Source: Owenia fusiformis
Lineage: Eukaryota > Annelida > Polychaeta > Sabellida > Oweniidae
NCBI GenBank assembly: GCA_903813345.2
Contig: CAIIXF020000009.1
Location: forward strand, 34,260,740-34,324,739
Length of the DNA: 64,000 nt
Reading direction: 5' to 3'
The notes beneath the pieces were generated by a model. That model had not been told where the DNA came from. It did no database searches and worked only from the letters and a program-made list of their open reading frames with translations. Below, piece by piece: positions 1 to 64,000 of the stretch (positions within the stretch are counted from its first letter, which is position 1; the number at the start of each line of letters is the position of its first letter). A program made the position numbers and the translations under genes.

Positions 1-798
1 ACTACCAGTCTTTAATTAACATTACCTCTTAAACCTTTACGACCCCTCCCTATTGTTTGTATATTAAGTGGCCAGACAACAGGGAATATAAACATTGAAA
101 CCCAATTCTTTCCCTATAATCAATTCCAACGAGAGTGTAAAAATATCCGGTAAACTCGTATGGCAGTTCAATACTTAACCCTTCCTCAGAGTATATAGAG
201 CTACCAATAAACTCTTCTGATGTTCAGAAAATAGAGATCTCTTTTATCATTTTATCTTTTTTGAATAATTAAACTCAGGATATTGAATAAGTCATTGGAT
301 GACTAACTGCCGTAATTTTTACGAGGATAGATTTGCAGTTACAAATGTCAACAATCATATTTTGTTCTGTTTCCCGTAGAGTGTATGATGCACAACGATC
401 TGCATGCAGGGTAGATAAATATAAACAAGACATCTACGTACATGTATTGTAGCATTGATGTATTAGTATTAGCAACGGAGGATAACGAAAAGGATTATCA
501 AACAGCTTGATGATTTATACACTGTTTTATTATTATACATCATAATAAAATGGTCATTTTTGATTTCAAGTTAATCTAAAAATTATATATCATTATCACA
601 TATTTGGAGAAAGCAGGGACCATATTAGGACTCCATTGTCGTTAATCCTACATAAACAAACTATTCCTCATTGAATAACGGAAAGATAGGAAACTATATG
701 ACATTTAGTCAGTGTCAAGTATAGGGTTATTCCTGGAAAGAGTTCATCAGATTATTTTGTCATATAGATATAAGTGAAAGAGGAACATTTGTTTAGAA
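1..798 (+). other. Upstream region and 5' UTR of the RGS gene
   Basis: AT-rich, with no other coding exon recognised. The 5' UTR of exon 1 must lie in its distal part. No clear TATA box, CpG-rich core or upstream exon was identified. Confidence 0.4.
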
Positions 799-873
799 AT
801 GGTGACATCAACAGAATCAACTTCGATCTCTGACAGATATGAGATATTGGATGAACCTCCAATGTATAGTAAG
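799..873 (+). CDS. RGS9: RGS exon 1 (start codon, residues 1-25)
   Basis: ATG at 799 follows an in-frame TGA at 775-777. The exon encodes a polar Ser/Thr/Glu-rich leader ending PPMYSK, then the donor gtagga. The ending resembles the residues just before the DEP domain in vertebrate R7 proteins. The exon ends in phase 0 and joins directly to the next. The 5' UTR extends upstream to an unknown cap site. Confidence 0.75.
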
Positions 874-3800
874 GTAGGACATGTTTGGTATAAGAAAGTA
901 CATGAAACTAGAAAATATTAGAAAGATTCAAAGGACGTGATAAAAGACTGCAATAGGTTGAACTATACAGTACATGTACATCTATATGGTTGCCATTTTC
1001 TTCAACTTCAAAATGGGGAGAATTGCTCTAGCTACCTTGATCATTTGTAAATATATGAATGTACAAGTATGGATATATAACAAAATATATTGCTCACAAA
1101 ATACAATTATTATACAATACAAAACAATTCAATTTACTACAATATTATAGGGACCCCTATTCCCTTCTTTCAAAAGATCCATAGAGAATCATACTATACA
1201 TGTTAATTAGGATAAATTAGGATAAATGGTTTTACAGCATCAAGGCAATAGAGGAAATCTGTCTCAAATGCATTGTAAATCATTGTGTTACTATATTAAA
1301 GGTCCCCTGGGAAGTTTCAACAGTAGTTTTCCCAATATATACAAGATGTGATCTGTGAAACTTTTCACAATATCAAAAATTGTTTGAAAATGAGATGTCG
1401 ACCTTTTTATATAACAGTTGCATGGTTGTGAATGTGTTGACTATAGACAAGTTGGTCATCCTCTCTTTTTCTATAAGACAAGTCTTTTTATTGTACAGAG
1501 TTGTGAATGTGTTGACTACAGACAAGTTGGTCATCCTCTTTATTTCTATAAGACAAGTCTTTTTATTTTACAGGGGTGTTAATGTGTTGACTATAGACAA
1601 GTTGGTCATCCTCTTTATTTCTATAAGACAAGTCTTTTTATTTTATTTTACAGGGGTGTTAATGTGTTGACTATAGACAAGTTAGTCATCCTCTTTATTT
1701 CTATAAGACAAGTCTTTTTATTGTACAGGGTGTTAATGTGTTGACTATAGACAAGTTGGTCATCCTCTTTATTTCTATAAGACAAGTCTTTTTATTTTAC
1801 AGGGGTGTTAATGTGTTGACTATAGACAAGTTGGTCATCCTCTTTATTTCTATAAGACAAGTCTTATTATTGTTCAGGGTTGTTAATGTGTTGTCTGTTC
1901 TATTTTCAGATGGAGAAGTTGATACAAGACATGCAACATCCAGAAACGGGCGTCAGTGTTCGATGTCAGAAAATATTTCTTACCACCATACCCTGCGCAT
2001 TCACCGGTAAGTATAGAATAGGATTGATGTAACGTTATGTATTACATACCAAGCCAAGTGTTTGTATGAGAGTCACTGGAAAAGAAGGTGGGCAATATCT
2101 ACCATTTTTTGGCAATTTCTATATGGCTCACCTTGTTTTGAACTTGGGTTTCTATTAGACCTATATGTTTTATGCATTCATTTTAATGTGATTTAAAACT
2201 ATTACAATCGATAAAACTGTTCCACATCATGTATTCAGTATTCAAAATTACATGTTTTGAACACGGCATTGCGGATTTGTTATATACACATCAATTTGTA
2301 CAGATATGTTAAGTTTGCATTTTCGGTGTGTGATTTTTTCAATTTGGAATTCTTTCAAATTCGGAGTAAATTTTTAACAATTTAGCTGCTCATATGTGAT
2401 ATAGGGTTGTAAAAAAATAGTCGTATTAGATAGTTGTACATCATTTATGTCACTATGACGTAAAATATGCCCTCCTTCTTATCAAGTTAAGCCTCCAAGG
2501 TTAGCCTATATCGTCAGAACTCGGGCATGTACCACGATATGGTGACATAACCTTTAAGTATTTATTACTGGTCATGTAGACCTCAACTGCTTGATTTATA
2601 GCTAAAAGTTTAACTTTTGTATACTGGTGACATTCGCCCTTTTCAATAGAAGCATTCAGTTTAAAAAACATAAGCCTAACAGATTTTCCATAACCATTAC
2701 CATTAGCGATTTACCATTAACGATTTATTTGTGTGCACTAAACCTTTGTACTTTTTCAAAATCATTTCTACTTTGAGCGTTATAGTCACCTAGCTTACTT
2801 CATATTCAGATTGATCAAGCATACCATGAGGGTATTTCAGCCACCTTCACGGATATATACGTAATATGATTGATTAGACTGTAATTAGGTATTTATCAAC
2901 CTTCATATGATAAATTGTTTTGGTAATAACAATTATTATTAAGTCCTTTATTTATTAGTTAAGTATTGTGTCTACAAAATATTGCTGCTTGTATGTGTTC
3001 AATTGGAGGCAATCTTGAAGAACAATAATCAATTGCTTTTAAGTGTCATTAACCTCTCACCTTCTTATACCTTGAGTAAAATGATATGGAAGTCATTATT
3101 ATTCAATGTACAAATTCAGACAAAATCTGTAAAATACAGTTCATGTAATAATGGTGGGAAATAACAAGGATTGAATGGAATAGGCATGAAATCTTTTGAA
3201 AACTGACTTGACTTATTTGTTTGATATATACAGTAAAACCTGTCTTATCCGAACATGACAAACACCTCTAGGACTGTCCAAAAATGTTCGATGTTAAGCA
3301 GGTGTTCGGATCCGAAATTTTTTAAATATGCGAATCAATGGGAGGAAACAAATTTTGGTCACCAAGAAAAAGTGTTCACATTGAAAGGTGTTTGGATCAG
3401 ACATACAGGTTTCGCTATATGTAAAGATATTTTCGATCCTTGATCAACGTTCGTAGAAACCAGGCTCTTTAATTATTTAGTGATGCTTCATATATGGTAT
3501 TGCCTATGTTGTATTGGAGATCTGAAGTATCCACAGCTCAATTTATATACAAGAGATACATTGCCATCATTCACTCAATTGCCCTTCTATCATGTCTGGC
3601 AATTGTCACACCCTTTCCCTTAGAGGCCTTCGGGTATTGTTAAATGTCTTAAAGGGGTGTATATTGTATTGATAATGAGTATTTGAGAATGTAAGGAATG
3701 TAAGCTCCCATAAGGCAAGAGTAATTTTTTTATTGGAGAGACAACTTAAATGCTTATAAAGATATCATTGTCTGGTTAGTTTGCTCATCCATGTCTTGGA

Positions 3801-6800
3801 GATAGAAAATGTTGACAAGCAAATCCAGTGAAAGTAAGTAAAGCTTAATTAAAGGTTCTGAGCTATTTATAAATCTAAATTGACCCGATTGACGTCAGTA
3901 TTTCCCTTGATTCTATTGGAATATTGGTTAAGCAACTTGCGTGTAAATTAAATGTCATTATTGACTAGTATTGAAATGTAAAATAGAATTGAAATGAAAG
4001 GTATTTACTGGCAACTGAATCTACTTCCATGGGGTATATATGTTCGAGAATATAGAAGTGAAAGGAAATTGGGAAATTTATTTAACTTCACTAAAGGAAA
4101 GAGAGTCATAAGATGAATTGACTGAAATCTTAAGATTAGGTAATAATAGATTACAATTCATTTGGACCATCTCATAAAAAAGTAGTTTTCTCCTATTTAG
4201 TCAATCACATGTTAGATTAATGGCCCCAAAAGGGAAATCTAAGCATGTCTAATATAGATCTACTACAGTATGATTTGCTTCAGGCCTTTTGGGGAGCAAA
4301 ATGGGGAGCAAATTAACCTGCACCTTTTATATGTGATTTGCATAATGTCATAACGGACATATACGTGTAGACCTAAATGTCATCCCACTTTTGTGAAGAA
4401 TCTTGAGTGTTTTCTCACTTTGAAATTGATTTAGACTACAGATTATAGTCACTCCGAAACTCACCTGTCTTTCAACTAGTAATAGAAGGAACTCACGCAA
4501 GGCCATGATAAACATTGTTGATTTTTATATTGTTAATGTAAAAATACATAAGAATTTTATGAGATCTCAGCTTTTTATTCCTAACATCCGCATTGTCTAC
4601 AATATTAAATTACATTACATCTAAAATGTTGTTGAATATTATTAGACAGCAAATGAGTTATGACTTTGATTAAAGTCAGAAAAATGTGCTCAATGTAAAT
4701 TATTGATGATTGTTATACCATTTATCTATATTGTATACTCACATCATTGCATTATAACTACCATCCAAATGACCCCATCTGTCTATAATAATCAGTTGAT
4801 ATCATATTTGTTATGTTACAATTTTTCTGCTGGATTTTAGTAAGGATCGAGTTCAATTTTTGAGATTTTCAGGGAATTTCATTGATTGCTCACTAATATT
4901 CTGATATTGATATTTTTCAAAAATTTATTATATCATATTATGTACTATGAAGCCCAATGTAATTACTGTCCAAAAATGTTTAGAGCGTGCATGATATTTC
5001 AATAAATCTGTACCTGTTCACTAGCCCGAACTATCTTCATTGGTTCAGTTTTGAATTAATATAGATCTTTACATCTTACAATATAACCTTGAGAGCTAGT
5101 GATGACTAAAACATTTCTAGTAAACAATTTCAAAGCAGGTTCAAACTTAACATCTTTTCCAATGTCTGTTGATAATTTGTCTCGGAGATAATAAGACATC
5201 AAATACATTTACGGCCATTTTCATCCAATTAGAGATGAAGGAAAAAAGGGGAGATGAGATTTTAGCAAATTAATGACCTTGTTTTTGGAATCGATCTCTT
5301 TTCATCTCAGCCAAGTCCTGATCTGTTTTAAGTTCTGGTTTTTCTGTAAAATATTAAGAGGGTTCCGATTCCTTGCTTTATCCTGACATTCTTTGTCAAC
5401 TCCTTCCCTTTTTCCTATTCTTTATCTTCTCTATTCTCTCATTTTTTTCAACTCCCTATATCCCCTCTGATTCCCTTCTTCATCCTCTCATTCTCAATTC
5501 TCTCCTATTTCCTCTTCTGTATCTCATATTCTCTATTATTCCATCATCTACCCTTCCCTCTATCCTTTTCTTTTTTATCATCTTCTCTATCACCCCCCCC
5601 CTTCCCCTCCCATTTTCTATCCTCTCATTCTCTCTCAACCCCTTCTCCATCCTCTCTTATTCTTTCCCATCACCTCCTATCTATCCTCCCCTTTGTTATC
5701 ATCTCTAGCTTCTCATCTCTCCCCCCATTCTCTATCATCCCTTTCTCTATCCCCACATTTTCTGTCAACCCCTTATCTTTCCCACCCCCTTGTCTATCCT
5801 CCCCTTCTTTCATCCCCTTCTCTATCATCCCCTTCTGTACCCTCTCTTTATCCTAACACTTTCTATCCTCCCCTTTTCTCACTTCAGACATGAAAATAAT
5901 GACCACTGTGCCGTTTTATTCATAAAACTTGGTTTGTAAATCAATTCTCTATCAGGATTTGCTTCCCGTTTGCTTCTTCAATAACAGCTTCTAATGATAG
6001 ATATGCTGGGAATCAATATTACCCATAAAAAATCCATGGTAGTCATAATTTCAATCAAAAAATAAAGTAGAAAGAAATGGAATTGACAAGGGGAATAACA
6101 ACAAGGCATGTAGTCTTCAGCCTGAACTTGACAGAAATATCATACCCAATGATTTAATTTGGATTTTTAAAGAGAAAAATGTGAAATTCATATAGAATAT
6201 GGATGATCTGAAGTATTGGTGAGCTATAAATAAACCTGCCATGGGGATCTATTTTATACCTCAGCCATAACACGCTACCTTTTTACATCATGAAGATGGA
6301 TTAACAAAGCTTGTTAAAGGTAGAATATAAGTGTTGCATCTCTCTGGTAAAGGTTCTCTGTCCAGACATACCATTCCATGGAAATTTTCCGTTTTTTCAC
6401 TGTTTAATAAGGTATATCAACATTCTCATTAAATGCCTCTAAAATATTTATTTTCAATATATTTACCTGGTAATATATACAAGCATGTATATGTTAAATG
6501 ATCTAAAACAAAAAATGATAGTTGTTTAATGAGAATTCATGAATATACCCATGTGTAATTCTTCAGAAATTCATTTTTGAGTCTGGCAATCATTTGACAC
6601 CAAATCAATTCATACCTGTTAAGGGAACGTCTCAATATATCATACCTGTAAAGGGAATGTCTCAATATGTCAGTTTACAATAAGATAAGTGCCATTTTCC
6701 TCTGTCTGACATAAGCCATTACCAACAAAATCAAGGAAAAAAAAAATATAAGATGTATCTATCCCCCTCCTTTGTTATCCCCTTCTCTATCATCTCCTCC

Positions 6801-9800
6801 TGTACCCTCTCATATAAAACACTCATTGAAAACTGCAAAAGAAAATTACTTCTTTCCTTTAGATTCAAACTCTGGTGTTGCTCATACCTGAAATGGACCA
6901 TGCAGACAACTTGGTTCTATTCAGTAGTGAAACAAACATTCCATATATTACAAAATCTATTTTTCATCACAATGTTTTAAGGGGAGGAAAGGACCTACCA
7001 CAACATGTAATTACTCAAGTTTTTATCGTAAATTGTTGTATTAATACATTCAGGAGTCCAATGTATAGTCATGCAGTGTCCTAAGGAAATCATTGTTTAG
7101 TCGTATTATTGTTCTCTAGGAATACCTTTTGGAATTACTTTTTTAGTCACACAATTTTTGGGAATTACTCTTTAATAATTATATCATTGTGTTTAGAGTT
7201 TTCTGTTATGTTATACCTGAATGATGTCCAGTTCAGTCAAATAATGCCTCAGGAATTACTTCTATAATGAATGGGCATAGTATAAAGTTTGGTCAGTTGG
7301 TATAATGGAATGCTACCACCTTTGCTGCATAACCCCCACCCCCCCCCCCACCCTTGCCCTTTGGTTATAAAATTCTTTGGCATTCCCCTGCAATGGATTA
7401 TACAGTTCATTGAGCATTTATCATTGCCCAAATGAAGGAAGGTTTGGATGAGTAAGATTATGCTAGATTGAAGCAGTTTTTGTGCTTATTAATAACATTT
7501 TGTTCATTTATTTAGGGACAGAAACCCTTCTTGTTGATTAGGTCAAGTTTTTCTCATACTTTGGAACACATTCGTATTTATTAATGACTTTGTATGTTCA
7601 CCTCCCTTTGGTATAAATTATTTCCATAGATTGGGAGATATTGCAGAGGTCTTGAAACTTGAGATGTCATTAAGTACTTCCCATTCTTTTAAAAATGGAT
7701 GCCATATTTGTGTCTCACCATTCGTTACAATCTTTAAAATGGTGGTAGAAATATCATCTTGGATTTGAAAGATGACCACCAGTCCAGTCCACTGTTTTTT
7801 ACTTACAAATAACAGGATACCATCTTATTAAAAAATCAATATATGGCAAACCAGAGCCGTTTGAAGTGAAAATGAGTTTCCGTCCAAATGACTTATTGTA
7901 AATTGTCAATTCTGCCAGTATAAATTGTCGTAAACCTTTCAATAATTTCTCATGGTAGTCGAGTTTCTATTTGACTAGAATGAAAAATAAAAAGGGACGC
8001 AGATATAAATACAAACAAGCACAATTACGAAACTTTATTTTTTATGTAAAAAACGAAATAAAATGAAACATTTTGTTTAAATTCTAGATAAAAATGATGT
8101 GTCGTGTACTTGATAAGATGAGAAGCTTGAAAATAAAAACGCAGTTAATGATTGGTTTACTGCTTTTATTAGGTGCATGGTACATTGGTAGATGATTTGT
8201 GGTTATCTTCACCCAACCAAGAAAAGGTTACTAAATTTATTTCATCAATAAATGAAGGATAGTTTATTTCATAATTTGGCACCAAACTATTTATCACCAT
8301 CCAAATACAACCTACAGCCCTCCCCCAGAATTCATATACAAGTTTCTTTGATCTTCATCCTCTGATCATCTAATTCTTGAGATCGGAATTTGATACCCTG
8401 GATTGAAAATGGAAAATATTTCATTGCACCCAGTTGTGCCCCCTTCTGTATTTCATTTAGGCTAAAGGGAGAATTATTATAGGTATCCACATACCTATTA
8501 CAATGTCTTTCACGCGAAAAGTTTTGCATAATAAAAAAGTGTCTCTTACCAACATTAGATGGGCTTAGAGCTAGTGGTTCAATATATTGATATCATCATC
8601 CTTCCTAAATATTCCTGATATTCTAAAATTGATCCAATTTTTTAAGACCCAGTTTATTCTAAAAGGAATACAGATCAACCTCACATTCAAGCATTTCCTT
8701 AATAAAGTTAAAGAAAAACTTAGCTATTAAAGCTCACAATGATGGGCTCCATGGGAGAATATAGGAATGTTTTGAATACCCTGCTGATACATCCTTGTCA
8801 AACTTGGTCAATGTATCCATATTAGCTTCAAGTATACAATATAGACATGTTTGTGATGATCTTTGTCTCTAACAGATGATAACTCAAATTCTGTTTTTCT
8901 GATTTTGATCATAGGGAAGGCTAATAATATATAGGTTTGCATAATTGATAAGAGTTTGCGAGGATTTACTACTGGCCTTAATGTTGTTACTATACCTATC
9001 ATGCAATTACCCAAATGCGAGTAAGTAGTTACCAGTTTCACCACCAGGTGGCTGATTCGGGTCAATTAACATGGCAGGTATATAAGAAAGTTCCCTTAAA
9101 CTTGAATATTATCAATTTAAGTGACTCAATTTTCATATAACCCTTATGTGTCTGATACTTATACTAATGAAAATATGTCCAGTAAAGCAAAATATTATCT
9201 GTCCACTAAAAGAAAAGATATTTCATTTTTTGTGGTTTTATAGCATGGGGTCTATGGAGAATCTCCCCGAGCTAGAAATCACATTTTCAAAGAAAATTAA
9301 TTTTTCAAAGTTGATAAACACTTTTTAAAACCACATTTTTAGATATAATTTTACATGTAGATTTCAAATATGATATTACTTTGAATGAATTTTTAATTTT
9401 TAATGACGTAATCATTTACTCGCATCTGGGTTATTGATCATTATTTTTTTGTGTTTCAGGGCTGGACCTGGTTGAATGGTTGTCACGGCGACTTCGGGTA
9501 TGTGACAACAACGAGGCAATACATATCGCAACACACCTATGCCAACATGGGTACTTTTTCCCAGTGACAGAAATGCGTAATCTAGTTGTTAAAGATGATC
9601 AAACTTTATACAGATTTCAGGTAAGTTTGATAAAGTTGAAAGATCCATGTAATGATGTCTATCCTTTGTAAAAATGACATATGTGAAAGTTAAATACTAA
9701 AATGCAGTTTACTCAAATGAACCTAAAAATCAACCTATTCTTGTGTTCTTTGTTCAGAGGCTTTGTAAAGTCTGAATGGAGCTTTTCTAATAGTGAATTA

Positions 9801-12800
9801 TTGGTGTGCCTTTGTTTATGAGTAAATGTTTATACTTAATATAAGGTAGGGGTAGTAGGAAAGTAGTATTATCTTTTGGATGTGGACGTTATTCATGATT
9901 TAGTATTCTGTATAATATTAACAATAGTACTTTGTAGTATGTATTACAAATTATTCAATTAAAAAGCTACTTGTACCATATAAACATGAATCTCACTAAT
10001 TGTTTTCTTATTTTTTTTTATTATTGAGTGAATTTGAAAGATTGGGCTAAATCTAAAAGTTGATTCACTCTTTTAAGGATCATAATTGTGAAGTTAATTT
10101 ACAATCTGAATGTTAACATGATCATCTGGTATGATGAATAATATGTTTTATAACATACCTATGATTATGTATAGTGCAAAGTGTACACAAGACAGCGGGC
10201 CAATATAAGTTTTGAAAAGCCCGAGCCCGCTAACTTTCTGATCGGTCAAGGCGCTGACGTCATAACCAATCAATTGAAGATAAAACCTTCAATGACATTT
10301 TCAAGGTCAAAAATAGATTTAACCTTCAATGACCTTCTCAAGGTCATAAAGGTCTTTTTCAAATTGACCAATTGGTTTTCAAAATCATCTTCAAGTTCTC
10401 AGAAGTTCAAATCTGACTTTAGATTTGAGATTTCATCTTCAATGACCTTCTCAGGGTCAAAAGACTTGTTACAAATAGACCATTTTTTTCAAAATCATCT
10501 ACAGAGTTCTCAGAAATTCAAATCTGACTTAAGTTTGAACTAATAATATTGTGGGCAACTAGGTGGTGACATTTTGTCATGTTATTGCCTTGTTCGCTTT
10601 TGTTAAAGCCCTATTTGGCTCTTGTTTTCGAGCTTTAGAGTTCTTACACCAGGGAAAAATTTATTTAATCACAAATTCATCTGGGACAGGAGCAGTCCAT
10701 TAGCAAAGGACAATTATTTGAATTAATATGTTAAAAATGAAATACACTTTGGTCCTCCTTAATAACTTTATAACTGCAAATATGAAAACAAAAGTCTCAA
10801 TTGTTGCAATTTAATAATAAGACATTATATTTAGCTTTCCATTCAGTTGATGTAGTGTTATATCAGTCTAGTATTTGTAGCCTGAATCCCCTATGATGAA
10901 ATGTAGGAATGCAATTAATTAATAACATAGACCTTTTTATTGAATGGTTCTCTCTCATGAGGAATTATCGTAAATGGTATGTATACATTAAAGAGTAGAA
11001 AAACAATGATAAATGAGTAGACTACTAATGAACCATCATATAGAAATAACACCACAATGTGGGTTGTTATCATGCGGATGTTCTGTACCAAAAACAAAGA
11101 TAAATGGGTAGACTATCATTTGTAAGTTACATTCCAAAAGCAAAGATAAATGAGTAAGTAATGAACCATCATGTATAAATAACACCACAATGTGGGTTGT
11201 TATCATGCAAATGTTCTGTACCAAAAACAAAGATACTGCAGAATCACCTGCATATCCAAACACCTGGCTAATCCAAACACTTCCCAATCTATATATATTC
11301 TTTTATTGACTCTTATGTATGTCAGTCTCTCCGACACATGGGTCACTATACAGTTATTTACATGTGTTTTATATACAAATATACAGTCATAAGCAAAATG
11401 GAAAAATACAAAAATCATTATACATGATTCTAATGTAGTGTTGATATATGCATTCAGACTGAAAATACCTTTTCAAATAGGCTTGACAAACATAATTGCT
11501 ACAAAATGTACATTCTATGATACAAACTAAATTTACAAATATTTACAAACTTATACAATGTTAAAGACTGGATAGGAATGCTCTTACATTGTTACAATCT
11601 ATGAGGAATTTGGCAAAATATATTAATATGTTAATTTTGCTGTTCATGATCTCCTTTATTAAGAATTCAGGCATTAAGTTGCTAATAGGAATATTTTCAG
11701 CTAGTATTTTGAAGAATATTGCTCTCTGGTTTGTATAAGAAGGGCAGTAAAAAATTAAATGTAGTTCATCCTCTATTTGATTTAGGTTACAATTTAAACA
11801 GAGTCTATCTTTTAGTTGTATCTTTTGTCCATTTTTCTTTTTGTGTCTACCAATTTCAATTTCTAATTTGTGGTTACTTAGCCTTATTTTGCATAATATG
11901 TTTCTAAGTTTGCTGTTTTTTATCATAAGGTAAGGCTCTTTTTTGAATTCAACTTTGAATAAAGAATATGTTCTTAGGCATGGGTTTTTTGAGTGATCGT
12001 TGATTAGAGCAAGCCATTGGTTTTTGTAAAGAGATCTTAATTTAGTTGATACTTTAAGATGAAGTGTTAAATATGATTGAATGTTAATATCAGATTTTAA
12101 ATGATTATCCCACATATCTTGTAAATCACATTCTTTCAAAATATTTTCGATTTGTGACACCCAATCTGAACACTTTTTTGTCCCATTTGTTCCTCCCATT
12201 GACTCTCATGTTAAAAAAAAACTTTTCATATAAAATACATGTATAATACAAAATTGCTCAAATATTTGAAAGTTAAACAGTAATTTGTCATGGAATAAGG
12301 CTAGTTCGATAGTGTTCAGGATTATTTCTCATTCGATGAATACATAACTGCTAAATAAGGCTAGGCTTAAGAGAAGAGTGAATGGCTTACAATAATGACT
12401 TCACCTTGTCAATACATGGTAATTAGACATGAAAAGTGTGATATGTATACAACAATGTGTTTCATATTTAGACAACAAATGAAATTGAGAAATCGTTAAT
12501 TGAAACTATAGAGTTAATTATCTCCTATTGTTGGCCGTATTAGCACCTTCTAATATCTTCAACTGTTGGAAGTTATAACATTGGCAGTATACAATAAAGC
12601 CTCTTTACTTGGAACATACCTTTAAGATGATAAACAACTGTGTAATATGAATACTTTCTCATGTGTCTCATTGTTACTTCACCCATTTACTTCCATGTTA
12701 AATCTTAGTTCACTAAAATGATGAACACCACTAAATTAACACTTTTTTCTGAGTTGCAAAAGTGTTTGCCTTATAGAGATTTTACTACATATAGCAGATT

Positions 12801-15800
12801 GGTATGATTGATTCCTATTTATAGTGTTTTCTGTTGCCTTGGTGATATCTATATTTTCTGATTTTTGTCTGTTCTTTTCTGTCATATATAAAATAAACAA
12901 TTAAGTATCGTTTAAAATGGTTGCATGATATACAACAACAATGATTTCAGTGTTTACCTAATAGGCTATTTATAAATTATATGATATCTACTTTTGAAAA
13001 AGATTTTTATTTTTCAAATTAAACATATATTTGTTATCCAATATAGAAAAAATAAGAATAATTCTGTTTTCTTGTTTTGGGGACTTTACTTCCTCTTCAT
13101 CTCTTCTCCCCTAACTCTCATTTAATCTACCATAGGGATCAATATTTTCTTGTATTATGTTAGAAGGAAGTTGGTGGCACTCTTTTGCTTGATTCTGAAA
13201 CATATTTATGCAAAGAATGGTCTCATACAAAGTTAAATACACTTTGTTTGAAATTAAATTTCAGGCCAAAGTATGTATTGTATAAAGGTCTAACTAAATA
13301 TTAGGAAATTTGATTTGATTAAGAAATAATTATTTCATAGATTTGATTACACAGTAAGCGAAAAGGATGGGCCAAATTGCCTTTTGCCATTAAATGATTA
13401 TTGAGAATCAATGACATTGACCTTGAAAGCATGTAAACATTGACAATTGACAATTACGTCACCAGTCAATATGGTAGACTATAGGTAGAGTAAATTTACT
13501 TTGGGAGTGGAACTATATGAAATTAGTATCACACCGGAATAGCCTGACAATGGTAAAGTCAGACACCGTTGTCACAAATGGCGGACATAACCGTCGCTTC
13601 AATTAGATTTTCATGAACTCTATGTCTATTAAAGGACCTAGAATAAATTCCTTTGGAACAACAATCAATCAAAGTGTCTTTATACTCATCGTACAGTTAA
13701 TAATGTTCTACCATTGATATAAAGTCTTTAATTTAACCGGTCAAAATGAGATACGGGACAACGGACACTGTATTACCATATGCCATCGTCTTTGTAAATT
13801 ATTTCAAATTTAGATTCTGTTGTCAATGATGATATCGAAGACGCTATATTGTGGCGATACACGACCCAATTTGATCAATCAAATTGGGATTTCATATGAT
13901 ACATCATCACAAGAGATTAATACATGCACAGCATTAGCGACAATGAAATGAGAACCAACTGAATGAAGAGTTGAAGCGACGGTTATGTCCGGCATTTGTG
14001 ACAATGGTATCTGACTTTACTGTTGTCAGGCTTTTCCGGTGTGAGTATGTAATCCAGGTGAAAGGGAAAATTAGAACTATTTAACAAAAGGTAACCTTTC
14101 AAAATAATATCTGTTTTTTGCCCCACAAACAATGGTTATCCATCTTCGTTCACTCGGCTCCCGTCGATGAACGCAGTGAAGACCAGACTGTGCGAAGATG
14201 ATGGTTATCAGTACCTTAATTTGGTTATGTGTTTTTCTTATTAGATATATAAGGGTTATGTACTGGGAGGTTTTGGATACAGGGTTTATCCCAAGGGAAA
14301 TATGTGTATCTCACGAGGGACCGCAGGGACCGAGGGAGATACACATATTTCCTGCGGGATAAACATTGTATCCAAAACCGACCGTACATAACTGGTGTAT
14401 CTCATACTTGAGTGGGTTTGGGATAGATATAACCTTTACCACCTTTTTCAAATGACAAGATAAGCCTATACTGTAAAAGCACAATTTATATTTAACATTT
14501 TCTTAATATTCCTTCAGTTCAATACAATAGAATTGTAACATTTTAACTTTTTGAAAAATTTTAAACTTCTGAAATTTAAATTTTTAAACTTTTTTAAACT
14601 TTTGAAAAAATTCCCGGGAGTGGGATGGATATATGATATCTGCCCGCATTTGGCCTAGAGCGGGACATATACAATATATCCTGCCCGCTCATCAGATATG
14701 ATATATATTCCCGGGTGATATTTACCCCAAACCCACTCAAGTATGAAATACACAGTCTTATACGTCATGTTATGATACCTGAAGAGTTCATTATCAAATG
14801 TGGCCTAATCGATGGCACTCTACACTTTTATTGGAAGCCATTTATGATCCATCATGAAATCCACATTCAACTTTCCTCTTTGATAAGATAGTATATCTCG
14901 TGTATCCTTTTTAGGGTGTTATATTTAGAATGGTAGAGAACAAATTAGGTGGTAAGGCCATTGGATTTTAATTCTTTGTTTACAGTCAGGCAAAGTTTGA
15001 GAATATCTTGTCACCCACTGGGAAGTATGATACAAAATTTACAATACAGAGTAGCAACCGAGGATTTCTTATTTAACCAATAGGACATATAACACAAGGC
15101 CAATACTATTAGATACAGAAATGGAGTTGCCAATTTTATTCTAAGCAAAAACCTACACATCCAAGGATTAAAGAATTAGTAGATTAAAAAACTATCAGCT
15201 ATTAGCAGCTACAAAATGAGGTAATCTCATAATTGTTTTGAGGAAAATGTCTGAATATCTTTAGCACTTCTATTGAATGTAGGAGGAATCAAATAGATAT
15301 GATATTTTTTATGAAAATTCAAGAATTCTTCTTAATACATGTATTGTTATTGATAGATGTCCATGCTTCCAGCATTGCATTTCATCTAGGGGGCATACCC
15401 TGGGAATATAATGAAAAATCAATAACTGGATCTTGAACATTTTAATTCAATAATTTCTTATGATGAATATATAAAAAGAGGGAAAGGTCTTTGTTCTTTT
15501 GATTATGTACCAATTATATTCGGTATTTTTATTTTCTGCAAGAGTTGATAAAATTACTTGGTTATCTTGATGATATTTTTGCAAGGGAGATAAGTGCCGA
15601 TAAGGGCCTCAGAGACCAATTGTAAGTTTACATCAGGAGCAATTGTTAGAATATTTGATGAAGAATAAACTATTTGCTGTATATTCTGGATTGAAACAAT
15701 AGTCTGACCTTCTTACCATTATCCCGTTTGCAGTCTGTTATCCAAAGCCCAATCTAATAAAGATGCAGAAATTATGATTTTCGATAATTTGCATATTTTT

Positions 15801-18800
15801 AGTAGGTGCATATTGACTCGGTTAATTTTTTTTTTTTTTTAAACGATTCCAATTTCAATCACAATATTGGGAGTAAGGATTGGTTCAATTAAGCAAAATA
15901 AATTATGTTTTCAGACAATAGAGAGATAGAGCATATATTGAGTCTTATTTCGGAATCAACAATATAAAGGGAAATTAACTACTTGTATATTGTATTACAA
16001 AATCAGGTAGTTTGCTCACTTGGTGATCCTATGAAATTAAATGTCAATAAAGTGTTCCATGTATTCTTTTCTTAAATGTATCTTCTTCCTGTTAAGCCGG
16101 ATGTAAAATTTCCTTATATGGCAAGATAAAAGTAGAATTAAGCCAAACAACGTCACTCAAATGACATCTATAAATAATCCGTTAACTTTCTCGACTAATA
16201 ATTATATTAGGTGACAAATACTGTAAACTGATAAAATAAAATATGTAATGATTCTTAAATGTGATTGGATACAGGATTAAATGTGGGCTTTTGTCTAACA
16301 CTGGGTTAGATATGGAATTCGGACGAATTCGAGATTGAATAGGGGATTTTCAAAACCAATTTTTTGATGGTATTTCCAAGGTAAAATGCTATTCATGGAA
16401 TAATAAACATTTATTTCAAACCTCCTTTAACATCAGTGCTAGAACATATTGGGAAAAGTTAGTTCCAGACATGAAAATAGAATTTACATTTAAGACAAAC
16501 TGCTCCCTTAATTCATAGATGAATAAAGCTACATTACTACTCTCTTACAACACTACTAGGGGGCTCATTTATCAAGCTTTTCCACCACTCGAACGTCACA
16601 GAGTGAAGTGCTTCAAATCATAAAGCGTGATGATACCTGTTTATGATGACATGATTTTTCATTACAGTACCCTTGTAGGCTATATTGTAATCAGTTTGCC
16701 GGACAGGTGGGTGGATGGGGGATGGGTGGATGGGCGTCCTATAATCTTGTATAACATGTTGTGAAATCAAACGTGATATGCGAGGATTAAACTGCAACTG
16801 CGTACCAACAATTGTCATTTCCGTTGTATTTCACTGCTGATACAGTTTAGTTATTCACTATTTAATTGGTTATATCCCATCCAACATATCCTGTCCCAAA
16901 ATGGACAATTCCCATCCTGTCCCTTTCAAAGATATTTTTGTCCCGTGACATCCCTAGTATAGATCTGATGGATGAGACGTTGCCACTAACAAGGACTCAA
17001 ATGTGTAGTATCCATGCAGTAGCTTGGTGAATGAGGCCTCGGGGCATTTAATATTTTCAGTGAAACACCCAACACTTTTGTTATTCTCTAATTCCAGTAG
17101 AGGACATATATCACTTCTCATTCTGAGAGAAATAATACCAGAGCCTATTTATATCAAACTCTGACCAGACTTATAATGAATCTTAATCAGCCTGCTGAGA
17201 TGTAATGAATAAGGCATTTTGTGGATTTATTATACTTAAGAGAATTTTAGGACATGACTATGATCACTTTATGAGAACATTCCCCATATGAAGCAGTCTA
17301 GCAATTAAGGTAGGACTGGAAGATGAATTGTAGACACATTTGAACTCATCATTAGTGTGCAGGAATCCATATAAAAGTCAGATTATTTATTTAATGTTAC
17401 TAGCCTTATTATTAGTCTATACCAAATAAATACAAAGCATTCGACTTAGAGTGACATGTAAAGAGAGGTATGAGGAACATGAAATTTTGGTACCATACCC
17501 CAGATAGTAGAAATACCAGAAAATGATTGAGCCAGTAGCATCCATGATATGTATATTATTTGAAATCCCATGGTGTTGAATTTTTGTGTATTGAGAAATA
17601 AGGGACCAATTGATACTTGCAAGTAAGGAAAAGAGGGAAATATCAGATAGAGATGCTTATCCCCCTGGGAGATGGCATTACAAAAGTCACTTTCACTATT
17701 AATCACATTCTGAAAAATTAATATATATACTTTGCATGAATTTGAAAGTAAAGTATTTTCTCCAAATATTTTTGTAAGTAAAACCAAAAATCCATGTTGA
17801 GGCTGTGACAGATGAAATCAGGAAACCATGAAGAATTTTATTTAGTGTGTTACAAACTGGATCAAGTAGCCACATGGGAGTATTATGAGGTTCTAAACAG
17901 CATTATCAGGTCAGATATTGATAACATACTGGTTCCTCTCTTCAATATAGACATAACAGTGATTCAGTATTTTCCATTTTGACGATTTTATATTTTACTG
18001 CATCATCTAATTAGATATAATCGATGTGCAAGTAGACACTTGGGATATACACGGGACATTAGCATTTAGTAATTTCAAAAATCTCATCATTTAAAGGAGC
18101 AAAAACAGATAATATGAACTTATTTAATACAACCATATCTACATTATATACAGTAAACCCTTAATATGAATTGGAACATCTTTGGTACCTAAAAAAAGTC
18201 TTCTTAGGTGTTATAGAGGTACATTTAACATGAGTCATGAAACTCAGATATGTTCTACTTATAAATGTAATCCACTTACAGGTGTGGTTCACTTTACAGG
18301 TTAAACATGTACATAACCTGATGGTGCTACCTCAAATATGTCAATTTAACCATCGATGCCAACTCACACAATTATGCCAACTGACTCGGAAATACCAATT
18401 CATATACACTACAGGGTGTTCATAAAGTCTCTTTACAAAGTCTGTAAAGTGTAGAGACTTTATAGACACCCTGTATATTCCATAAAACTACCTGAACCAA
18501 TCCTGATCAAATAAATGTCTCTCTTTAAGTGGTTATGATGCTCTTGGGATAATCTTGTTTTTATTGGTGTTTCTTAGCAGGAACCAATCTTTGCATCTAC
18601 AAATATACATCAATCATTAATCGGAAGAATTCCAAGTCGCAGTGAAAAAAACTTTTCATGTGTCAGATTTATCAGTTAAAAACATTAGTTTTATCAGTTC
18701 AAAAATTCCACAGTAGTTATTGGTTAAGCTGTATTTCACTATTTATCTTTGAAAACCTGAAATATTACCTTTAGGTTAAATGCTATGATGGATATGATTT

Positions 18801-21800
18801 TTTGGCTCACATGGTAAGCCTATGGAATCACCCACTCCTCTGTCTGTCAGACTTACATAATACTTAGATTTTAGCCTATAAGATGGACATAAAAATTACA
18901 GTTCATTGTTGAAATAATGGAACCTGTATTAAATCTTTCTAGTAAAGTGTTTTGCAATGTTTAGTAGAATATTTTGTTTCAAAACTGTACATGAAGGCTT
19001 CAAATGGAAAAATGAAAAAGTAGATTCCCTTTTATATCGGGGAAACTATACCATGCTCTAAAGAAACATGTAGATGCAAATGTATATGTTACTGTATGGG
19101 GATAAATGGATTTTGTACTGACAGGTTTGAACCCTTATTATGGAATAAATATGATGAAACATTTGGATAATGTACCGTAATGAGAAGCCCCTCATAAAAT
19201 CATGATACCGCAATCCGTTTCGTGTTGCAGTGTTATTGGGACATATGATTTGATATTTAAATGATTGCTGACTAAAAATTGTAGTTTGAAATCCAATCGT
19301 CCTTTCAGAAAATTGTAAGCCAGTGAATGATTTTTTAGTTAAAATTTTGAGCTAGAATTGTCTCAAGCTTCATCACTCTTAAATACTATTTTCTTGATCT
19401 CAGTTTAAGGATAACATATGGCAGGTTGACATTCTAGTCTCACTATATATAGTCCAGTACTAAATATCTAGTTATCCCATCACTTTATAGAGATAATATC
19501 ATTTTACCAACAACACAGTAAGAAAGCTGAATTATCTTTGGAAACAAGTGAAGATATTGTTTGAAAGGTAGAATTTGATAAAAATCAGACACTTCATTTA
19601 TTCTTAATGCAATGGAATAAATGCGAAAATAGAGAAGTTATTTGGGTAGGTGGTCTAATCTTTCAGCATAACTATAATGGCAAAGAGATTAGATAGTGTT
19701 GGAATTGTAATAAAAGTCCATGTAAATCAAATGTAATTATGTGATGAAGTATTCTACAAATTGTACCAGGATACTGTATATTAGAATGGGTAAGAAAGAA
19801 CAGGATTGTATTGATGTATTGTCAGGTATCCTCCTGAATTGTCTATTGTGGTTTGGATGTGGTCACAGTTTGATGAATAGCTTGCTTCTTTGGTTATTTA
19901 GTGAACTTGAAATTGCTCTGAAAGTATGTTGACCAAGTGTATTTTACTTTATTGTAAAGAACTCATATGGTATGAAGAAATATATACTAGAAAAACTCTT
20001 CAATTTTAATTACCAATCAGTCTTGCATAAAAAATATACAATGGCAGAGCAATCGCCCGGGCAAGCGAGAGGTCATGAGTTTGATCCCCACTTGGGTGGA
20101 CTGACTTTTTAACATCAGCCCTTAGCACAGGATTTCATTCTGTGTTTTCATTAACTCAGTAACGGACTTTCAAGTCAGAAAGTTGATTATAGTTTTTCAC
20201 TGGATTTGCAGAGAGGGCTAGAGAGTGTTGATCATATTCTTCACATTTGAAAGGCATTCAGTTTGCATTATAGAGACATTATATATAAAGGGTTGTACAG
20301 GGAGATATCTGATACAGGGTTTGTGAAAAATATGTGTATTTGTATTTATCCCATACTTGGACATGTTTCAGGTACATAAAGCATGTTTGAAAAACTTATA
20401 TTTTCATCAAATATATTATATTAGCCTTGGGATAATCCCAATATCCTGAACCTCATATAGGACAATCTCTATTTATGCACATATTTCCCTCAGGATAAAT
20501 CCTGTATCCAAAAACCAGATATACAAACCTTTTTTTAGCAGGTGTTCTCATTAAAGGGTGTTTGTATTTCATATTACAAGTGTTCATATTAACTGTTTTG
20601 ATCACTTTAAAACTAAATTCCATATTCTTTTTTTATTTTTTAGAGTCCTTACTTTTGGCCATCACAGAATTGGCAACCAGATAATGTAGACTATGGTATG
20701 TAATTTACATTATTATACATCATTATAAAATCCTACTTTTTGATTAGTTATTAGCTTCAAATATTTTATCATATCTAACTACAGGGTGGTAGATATTTTC
20801 ATTAAATTCCATTTCTTTTTTTACCAAATGGTATTAAGTCAGAATTTTTCTGTTTTTGATTGAAATGATGAAAGGTTAGTAGCTCTATCTTTTTGAAACA
20901 TATCAATATATTAAACCTAAGATCGTGAAATAATGAAAATAACTTACTAGTTTTAGAAAGGTGGCGCTCATAATTCACCTTTCTCTATGACTGTACAGAA
21001 TATAACATTGCTATTGAAAAAATGTAGTCATGTATCAGGGGCGGATCTGGGAACCAATAGAGGGGGGGGGAAATTTCAGGCCAGAGAAAAATATTTTTTT
21101 CTGGGCCCACCCAAGGGGGGAGGGCAGGCCCCCAGATCCGCCAGTGTGTATTCTTTTGGAAAAGATTCTAGTATAATCTTATAAATATTTGTGTTTTCAG
21201 CCATTTATCTCGCTAAACGAACACTTCGAAACAAACAAAAACATGGCCTCGAAGATTATGAACATGTAAGTTGATATAAATACCATTCTGTAGGTATCTT
21301 CTGGGACCTTGATGTCCTGTTTATGTAGAGGTAATGGAACTGACCCCCCTCTCAATTTATTTTTCCATGGATGTAATTACAACTATTTTCCTTATGCCTT
21401 TATACTCAATCATGCAAGTAAATCTACAGAGGGGGAACAATCCCTAGAGGGCCATACATGTAATTCCCTTCCTCCAAATGCAGGTCTCCAGACATCATCC
21501 TTTACGTTCCTTCATTCCTTCGAGTTTTGGAGGCCTGTGTTCGGAGGATGCATATTTTTCCATGTGTTTCATGTATAAGTTAAAAACATTATAGCTTAAC
21601 CTCCCGAATGATAAAATTATCTTTAAAACATTTACTATCATCTTTAAAACATTTTACAACATTTGCTATCTTTGTAGCAATTTTATTGTGCTGTTGCTAT
21701 ATTCCAGAGCGCATTTAACAAGCTTCAGAAAATGTTATGTGATAAATGGGAGTTCATATATATGCACGCAGAGGAGCAAGTCAGGTCAGTAATCATTTCA

Positions 21801-24800
21801 CTTTGTTCATGTTTTTAATGCAAAATTTATAACTAAGAAATGGTGACTTGTCTTCATGAAAATAAGGGAAGAGCAGATGGTAAATATTATATTATAACAT
21901 AAACAGATTCATAAATATTTTGTTTGTTGGAATTTGCTACTCCATTGGTTGTATAATAAATGTCACTTGTTTATGTTTTTAACGTAAAATTTATAACTTA
22001 AAATAGCTCTGATTGGATAGTGCTGAATGATATTATCCTTGACATGTTTGTTTTTGGTAGAACCTATGACGAAAAGTAAGGTGTCCTCTACCACAAATGT
22101 GTATGTATAGCATCATAATAGATATATACATGGAAATAAATATATTTCTTGATGTAGGTTAGCAAAGGATAGGAAGAAAGCTGACAAGGTTGTGCTAGAC
22201 AGTCAAGAGAGAGCATTTTGGAGAGTCAATAAACCACCTGTGAGTTAAACCCTTTGTTTGATTAAGTCACTGGTGGATCCATGGGGGCCCAGAATGAATT
22301 TTGTAGGGCCTCAATTAGTGGGCCCTTTTGGGCATTACTTGGCCTTTTTAAGCCAAATAATTAAAAAATTGGGCTTAAATTTTCAAAGTTTGGGCCCAAT
22401 TTTCTGATTTGAAATGTGGGCATCCCTAGTCCGCCAGTGTAAGTATATTTTTTTTTGCCATTTTGATGTGTTATATTTTTTATTTGTACAGTGGGACCTG
22501 AAAAATGGTGATCTGTTTTTATTCAAGCTCTCTTTATCATATTTAAAGATTTAAAACAGAACAATATGCCATTTTAGATAGTTTAGCTCGTGATAAGCCA
22601 TATACCCCTGGGATGTCTTTATCACTATTATGTAAATATGTTTATATGATTTTAATAAATAAATAAATTAGAATTAAATGATGTAAAACACATGACAGTT
22701 GGATCTAAAATGTTGTTTATACAATGTAAATAGTAACTTTACTGTTGAATGTTGAGATTGTAAGAGAACATCACTACACCTTTGGAGGAATTTTCTATAC
22801 TTCTTTTTAATTAAGCCTTGATTTGTTAATAATTCAAGCACATATCCAGACATCATACCAATTTTTGTTGAGGTTTTGTCATTAATAGCTCCAACATTAT
22901 ACAGGGTGGTCCAAAGAGATGTAAAGATTTTTATGTCACCAACACATCATATAGAGACATATTTGTTATAGTCTTTTGTGATTGGGGTCTGTAACAAATG
23001 GTGGTGTCATTTTGCATGTTTGTGCCTTGTTGATAAAGCAGCATTCTATATTCACCCTATGCAGACAGAGCCTGTGGGAAATATTGGGTGCGGCGCAAAT
23101 GAGCGGAGGGTGCGGAGCTAACGGTCATTTTTGAATTTAAAATATCCCAAATTTAAATTCAAAAATGACCGTTAGCTCTGCACCCTCCGCTCATTTGCTC
23201 CGTACCCAATATTTCCCACAGGCTCTGTCTGCATAGGGTGTATATTGAAAGGAAAACTTTACAATTTCTTCATAGATTTTTTTCCTCATATACCACCATT
23301 TTGTGAGCTAAGCTTAAGGACAGGGTGCATGTTGGGAATTTTTTTGCATTCCCCAATTGAGTCACATGTTATTTTTCAAACAAGAATAACTCCTTCCCCA
23401 AATTGTCTACATCTTGCAGGTTTTCACAAAGAGTGCACTTCTGTGCCTAGAAAAGCCTTGTGAGAAGATTTGTTATGTAAAATGTATAAAAAACGAGAAA
23501 ATTCAGTGAAAAAAATTTCTGAAAATTTTCTAAATTTTTTCACTGAATTTTCTTGTTTTTTATACAATTTATCAAAACATTCTTCTCACAAATCTTTTCT
23601 AGGCACATAAGTGCACTCTTTGTGCAAAACTGGAAGATATAGACAATGTGGGGAAGGAGTGATTCTTGTTTGAAAAATAACATGTGACTCAATTGAGGAC
23701 TGCAGAAAATTTCCCATCATGCACCCTGACCTTAATAGTTTATAATGTGCTTGATCCAAGCTCTTTGGCACTGCATCCCGGGACTGCATCACTGGCTACT
23801 TGCACATTGAAGTTTGTAATGATGCTGAACAAACTGAATATGTGCTTTTAGGCTCAGGTTCAGCCTCATGAGCATCATTTTCCCTTTAGTGTGTAGAAAG
23901 TCATTGTTTGGTGCATGTTTGGTTTTAATGCCATTATAAAGCCATACTGGCTTGAGGATGCTGATGAGCATCCAGTAACTGTGAAAACGCAGTGATACTT
24001 TGAACTGATGAGAGAAAGCGAGGAGTGAACATAGATACTGTGATGTATCAGCAGGGTGGAACAATACTGCATTACTCCCAAGCTTATTCGGAATACCTCC
24101 ATCATCTCACGTCAAACTGATCATCCTTGGCCTGGATACTCCCCAGTCCTATCATCTTTGGATTATTTTTTGTGAGGATACCAAAAAGATAGGGTTTATG
24201 TCTACCCCCGTAAATGTGGAGTTGATTTTTCAAATCACCCCCACAACTACTTGTGTATTGAAATCCCCAAATAACATTGAACAGAGATGTTGTACAGGGC
24301 TTTTTCAAACTTAACACATTATAACTGTTAAGCTGCGCTTACTTTTAAAGGGTATTTCCGTATCTTACATATTTTACACTCTAAGACAGAGCCAGAAACC
24401 CCTCCTTGGAGGAGCCCTCTGTTCTTTTGTGTGCACAGGTACAACACAGACATACAAGTACACACCTCAGCCTTTTATACGAGTTGTGAACCACTCAGTC
24501 AAACACCCAGAATTACATAACACACAAACAAACTTGTCTGAACCGGGAATCGAACCCAGGCCAAGCGATAGTGGTAACCTTGACTCTGCCACTGAGCCAT
24601 AGTGGATGGACTAGCAAATCAAACGCTTGTTTCTGGTGTTGCTCACTGTTTAGTATAAAAGGCCCGATCCTGGAATAATACTCAAGGGTTCATCACAGGC
24701 TCGAGGTCGTTGTGTCAACACAAATCAATTTCACATTTATGGGTGAAGTTTCAGGATCTTCTATTTGATGTGTATAATTAGGAGAAATTGACATCTAAAT

Positions 24801-27800
24801 CTCCCCATAACGTACACAGCTTGGTATATGAAATATCTTCCAAATGAAACAAAGCAGTTCTCGTACAAGAATTTATTTTGGCTGCTGTACATGCATTCTT
24901 TGAACAATCACTCTCTGAATAATGTTTTCAGAATCATTATAATGCAGTACTTTATCTCCAAGACAATTTTAATAAATTGGATTTTACAAAACTCCCTTTA
25001 TTTCTTCAAATGGACTGATCCAGTTGACTTGGCTGGAGCCACCATATTGTTTTTATACAGGAAGCTTATCGGAACCCTTTAAGCATATTATACTTACAAT
25101 CTAATAGGTGGCCATTTTCAAAAATGGCAGCCATATTTGTTTGATGGGATTTGCTACGCCTTGGAGAAGAACAGAGTAGAACTTTCAAATTTGACAGATA
25201 GCTGCCTTGTGTCTTCGCTTCAAATGCAAAGGCCTCAGATGACTTAATATGTATTTATTTTTTTAATTTTGGTTTATTCCATTTTAATATTACTTTTACA
25301 GCACAGTATGATTGCCTAGATTTTGCAAAATAAGTGGCAATTTTAAAAATGACTAATACCAGCATTTTTTGTCCCTGTTTCAAATGATGTGAAGGCCTAC
25401 CATACTGAACTCTCATTGACTTTAACATTTCAGGTATATTATTTAGATCTCTGCTCATTGATTTGTCACATCTAGCTCCAGCATTATACGTATAACCCCA
25501 TTCTGATACTCATAGCATCTCTCTCTGTTGCATCGCAGAAGAAGAATAGAGATGGAAAGGGCGTGGCTTACCACGGTGGTATAACCCATGTGTATATACA
25601 GTCACATGTCTATATAAAGTCACATGTCTATGTCACATGCTTAAATTGGTGGAAATTCTGATATATCTCAAATGTCTGTCTTTTATTATCTGAAAATAAG
25701 GGTGACATAGACACTAACATAGACTGTGTTAAAATATTACTATCTTTGATGCCTTCACCTAGATAATTATCTCATAAATTAATGATAGCGCTTACCTCAT
25801 ATAGATAAGTACCTTTCTAGTATAATAACATGATGACTCATGCAAAGATCGTAATCATCAATAATTATAAAGCCTCATGTCCCAGGTAATTAGCTACAAA
25901 CACCCAAATGATATATATACACAGAATTACAAGAAAGTGGTGACTGGGAATGATGCCATCATAGTTCAGTCCAAGACCTGTATATATACAGTAGTAGTAG
26001 TACGTGACTAGAGATTTGCAGTTTTGCATACATTTTGTGAACTAACACAATATGGCTGCACAGGATATTTATGATGTCAGTCAGACTAGTGTTTTCAAGA
26101 TATTGTGTGAGAATACACACTGGGTGTGTTTATTCTTTGACACAGAGATACCATTGAAAGTAAGTTGATATTTTTTATGTGTAACAATAACTTGTTGTTT
26201 TTTAAATGCTGATGATGAGGGATGAGATTTATTATTTTCATATTTTAACATTCAAATATTTGGCTAATTATGTATACAGGGTTATCAAAATCAGGTAAAA
26301 ATCCGGGGATTTCTGAATTTCCTAAAAAATGGTCAGGGAATCTTTCAAATTCTGCTAAAAGCCAGGGAAAAGTTACGGAATTCTAAGTGAGTTTAAATGA
26401 ATGAATTACTTAAATCATCGATCGGTAGTTGGTGTATGTAACAAATTTTTAAAACTTCCAATAACTTAACAATACTGTTTACACTGACTTTTTTAAAAAT
26501 CATCTAGTTTTCTCAAGGTCAAAAAAGGTCTATTTTCAACATGTTTCAAATTGACCAATTTTTTTCAAAATCATCTATAAGTTCTCAAAAGTTCAAATCT
26601 GACTATAGATTTGACCTTCAATGATGTTCTCAAGGTCAAAAAAATATTTGACCTTCAATGACCTTCTTAAGGTCAAAAAGATCTTTTTTCAACTTGCTCC
26701 AAATTGACCAATTTTTTCAAAATCAAAAGTTCTCAGAAGTTAAAATCTGACTTTAGATTTGAAATTTCACCTTTAATGGCCTTCTCAGGGTCAAAAAGGT
26801 CTTTTTTCAACTTGACTATTTTTTTCAAAATCATCTACAAGTTCTCAGAAATTTAAATTGACTTAAGATAGAATTAATAATATTGTGATGCCTTGTGTCA
26901 TCGTTGTTGTGATTTGTTAGTTTTTATTATGTCACCACCACAAGTGGTGACATATTGTTATTGTCTCTAACTTTTTTGTGGACAGCATTCAGCAGTTGGC
27001 ATCTCTAACAAATGGCAGGTGGTGACATTTTGCATGTTGATACCTTGTTTAATTATGTTCTTTCAATGGTTTATATTTTTTACAGAGGATTCTTTTTTTA
27101 TTTCACCACCACAAGTGGTGACATATCATTATAGTCTTCAATGTTTTTGCGAATGGTGTTTGGAGTTCAGTTGTTGGTGTTTGGGAGTCTGTAACAAATG
27201 GCAGGTGACATTTTGCATGTTAATTCCTTGTTAACCTTTTGATTTTTAGCACATGTTTGTTATATTTTATTTTATAATGTTTTACAGCCTGGTAGCATTA
27301 GACTGGGGGAAGAGGGGGTCAGAAGGAACCACAAACCATCTCAGATGAATCTCCGCAAGAAGAAAAATTGCGAAAGCTATAAAAAAGAGGTGACATTTAT
27401 CAGCATTTTAATTGTATTGCTTTGCAGTTCTGCATTATAAGCCAAAAGTAAACACGTTAATAAAAAAAAAATTGGCACTAAATTTGTTTGCTACAAGCAA
27501 AAAATAATGTATATAGTATATACAGGTAAAATGATGGAAGAAAAACCTACAAACTCGCATACCTATCAATAAAAATTAAAGTGAGCTTTAAAATTTTGAT
27601 ATTAGCATCTTTTGACAACCTGCTGTCCCCATACAAAAATAATGAAAATTTGTCTTCCTTGTTTTTAAATTTGGTGTAATTAAAGTTTAGAAAAGTGAGT
27701 GATTCTTTTAAGTCTTGAAGATATTGAGATCTTAGGGTACAGGAAAACATAACATGAATGGATGGTTCATTGCTACAGCCACATTTACATGTAGGGGATG

Positions 27801-30800
27801 GTACATTGGTGAAGTTGTGAGCGTAAAGTTGTGAGTGAAAGATCAGTGCGCAGCACACTTTATTCATAGAAATTTCTTGGCTCCTTGTTCGGGAAATCTC
27901 AGAAGAACTAATGATGTTGGTTGTCTGAAATTTTCTTGTTAGATCAGATTTAAAATTGTTTGAACTTAATGATTTCTTGAGGTCAGGTGGAAGAGAATCC
28001 CAGTCTATGATGAATTTAAAGATGCGCGATCTATTTGAAAATGTTGACATCTTCACAGTAAGTTTGTAGTGTTACTATTGTATGATTTCCACGGTATTGA
28101 TTGAAGATACTCAAAACATTGGATCGAAGCATATTATTGTGAACCCGGTGCATTAAGATAAGCCTATGCATTTGTCTTCTATCAGATAACGATGGCCAAT
28201 TTAAGCAGTTTAAGACTTTTGTTGAAGAAGTTCCATGTAGTACACCTGAGCAAATACAGGGTGCTTTGTAGTATAGTTGATCAATGAGTTTCAACCATTG
28301 AAAAATTGCATTAAGATCAGATTGTCAAATTTTGTCATTTTCAATAAAGGTTTGATTTGGAATATGGTTGGTAAAGAGGTGTATCATCTGCGTAAATATA
28401 GCATTTGCTTGATAAAGTTTTCCGGGAGGTCATTTATATATATCAGAAAAAGTAGAGGTCCCAAAATAGAGCCTTGTGGAACGCCAGCATTTATATAATG
28501 TTCATCGCTTAAAACAGATTTTTGACCATCAAGAATAACTTTGGCTTGTCTTTTTGAGAGATAAGATGTTAAAAGTGAAAAAATGCTAGGCCCAAATCCA
28601 TTTTCAAGATTTCATTTGTACATGTGTATTGCTAGCACATTGGATAGCAAGTGGGAGGGATTACGTGTTTGGCATGGTTACGGACATGTAATTAAGTTCA
28701 CACATGTATGGCAAATTATATAAATACGCATTAAGATATAAAGTGTGCGTATGTGCATTTAGATATGAATAACATTAAAGTATCACGTGAATAATGGTGA
28801 ATAAAGTATTACTCATATATGATATCCCTGGCAAGACGCAAAGTAGGCCTTAGCTATGGAAAATACACCTATGTGATTTGCTTATCATTTACTTGCAATA
28901 CCTGTGTGTCTCAGGTTGCAAGAACACTGGAATGCATTTTCGTATAATCCACATCAGTACTGTGCTATTCCGAATATAAAGCATTTCAGTAAATCTCCAT
29001 TCTATAACACATAGTAACCCTCAATATAATATCTATTTTATATGTACATTTTCCCGTTTTTATAAAATATATATTTCTAGTCTTGTATATTTCCAGATAG
29101 ACTACCTACAACAGTGTACAACAAGACCTAAAATGAAGACCTCAAAAGCAACAGAGAGGTAATGTTTAAAAAAATGAATTTAAAAAATAGTCAACCTGTT
29201 CAAGTCAATAATATTTATGATGAAAATAGTCATAAGTTAATTATTAACATGTTTGTACGTATGTAGTGCACATGAACTTTAATGGTTGGGGACATATTTC
29301 AAGAAGAGTTCAGAATTTTCAAGTTGCTTTCTTACCATTATATATTTTTCCCTTTATGGTAGATCTAGATTGTGCAATTTAGGTGATATGTTTGGTCCAA
29401 AATTAGAGATATACCACACATTCTTAGTAACTCTGTTGCTAAGTAGTATAATTGCAAAACGATTAATAATGCCTTAGTGTTTGCCTGATTTTGAAGTCTG
29501 GCTCAGTTCTGAATCAAATACTATCAAAGCTAAATTGATTATTTTTGATATAGTTGAAATTAAATTGTAGTTTGTTGGCAAGATGTGAGCAGTTTAGTGA
29601 ACATGACCCCTGGTTGGGTGGGGCTCAACCATCGAACCCCTGGGTGACAGAAGACACAACTATGTGGATGCTCAACACAGTGTTGTAAGTAGTGCTCAAA
29701 ATGTTTACTGTTTTAGTAACATTACATGTATCCAAAATCAAAAAAATTGTACAGACATTTTTTCAAGAGATACCATGAAGCTGAAGTTGAATTATTATAT
29801 TGCCTCAATTTTGCCTCACCTAGTTTTCAATGACATATTGTTGTTATTATGACACGACTGTGGTGACATTGTTGTTGTCATGACACGAGTGTGGTGACAT
29901 ATTGTTGTTGTTATGACACGACTGTGGTGACATATTTGTTGTTGTTATGACACGACTGTGGTGACATATTGTTATTATGACACGACTGTGGTGACATATT
30001 GTTGTTGTTATGACACGACTGTGGTGACATATTGTTGTTGTTATGACACGACTGTGGTGACATATTTGTTGTTGTTATGACACGACTGTGGTGACATATT
30101 GTTGTTATTATGACACGACTGTGGTGACATATTGTTGTTGTTATGACACAAGTGTGGTGACATATTGTTGTTGTTATGTCACGACTGTGGTAACATATTG
30201 TTGTTGTTATGTCACGACTGTGGTAACATGTTGGTATAGACTTTTTTGTGGATGGCAGTTGGTGTTCGGATGCGGTGATCAGTGTCTGTAGCAAATGGTG
30301 TCCGTAACAAAGGGCAGGTGGTGACATTTTGCATGCTAATGTCTTGTTCATCCTGGCTACATTTCCCCTGTTATCAGTTAGATATAAAATTAATTTTCAT
30401 GCTATTTTGGTGTAATTACATTACGTCAAGCTAGTATATTTAACCTAGTTGTTAAAATTAATAAAGATGACATGGTTTATGATGACGCAGTAGGTTCACT
30501 TACTATGACTCACGCTTGATAAAAGTGGATAACTATTGTCATTAAGAACATGCCGTGTCATTTGTGATAACAATACATGGATTGTTATGTCCAGGAGTGA
30601 GTTTTTAAAGGTGCCTTGTTTGACCATCCTTCATTCAAAGGACTTCATTTATTACTCAATAGTATAGTTTCCATATAGCTTTTGAAGCACGTTTAATCAC
30701 AACATGTTCATAAACAGGGTCATCATGTGGTATATCATTCAAGTTTTATACAGATTCAACTAACACTCTTTGATAAATCATGAAATTAAGCCACTTTTCC

Positions 30801-33800
30801 AAGATTTTAGCATGTAAGTGAAGGGAACTCTAGCCCAAGTAAAAAGCTGAATAAAAGATGGCAGCACAAGATTTCATTGCTTTTTCTGCTATTTAGAAAC
30901 TATCCTATTCAGCCATTCATGCAAGGCCAGGTAGTTTCATTTTAGGGGTAATAAATAAGCTGAGTTTCCTAGTGGTCAATGCAGAAAATGCGTTCTCCAA
31001 TCATAATGTTGTATACATAATTCAATAGGGATGTTTTGTCCTCCCTCCGTTTACGACCCCTAATGAGATGCAAATTACTCATAAATTGGATTCTTAACAA
31101 GAAATGCTTGCAGACTTGGGCAATAAACTCATTAGTGAATATATAATACTTGTTTATCACTGTGAACATCTTTGCAAAATCTTTGTTGATTTTGACCCTT
31201 GATTAAGCAACATCTGTTCTGATTGGCTGGTACTTGTGGGCATAAATAGGGGGACAATGTTTTACTTTTGGAGACCTGATTTTCCGTCCGCTTTGCATTA
31301 CCATTCACTTACATTCAGGGGTGTAGCTAGCTTTCAGTTGGGGGGATGTGATTGCCAATTTTAGGTTTTTTTTAGTCGAGGGTGGGGGGTACTAAAAAAA
31401 ATTTGGTTTCCAGTCAGGGGGGTGGGGTCATGTGGCATATGTAAGGCAAAAAAGTATTTTTAATTTTTGTTTAAAATTTTACAAAAATTGATGAATTTTC
31501 CTTCAAAATTGAGCTAGAAGCTTCAAATAAAAAGCATTTTAAAGCTATTTTCTTCGACCTAATGGTTCTATTTTTTATTGGTTATGAGGGGGGGAGTGCA
31601 CCCATTGCACTCCCCTGGCTACGCCTATGTACAGGTGTAGCATTATTACATTCAAGTTTTATTATTATCACTCAATTTGCATTGTTACCATCACATTTTA
31701 TTATTACCATTTAGTCAACATTATTACTATCAAGTTGTCCCAATCAGTCTTGTTAAAAAGGAGATTGTGTATTTTTCAGGGTGGACAGCCCAACTGAGAG
31801 ACGTGTCAAAAGATGGGGCTTCTGCTTCAATGAACTGCTGTCAGACGCCACAGGAAAACATGAATTTGAGGTTTTTCTGAAAAAAGAATTCAGTCAAGAA
31901 AATATCTGGTTTTGGTTGGCGTGTGAAGATTTGAAATATTCACCAAGTAGTAAAGTCCAAGAAAAAGTTAAAGCAATATATAGGTATGTACCTTCAAATT
32001 CTCAATAAATTCTGGTGCCAGGCATCATGATTGGTAGAGAACCCAAATTGAGTTCATATTGTACTATTATAATGAAGCCATGTTATATTTGTACTTGAAA
32101 AATGATGATGACAAAGTACATGTACTCATAATTATTTAGACAGTCATTTTACAAGGATTTATTGAAGATGTTTTGATTGTTCACTGATACTCACTCGTAT
32201 CAGCATTTAGTGTCTATAAATGTTTGTATCCTATTGTAAAGAAATACTAGAAATGTGAGATAAATAATCCAGTTATGTTTCAGGGAATTCCTGGCTCCTG
32301 GTGCGCCTTGTGAGATTAACATTGATAGCAAGACCATGGAGAAAACCCAACAGAATTTACAGTCACCTTCAAGGTCAGTCAGAAATTAGAACACATTTTT
32401 CACATTTTTCTCTTAAAAATTCTGAATGAAGTATTTAAGGTTATGCATTTCTAATCAATTTTGAGTGTTGCCTTCATAGATAATATGTTTATTATATTGG
32501 AAATGCACTAATGTTTACTGAATTTGTAAAAAAATGATATCCGTTCTCACTTGACATTTTTCTGCTTTTAGGTTTACGTTTGATGAAGCTCAGGCCCACA
32601 TCTACTCCCTTATGAAGAAGGATAGTTATGCCAGGTTTCTACGTTCAGACCACTACAAGTCTTTATTACTCAATGCTCTACAACCCAATTCTATTAAGAA
32701 AAAGTAAGTTGATGTATTGTTTGTGGGGTCTTTTTACACTTAATAGGTTTCGTATGTGAGAAGGGGTCTCATGGAGATCTATCCACCTATAGCAAGTTTA
32801 TGTATAGTATGTAAATAATACATACATGGCATGCAAATAGACTTCGTGAAACCTTTGCTTAAAAAGGTAAAAAGTGACTGCATATATGGGTTTAGGGGTA
32901 TTCGTATAATTTATTCATAGCTCATATCCAGAGAAAGGCCATCACGATGTGAATGTACGGACTTGCTTGCAATATGAAGTGTTATTTGTATGTCAAAGAG
33001 AGTCAAAGTGTGCTCTCACTGTTTCTCAGACCTTTTTCAGGCTGTAATACTATACATATATTTTATATCATGTTAAATGTTGTAAAAGCATTTTAATCTT
33101 GTCTCTAGGTTCTCATTAGCCAACGTATTTCAAACGATGGGTCGGAGAAAAAAATCATCCCCGATGTTGCTACGGCAACGTAGTCACAGTTTTAATGACC
33201 TGAATGCTGGGTGAGAAGCGAACGTCTGCCTGTTTTTGGATATTAATCACCACACTAGATTTTAATGAAATGCTCATCACATTAGAATATATTTTTATTG
33301 TTAATTATATTACATTTATATTTTTTGGTGAAAATTTTGCTTCACATTTATTGTTTGATTTCAGCTTTTTTACAAAATTGTCCAATTATTAACCCCTATA
33401 GTGCTGGAATGTTCTGTCAATTAACCCTTCAAGTGCTTGAAATATACTATAGTTTAGAAACATCAATACAATAATTTCCAAGAAACACATTAGCTGATTT
33501 CCAAGAAACACATTAGCTGATTTTGTAGCTTTAGACCATTTGTGATGCCAGAAAAGCATATTCATTGATGATTAAAAGCATGTTTATATTTGAGACTTGG
33601 CCTGGCCCATGTGAATTTTTTGCTAAATGGAAATCAAGCTGCATGAAAAATAAAATTACAACTCTCTGACTAATTCAGAGATTTCTCTGACTAATTCAGA
33701 GTACAGAGGCTCTTGGATATTTAAAATATTATTTCTTCTCTATAATCTTCAATGTCTTTGTGAATTATGTCCTTGTGAATCAAGAGTGATTTACTTTCTG

Positions 33801-36800
33801 TTTGACATGCTATGTACCAATTGTTGAACTTATTTTTAAAGTGACTTTTTTAGTCAAAATATACTATATAACTAACATGTGGATGTGGATGATTCAATTT
33901 GGATTATTGATGTACCTACTATCAATGAATTCCCTACATCTTAACCATTTTGATTTTAAGCCAGTCATTAAAACTGTTTCATTAGATTATGATCAGACCA
34001 TATGTATAGCTATTAACCAGAACTCATCATACCGTGAGCTTCCTCTGCAATATCATAGCTAAGGGAAGGGGGCTGTAGTATGAGTAAACCTGATGGTGTA
34101 CATGTATTTAGCTCACTGCTCAACCCAGAGCATGAAATGCTAACAATATGATGAGGCTGGTCAGTATGTATGCATGCATGAACATCACATGTTATGTTTT
34201 TCTCACCCTTAATATTGGTAATTATTTGTAACGAAAAACAATTTATAACTGAGGATGTTGCAATTCATAATTAAGGATATTACAATTTATAATTGAGGAT
34301 ATTGCAATTCATAATTAAGGATATTGCAAAAACACTTAACATCAACATCTGTTGAACCATATAGTTTTTTGGGGGATTATTTTATACAACCCGGTGACGA
34401 CGGAAAAGCAATTTTTGAATGATCATGTGTTGTATTCCTATATCTGATTGGCTCTCTTCCTTTGTAGATCACATTGGCAACAGTTGCGAATAGCAAGATC
34501 TGGGTAACCAATCAAAACAACATGGCAGTCACGTTTCTTCTTTCACTTTTCACTTAAAAGAGAAGAATTATCAAAAAATTAACTACCAAGCATGGAGAAC
34601 CATATATATTTACATGCAAAACTTTCAGCCACTTCATTCATTCAAAAATTTTAAGGGTGAAATAAGAAAAACTTGACATCCATGAATTATTTTGGACAAG
34701 GAAATGTCATGTGAATGTAGTCTTATAACATTAACAAGATGTGTAATGTATACTTAAGGGGGATTCATGTCATATAAGTACACACAAATAAAATTTTCTT
34801 GTGTTTTGTGTTTACAAGCAAACTTTGCAAACACCATTAAGAAATGACAGGAACTCGAGGAAAAATTTAAAAAAAGAAATATGAATGGAATGGAACGATT
34901 TTATTGATGTGTACTTCAACAGACAGGTGTTCAAGATATTCACTCCATATACACTCATCTTTATATAAGATTGGAAAACCCATAAATCATGCACCTCATC
35001 TTCAGTTTGCAATATTGGTAAGGCAGAAGTTATTATGGGATTATTTTCTTTTGGCCATGTGCAAAGACTTAAACTTCATTTCAAAAACATAAAGCATTAC
35101 ATTGGGAACTTTATTTATGATTAATGGCTGATCATTATTACAGAGCACGCTTAAAAGGCATGTGAATATAACACGCTATTAAAAGAATGGTCATAGCATG
35201 CCAGTAAGCATGACACAAAGTGATTCACTTACACGCTAAACTTCAACTGGAATGCTTATGAAACACAAAATAACCAAGTGTACGAAAAACTGTCTAGCAT
35301 GGCTATTCACTGAGAAAAATAACAAAAATTGATGATTTTTAATAAGTGAACATAACAATAAATTGATATCTGATGTAAATGTGAGAAAATATTTTAGGGG
35401 AGAGTTAAACGGCCACATACATTTGCTTTGCGTAAGTTGATAATTCCTGGGAATTCAACAAATTGAATCCACAAAACAAAATAATATTATGTCCCATAGA
35501 AGATTCTTGAAATTTTTCACTCTCCCAATTGTTCTTTGAATGAACCTCGATGCAGCCTATTGACAATACATGTCATGGCCCTGTCTCAAACAACTGTGTA
35601 CCTCCTAACTTAGGTTAAAAACACCAATCATCTCTTGCATTATGAGGTGGGAGGGAGGATCATATTTTTCATTAATTGATATCCATCTTTTCCATTCTGA
35701 TGTTAAGGTGATTTTCTAAGACGTTCTTTATTCTTGTCCATTTCATTTATATATGTCGTAACTATACTGGTGTTAACATCTTATGTCCAGGTTTCAATTT
35801 TTACCTTTTACTAAATCCATAATTGGGGTTCTTCTGTATTAGTGTTAACGTTTTGACAAAAGGTAGTAGTCTCCTTCTCAGAAAGCTGTTTGCTTGGGTG
35901 ATCCATAGAGAATGAGATGGTGCTATTGATGTCCAGTGTTATCAGAAAAGATTCAGTTATTCTTTGCTTTTTTTGTCAGGGGACTCTCAAAAGAGAATAT
36001 GTTTATGTAATTTTCCATCTGTTTCCATCTTAATTTGAATATTTTAACCAAACAATATGGTAGAACAAGATTTTTTCTACCATATTGTTTAACCAAACAA
36101 TATGGTAGAACATGATTTTTTTACCTCTAAATGTACATATTTTATAAAAGGTTTGAGTGGGGATTGACTATAGGGTAATGGATAAGCCAAGGTGTCCAAA
36201 AAAGGAGGAAGAATCCTTTAGAATCACAGTTAGCTTTATCTGTGCTTGATATTTGGTTGTTTCATAACCACTGGCTGCTGTGTGTACTAATATGACAAAG
36301 TCTGGTGCAATATACAAGAATTTATGTGTATTATATGCAGGCCTGTCAACTGTCCCGCAATTTGCGTATTTGTCACGCATTTGCTGAAGAATTTGAAGTC
36401 ACGCCAGTTTTTTTTGCGTGACAGAAAATGTCACGCAAAATACGCATTTTACCTGGTAATTGTCAAGCAAAAATATTTCTGTAGAAATTTTTTCGAAATA
36501 TGTTTACGATACGGTAAAAATACGAACGCTGGAAAAAACCGAACGCAATTTGTTCGGATTTGTCACGCGAATCCCGTATGTGTCACGCATGTTCATCGGA
36601 AATTTTTCGTACCTACCCCCCCCCCCCCCCCCCCCCCCCCGTTGACGACAACGGTAGCGTAGCGAGCGCGAAAAATTGGAGGTGTTCAAAGTTTGGCAAA
36701 GGTGCTCAAACTTTGGCCAAAGGTGTTTAAAAGTTGGCCAAAGGTGTTCAAAATTTGGACAAAAGTGTTCAGATTTGGACTTAGGTGTCCAACATTTTGA

Positions 36801-39800
36801 AGTCACTCATATTAGGTGGTCCCAAGTTGACAGCCCTGTATATGAGAATGTATAGCATTTGATCTGGTGTACAAATTGAAAGACCCCTTTTTATAGACTG
36901 ATAACAGCAACAAGGAGTAAATTATTGACAGTGTTTACTTAGTAAATGTTCATATTGATGAATTTATAGATCTGTATTTTCATTGTGTGCTTTTATTCTA
37001 GAGTGCTCCTCTCAGTGAAAAAATGTTGCTTCCGTAGATTTGAAATACATGTCGAAAAGAATTTCTGATGCTCGTTACATCTTACAGTAGAAACTGGGAA
37101 TTTTGGGCTGTTTAGGAAGAGCCTCTCTCTGTTGTTTTTCTGCAGATTTTTGAAGTCCTTGTGTGTCTTTTACTGTTCAATGTGTGTCAAAATGGGTGTC
37201 TGTCCAAAGTTTTAATTAAGGTAGCAGTTAAATAGAAGTTTTTGCTTATGTCCTTCAAAAATAATGAAAGTAAACAAAGAAAATTTTAAGTTATAGGTAT
37301 AGTTACAATTCAATTAGAAATCTAAATAAATGTTGAGATTGAATCAAATCATTGCAAAATACTATTAACATGAATGCTTATTATAATATAATAATTATCC
37401 TTCTTGGATCTAAACTACCATTGCTTTTACTTTGAAGTCATGTTTTTGATGTTTTCAATAAAATCAAATAGCTGACATATTTGAAAAGCAATGTTCATAA
37501 TAGAATAATAATAGAATAACATATACATGCAGTAGATTCAAATTGAAATTTCAGTTCATATACTATTTTCATTACCATTGGATTTTCTGGATCAAGGAAG
37601 AAACATTTTTCCTAAAATACAATGTAACAATGTATATACTTCAAGATTGTGTTAATGTATGAATTGATTTTAACATGATTTATTATCTTCCAGGGTGGAT
37701 GCTTTCTCATCATCAAGGTATTGATATTACACACAGATGCATGCTTACCAATATCACTCTTTCCTACCTCATATTAGGGGTTACATAGGAGAGTGTGTAT
37801 ATGGAACAAGTTACTGATACCGTCTCAGTCATAACCAAAATTCATGTTTTCTATGTCACCATGTTATGATCTTTTTTTCACTTTTTTTATGGAAAGTGTT
37901 TGGCATTCAGGGTTGATGTTCAGTTTCTATAACAAATGGCAGGTGGTGACTTACCCAAAATTCATGTGTTTTTTATGTCATTTGTGACATTTTGCATTTG
38001 AAATCCTTGTTTTCAATTGTCCCTCATTTACTCAATGTTGACATGTTTGATCAAATCAATTAGCATGCATACTTATGTTGGACATGCGCTGAAATCTCAG
38101 GATCAATCCTAGAAAAATTAAAGCTCAGCTCTTGACTTAGTTCGCCTTAATCGATATTGATATAGAAACTGTAACTACAAATATGAATTTCAGGTTTTTC
38201 AACTTTGGTGGAAGCAGCAACAATAACAAACAGAAGGCTGGTGGTCAGAAGTCTCCAGTCCCAAGCCCAAGTCCTAAAAGAAGAGGGAGCACAAACAGCG
38301 ATATTGTCCTTGCGGGTCCTCGAATTCTGTCCCACCATTCATACAGTACAGGGAATCTTCAGCAGTTGGATCCTGACACCCCTCCTAATGTTCCTGGCAG
38401 GTATGTTGTCACCCCTTTATCTGTTCTGGTAAATAACATGAACTCATCGAGAGGAGGTGGTCCAGAGAGTAGATTATACATGAGCACGTAAAGCATTTGT
38501 CTAATATTGGTAACACACCTCCAGTGAAACTTTTCTCACTTACAGTGTTTTGTATCGAGCATACATGTTTATTCACTCATCTAAGTTTTCTTTATGTTGA
38601 ATTCATGAATTCTGTGAGTGCAATTGGAAAATTCCGCAATTGAATAAGGCCAAATTCACAGGATTTCATATGGAGAATAAAACAACACTGAAACAAATTG
38701 AAATAATCATTTTCCTTTTTGGGCTACTTATAGGAACCCCTTACTAAAAATCCTATGAAATTGCATTCATTCAACCCTTCAGAAAAACTGTCAGTTCTGT
38801 TAGAATTTATCAAATTTCAGGATTTTGCAAATCAGCAGGTCAAGGTAACCACTCTAAAATTGAAACCTGAGAAGAGTGTATATTTCTTCAAATTATTAAG
38901 TTTGGAGACTAAAAATACTAATTTTATTTTACAGCGTACCATCACAACCATCTTAAATGTTAAGTTAAGGTATTCAAGTTTCCAAATTTGTGTAGATTAC
39001 TTCATTATCATTCAGCCCTTACAAATCTGGTCCATTCCAATATATGTTTCATGATTTGTTTCGTATTATTGTTTCCTGTATAGCATTAAATTAATAATGT
39101 TAATTCCAAGTTGAAGGCCTTGTGCCACTACCATCTAATGGAACAAATTGTAAAGGCTAAAGATCAAAAATTTCATGAAAACTTTCTACAGCAGGGAAAT
39201 TTGCAATACAAGCAATATTGCAATCTGACATGATTTTAAAGATAAAATCAAAAGAAATTCCAGCATGAAATTTTTGAACTTTATTTTCATTCATTGGACA
39301 TGTTTATTCATCTTTGATTCTTCTTTTATGTGTCTACGTTTTTCTGTCATGTCCTAGGCTTGTCTAGCTCTGATCACTGGGCAACACTTCATATTCTTTA
39401 TCTTTATTGGATTGGAGACATGGCTTATCTTAGTCTGATGCATCATGGGGCAATGCTTATCTTATAATGCATTGCGGACATAGCTTGTTTTCTTCTGATG
39501 CATTATGTACAATCTTGTGATGCATTATGGACATCATTGTGTTGTTCTGATGCATTATGGGTCAGTACTATCTTGTGATGCATTATGGACATCCTTGTCT
39601 TGCTCTTATGCATTATGGGTAAATACAGTACTTATCTAATGATGCATTATGGACATCCTTTTCTTGTTCTGATGCATTATGGGTCAGTACTATCTTGTGA
39701 TGCATTATGGACATCCTTGTCTTGCTCTTATGCATTATGGGTAAATACCTATCTAATGATGCATTATGGACATCCTTTTCTTGTTCTGATGCATTATGGA

Positions 39801-42800
39801 CTAGTACTATCTTGTGGTGCATTATGGACATCCTTGTCTTGCTCTTATGCATTATGGGTAAATACTTATCTAATGATGCATTTCAGACATAATGCATTTG
39901 ACATGACCTAGGTTATTCTAATGCATTGATGGACATGACCTTAATTATTCTAATGCATTGTTGGACATGACCTTGATTATTCTAATGCATTGTTGGACAT
40001 AATCTATACCTCCCCGATCCATTGTTAGACATAGCCTGGGGTGTTCTAGTACATTTTAGACACATTTTCCCTTTTCTAATAATGTAATGCTAAACAGCAG
40101 TGCATTATTGAACATACTAATCTTAATAATTCTCTTCATAAGATACCTTCTTTCATTTTCTTGTACCCCTATTTTAATTGGCTAGTTTCTATGCCTACCA
40201 TGGTCGCCAAGTTTTGTCCATACTAATAAAGAGCCATTGCTAGTTTAGTTCAGTTAACACAACTAAGACCACGGACTGTCCAAAAATTGTTAAATCTTTT
40301 TGATGACATCATAGAAAAATTGCATATTGTGCTCAAATGATCTATTTATATCTGGGGATGACTTGCCAAAATCAGGGGTCAGTATGTAAACAAATAAAAT
40401 AAAGAAATCCCCCAAAAATGTATTTTACAAAAAATGTATCGTACTATTGTGTTATTAAAGCTAAGTTCACACCAACGGCAAAGCTGCTTTGCATGCTGCA
40501 TTAAAGTGCCATCAAAGCGCCGTTACTTTGCTTGCCGCATTAAAGCACCATCAAAGCGCCGTTGGTGTGAACTTAGCTTTAAGGATTTAAGCACAAGAAG
40601 TTATTCATTCATTATATGTGGAATAATGCAGAGTTAAATTGTATGCACAGTTAGGATTGAGCCTACAGGGCAAGTGTTTTGGCTATCATGCATTTGAGTG
40701 TGTATTGCCACATTTAATGGATATTTTCTTGTGCTTTAGTCCTTATTTTACACATGATGAAACATAGAGAAATAAAATTGAATTGTTGCATTTTTGCTTG
40801 TCATGAGATAATATTATGCCTAGTGCCTAGTTATGTGTGATACCAGTGTATTATTATGTTTATTAGCCAGGTATTGATATAAAAGGTTTAAATGTAATTT
40901 CAATGTTTAGCTTTGAATATCTTCTTGAATATACATGTACTAACATCTTTACTTGAATATGTATGTATCTTCACCTTATTAATATCCTTTCTTATGCAGA
41001 CAAGTTCCAGCAGAAAATGGGTACGACTCAGTTGCTTTATATTTTAATGATCATGCAGAAAACATATTTGCTCATGCTTCTTTGCAGAGTGCATTACAAG
41101 AATTTTAGATCAAAATTACTTGGTGATATTTCATGATATTTTGCTATACATGCGACTGTGTGTACACGCTGAAATTGATACCTGGTATTGTTACATAAAT
41201 TAATTGGCCTATGACCAGGGAGTTTTAACCCAAAAGACACCCTTGCACCCCTGGACATACAGACATAGCTTGAGCCTGAAATGTCTCGATGTCCCAGTTG
41301 ATCAGTTCTTTTACTGCACTCTTTTTGCTCTTTTTGCAATGTAGAAATAGTCAGAGGAAATTTAATGAGGCATTTGAATATAGCAGGCATGAATTGTACA
41401 TTTTTTAATTTAAGGGCATTTTGTGTACATATGCCAGTGCTCTCCCCACGATTTTTGTGTGGAGGATTTTGCTGTCTTTTTAAAATAACATTTTTAAGGC
41501 TGCAGAGATTTCAATGTGAGGAGAGCCCTGTCATGTTAGGGGAGGCATCAAAAGATCAATGTCTGATAGAAAACTAAATAAATCCGTTTGCTATCCGACA
41601 AATGTCAACATTAAATTTTTTGCAATTTCGACTCGAAATGCCTTGGATTGGTTTAAAAATAAAGACTTCTTCACAAAGATGCATTCAACATGGAATATTA
41701 TGCTTATTGTTGTTGGCACATGTTTTAAGAATCATAAATAAGTTATAGTACTGCCCCTATGAAAGTCCAAATTGAGTCGCTAAAACATGTGAAAGTCCAC
41801 GATCAACTTTCATTGCATTTAGTTTTGAGGGGGAGGGGGTCCAACTCAAAACTAGATTTATTTAGTTTCCTATCAGACATTGAACTTTTGATGCCTCTCC
41901 TTATACAAAATACCCATCCACCACAGATTACAGTCTAGCTCACAGCCACATGAAAACATGACCAGTAATGTAATGACACCATGAAGTGAATGGGAGGTCA
42001 CTTCAGATTGTTGAGGCATTCCTTGAGCTGTGTGTTTCGAGGGTCATAAATTCCAAGTTTCAAAATATCCAGAGTGTGAATGCAAGCAGTAACATTATCC
42101 ATAAAGTGGCACATGCTATACTTTACACAATTTGTTAAAAGATAGCTAAAAAATGGCCTGTACAACTTTACAATATCACACTTCAATTTTGCTTTTTGTC
42201 ATAGGCTTTTAGGTTGATTTTAGTAAACATTATCACATTGGATACCATGTTCACTTCATGTAGGTTTACATACTATGAACACAAGCAGCATGATTCTCCT
42301 TATATACACACTACATTTGATGCATTAGAAGCATGATTTTCAACTGTGCTATGAACAGTTACGTTTGAGTGTTAACAGACTAAATAGAAAAATATGCAAG
42401 CTAGAATTTAGAATAGTGTTCATATAGCTAATCACATTTTATAGAGGTGTTTTTGAATTTTGCACTGATTCTAGCGATTTTTTACATAAACCAATGGGTG
42501 TTGTCATGTTGCCATTTTGGATACTTTTAGATTAATATCTCATGTCATTGTGATCTGAGGTAAACTATTCATAGGATTTATTTCAAATTCAAATAAATGT
42601 CAAATGGTATATGTTCTAGAGGTAATTAACTATGGGCAGCCATCATGGAATATAACTTAAGGCATCCATATGAAAGTATCATTGGATATAATAAACTGGC
42701 TACCAGGAAAGATTGAAATTGGTGAGCTTGCAATTCGAGAATAGCCAAATTAAACCATAAGATTCAGTGTGCATAGAAATAATATCATGAAATGAAAACC

Positions 42801-43018
42801 AAATGAAAAATAATTATGTTTTATTTACTTGCAGACTGTCACCAAATTCTTTAAGAAAAAGCTTGACATCAGAAACAAACACATCATCAAGAAGTCTTGA
42901 GGTACCTAAACCTCATCAGGCCCACTCTAGTGACAGCCTCTCAGATACAAATGATGATGAAACAGGACTTTCCATGAAGGTACCTAGCAATGTGTATGCC
43001 CCCTGGGAGGAATCTTAA
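799..43018 (+). CDS. RGS9: R7-family regulator of G-protein signalling, RGS9/RGS11-like (whole gene, 18 coding exons)
   Basis: Seen: 18 coding exons join in frame into 616 residues: 799-873, 1910-2006, 9460-9620, 20644-20695, 21201-21265, 21708-21784, 22158-22239, 27288-27389, 29097-29158, 29571-29684, 31780-31983, 32284-32373, 32572-32703, 33109-33210, 37694-37717, 38194-38400, 41000-41020, 42835-43018. All introns are GT-AG. Domains: DEP about 34-110, DHEX 112-215, GGL 235-296 (NPW at 280-282), RGS 305-428, then a 180-residue Ser/Pro-rich tail. The RGS contacts for the G-alpha switch regions are present (E336, N337, N376). Known of the family: R7 RGS proteins bind G-beta-5 through GGL, are anchored through DEP/DHEX, and accelerate GTP hydrolysis by Gi/o-class alpha subunits in neurons and photoreceptors. 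DEP motifs such as DMQHPETGV and the RGS motif LKKEFSQEN resemble RGS9/11 more than RGS6/7. The start is the first Met after an in-frame TGA at 775. The assignment to the RGS9/11 branch is inference from motifs. Confidence 0.93.
1433..1890 (+). repeat. 75-bp tandem repeat at the end of RGS intron 1
   Basis: Six units starting near 1436, 1511, 1586, 1666, 1740 and 1815, with period 74-80 bp. Each contains GTTGACTATAGACAAGTTGG and ends with a pyrimidine-rich ...TTTTACAG or TTGTACAG followed by G. The array runs up to within 20 nt of the true acceptor of exon 2, so the real acceptor looks like the edge of a seventh unit. Confidence 0.9.
1910..2006 (+). CDS. RGS9: RGS exon 2 (start of DEP domain, residues 26-57)
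   Basis: It begins [15 protein letters not shown] right after the acceptor tattttcag and ends ..TIPCAFT plus one base at the donor gtaagt. This is helix 1 and the first strand of the DEP domain. It also starts with ATG, so a transcript initiating in the last intron-1 repeat could begin here. The acceptor sits at the edge of a 75-bp tandem repeat. Confidence 0.9.
2007..9459 (+). other. RGS intron 2 (7.5 kb)
   Basis: Mostly AT-rich unique-looking sequence. It holds a pyrimidine tract (5355-5890, with a related short stretch near 6756-6810) and a stretch near 3230-3430 resembling a decayed Tigger/pogo-type end (CAGTAAAACCTGTCTTATCC). No further exon was recognised. Confidence 0.5.
5355..5890 (+). 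repeat. Polypyrimidine tract of about 530 bp
   Basis: Almost continuous C/T sequence built from variants of TCTATCATCCCCTTC. Open frames across it are low-complexity artefacts. Such tracts can adopt triplex-type structures and are strong polypyrimidine-binding-protein targets if transcribed. Confidence 0.85.
9460..9620 (+). CDS. RGS9: RGS exon 3 (rest of DEP domain, residues 58-111)
   Basis: It runs from phase 1 to phase 0. It contains the DEP signature GLDLVEWL, then [11 protein letters not shown] and the closing strand QTLYRFQ. The donor is gtaagt. The match to R7 DEP domains is unambiguous. Confidence 0.93.
10181..10600 (+). repeat. Dispersed repeat with internal AAGGTCA units and GGTGGTGACAT end
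   Basis: Contains repeated TTCAATGACCTTCTCAAGGT units followed by TTTTCAAAATCATCT and GTTCTCAGAAGTTCAAATCT. It ends AGGTGGTGACATTTTGTCAT and CCTTGTT. Related copies lie at 26490-26890 and, on the minus strand, 63126-63491. Confidence 0.8.
11041..11231 (+). repeat. Tandem duplication of about 120 bp
   Basis: ACACCACAATGTGGGTTGTT ATCATGC is followed by GTTCTGTACCAAAAACAAAG in both 11049-11100 and 11180-11231. The two copies are nearly identical, so this is a local duplication. Confidence 0.8.
11561..12199 (-). mobile_element. LINE fragment: C-terminal part of a non-LTR retrotransposon ORF2
   Basis: An intact 212-codon minus-strand frame. It contains the Cys/His-type end domain seen after the reverse transcriptase in CR1/L2-like LINEs: [34 protein letters not shown] and PSYTNQR. 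The RT palm (YADD) region is absent, so the copy is 5'-truncated, as is usual for LINEs. A tail of AT-rich sequence follows to about 11440. It lies antisense inside RGS intron 3 and is not part of that gene. Confidence 0.75.
13530..14043. mobile_element. Non-autonomous inverted-repeat element with 5-bp TSD
   Basis: Terminal inverted repeats of about 80 bp (CACACCGGAATAGCCTGACA at the left, its near-complement at the right, with TTGAAGCGACGGTTATGTCC inside). It is flanked by the direct repeat AGTAT at 13525-13529 and 14044-14048. It is 514 bp long and codes for nothing recognised. Confidence 0.8.
14255..14392. mobile_element. Foldback repeat with 58-bp arms
   Basis: The left arm GTTATGTAC...GGTTTTGGATACAGGG pairs with the right arm ...GTATCCAAAACC...GTACATAAC across a short GC-rich loop. 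A diverged relative is at 20289-20525. Confidence 0.75.
14395..14753. mobile_element. Inverted-repeat element adjoining the previous one
   Basis: The ends GTGTATCTCATACTTGAGTG and its complement, with GGGTTTGGG, lie about 360 bp apart. The interior holds a second nested inverted repeat with CCCGGGAGTG and CCCGGGTGAT. Confidence 0.7.
18412..18473. mobile_element. 62-bp mariner-type MITE with TA target duplication
   Basis: CAGGGTGTTCATAAAGTCTC and its complement form nearly the whole element. TA flanks it at 18410-18411 and 18474-18475. The CAGGGTG..TAAAGTCT end resembles Tc1/mariner-derived miniature elements. Confidence 0.75.
20040..20170 (+). mobile_element. tRNA-derived SINE
   Basis: TGGCAGAGCAATC looks like an A box and GAGTTTGATCCCC like a B box, about 35 nt apart. 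Non-tRNA sequence follows (TTAACATCAGCCCTTAGCAC). The tRNA-like part does not fold into an intact tRNA by eye. Confidence 0.55.
20289..20525. mobile_element. Diverged copy of the 14255-14392 foldback family
   Basis: The left end has GATACAGGGTTT and AAATATGTGTAT. The right end has CACATATTTCCCTCAGGATA and CTGTATCCAAAAACC. It ends about 120 bp upstream of RGS exon 4. Confidence 0.6.
20644..20695 (+). CDS. RGS9: RGS exon 4 (DEP-DHEX junction, residues 112-128)
   Basis: A short 52-nt exon encoding [17 protein letters not shown]. The PYFWPS...DTDY-type motif opens the DHEX region in all R7 proteins. Acceptor ttttttag, donor gtatgt, phase 0 to phase 1. Confidence 0.93.
21036..21146. mobile_element. 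111-bp MITE with 5-bp TSD
   Basis: The ends CAGGGGCGGATCTGG and CCAGATCCGCCAGTG are inverted repeats. TGTAT flanks it at 21031-21035 and 21147-21151. G/C homopolymer runs lie inside. It belongs with the element at 22268-22439. Confidence 0.8.
21201..21265 (+). CDS. RGS9: RGS exon 5 (DHEX, residues 129-150)
   Basis: Encodes [20 protein letters not shown] plus EH, the AxYLxKR helix of the DHEX domain. Acceptor gtgttttcag, donor gtaagt, phase 1 to phase 0. Confidence 0.93.
21708..21784 (+). CDS. RGS9: RGS exon 6 (DHEX, residues 151-175)
   Basis: Encodes [20 protein letters not shown] then AEEQV, the conserved L..KW.FI..QA helix of R7 DHEX domains. Acceptor attccag, donor gtcagt, phase 0 to phase 2. 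Confidence 0.92.
22158..22239 (+). CDS. RGS9: RGS exon 7 (end of DHEX, residues 176-203)
   Basis: Encodes [20 protein letters not shown] followed by FWRVNKPP. The DSQERAFW motif is shared by RGS6, 7, 9 and 11. Phase 2 to phase 0, donor gtgagt. Confidence 0.93.
22268..22439. mobile_element. 172-bp MITE with 5-bp TSD
   Basis: Starts CACTGGTGGATCC and ends TAGTCCGCCAGTG. TAAGT flanks it at 22263-22267 and 22440-22444. Its ends match those of the element at 21036-21146. Confidence 0.8.
22930..23030 (+). mobile_element. Copy of the GTGACAT-end element family (degenerate)
   Basis: Carries the family landmarks TTTGTTATAGTC, TTTTGTG, GTCTGTAACAAATGGTGG and CATTTTGCATGTTTGTGCCT followed by TGTT. It directly precedes the foldback at 23051. 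Confidence 0.6.
23051..23241. repeat. 191-bp near-perfect foldback
   Basis: Arms of about 90 bp: TTCACCCTATGCAGACAGAG onwards at the left, and its complement ending GCATAGGGTGTATATTGAA at the right, meeting near 23143. Only a few mismatches are visible. It would extrude as a hairpin and lies in RGS intron 7. Confidence 0.88.
23316..23741. repeat. 425-bp foldback with 200-bp arms
   Basis: GACAGGGTGCATGTTGGGAA at the left pairs with CCCATCATGCACCCTG at the right. The arms also share GAGTCACATGTTATTTTTCA and AGTGCACTT. The centre lies near 23525 in A/T-rich sequence. It is a second large inverted repeat only 75 bp from the previous one. Confidence 0.85.
24345..24605 (-). mobile_element. tRNA-derived SINE (minus strand)
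   Basis: On the minus strand ATGGCTCAGTGGCAGAG is an A-box-like stretch and GGGTTCGATTCCCGG an excellent B box. An unrelated body of about 180 bp (GTATAAAAGGCTGAGG etc.) follows. This is the standard SINE layout of a tRNA head and a unique body. Confidence 0.65.
24612..25081 (+). repeat. Dispersed repeat, copy 1 (second copy at 48708-49254)
   Basis: GTTTCTGGTGTTGCTCAC, GGGTGAAGTTTCAGGATCTT, TCCCCATAACGTA and CTTATCGGAACCCTTTAA occur in the same order in both copies. The copies look roughly 85 percent identical by eye. No coding capacity was recognised. Confidence 0.85.
26052..26159 (+). other. Possible alternative RGS exon (36 codons)
   Basis: ATG follows an in-frame TAA at 26043. The frame [20 protein letters not shown] continues to FFDTEIPLK and stops exactly at a strong donor, gtaagt, in phase 0. 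The next RGS exon (27288) starts in phase 0. It could be an alternative first exon giving a form without DEP, or a cassette using the acceptor GCACAG at 26063. No homology was recognised, so this rests on splice logic only. Confidence 0.3.
26490..26890 (+). repeat. Dispersed AAGGTCA repeat (second copy)
   Basis: Several units of TTCAATGACCTTCTYAAGGT with AAATTGACCAATTTTTTTCA and GTTCTCAGAAGTT. It ends TTAATAATATTGTG like the copies at 10181 and 63126, and directly precedes the short GTGACAT-end elements. Confidence 0.8.
26932..27057 (+). mobile_element. Short complete copy of the GTGACAT-end element family
   Basis: Starts ATGTCACCACCACAAGTGGT GACATATTGTTAT. Contains AACTTTTTTGTGGAC and TAACAAATGGCAGGTGGTGA, and ends CATTTTGCATGTTGATACCT TGTT. 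The outer 11 bp, ATGTCACCACC and GGTGGTGACAT, are inverted repeats. Confidence 0.7.
27102..27236 (+). mobile_element. Second short copy of the GTGACAT-end family, 45 bp after the first
   Basis: Starts TTTCACCACCACAAGTGGTG ACATATCATTATAGTC, and ends GGCAGGTGACATTTTGCATG TTAATTCCTTGTT. The 3' part of the preceding copy and this copy are nearly the same. Confidence 0.68.
27288..27389 (+). CDS. RGS9: RGS exon 8 (linker and start of GGL, residues 204-237)
   Basis: Encodes [14 protein letters not shown], a basic linker, and ends YKKE. The linker is where R7 proteins differ most. The end matches the VKKEI start of the GGL domain, which continues in the next exon. Acceptor ttttacag, donor gtgaca, phase 0 to phase 0. 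Confidence 0.88.
27545..28612 (-). mobile_element. 5'-truncated LINE with reverse transcriptase remains
   Basis: Minus-strand translation gives KVILDGQKS, then [20 protein letters not shown], then IYADDT in a shifted frame: the RT motifs around the catalytic YADD. Downstream frames carry [40 protein letters not shown] and [12 protein letters not shown], the usual end of such polyproteins. At least one frameshift lies before YADD. The copy starts inside RT, so it is inactive. It is antisense in RGS intron 8. Confidence 0.82.
29097..29158 (+). CDS. RGS9: RGS exon 9 (GGL helix 1, residues 238-257)
   Basis: Encodes [20 protein letters not shown], matching the KKEI..YQ helix of the G-gamma-like domain. 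Acceptor tatttccag, donor gtaatg, phase 0 to phase 2. Confidence 0.88.
29571..29684 (+). CDS. RGS9: RGS exon 10 (rest of GGL, residues 258-295)
   Basis: Found by looking for the missing half of GGL between exons 9 and 11. Acceptor aaattgtag, donor gtaagt, phase 2 to phase 2. It contains [10 protein letters not shown] and [12 protein letters not shown]. The NPW..DD..W motif is diagnostic for GGL domains and contacts G-beta-5. Without this exon, exons 9 and 11 would still join in frame, giving a product with a broken GGL domain. Confidence 0.9.
29830..30357 (+). repeat. Minisatellite grown from a GTGACAT-end element
   Basis: About eleven units of roughly 34 bp with the core CACGACTGTGGTGACATATT and GTTGTTGTTATGA. 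It then runs into the family's 3' half, GTCTGTAGCAAATGG, GGTGGTGACATTTTGCATGC and CTTGTT. The repeat unit is the element's own 5' end motif, amplified. Confidence 0.85.
30658..30905 (+). repeat. Dispersed repeat, internally deleted copy (longer copy at 55637-56150)
   Basis: AGTATAGTTTCCATATAGCT TTTGAA joins directly to GCACGTTTAATCACAACATG, whereas the other copy has about 250 bp between these. The shared right part includes GGGTCATCATGTGGTATATC and TTTCTGCTATTTAGAAACTA. Confidence 0.85.
31316..31632. mobile_element. MITE-like element with GTAGCTAGC/CTGGCTACGCC ends
   Basis: AGGGGTGTAGCTAGC at the left and CCCCTGGCTACGCCTATG at the right are imperfect inverted repeats, with G-rich runs inside each end. 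It resembles the element at 57114-57314. No clean TSD was found. Confidence 0.55.
31780..31983 (+). CDS. RGS9: RGS exon 11 (first half of RGS box, residues 296-363)
   Basis: Begins [14 protein letters not shown] and includes [21 protein letters not shown]336 and N337 sit where RGS domains contact the G-alpha switch regions. Phase 2 to phase 2, acceptor atttttcag, donor gtatgt. Confidence 0.96.
32284..32373 (+). CDS. RGS9: RGS exon 12 (RGS box middle, residues 364-393)
   Basis: Encodes [20 protein letters not shown] and [10 protein letters not shown]376 in EINIDS corresponds to the second conserved Asn of the GAP surface. Phase 2 to phase 2, donor gtcagt. Confidence 0.95.
32572..32703 (+). 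CDS. RGS9: RGS exon 13 (end of RGS box, residues 394-437)
   Basis: Encodes [20 protein letters not shown] then [12 protein letters not shown], the last helices of the RGS domain; SYARFLRS closely resembles the RGS9 ending. Phase 2 to phase 2, acceptor ctgcttttag, donor gtaagt. Confidence 0.95.
33109..33210 (+). CDS. RGS9: RGS exon 14 (start of C-terminal tail, residues 438-471)
   Basis: Encodes a basic segment with [16 protein letters not shown] and ends [11 protein letters not shown]9 has a comparable RRHLRSSPSPVILRQ segment after its RGS box, so this exon helps place the gene. Donor gtgaga, phase 2 to phase 2. Confidence 0.88.
33211..37693 (+). other. RGS intron 14
   Basis: Holds short tandem units near 34250-34330 (AATTGAGGATATTGC variants), a hairpin near 36045-36115 built from AACAATATGGTAGAACA, and the element at 36341-36835. 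The rest is AT-rich without recognised features. Confidence 0.5.
36341..36835. mobile_element. Non-autonomous element with AGTTGACAG ends and a C25 run
   Basis: GCAGGCCTGTCAACTGTCCC at the left and GGTCCCAAGTTGACAGCCCT GTA at the right are inverted. The interior has repeated TGTCACGCA and GGTGTTCAAA-type units, and 25 consecutive C at 36616-36640. Apparent frames through it are artefacts of composition. Confidence 0.6.
37694..37717 (+). CDS. RGS9: RGS exon 15, 24-nt microexon
   Basis: Acceptor tatcttccag, donor gtattg. It encodes VDAFSSS with split codons at both ends. Phase is preserved, so it can be skipped or included without changing the frame. It is supported by splice sites and phase, not by homology. 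Confidence 0.6.
37853..38011 (+). mobile_element. Degenerate copy of the GTGACAT-end family
   Basis: TATGTCACCATGTTATGATC, then TTTATGGAAAGTGTTTGGCA, CTATAACAAATGGCAGGTGG TGAC, and TTTGTGACATTTTGCATTTG AAATCCTTGTT. Confidence 0.6.
38194..38400 (+). CDS. RGS9: RGS exon 16 (Ser/Pro-rich tail, residues 480-548)
   Basis: Encodes [13 protein letters not shown], a basic Ser-Pro run ([13 protein letters not shown]) and ends DTPPNVPG. The composition suggests a disordered, phosphorylatable tail. Acceptor aatttcag, donor gtatgt, phase 2 to phase 2. Reading through the donor would add about 30 residues and terminate near 38491, a possible alternative end. Confidence 0.82.
39400..39990 (+). repeat. Minisatellite of GATGCATTATGG units
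   Basis: About twenty occurrences of TGATGCATTATGGACATCCT-like and TTATGCATTATGGGTAAATA-like subunits, alternating in a higher-order pattern of about 120 bp, decaying towards both ends. It lies in RGS intron 16. Confidence 0.88.
40455..40582. mobile_element. 128-bp MITE flanked by TTAA
   Basis: TTAAAGCTAAGTTCACACCA ACGGC and its complement form the ends, with TTAA at both edges as for piggyBac-type insertions. The interior is a short direct repeat containing CCATCAAAGCGCCGTT. Confidence 0.72.
41000..41020 (+). CDS. RGS9: RGS exon 17, 21-nt microexon
   Basis: Acceptor cttatgcag, donor gtacga. It encodes QVPAEN between split Arg and Gly codons. It keeps phase 2 to phase 2 and links exons 16 and 18 in frame. 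Exon 16 can also join exon 18 directly, so this is a candidate cassette. Confidence 0.6.
42835..43018 (+). CDS. RGS9: RGS exon 18, terminal (residues 556-616 and stop)
   Basis: Acceptor tatttacttgcag. It encodes [20 protein letters not shown], then a Ser/Asp-rich stretch, ending VYAPWEES and TAA at 43016. The frame is set by the phase-2 donors upstream. No homology is claimed for the tail. Confidence 0.82.
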
Positions 43019-44560
43019 AGAATGAGTCATACAGTGATAGGAGTCAAAGTTTTGTTCACGTCTTCGTGGAACTCTAGGAATGTGCAATTTGGACATATGC
43101 CCTCTTCCTTTCGTCTCTCGTTTTAAAGATTTCAACACATCTTTATAAAAGATTCCACCATATCTTCACACTATGATGTGACACTTCTTGGGACAGAATA
43201 CAAGAAGATACAACAGAGTAGAAACTGGAATATGAACTAAAGCGCACACAATGATCTCTAGTTTACCCAAAAGTAGGTGTGGAAAATGCCAGCTATTTAT
43301 GAATGCATAAAACTGACTGGCTACAGTTCTGATTGGGTAGTTGCATTTTGATCAACCTTTTCTGATTGGTTAATGATAGATCAAATGATTACCTCTATGT
43401 CAAAGAGTGCAGATAAAGCTCTCTTTTAACGAAGTGAAATTACACTCTCAAAAAGGGTACTACATGTATTTTACATGATCTGAGTATTATATCTAGTAAT
43501 TGCCAAAATACGTTTTTAAAAATATCTTAGGAGAACCACGAGAGGTTGGTCAACTATAAACATATCATTTTTGCCAAACTAATTTTGTTACAGAAGGTTT
43601 AAAAAGCCAGGGTTCATCATTGAGTAAGAGAAGATAACTTCAAGGTTCAGTAAGATTTTATGATGAGTGGGAACTGAGCCTTTAATGAAAAACATTGATT
43701 GTTTGACCCATTGCCATAGATCCTTTGGAGACCTAACCTTTTTTAGGTCAACAATTTTACTTTTTAAATCCAATACTGAAATTTTTTTTTTTAAAAACAT
43801 TTGGTCCCCAAAACTCCATCTTTTACAACTGCTGTACCATAATAACACCTAATCCCCTTATCCATGCAGGTGCCAAAATACTAGGATACATGCCATGGGG
43901 CTTGTGTCATACCTCCTTTGAAAAGAAGCAGGTCTATACCCATGTGTCACAGGGGGTACAGTGTATTGAATCTCAGTTGAACCCAGATTAAAATGTATGT
44001 AATGAAATAAGAAATGAATACTGTGTATAGTGGCATGTATATATTTTATTAATAATGCTTAGTTAATATGATTAAGATATTTAAGAATAGCTAGTTAATG
44101 CATTCTTCACTCCCATACATTGACATATTCTAATGTAAATTGAACTCATGTTGAAGTGGTAGAAATGAGCCTATGGACATAAGAGTCTATGACGATCACT
44201 TTTAGGGCCCTTAAAACATGAGCTCAATTCATGATCCCCGATGGATCCCTTTTAAGACATGTTCATATTTGAAGGTTTTTATGTCCCCACCACATAGTAT
44301 GGGGCCATACGTCCGTACGTCCGGCAGTTTTCTCCAAAACCGCTACAGATATCAACTTCAAATTTTCAGGGATAACTTATGAGTGCATACAGATGTGGAT
44401 GAAAAAAAATTAACTCGAGACCTACTTCCTGTCGGCCATTTTGAAGTCAAATGCTAAAATCCTTGTCTGCAAACTTTAAGAAAAATGGCTTCACAATTGC
44501 TTTTAAAACTTTAATGTCTTGTTCAGCTCACTTCATTCTAGATCTGATTAGGTTTTGGAC

Positions 44561-44865
44561 CAAGGAGGATTGGCTCCCAGGATCGAAACTCGATATTTTC
44601 CAACAATGAAAACGTCGAAATGTCGTTATTTTCTGAAATTAAAACCGACTATAAATTCAAAATAAACAGTTCAAAAGATTCGAACCAATATCTCGATCAT
44701 TTCTTGTGAGTTTTGGAATTTTTCGTTTGGAAATAAGACCAAAATTCACGATTTAAATGTTGAAGTGAACAAAATGGCGGCTGTTTGAATTCGAATTTTG
44801 TATTACGACATACCCATATATGGGACAGAATATCGGTGGTGCACTCTGGGAGCCAATCCTCCTTG
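44561..44865. mobile_element. 305-bp hAT-like MITE with 8-9 bp TSD
   Basis: CAAGGAGGATTGGCTCCCAG and its exact complement are the ends. GTTTTGGAC flanks both sides (44552-44560 and 44866-44874). It interrupts the composite element, so it is the younger insertion. Confidence 0.85.
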
Positions 44866-45135
44866 GTTTTGGACCTGTTAGCTCAGTCATGTCAGCCATT
44901 TTGAATGTTTTAAGAAAAGTTAGCGCACGATAATACTTTGTATCATATTAAATGGTGTTTTTCAGTTTTCATACTTAAACTATTTCGTAGCTTTATAAAT
45001 AATTTCAGGTGTACTTTGTTGTAAAAGCCTATGTTATTGTTAACAGTAGTTTTATGTGATAATTTTGTAAAAAGAAATCAGCAAAAACTCATAATCACTT
45101 TTTTATTGTCGGCGATTTTGGATTTTTCTGTCCTT

Positions 45136-45990
45136 AAATCTTGTCTGTAAAGTCTTGTCTACGCGTTTTCAGGTCAACCGTTTGGTAGATCAATTTCAAA
45201 TTTTCAGGGATGATTCTTAGTATAAAAAACTAGATCTGATCAGTTTTTGGGCATTCTGGGTAAATGTTAAGGCAGCCATTTTGGATTTTTCGTCCTAAAA
45301 TCTTGTCTGTAAAGTCTTGTCTACGCATTTTCAGGTGAACCGTTTGGTAGATCAATTTCAAATTTTCAGGGATGATTCTCAGTATGAAAATCTAGATCTG
45401 ATTAGATTTTGGGCATTCTGGGTAAATGTCAAGGCAGCCATTTTGGATTTTCCGTCCTAAAATCTTGTCTGTGAAGTCTTGTCTACGCATTTCCAGGTGA
45501 ACCGTTCGGTAGATCAATTTGAAATTTTCAGGGATGATTCTCAGTATGAAAATCTAGATCTGATTAGTTTTTTGGCATTCTGGATAAATGTCAAGACAGC
45601 CATTTTGGATTTTCCGTCTTAAAATCTTGCCCGTAAAGTCTTGTCTACGCGTTTTTAGGTGAACCGTTTGGTAGGTCAATTTCAAATTTTCAGGGATGAT
45701 TCTTAGTATGGAAATCTAGATCTGATTAGTTTTTGGGCATTCTGGATAAATGTCAAGGCAGCTATTTTGGATTTTCTGTCCTCAAATCTTGTCTGTAAAG
45801 TCTTGTTTACATGTTTACTGGTTAACTGTGCGACGGATCAATTTCAAATTTTCGGGGGTGGTTCTTAGTATGAAAATCTAGAACTCACTAATTTTTTGGC
45901 ATTCTGGGTAAATTTTAAGGTGGCCATCTTGGATTTTCCGTCCTCAAATTATGTCGGTAAAGTCTTGTCTTCTCATTTTTAGGATAACCA
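45136..45990 (+). repeat. 162-bp tandem repeat, about five units
   Basis: Each unit reads AAATCTTGTCTGTAAAGTCT, then GGTGAACCGTTTGGTAGATC, TTCAAATTTTCAGGGATGAT, TCTAGATCTGATTAG and GCAGCCATTTTGGATTTT. It lies inside the composite element. Confidence 0.88.
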
Positions 45991-48707
45991 TTTGACGGGA
46001 TCACCCATAGGTGGGGACATTTTGTACACATTTGTGTTCTTGTTCTAGTATGTTTACATAGAAATTGTATAAGGCTTTGCAGCCTGTCCTCTGGATAGCT
46101 ATGCCTGATAATTTGAAACTGTAACATTCACCTGAAGCTAAGATTGTCTTTTGAAATTTTCATCTGTTGATCATCAAGATTGAATTTTTGCAAATTAAGA
46201 AATTCACAACGAATTATTTCTATTGCATTGCATTAAGCTGTAAAGCGATCAACTTGAGCTATATTTGAGTCATGGTACTCAAAAATGAATGATAGTTTAC
46301 CCGTTGCAGCTATTTTACTGCTAAACTTCTATAAGCTTTGTAAAATACTATGTATATACATGAGAATGTAGATAATTATATAATGAAGTTACTTATATGC
46401 AAGCAGACCAGTCAAAACATTATCAATACGAAATATGTGCAATATTAATTAATTTATTGATATTATGTATTTGTTCATGTTATTTTATAAATATTATTAA
46501 TCTAATTTAAGTATATGAGTACAAAAAAATACAAAAAGCTGGGCAAGTCAGTGAAGAAGTAAACACTGGTGGTAATTATTATGTATATTGTACATCGTGT
46601 AAAATATAACTGTTATTATACATCATTTATTTATCTTTATTCTCTTGAATAAAATGCATATATTTTCTGCATTTTTATATTAATTCGTAGTGCAATGTAC
46701 CATGTTTATACTTCCTCTCAGTGCAATGTGTATATTCTTAGTGCAATATCCTTTTGTGCAATTTAAATTACAGTTTGCATATTCTCATGTCTACAAAAAA
46801 TACTCTGTTTTAACAAATTTATGTATGATTTCAGTGCAATATCCTTTTTGTGCAATATAATTTTTCAGTGGAAATTACATTTTGCATATGCTCATGAGTT
46901 AACAAAAATACTCTCTGATTTAATGAGTTTATTTATGATTTCTGTATAATATTTTGAGATAATTTTTAGTGTTTGCTTTGATATGACTCTAGGGGTGTTC
47001 AGAAACTGATATTAAAATGATATTAAGATTTGATATACTTTATCTAGTACATGCACTTCATAATACATGAGTACAAAAGTCATTACAGTAGTTGAGAATG
47101 TACACTGCACCATTGCTTGAAATGTCTTTAATAGAACCTTATATTACATGAATCTCCTATATATACCCCTATAGAATGCTGTGTGTAAATAGTGCATATA
47201 TGTAAATAATTATAAATGCTTTAATTTACATATTTTAAAATGTGTAAACTAGCCTGATTTGGCATCATGGTTTTCAAATATTTCCATATTTGGCAAAGTT
47301 ACAAGGAAATCAATGAGACAACTGCTCCAAACAAGTACACATTCGGGAAGATATGTTGAGTACTCAGTTAGTACAAAACTAGTACTCATTTAGTACAAGT
47401 ATGCCATGAGTACTAATTAAGTACTCGGCATATCTGCCTGTGTAAAACACCAATATACAATGTATTGCAGGAATGATGCTTTGTGAAAGTTTGAAAGCCA
47501 TGAGCTCAACAAGGGATGTAAACTAGTCACCATTCCAATGGATTCTTTCAAAAAAATCATTTTGTACATATAAGTTGAATATAATGAATAAATATATTAC
47601 ATGTAAAGTTGAATGTTGATCACAAAATTCTTGAAATTATTCATTTCATAATATTGTATTACATTTAGTACAGTTGTACAGGGCGTGTGAAAGTAAGCTG
47701 ATATACACAGAATGATTTGCTGGTTTCATACCAAAACCAATTCAGAGATAGTCAGTAATACTGTATACTAGAATTATTTGTTTTGCACAATAGAAGTATA
47801 TCTGTGAAAAGCTAAATGTAATTGGTCTAATCTTTATTTCAGGCGAGTACAATAACAACATAACAACATACTATCATTATTTCTAATGTGCTTGATATCC
47901 AAATGTACGGAAATGCTTGCCAAAAACTGTGAAATAACTGTGTGGGTCGTGTGGGTGTGTGTCATTGTAACAGTGAATTAAAAATTTTTAAAAATTAGCA
48001 CATGATTATTTCTGCCATTTTAAGTATTGACTAGTGCTGTATAATTAGTGTATACGTAGAAAGTGGATTCATAATATAACTATACTTTATACTCTATACT
48101 TTTAACACTGACAACAATTACCAGGTTTATGTAGTCTTACAGGACATGTTGAATGTCAGACATTTTTGGATTATATCTGCTCCAGTGATGTTGCATTCAG
48201 TCACAAAACGCTCGTGAATCACAAGACACCACAAAACAAACATTATCCTCTTTGTGACAAGGGGAAAGGTGTTTTCAAATATGTTCTGCCTGGCACTTCT
48301 TATTCATCTTAAAATTTTGTAAAAACAATAAATTCACAAAAATACAGTTGAATAACAAACTGGAAAATGTATCTACATACATGTATAACACTATGACATG
48401 TAGTATAAATAACAGATTAATCTATCCTTCATAATTGACTGGATGTTTCTCAAGTATGGCCAACATGAATTTTCTTTAGACCTATGGTGTTCCCAAGTTC
48501 TGCTAAGGGAGCACATGCAGCTGGTTTACACTTTAGATTCAAGTGCCCTTCCAGCATTGTATTGGAGGGAATAATTAAGTATTTTTGTAACTGTCTTATC
48601 TTTGCAATGACATTAAAAAAATGTTTTGCACTGTATAGCTGACAACCTTTTTTCAAACATTTTTTTCAGAAAATATCTCAAATATCTTTTAAAGGGTGAC
48701 GCATATC

Positions 48708-49254
48708 GTTTAGCAAATTGAACGCTCGTTTCTGGTGTTGCTCACCATTTAGTATAAAAGGCCTGATCCCGGAATAATACTCAAGGGATCACAGGTTCGA
48801 TGTCGTTGTGTCAACACCTCTAACTGTTATATAGCATAAGTATATTATAGATCGTCACACATTTATAAAAGGGTGATTTTTATTTTGACAAATCAATTCC
48901 AAATTTATGGGTGAAGTTTCAGGATCTTCTATTTGTGTATAATAAGGAAAAATTGGCATCTAAATATCCCCATAACGTAATAGCACACAGCTTGGCATAT
49001 GAAATATCCAAATGAAACAAAGCAGTTCTAATACAAGGATTTATATTGGCTGTTGTACATGTACTGTTTGAACGCAATCACTCCATGGATAGCGTTTTTC
49101 AAAATCATTATAAACGGATTACTTTATCTCAAAGACAATTTCAATAAACTGGATTTTACAGAACTCCCCTTATTTCTTAAAAATGGACTGATCCAGTTGA
49201 TTCGCCTGGAGCCGCCATATTGTTTTTATACGGGATGCTTATCGGAACCCTTTA
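48708..49254 (+). repeat. Dispersed repeat, copy 2 (copy 1 at 24612-25081)
   Basis: Same order of landmarks as copy 1, but with about 75 bp more after TTGTGTCAACACC. Both end CTTATCGGAACCCTTTAA. Confidence 0.85.
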
Positions 49255-49670
49255 ACCTCTTGACTACCTGGAGTGGCTAGATTTCTCATCACCTAAGAAA
49301 TGACCTTGAAACACAGAGCGATGAGAATTTTTCAATAAAATTGCATATTATTTGAACAATTTTCACACAATTTAAACAAAAAATGTTTAAATGTGTAGAA
49401 ATGATCTATGCCATCTTTACTAAGTTAAGCATCTAAAGTTGTATAGGTAGGCCCTATGTGGTAAAATGTCAAAAGGTGGCAAAAATGAAAAATTCTCTGG
49501 TTTCAAACAATTTTGACTGGGGTTCAAGAGGTGAAAGTCATAAAAAATAGTAGATTTAAATGATAACATATTTTTAAACTTTGCATGGGGTCTTTAAAAT
49601 TATCATTTACAAGTGTGACTGCTAGTGTAACAAATATTTGGACACTTGATTTGTTCCATGAAGATTCACT

Positions 49671-50208
49671 GGTGATGCACTGTATGCTCACTGGTGATCC
49701 ACTCGATTACGCTGGAACTGTTTCGGTAACAAAATGTCTGAACGTCGAAGGTACGATTTTTCTTTTTTCCTTATTGCACACGTTGTAGGCAGAATTCCCA
49801 CGACATTTTTTATCACAAACGTGTATCAGTATCATATGTTTAAGAAAATGTACACATTTGCGAACAAATAGTTCTGAAGACAACAGAATCGTCGATTTAA
49901 TTCCTCACTTAAGTTACATAAACGGTATTTCGAAAAATCAGTTAAGATCTGCACTTTTAACCCCTACCATTTATGTAACTTAAGTGAGGAATTAAATCAA
50001 CGATTCTGTTGTCTTCTGAGATATCTTTCACAAACATATAGATTTTCTAAAACATACGATACAGACACACATTTGTGACAAAAAACGTCTTGGGGATTCT
50101 GCTTACAACGCGTGAAATAAGGATAAAAGAAAAATCGTACCTTCGACGTTCCGACATTTTGTTACCGAAACTTTCGGTACCAGCGTAATTGAGCGGATCA
50201 CCAGTGAT
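49671..50208. repeat. 540-bp foldback with arms of about 250 bp
   Basis: ACTGGTGATCCACTCGATTA and GATCACCAGTGATG are the outer ends. AACGTCGAAGGTACGATTTT and GAATTAAATCRACGATTCTG stretches recur inverted in both arms. The centre is near 49950. It ends about 200 bp beyond the likely nucleolin 3' end. Confidence 0.85.
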
Positions 50209-50319
50209 GCTAATGGCAAAGACAAATCAGCATTAGCATAAAAGGTGTTTTATAACCACCTTGGAAGTTGTACAAGATGTTATAGCCAGAAATCATAGAC
50301 GTTTTCAAGTGAACAAAAC

Positions 50320-50430
50320 TTTTATTTTGAACTGGTATCCAAGATAGAGGTAAAACAAAGTATCTACTTCATTTGACATAATGAGAAAGAATGAAAAAAT
50401 TTAGAGTATAGAAAATTTTGAGCTTTATTT
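50320..50430 (-). promoter_or_regulatory. Candidate polyadenylation signals for nucleolin
   Basis: On the minus strand, AATAAA hexamers lie near 50430 and 50326, about 560 and 660 nt after the nucleolin stop codon. Both are plausible 3' end signals. The choice cannot be made from sequence alone. Confidence 0.35.
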
Positions 50431-50988
50431 TTTTTAATCTGCATATAATTGGTTCCACAATGATACAATTATAGTTTTTTACAATCTCAAACATGTGTGA
50501 TTATATCCAAGGTTTTGCATTCCCGATGCGATAAAAAATATTCATGAATAAGAGAATATGTATAAGTGACATACCGTATGTATATCCATTTATCAATAAA
50601 CAGTTACAATACCAAACAACAACATAATAAAAAATATAATTTGTTGCTTATTCCTTTTCAAATATTTACTCAAGATTTTAACCGTTTCCTCCCTCAGTAT
50701 CTATTCATCCTATTGTCATCAGTTAAAAGACTAGCCTAGGGTTGAATATGCCTTTATGCCTTTAACATCATATTTCTGGAATAGCCCTGGCAATGTCTTC
50801 TCTCTTGTATCAAACTCTAGCAAAGCTTAGACTTGTAAATCCACTTAGTGTCATTAGGTCTCATTATTGACGGCAATCACTTGTGGATAGGTGTTCTCAT
50901 CTTTTTCTAAAACTCTACACTTCTTGGATTGATACACTACCCACTCGTTCCATTTAGTATCATTTACAGAATATATATTGTAAAATGT

Positions 50989-51125
50989 TTAATCATTAAA
51001 TTTGGTTTTCTTTCCTGGGGTTCCTGCGCCTCTTCCACCCCCGAATCCTCCTCGTCCACGACCACCTCCTCTGCTGCCACCACGACCTCTGCCTCTTCCA
51101 CTACCTCTATCTCCTCCATGACCAT
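50989..51125 (-). CDS. NCL: Nucleolin exon n (GAR/RGG tail and stop)
   Basis: About 35 residues of Gly/Arg repeats with RG and RGG units, then GTPGKKTKFND and TAA. The last eight residues match the conserved nucleolin C-terminus. Acceptor catattgcag. Confidence 0.94.
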
Positions 51126-54100
51126 CTGCAATATGAGGAACATGAACTAGAATATACCAAGTGACATCTAAAATTCAATAGTTAATGTGCATTACAAAAT
51201 TATTTTGAGGGACAAAACACAGAATATATTGTGAATGTTATGAATTTACTACCAAAATTTCAAACAGTATAATATTGATTACAATGGTTTAAAATGAAAA
51301 ATTATTTATTGTGTAAATTTCCTGCTATTTTAAAGCGGTGGCCATCTTGAAAGCTATATACTAGCTAATATCCACCCACTAGTATTCCGGTTATCTTCTG
51401 GAGACAGAGGGCTTCACTATATCCCAACTGAACTTCGTTGATTAGGATCATTAATAATTAGTTAAATATGAAGGTGTTGCTCAGTATAAGGTAACAGTTG
51501 TGAAATCATAGAACTCATAAGGTGTCCTAATAGTTTTGTCATCATAGCAACTTTTATTTAAATGTCTGAATAATTACATTATGGGTTAACTCACCTCTAC
51601 CTCCACGGCCACCTTGCCCACCTCTTCCGCCACCAAAACCGCCACTTCGTCTATCACCACCCTTGGGGGTAGCAAAGTCCAACAAGACCTCTCTTCCATC
51701 TACCTCAATACCATTGTTTTCATCCATAGCTGTCTTGGCATCTTCAGGACTAGCAAACTCAATGAAACCAAACCTATACAAGCAAGAAACATTAAACATA
51801 TATTTTGTTTAGTTACTACAGTAGTTGCAACATTTTCCAACATTATTTCCTAAACTGTGTTATCTACATTTTGATTGAGGGTCACAGTGAAAAACATGGA
51901 ATTATTGTGAAATAGATAGACGTTGTGAATTTACTCCCAAAATTTCAAACAATAATATTTATTACTTTTGTTTAAAATGAAGACCTTAAGATTTTCTCGA
52001 AAAATTTTTACAATTCAAAGCATGGCCATCTTAAAAACTTTTTGTTGCGTAACAACTATTCACCAATATACATCATTCCATCATATGTGAAAATCTGTCC
52101 ACTAGTATTCGAGTATTCTTCCGGATGTCCTGACGGATGTCATTTGTTGTTGCTGCATCAGTGTCTCCATTCGTTTTTTCATTTTTTTTAATTGTCTTGT
52201 GTTCGAACATGATGTTAGTAATTTTCCTTTCTACAGGGTCTACAGACTTAAGACTGCACATTGGTGGGACTTCACTATATCCCTACCAAACTTCGTTCTT
52301 TAAGATAACAAAGCTCTAAGCCTTTAATGCTCACATAGTCAGATTACCTGCGGTTTTATGTCTCTTTTGACAGACAAATGAATGGTGTTACCTGCCTCAC
52401 CATGTGGGCCAAAACAATCCATATAAGGCTTTAACTCAATTCTGTTACAACGTACCCTTTAGGCTTGCCTGTGTCTCTATCTGTTGATATTCGTGCATCT
52501 ACACAGCTCTCAAAGGCTCCCTTTAAACTATCTGGAGTTGTGTCAAAGTTCAAGTTCTTCACAAACAATGTGTTGCTTTGTTCACCACCTGTAAAAGTAA
52601 TATATAGGGAATATATAATGCAATGGAGCTGGATTATCTTGTGCACATGCATATAAACATTTAGATTTCATAGTAGCAAGCAAGGGGCTATGCAATAGCA
52701 CACAAAACTGACACAAGGAACATGAACTAGAATATATACTAAGTGACATCTAAAAGTCAATGAGCATGTCTGAACTAATTATAGAAAGAAAATATATATG
52801 AAGGAATGTTTGGAAATAAACAACCAAAAGTCAACAATAATATTGATTATTACTTTGGTTTAAAATGAAAAACTTCACATTTTTGCATTTAAATCCCCCC
52901 TGGCCATCCTGAAATCTTTGTGGTGTAAATCTCTCAAACAAATAAGAAAATCCATCCACTAGTATACAATTTATCTTCCAGATGGACAGACTGCAAATGG
53001 GCTTCACTATATCCATACCGAACTTTGTGTGTTGGGAGAAATACATGTAATTAATTTATGCTGGAGTTGTTCGGTATAAGTAAGTTGTGAAATCATAAGG
53101 TGTCCTAATAGTTTTGTCATCATTGCAACTTTTATTTATGTGCATACAATTATTGTGATGTTCATGTACATTATGGCTCAACTCACCTCTACCTCCACGG
53201 CCACCTTGCCCCCCTCTTCCGCCACCGAAACTCCCACTTCGTCTATCACCACCCTTAGGGGTAGCAAAGTCCAAAGTCACCGCTCTTCCATCTACCTCAA
53301 TACCATTGTTTTCATCCAGAGCGGTCTTGGCATCTTCAGGACTAGCAAAGTCAATAAAACCAAACCTGTGCAAGCAAGAAAAAATAAAACATGATTTGTT
53401 TAGATAGTAGTTACCACATTTTACAACAGTATTTCCTGAACTACAGTAGATAGTCTAGATCTTAATTAATCTGACCCACGTGGACCCTCTCTTCGATATC
53501 CAGGATATCCTCTACCTTGAAGGAGAGATTACCACAAGTGTCAGTCTTGCATCATTTGTGTTCATGTTGTTTTGTATAAAGTAACAGTTGTGAAATTATA
53601 AAACTTAAATGTCCTTATAAATTTCTCATCATAGAAACATGAATTGTCAAATAGGATTAATATAGACACCAGGGATCTCCTCCAGCATAAGAGAAACCAA
53701 GCTTTAAGCCCCATTGAAAATCTGTGTGCATCCTGTCAAAGTGATGAATGCCTGAGACAATTAGGATTTGGCACTGTTGTGGCACCAAAATGGCACTATT
53801 TGGTGGGCTCACATGGTATGATTATTTAAGGTTTCATTTTCTTTTGACAGACAAATGAATGATGTTATCAAGCTCACCATGTAAAACCTGAAAAATCAAT
53901 GTAAGGTTTCATCTTACCCTTTAGGTTTGCCAGTTTCTCTATCTGTGGATACCCTTGCATCTACACAGCTCTCAAAGGCTTCCTTTAAACTCTCTGGAGT
54001 TGTGTCATAGCTCAAGTTCCTCACAAACAATGTGTTGCTTTGTTCACCACCTGCAATAATTAAAACAATAGTATATTATGCATTGGAGGTGCAAGTTTTT

Positions 54101-57100
54101 TACTTGTACATATGCATATAAATTTCAAGATGTTGTAATAGCAAGCATGTGCTATGCTAGAAGTATTTAGTTAGAAAGTGGTTTTGTTATCAAGCTACAT
54201 GTGTTAGTTCGGCGAGTGATTTGTCCACATTATTCCTGACAGTTGATTTCAAACAGTAGATTTATCATCATCTAGCTTGTTGTAGTGACCTAGCATATGA
54301 TTTGCTTTAATGATTTGAGCGTCTAAATACTTATTAGTATGTACCAGTTCTTGCTCCCTTCTTGGGGGTGCCATCCTTCTTGCCTCCCATGGTATCCAAG
54401 AAGAGGGCACTACCATTAAGCTCAGACCCTTGCTTATCTTTTACTGCTTCTTTAACTTCTGCAGCTGAGCTTAAGTCAATGAAGCCAAACCTAAAAAAAG
54501 AAATGATATGGTAAGTGTAACATCAGTTTTTATTCTTCTTAATAATAACCATTAAAAAATTATCATAATTCGGTTCATGACATCAAGAAATTTGAATTCT
54601 TACCTCTTCTGATCCCCAGTTACTCTATCCACAGGAATACGGATTTCTACGGCACCAGGGAAAAGTTCTTTAAGCTCCTCTTTCGTGCAATTTTCAGGTA
54701 GATTCTTAACAAACAGGGCTGAAATAAGTCAACAAACTTGCATAAATAACAACCACATTAAGTTCACACCATGCTCGATCAGACACTAGTTGGTTAGCCA
54801 GTATCGAACTATCAGTTCAGTGAGTGGTTTGTCCTCATTATTCAGTTGAAACAGTAGTTTTTTATCATCATCTCTCTTGAAACAATAAACCCTATACATT
54901 AATCAGAAAATATTGCAAAGCGATTTATGACCGATTACACTGAAAATAATTATGCTATACATATCAACAAGGTAAATTCTTGAATACAGACGTTTGAATT
55001 GTAAGATTCACAGGTATGTGTTTTAATAGCCATATAGTGTAATCTTGAGGTAAAGTCCCCCATTTGTAAGTTTTGAAAACAAAAAAGTAGACTGAACAAA
55101 AGTATAAGTACCAGGATATTTAATATGAGTCACTCATTCTCTAATAATATCTTACTTTTTTCATCTTTGTTGAGATGAAGTTCAGACTTGCTTTCCTTTT
55201 TCTTTGCCTTAGCTTTCTCCATGGACACTGGCGCTCCATCTATCTCTTGTCCTTGGCACTCCATGGCTTTATCATAGTCTGCTTCAGTGGATACTTCAAC
55301 GTAACCGAACCTAAAGTAAACAAGGACACAAACTATGTACAACATGTAACCAATGGCTTAGATTTTTCATCATGGATCAGTTGAGGAGACAAGATTTTAG
55401 GACAAAAAGTCGTTCATGAAAATTTGAAAAAATGGTTTGCCTGGATACACATTGAGAAGATAAAGGCATGACAAAAAACTAATTAATAATCATCCCTAAA
55501 AATTTGAAATAGATCCATCGATGGGAAACATGTAGACAAGAGACACATGTTTACAGAGATTTTATTTACTTAGCATTTACCAAGCATGAAAAAAATCCAG
55601 TTCTTGATTTTCATACAATAAAAATTCAAACCTGGGAATAGTATAGTTTCCATATAGCTTTTGAAATCTCGCTAAATCTCGTTTTTCGTGAGATTTTAAG
55701 AGACTTGCATATTAGACCTCTAATGACTTACATTACCTTCTTTTAAATGGTATATTTGAATTCAGTGGGACACTGATTTCTCCTAAAATAGCTTTGATTT
55801 ACACAGTCATGTAATTTGAATAATTTTCTATGACAATTTAAAAAAAGTTGGGCCAAATGTCCATAGATGCAATGCTAAAATTCTTTAAAACCGTGGATTA
55901 TTTGTATGTCAATCAACATTAGCATGTTTAATCACAACATGTTCATAAACAGGGTCATCATGTGGTATATCATTCAAGTTTTATACAGATTCAACAAACA
56001 CACTTTGATAAATCATGAAATTAAGCCACTTTTCCAAGATTTTAGCATGTAAGTGAATGGAGCTCTAGCCAGAGTTAAAAGCTGAATAAAAGATGGCAGC
56101 ACGAGATTTCATTGATTTTTCTGCTATTTAGAAACTATCCTATTTGCTATGAATCCTTCAGACAGTTCAGACTACCTTCACATTTACCCACAATGCCCAA
56201 AACCTAATCAGATCGAGATTTTCAAATGAAAAATCATTCCTGAACATTTGATATTGATATATCAAATGGTTGGCAGGAAACACATACACAAGACAAGAGA
56301 TTGGTATAATGCTCGCCTAGAACACGGAAGTCCCTGGATCGAATCCCAGCATAATTTTTATTTTATTTTTAATTATATGGTTGTGCTTTGATTTTACACT
56401 TAAAAAACATTTATAACTACGTCAACTTTATATTAAAACATTTATTATCTTGTCAGTTGTATGAAAATGTAAAAAATAATATATGTCAGCTTATTGCTTT
56501 CTGTTATACAAAATATTATCACTCACTGAATTTTCTAAAAACATTCAAAATGGCTGCCATAACTGAGCCAACATGTATATTGAAAATACATATTCCACCC
56601 TTTATCTACAATAAATAATACAGTAAACAGGAATAAATAGTTTCTAGTTTTATCTAACTTACTTTTTGCCTGTTCGTTTGAATGTTCTGACAATATTATT
56701 AACACCAGCTTCCTCAAAGAATTCCTTCAAGGTTTCCTCTGTTGTGTCTGCATTCAGATTGCCACAGTATATACTGATGCCTGGAATTATAAAAAAAGAA
56801 CATATTAATGTTACAACTGTCATTTTGAATGACTCTGCAAGGGCATATTTTTGTCATTTGAAGCACACAATCTTTTAGTTTTCATTGTCAAACAAGAAAA
56901 CAGCGAATCCCAATGAACAAAACATATTTTGATAAATAGCAGCCATCTTGAGAACTTCTTAAGCACTGAGCTCCTTTATCAATGTCAACATATAAAATAT
57001 GAGCCAAATCAATCCGCTGATATCTGATTCATCAAAGATAACATGATTTACAAAAAAGGCAGCCATTTTGAACTGAGTGACCATATTGAAAATTCCTTCT

Positions 57101-60100
57101 CGAGCAGAAGTCCAGGCCCGTAGCCAGGGGGGTTCGCAGGGTTCGGGCGAACCCCCCCTGGCCAAAAATTCTTTCAAAATCATGCAGTTTTTCACCATTT
57201 TGAGCACTTCTCAAGTGATTTTAGCCATATTTGGGCCAAAATTGTCAAATGTGAACCCCCCCTGGAAAATTTTGAAAAAGGAACCCCCCCTTAGCAAATC
57301 CTGGCTACGGGCCTGAAGTCCTACACCCATATTTAACGAGAAAAACAGCAACTCCGTGGAGTAGCAAATCCCACCGAACAAAACATAGTTTGATTATTAC
57401 AAACAGAGCTACTGTGTCCCTATCAGCATATAAAATCCATTCAATGCTATTTGAGTTATCAAAGATTACATTTTTGAAGAAAAATGGCGGCCATTTTAAA
57501 ATTCAACTGCCATCTTGAAAATTCTGTGTCTCTAGGCATCATCAGATAAAATTTGATCCAAATCCATCACTCGTATTTGAGTTATCAAAGATTACATTTT
57601 TTACAAAAATGGCCGCCATTTTGATATTTAGCAGCCAATCTAAAAATCTCTTCAGTGTAGCTCCTTTGTATTTGAGTTATTAAAGATTACATTTTTTATG
57701 AAAAATGGCAGCCATTTTGAAATTCAGCCGCCATCTTGAAAATTCTTTCTTGAACAAATCTACTTTGTCCCTAGCCATCATCTAATAACATTTCTTCGGA
57801 GAGACAAAAATAAGAATCATTTATCAGAAATATGACTATTCATTTGATTATTGTTCAATCATGTACCTTCCTGTGTTTCTTCAACCTTCTGTTTCTTTGC
57901 CTCTTTTTTGCTCTCCTTTTCCTTCTTACGTTTTGTTGATTTGTTCTCTACTGGGGCTTCCTCCTCTTCATTGCCGGATTCTTCCTCTTCGCTGTCAGAT
58001 TCTTCTTCTTCCTCTTCACTGTTGTCACTGTCTTCATCTTCATCATCATCTTCTTCATCATCTAGGAACATATAAAACATCTATGTTTAGCAATTACTTA
58101 ACACATTATAAAAGGATACATTAAACATGTCTTTTGTTGCCAGAAGCATTAAATTCAGGACCAATCAAAGAATTGCCCAACACGACCGTGCTCTAATTGA
58201 ATTGAATCAGAATGCAGCATAGCCAATTTAAAACGTTTTCTATATTTAAGTTATTGGAAGTTTTTAAGAATTTTTTACAGAAGCCAACCGCCACCTGCCG
58301 ATACCCACCAACCAACCGGCACCACAAGAAATGGAGACCATAACAATATGTCACCACTTCTTGGTGGTGACATAATAAAAAAAATCACAGTAAGCATTTG
58401 AAGATCATTTAATAAGAATCATAGTAAGCATTTGAAGAATCCACGAATCCATGACAAAATTTTTAAAAATTGAAATATTTCCACACCGACGTCAGAGAAC
58501 ACACCTCTGGTTTGTTCGATATTTGCTTAAATATGGCATGTATACTTGTGTTGATTGTTAAATTACATAATAGGTTGGGTAAGATTATGTCAAAGTCATT
58601 TGATCTCATCCCAGAAGCCATATTTTGTTATTCCTATCGCTCAGAATTGCTTTAATAATGCAGGGTTCACGATTTAGTTTTAAAACATGATTGCAATATC
58701 TTTCATATCAACAATCCGTCAATCCATGAGCCATTAAGAACAAGAACCAGAACAACGGCAACGCCAAAGCGTAGCGAATCCCATTGAACAGAAATGGCTG
58801 GCATTTTTACCAACGAAATATATAGCAAACAGCATAAAACAACACACCAGAAAGGCCACCATTTTCAAAATGGTTGCTCAATAGACAAGTTGTCATCAGA
58901 AGAAATAATATGCTTATAAGTAGCCACCTATAAATTTTTTGAAAAATCGCATACATGTACTTGTAAAATAACACACATAAAATTGGTGGCCATTTTTCAT
59001 AATGGCTGACTACTCCCCAAAGTTTTATTAGACAATGTGCCATGCTTAAAGTATTCACGTATCAAATATGAACAAAATCGCTCAACTACTTTTCGAGTTA
59101 TAGTAAAAATGACAGCCATTTTTATAAAATGGCCGCTTACTATCTGAAGTGTCATGAGACAGTGTGCAAGGCTCATGAGTATTCACATATCAAATATGAA
59201 CAAAATCGCTTCACTACTTTTCAAGTTATAGTAAAAAACGTAAAAATGGTGGCCATTTTTCAAAAAGGCGCCACCTACTACCAAAAGTGTCATTAGACAG
59301 TGTGCCATGCTTATAGTATTCACATATAAAATATGAAACATACTAAATATGAACAAAATCGCTGAACTACTTTTCAAGTTATATGTACTCAAGTTATGTA
59401 CTCATCTTGTAGATGGTAAATCTTGTAGATGGTAAATAAAATAACATAACATATAGTAAAATACGTTAAAATGGCGGCCATTTTTCAAAATGGCCACTTT
59501 CTACCAAAAGTGTCTTTAGACAGTGTGCCATGCTTATAGTATTCACATACCAAATATGAACAAAATCGATCCACTACTTTTCGAGTTATAGTAAAATACG
59601 TTAAAATGGCGGCCATTTTTCAAAATGGCCGCCTTCTACCAAAAGTGTCTTTAGACAGTTTGCAATGCTTATAGTATTCACATACCAAATATGAACAAAA
59701 TCGCTCCACTACTTTTCGAGTTACAGCAAAAATCGTAAAATAACGAGTAAAGGCCGCCATTTTTCAAGATGGCTGCCATGTGCTTCTTTAATATCAACAT
59801 TTGTACCTTTATTAATGTCCTTCATAATGTTTTTACATTTAAAACATATTGCTATTACAGTTTTACATATTGCACCTAAATTACTGTAAAATCGGCACTT
59901 AAATGGCCGCCATTTTGAAATGAGCAGCCATTTTGAAAATCGGCTTTCGAGCAGAACTTCTACCCCCATAGGGTATATGTGTACAAAATATGAACAAAAT
60001 CGGGCCAACGGTATTTGAGTTATTGCCCGGACGGACGGATAGACGGACGGACGGACGAACGGACGTACTTACGGATGGAGGTGTCCCTATATCCCTCCGT

Positions 60101-63100
60101 ACTTCGTTCGATGGGATAAAAAGTGACCTTATCAAATTGGGGGAAGGGTAGAAAAAAAAATTGGAAGGGTTATCATTATAATTCTGTCACAGCAGCAGCG
60201 GCGTAACATGGGTATTTTGTGTGTGTACAAGTGAGCACAGTCAACGAGCTTTGTGGGGCATTGTGTTGGTTCTTCCCATGATTCGCGAAAATTGCAACCA
60301 TTTGTTACAGACACCAAATGCTGACACTTATGCCTGTCACAAATGATTAAATGCATACATAAACTATAATGGAACCACTTTGTGTCAATAAACAGCATTG
60401 AAAATTGTGAAAAATTGTGACCTCTTTCATACAGAAGTCTATTAATACTTAAAATCTATGTATGCTTACACAGATCAAAAAATACTTACCATCATCACTG
60501 TCCTCTGCAGCTGCGGGTTTTTTGGCTGGTGCAGCCTTGGTATTTTTTGTCTTTACAGCAGGGACCTCTTCTTCTGTTGAAAGAAAATCAAAACTAGAAA
60601 AACAGCAACTCCATGGAGTAGCAATCCCCACCAAACAAAACATATTTTTTGATCATTAGTTGCCATCTTGTTTGTCCCACAGGCATCAACATACGTATAA
60701 TATGTAAACCATATCCATAAATTAGCATTTGAGTTATCAAAGATTACATTTCTTTACGAAAAATGGCAGCCATTTTGAAAATCTTTCTCAAACAGAGCTA
60801 CTGTGTTCCTAAGCATCAGCACATAAAATTTGAACAAAATCCATTTACTGCTATTTGAGTTATCAAAGATTATATTTTTTTAATGAAAAATGGAGGCCAT
60901 TTTAAGATTTAGCAGCCTTCTTGAAAATTCTTTGACAAACAGAGGTATTTGCTGGAATTACACCATGTGTTTTAGAAAGACGCCTAAAGTTTTAACCTGG
61001 TTTGAAAAATAGGTGTAATCACGATTGTGGATTTACAAAAGCGGTTTTCCAAAACTCCTAGAACCCTAGTCACTAAAAAACGCCTTAAATCGTTATGCGC
61101 TTTTGGAGTGTAGTGTAATACCGATCGGTTTTTGTAAAACGCCTTACCTGGGTTTTTACCATTTGCCCTAAATGAAATAAGATGTTTTTCGAATGCTTCA
61201 CATTTGGGCCACCGTAAAAATACAGTAAATGATGGATGAGACCCACAAAATGCAATAGGTCATCAAATTATATTGCAAAAATTGATATTAAGTTCACATC
61301 ACCGGCAAAAGACTCAGTTACGTTTTTCCTAGATGCTAAATGAATACATTTATTGTAGATGTACACATCTAATGGATATTCTCAATATCTACATCATTAA
61401 AGTGCACGAAAGGCATTTTAGAAATGACAGGTGTAATTTCAAAATAAAATTCCTAAGGCGCTTCAGAAATGATGGTGTAATCAGGATGGCGATTTTGTAA
61501 AGCCCTTTCCACTAAAGCGCTTTTCACTAAAGCGCTTTTAGCGTTTTTTTCAGGTGTAATTCCAGCAATTGTGTCTCTCGGCATCATCATATAAAATTTG
61601 ATCAAAATCTGTTCACTGATACTTGAGTTATCAAAGATAACGTTTTTTACGAAAAATGGCCGCCATTTTGATATTGAGCAGCCATTCTAAAAATCTCTTC
61701 TTCAGTGTAGCTCCTTTGTCCCTAAGCATCGGCATATAAAATCTGAACCAAATTCATCAACGATAGATGGTATTTGAGTTATCAAAGATTACGTTTTTTA
61801 TGAAAAATGGTGGCCATTTTGAAATTCAGTCGCCAACTTGAATGAAAATTCTTTCTTGAAAAATCTACTTTGTCCCTAGGCATCTTTAATTTGAACCCAT
61901 TCAGTGCTATTTGAGTTATCAAAGATTACGTTTTTTTATGAAAAATGACCGCCATTTTGATATTTAGCAGCCATTTTGAAAATCTCTTCTTCAGTGTATA
62001 GCTCCTTTGTCCCTAGGCATCAGCATATACAATTTGAACCAAATCCAACTAGTATTGGAGTTATCAAAGATTATATTTTTTTATGAAAAATGGCGTCATT
62101 TTGAATTATGCAGCCATATTGAAAATTCCTTCTCGAGCAGAGATTCTACCCCCATAAGGCATAAGCCTATAAAATTTGAATCAAATCCGTTAAGTATTTG
62201 TATTTGAGTTATCACCGGGCAAACGGACAGACGGATGGACAGACGAACGGATGGACGAATGGATGGATGGCTTTCCTATATACCTTTCCTCAAACTTTGT
62301 TTGCATTCTTTTCACAGAAAGACTATCACATTCTTTTCACAGAAAGACTATCACAATCTGTTCACAGTATTCATGTATCAGAGTAAGATCATTCTCAACT
62401 TTTTGCTTGAATCAAACAAAGTTTGGCTTAAATAGCATGGTTATCTGCATCTATCGATCAGATGGGGAAAAAAGTGTTTATCACATCCAAGTAGTTATCT
62501 AAGTGTATGATTTAATAGAGAAGTGTCATGCAATCATAATTTTCTTATTTCATTCAGAAAAATCAAATTACAGATTCAAATTGAGAATCAATACCTTCAT
62601 CACTGTCATCCTCATCCTCGCTATCATCATCGTCTTCATTATCATCACTATCTTCCTCATCACTATCCGACTTTTGCTTCTTGGCAGGTGGTGCTTTGGC
62701 AGTGTTTGCAGCAGCCTTCCTCTTGGGAGCAGGGGCTGGTGTCTCTTCTGTGGAAAAGATTCATTTGTATTGACTGTCACTCATGTACAATGCACTTCAT
62801 TCATGAAGGCTTTACATTGCATTTACTCAGACTTATATCTGCATGTGATTCACATTTATCTGTTTGTCACTCCCAGAGTTAATTTCAGACAAATACACAT
62901 CAAACACCAAAAACCAAGATTGGATAAATCGCCCGTTTCTTATAAAAATAATCTGTGGATCCAATACACCATAACAAACTTTTCCAGCTCACCTTCCTCC
63001 ATGCTCTCATCTTCACTTTCATCTGAGTCGTCTGAATCATCAGAGTCACTGTTGGTCCCTGGTACTCCATTTGGAATTGCTTTTCCATTGGTCTTGCCCA

Positions 63101-63665
63101 TAGCCTTGGTAACCGCTACCAGGGCCTCAGCCTGCAAAACCACATGACAAAATGTCACCACCTAGTTCACAATATTATTGAGAACTGATTTTGAACTTTG
63201 AAGCAAGTTAAAATAGACCTTTTTTGACCCTCAGAGGATTTGAACTTCTGAGAACTTGTAGATGATTTTGAAAAAAAATTGGTCAATTTGAAGCAAGTTG
63301 AAAAAAACCTTTTTGACCTTGAGAAGGTCTTGTAGATGATTTTGAAAAAACTGAAGTCATATCAGTCTAAACAGTATTTGTTAGGTTATTGGAACTTTGT
63401 TAAAGACACCAACCGCCGATCGCTGATCACCAACCACCAACCGCTGTCACAAAAAATGGGGACTATAACATGTCACCACTTTTTGGTGGTGACAAAATTA
63501 TGATTCATGAAAACAAAGCTAGAACATTCATATAAGAAACATATAAGAAACAGAATGTCTTACATCATCAGATTCCTCTTCACTACTGGACTCTTCTTCA
63601 CTGGAGCTTTCCTTGGGTGGAGGTGGAGCAGCCTTAGCCTTCTTCGCCTTTGTCATGTTTGCTTT
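50989..63665 (-). CDS. NCL: Nucleolin (whole gene, 14 coding exons, 5' end possibly outside window)
   Basis: Exons in transcript order: 63665-63564, 63131-62993, 62747-62595, 60573-60490, 58061-57867, 56780-56663, 55310-55156, 54718-54604, 54490-54345, 54050-53918, 53365-53187, 52588-52456, 51773-51595, 51125-50989. The frame is open throughout, 652 residues from the Met at 63656. Layout: acidic/Ser blocks alternating with Lys/Ala/Pro linkers (1-221) ending in a basic KKQKVEETQE stretch; RRM1 223-300; RRM2 313-385; RRM3 403-487 with RGG; RRM4 507-591; GAR tail to 643; final GKKTKFND, matching the GKKTKFE end of vertebrate nucleolin. Known role: nucleolar RNA-binding protein in rDNA transcription, pre-rRNA processing and ribosome assembly; acidic tracts bind histones and GAR binds RNA and proteins. 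Odd: an RGG block follows RRM3 as well as RRM4 because of an exon-pair duplication. Introns carry snoRNA-like sequences, as in vertebrate NCL. Confidence 0.94.
51476..51551 (-). ncRNA. Candidate C/D-box snoRNA (family A, copy 1, most intact)
   Basis: Read on the minus strand inside the nucleolin intron after exon m. A 5-bp terminal stem (GTTGC and GCAAC) encloses a C box ATGATGA at 51545-51539 and a D box CTGA at 51484-51481, spaced as in box C/D snoRNAs (76 nt overall). An internal TTAGGACACCT is complementary over 11 nt to AGGTGTCCTAA, which I recognise from the conserved large-subunit rRNA segment GCAGGTGTCCTAAGG. Vertebrate nucleolin introns host snoRNAs, so the host is apt. The internal D' box is not canonical, so the guided position is uncertain. 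Confidence 0.55.
51595..51773 (-). CDS. NCL: Nucleolin exon m (RRM4 second half, duplicate of exon k)
   Basis: GFGFIEFASPEDAKTAMDEN, then FATPKGGDRRSGGFGGGRGG. Acceptor gcttgtatag, donor gtgagt, phase 2 to phase 1. It leads directly into the C-terminal GAR exon. Confidence 0.94.
52456..52588 (-). CDS. NCL: Nucleolin exon l (RRM4 first half, duplicate of exon j)
   Basis: GGEQSNTLFVKNLNFDTTPD, ending STDRDTGKPKG. Acceptor acttttacag, donor gtacgt, phase 1 to phase 2. Confidence 0.94.
53065..53130 (-). ncRNA. Candidate C/D-box snoRNA (family A, copy 2, degenerate D box)
   Basis: Homologous to the copy at 51476-51551 and in the equivalent position after the duplicated exon k. The C box ATGATGA and the 11-nt TTAGGACACCT are preserved. 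The terminal stem is AGTTG with CAACT. The D box reads CCGA instead of CTGA, so this copy may be inactive. Confidence 0.4.
53187..53365 (-). CDS. NCL: Nucleolin exon k (RRM3 second half with internal RGG)
   Basis: RNP1 GFGFIDFASPEDAK, then FATPKGGDRR and an RGG run (GGGRGGQGGRGGR). It is 179 nt, the same as exon m, with 5 differences in 59 residues. It ends in phase 1, so it can join either exon l or exon n. Confidence 0.94.
53561..53643 (-). ncRNA. snoRNA-like relic (family A, copy 3)
   Basis: Third homologous stretch, in the intron between exons j and k. The C box ATGATGA and an 8-bp terminal stem (TTCATGTT with AACATGAA) are present, but the rRNA-complementary stretch is changed (AAGGACATTT) and no D box is recognisable. 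It has no exon beside it, so it is probably a relic of a larger duplication. Confidence 0.3.
53918..54050 (-). CDS. NCL: Nucleolin exon j (RRM3 first half, duplicated)
   Basis: GGEQSNTLFVRNLSYDTTPE, ending STDRETGKPKG. It is 133 nt, the same length and phase (1 to 2) as exon l, and I count 7 differences in 45 residues. Acceptor attattgcag, donor gtaaga. Confidence 0.94.
54191..54279 (-). ncRNA. Candidate C/D-box snoRNA (family B, copy 2)
   Basis: In the intron between exons i and j, minus strand. C box ATGATGA at 54271-54265, flanked by a perfect 7-bp stem CAAGCTA with TAGCTTG. It shares CTACTGTTT and GGACAAA stretches with the copy at 54805-54882. The D box is degenerate (CCGA). Confidence 0.33.
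54345..54490 (-). CDS. NCL: Nucleolin exon i (RRM2 second half)
   Basis: RNP1 is RFGFIDL, followed by EAVKDKQGSELNGSALFLDT and a basic linker KKDGTPKKGART. Acceptor ctttttttag, donor gtacat, phase 2 to phase 1. Confidence 0.92.
54604..54718 (-). CDS. NCL: Nucleolin exon h (RRM2 first half)
   Basis: LFVKNLPENCTKEELKELFP holds RNP2 and helix 1, followed by GAVEIRIPVDRVTGDQK. Acceptor cttatttcag, donor gtaaga, phase 1 to phase 2. Confidence 0.93.
54805..54882 (-). ncRNA. Candidate C/D-box snoRNA (family B, copy 1)
   Basis: In the nucleolin intron between exons g and h, minus strand. C box ATGATGA at 54871-54865, internal CTGA usable as D', and D box CTGA at 54820-54817. Core length 55 nt, short for the class. 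No convincing terminal stem was seen. A homologue lies in the intron after exon i. Confidence 0.35.
55156..55310 (-). CDS. NCL: Nucleolin exon g (RRM1 second half)
   Basis: RNP1 is KFGYVEV. It continues AMECQGQEIDGAPVSMEKAK and a Lys-rich linker ending LNKDEK. Acceptor ttactttag, donor gtaaga, phase 2 to phase 1. Confidence 0.92.
55637..56150 (+). repeat. Dispersed repeat, long copy
   Basis: Same ends as 30658-30905, with about 250 bp of extra middle. It lies in the nucleolin intron between exons f and g. Confidence 0.82.
56288..56370 (+). mobile_element. tRNA-like sequence / short SINE
   Basis: TTGGTATAATGCTCGCCTAG resembles a tRNA D-arm with A box, and GGATCGAATCCC a B box. An A/T-rich tail follows. 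No intact acceptor stem was found, so a SINE head or tRNA relic is more likely than a functional tRNA. Confidence 0.45.
56663..56780 (-). CDS. NCL: Nucleolin exon f (RRM1 first half)
   Basis: Encodes ISIYCGNLNADTTEETLKEF and ends FKRTGK. IYCGNL is RNP2. Acceptor taattccag, donor gtaagt, phase 1 to phase 2. Confidence 0.9.
57114..57314. mobile_element. 201-bp MITE with 7-bp TSD
   Basis: AGGCCCGTAGCCAGG and CCTGGCTACGGGCCT are exact inverted ends. GAAGTCC flanks both sides (57107-57113 and 57315-57321). GGGGGG and CCCCCC runs sit inside the ends. It has inserted into an ATGGC-repeat array in the nucleolin intron. Confidence 0.85.
57345..57760. repeat. ATGGCGGCCAT array 1
   Basis: Starts AACAGCAACTCCGTGGAGTA and has three units with GAGTTATCAAAGATTACATT and AAAATGGCGGCCATTTT variants. 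It lies in the nucleolin intron between exons e and f. Confidence 0.8.
57867..58061 (-). CDS. NCL: Nucleolin exon e (largest acidic tract plus basic stretch)
   Basis: A run of about 40 mostly Asp/Glu/Ser residues, then VENKSTKRKKEKESKKEAKK and QKVEETQE. The basic KRKK...KKQKVE segment matches the bipartite nuclear localisation region before RRM1 in vertebrate nucleolin. Acceptor atgttcctag, donor gtacat. Confidence 0.9.
58316..58376 (-). mobile_element. 5' end of a GTGACAT-end element
   Basis: On the minus strand it begins ATGTCACCACCAAGAAGTGG TGACATATTGTTATGGTC and continues with a GTTGGTTGG-type stretch. The 3' end is not present nearby. Confidence 0.6.
58740..60118. repeat. ATGGCGGCCAT array 2
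   Basis: Units of roughly 130-150 bp with AAATATGAACAAAATCGCTC, CTACTTTTCGAGTTATAG, AAAATGGCGGCCATTTTTCA and AGTGTGCCATGCTTATAGTA. It ends in a (GACG)n run with CCCTATATCCCTCCGTACTT CGTTCGATGGGAT. It lies in the nucleolin intron between exons d and e. Confidence 0.85.
60490..60573 (-). CDS. NCL: Nucleolin exon d
   Basis: Encodes EEEVPAVKTKNTKAAPAKKP and AAAEDSDD. Acceptor ctttcaacag, donor gtaagt, phase 1 to phase 1 (84 nt), so it can be skipped in frame, as can exon c. Confidence 0.82.
60596..62290. repeat. ATGGCGGCCAT array 3, interrupted by an element
   Basis: Starts AACAGCAACTCCATGGAGTA. The units have GAGTTATCAAAGATTACGTT and AAAATGGCCGCCATTTTGAT. It ends in (GACGGATG)n-like sequence near 62218-62270. 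The inverted-repeat element at 60949-61568 splits it. It lies in the nucleolin intron between exons c and d. Confidence 0.85.
60949..61568. mobile_element. 620-bp inverted-repeat element inside array 3
   Basis: TTGCTGGAATTACACC and GGTGTAATTCCAGCAA are exact inverted ends. The interior has repeated GGTGTAAT and AAAGCGCTTTT motifs and no recognised coding frame. Array sequence resumes on both sides, which confirms insertion. Confidence 0.78.
62595..62747 (-). CDS. NCL: Nucleolin exon c (acidic block)
   Basis: Encodes ETPAPAPKRKAAANTAKAPP, KKQKSDSDEEDSDDNEDDDD and more acidic residues. Acceptor tttccacag, donor gtattg, phase 1 to phase 1. Confidence 0.85.
62993..63131 (-). CDS. NCL: Nucleolin exon b (acidic/Ser block)
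   Basis: Acceptor ggttttgcag, phase 0. Encodes AEALVAVTKAMGKTNGKAIP, then NSDSDDSDDSDESEDESMEE; donor gtgagc, phase 1. It repeats the family pattern of a Lys/Ala linker followed by a CK2-type acidic serine run. Confidence 0.85.
63126..63491 (-). mobile_element. Complete GTGACAT-end element with AAGGTCA core
   Basis: Minus strand: starts GTCACCACCAAAAAGTGGTG ACATGTTATAGTC, has a GGTTGGTG-rich stretch, then AAGGTCA/AAATTGACC units, and ends AGGTGGTGACATTTTGTCAT. Its 3' edge overlaps the polypyrimidine/acceptor side of nucleolin exon b, so that acceptor's upstream sequence is element-derived. Confidence 0.75.
63564..63665 (-). CDS. NCL: Nucleolin exon a (N-terminus)
   Basis: Acceptor tgtgttcag, then KANMTKAKKAKAAPPPPKE and two SSSEEE blocks ending SDD; donor gtaaga. 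The Met is codon 4, and the three codons before it are open. The true start may be this Met or lie in an upstream exon beyond 64000. Vertebrate nucleolin begins similarly with a basic patch, APPPKE and acidic residues. Confidence 0.8.
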
Positions 63666-64000
63666 CTGAACACAAATGTTACAGATAATAAGGACATGTG
63701 ACTGAGACATATAGCAATTCATATACCAGTGCAATTCTAAGACTTCAATGGTTCATTTGGTAAATTGTTCCAAATGGAATGTAGGCTTAGTCATCTTGAC
63801 TATTTGAGTATCTGTTATGATGAGGTTCACACTTATCCATCCCTGGACAATATTGTCAGGGAATGGGATAAATCCAGACATCTTCGCTTAAAATACATAC
63901 TACATACTTTCACATGCATTCAACTTAGACACAGCATAGAACAAGGACTATGATACACTCTAGGATACAGCTCTAGCTCTACCATGTCATAATCATTATG
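63666..64000 (-). other. Upstream of nucleolin exon a
   Basis: No further nucleolin exon is recognisable up to the window edge. A plus-strand frame at 63765-63953 has no recognised homology. The first nucleolin exon and promoter are probably beyond 64000. Confidence 0.4.

Follow-up and report, generated by a model that had tools for sequence, protein, structure and literature searches.

A U58-type box C/D snoRNA element in the last intron of an Owenia fusiformis nucleolin gene, and its copies in other ribosome-biogenesis genes

Introduction

It is established that the D'+5 rule fixes the nucleotide methylated under the direction of a box C/D guide, and U23 is one of the snoRNAs hosted in the nucleolin gene (NCL). 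In the chicken snoRNA table, U82 and U20 are placed in NCL introns 5 and 11 (PMC2653536), in agreement with an earlier note on the DNA described here, which had named both as residents of vertebrate nucleolin introns. The same table assigns chicken U58a/b the neighbouring 28S nucleotides U3682 and G3683 and a 12-nt 5' antisense element, and its U58 row gives Z20 for yeast and snoR10 for plants (PMC2653536). The chicken U58 family, GGgCD61, is given in that account as the sole case in which intragenic and intergenic duplication are combined (PMC2653536). A D box that starts one nucleotide upstream shifts the methylated nucleotide by one, as stated in PMC5389607. Movement of snoRNAs among hosts is likewise established, the account in PMC3511168 describing units in different broadly expressed hosts and a constrained drift, and that in PMC3412847 describing host movement in sponges.

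Here we describe a U58-type element in the last intron of a nucleolin gene of the annelid Owenia fusiformis. Like vertebrate U20 and U82 in the chicken table (PMC2653536), the element is intronic and its host is nucleolin; guides and targets differ, being directed to 18S there and to 28S here. The present case comprises one box C/D family in five host genes of one genome.

Results and discussion

The element lies in the last intron of a nucleolin gene

The window, which is the whole 64,000-nt stretch of DNA that was analysed, contains a nucleolin gene on its minus strand:

50992..63655, minus strand: nucleolin host gene, ends approximate; acidic N-terminus, four RRMs, RGG exons
51126..51594, minus strand: host intron, the last of the nucleolin gene; splice sites read from the sequence

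The host had been named as nucleolin in the earlier note, and this identification stands: besides the acidic N-terminus and the RGG exons, the joined exons contain four RRM_1 stretches (Pfam), and the first three RRMs have as their top solved-structure match Nucleolin 9cb5 (E 7.9e-61). Each of the four RRMs is split by an intron, and the protein ends in ...GKKTKFND. An RRM unit has been duplicated within the gene, 51575-51796 being 91% identical to 53167-53388 and 52444-52594 being 89% identical to 53906-54056; judged by these sequences, the intragenic RRM-unit duplication is recent. A second nucleolin-like gene, which encodes RRMs and, after them, three CCHC zinc knuckles and an RGG tail, adjoins the first (G000 C9, ~34331400-34342140; loci L005 and L006).

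The last intron provides 43 nt before the element and 350 nt after it. The parts of the element, all on the minus strand, are:

51476..51551, minus strand: intact U58-type box C/D snoRNA element, 76 nt, read from the sequence
51475-51551, minus strand: extent of the same element by profile match to model R2
51547-51551 with 51476-51480, minus strand: closing stem GTTGC/GCAAC, 5 bp, from the sequence
51539..51545, minus strand: C box ATGATGA, from the sequence
51520..51530, minus strand: guide TTAGGACACCT, with 11 Watson-Crick pairs to 28S AGGTGTCCTAA, from a complementarity search
51515..51518, minus strand: D' box ATGA, from the sequence
51504..51510, minus strand: C' box TATGATT, from the sequence; its TGATT is invariant in all 10 intact copies of the family
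51488..51495, minus strand: putative accessory pairing stretch GTTACCTT, complement of 28S AAGGTAAC; 51 of 2000 shuffles are as good
51481..51484, minus strand: D box CTGA, from the sequence

The 5-bp stem, the C box, the D box and the length of 76 nt that the earlier note had reported are thus all present, with C box, D box and closing stem in the expected order. Within the element, TTAGGACACCT is followed by TATGA, which contains the D' box ATGA; 1 nt lies between the duplex and D'. The proposed sense orientation relative to the nucleolin gene was likewise confirmed, and the box C/D snoRNA-like form is supported.

An independent profile match argues against chance assembly

Short motifs in an AT-rich intron could come together by chance, and single tests leave room for this. 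A scan of the host gene's strand for a C box, a D box and a stem of at least 5 bp found 1 candidate; shuffled sequences (n=200) gave 0.42 on average and never more than 3. A match of 11 nt within 5.5 kb of the rDNA locus arose in 4 of 100 shuffles; for one WDR43 copy (WDR43_a), whose match to the locus is 10 nt long, 20 of 100 shuffles did as well. A search of the whole window with Rfam at gathering thresholds gave 0 matches; the best Rfam family at the element is SNORD58 (RF00151), with 28.5 bits and E 3.5e-4 per 351 bases, against a cut-off of 42. The decisive test comes from model R2, which was built from the six copies in WDR43 and RPL21 described below and contains no window sequence. Across 97,014 bases, R2 recovered 51475-51551 from end to end with 39.7 bits and E 1.6e-8 (such E-values being rough), and gave the other three intact copies of the window's type 37.2-41.7 bits; two places on the plus strand of the window came up at E 0.35 and 2.6. 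The R2 match, together with the occurrence of sharp-edged copies in five genes, leads us to reject chance assembly, which we consider extremely improbable. We conclude that single motifs, like the 11-nt match, are weak evidence when taken alone, that strong evidence comes from the R2 match together with the 28S site shared as top match by the 10 intact copies and the drop in identity outside the element, and that the predicted element is very probably a genuine box C/D guide of an already known kind.

The guide is that of U58, in a different set of hosts

The earlier note had suggested a lineage-specific guide hosted by nucleolin. We reject the idea that the guide is new or confined to one lineage: no Rfam family fits the element better than SNORD58, and chicken U58 as tabulated has the same guide (PMC2653536). 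By its sequence, the guide is the U58/SNORD58 guide, and only the set of hosts departs from that of vertebrates. The likeness to SNORD58/U58 (RF00151) comprises the guide (C)TTAGGACACCT before D', the C and D boxes, the short closing stem and the 28S U/G pair, for which a D' guide is present here with target AGGUGUCC. Guide, boxes and stem agree with those of SNORD58 and suggest a possible common descent with vertebrate U58. Because the scores fall below 42 bits, a curators' cut-off and not a functional feature, we use the term 'U58-type' and do not file the element as a member of RF00151; no U58-type copy reaches the SNORD58 gathering score of 42 bits, and the best copy has 38.0. With this wording, we hold with high confidence that the window element is an intron-encoded box C/D snoRNA of U58 type.

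Hosts here are nucleolin, RPL14, RPL21 and WDR43, whereas the human host is RPL17 (PMC8178906) and the chicken hosts are RPL17 plus one other transcript in the table of PMC2653536. No report of U58 in nucleolin was found in the literature searched. The RPL17 region of this genome (L016 and L017, 10,121 bases) yielded no U58-like guide by pattern, R1 or R2, and RPL17 as a U58 host here is rejected at the sensitivity of these searches. Since snoRNA hosts drift, the lack of a match in this RPL17 region carries no decisive weight for U58 membership. A guide that resides in RPL17 in human and chicken, using other ribosome-biogenesis hosts in another animal, fits such drift.

At least 12 copies are present, 10 of them intact

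We find at least 12 copies, of which 10 are intact (in the two nucleolin genes, RPL14, RPL21 and WDR43) and 2, both in the window's nucleolin gene, are decayed. The count of 12 is a lower bound, the RF00151 genome search having scored 64 of 489,034 candidates without the nucleolin copies among its rows. A DNA search with the window element gives six places: the window copy, the two decayed copies in the same gene, two copies in the neighbouring nucleolin-like gene with CCHC zinc knuckles (loci L002 and L003) and one in an intron of RPL14 (locus L004; host PF01929, eL14). The RF00151 search at E up to 10 gives 11 rows, six of which are copies of a second type on C8 and C2, in WDR43 and RPL21; a DNA search with this second type returns the same six copies and none further. 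Of the five remaining rows, the one that was read, C4:14263522, is U58-like in its 5' part and not in its 3' half. At E up to 10, matches below the cut-off also occur in 10 of 14 prokaryote control genomes.

The host on C2 is RPL21 (PF01157, 157.6 bits), with a match below cut-off to the NCBIfam archaeal L21e model. The host on C8 is identified as WDR43 by its top solved-structure match, human WD repeat-containing protein 43 (E 1.2e-46, compared with 1.3e-15 for WDR3); by Pfam alone, only WD40 is over the cut-off and Utp12 is below it. Exon placement by script shows 8 of 8 copies to be sense, intronic and one per intron, and, by reading, the second nucleolin gene has its two copies between exons and in sense orientation.

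The two decayed copies in the window are:

53066..53128, minus strand: decayed U58-type copy with an intact guide, a D box reading CCGA and a gap of 12 nt; 40.5 and 25.4 bits, R2 21.3 bits
53566..53637, minus strand: decayed U58-type copy, guide changed, D box lost; 36.5 bits

R2 places the first of these at 53065-53129 (21.3 bits, E 0.0031); in the same search of 97,014 bases, the copy at 53566-53637 was not recovered.

Intact copies of one type are alike within the element and mostly unrelated outside it

Comparison of elements and of 120-nt flanks, with 30 random pairs defining the random level (mean 0.33, maximum 0.41), shows that likeness mostly stops at the edges of the element. For the 12 pairs of intact copies of the same type, element identity is 0.91-1.00, and 22 of the 24 flank comparisons do not exceed the random maximum of 0.41. 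One exception, 0.69, concerns the upstream flanks of the window copy and copy a of the second nucleolin gene, where exon-intron units are related by gene duplication; the other, 0.44, concerns the downstream flanks of two WDR43 copies. The two RPL21 copies are identical inside, with flank identities of 0.23 and 0.41. The decayed copies have identities of 0.71-0.77, and at 53066 the element (0.71) is matched by an upstream flank at 0.68-0.78. Because the last two RRM-unit exons are 91% and 89% identical, the copy at 53066 was probably produced by intragenic duplication.

A check for marks of retroposition at the 10 intact copies gave maximal A runs of 2-5 within 40 nt on the downstream side, and words of at most 5-8 nt in common between the two flanks, the one of 8 nt being TAATTATT. 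In the closing stem, 93.3% of cells across copies are paired, and two pairs are changed on both sides, both in the copy WDR43_c; this is equalled by 42 of 500 shuffles, and sliding the stem by +3 gives the same count with a higher covariation score.

The two types differ by one nucleotide and have adjacent predicted targets

The earlier note had also claimed an 11-nt antisense match to a conserved stretch of 28S, and AGGTGTCCTAA is indeed present in a 28S fragment from the same genome. This fragment, located on C10 by a conserved 28S stretch, reads GGTAACGCAGGTGTCCTAAGG. It forms part of the rDNA locus L011 (G000 C10:25638500-25648400), which lies within the chromosome and has a partial LSU (5231-5645, equivalent to LSU positions 2412-2824 in Rfam) followed by a shortened SSU (6480-7853), and is an incomplete, rearranged fragment. 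At the guide site, the fragment agrees with the Rfam eukaryotic LSU consensus, and each of the 10 intact copies has this 28S site as its top complement within the 9.9-kb locus. A search of the same locus, which covers parts of LSU and SSU only, for a further rRNA target of a D-box guide gave nothing convincing.

A single nucleotide at the border between guide and D' separates the two types. The nucleolin/RPL14 type has ACACCTT-ATGA, for which D'+5 gives the U of AGGUG; the WDR43/RPL21 type has ACACTT-CTGA or -ATGA, for which D'+5 gives the G after that U. The predicted 28S targets, U or G, are thus adjacent; we take this pair to be U4197/G4198 in human numbering. With D'+5 applied by hand, the window element should direct methylation of the U of AGGU. 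What is unusual here is the host set and the clean split into two types; by itself, the nucleolin copy is ordinary.

Both types also carry a stretch that could pair with 28S just upstream of the guide site. In six copies, GCGTTACC complements GGTAACGC, 0 nt away; in three copies, GTTACCTT complements AAGGTAAC, whose end is 2 nt short of the guide site; and one further copy has a 9-nt complement at a distance of 1 nt. For single copies, an equally good complement within 60 nt in either direction arises in 19 to 167 of 2000 shuffles, and the copies do not count as independent. The pattern is suggestive, and we consider a putative accessory pairing likely here.

A proposed mechanism and its alternatives

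For the window element, we propose the following course of processing, protein binding and methylation. Nucleolin pre-mRNA would be spliced, and the released intron would be trimmed to a stem-closed 76-nt RNA, whose C/D and C'/D' motifs would be bound by the usual box C/D proteins. Pairing would follow between 28S AGGTGTCCTAA and the guide that lies upstream of D', and fibrillarin would methylate the 2'-OH of the U in AGGU. The sister type, shifted by one nucleotide at D', would methylate the next nucleotide, G. The window element is one of several dispersed, near-identical copies in introns of ribosome-biogenesis genes.

We see even prospects for the broader proposal that U58 in this genome has become a discrete host-hopping unit of 77 nt that occupies five ribosome-biogenesis genes, and that an indel of one nucleotide where guide and D' meet has given rise to two types, a nucleolin/RPL14 type that methylates U and an RPL21/WDR43 type that methylates the adjacent G. 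If this is true, one indel retargeted the guide by one nucleotide and placed two marks under different host genes. With near-identical copies, unrelated flanks and neighbouring predicted sites, the family provides a compact test of snoRNA mobility and of how a one-nucleotide indel may reshape rRNA methylation.

Alternatively, the nucleolin copy could be a passenger, either unexpressed or redundant, that was inserted recently or is kept alike by gene conversion, with working U58 supplied from RPL14, RPL21 or WDR43. Two copies in the same gene are decaying and near-identical copies exist elsewhere, and the likeness of elements between genes fits recent copying. However, the element at 51476-51551 has retained its boxes, guide and stem, whereas the two neighbouring copies in that gene are down to 0.71-0.77, and the DNA search finds the window's type only in the nucleolin genes and RPL14. 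We consider a passenger unlikely, and far less credible still is an element whose target is some other RNA, or the splicing of its host, instead of 28S. Some snoRNAs do affect host splicing, as described in PMC10324135, but all 10 intact copies share the 28S guide stretch TTAGGACAC without change, at the same place before D' and amid unrelated flanks. A working 28S guide is thus the reading that we prefer for the window element.

Other elements in and near the nucleolin genes

Introns of the nucleolin genes also contain SNORD12-type box C/D elements, for which a DNA search gives 5 places. The copy at L006:7067-7158 scores 43.5 bits, over the cut-off of 43; those at L005:8690-8781 and L005:9059-9150 have the two L005 scores of 40.1 and 38.4 bits; the window copy, 62403-62494 (minus strand), scores 39.4 bits and has C and D boxes that by eye are altered; and the fifth place is G000 C8:24913637-24913719. 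A second repeated, C/D-like element has four copies in the two nucleolin genes, at 54815-54875 and ~54190-54290 (minus strand) in the window and at L006 ~610-700 and 1288-1346, the last of these with an 8-bp stem. Its likeness to archaeal sR17 in Rfam is weak (27.4 bits against a cut-off of 36), and it has no convincing rRNA target in the 9.9-kb rDNA locus. At L006:7901-7976 (minus strand) there is a weak SNORD52 match (27.2 bits vs. a cut-off of 45). Finally, a long inverted repeat was seen by eye at ~49700-50210, its arms sharing stretches such as CGTACCTTCGACGTTC and its complement.
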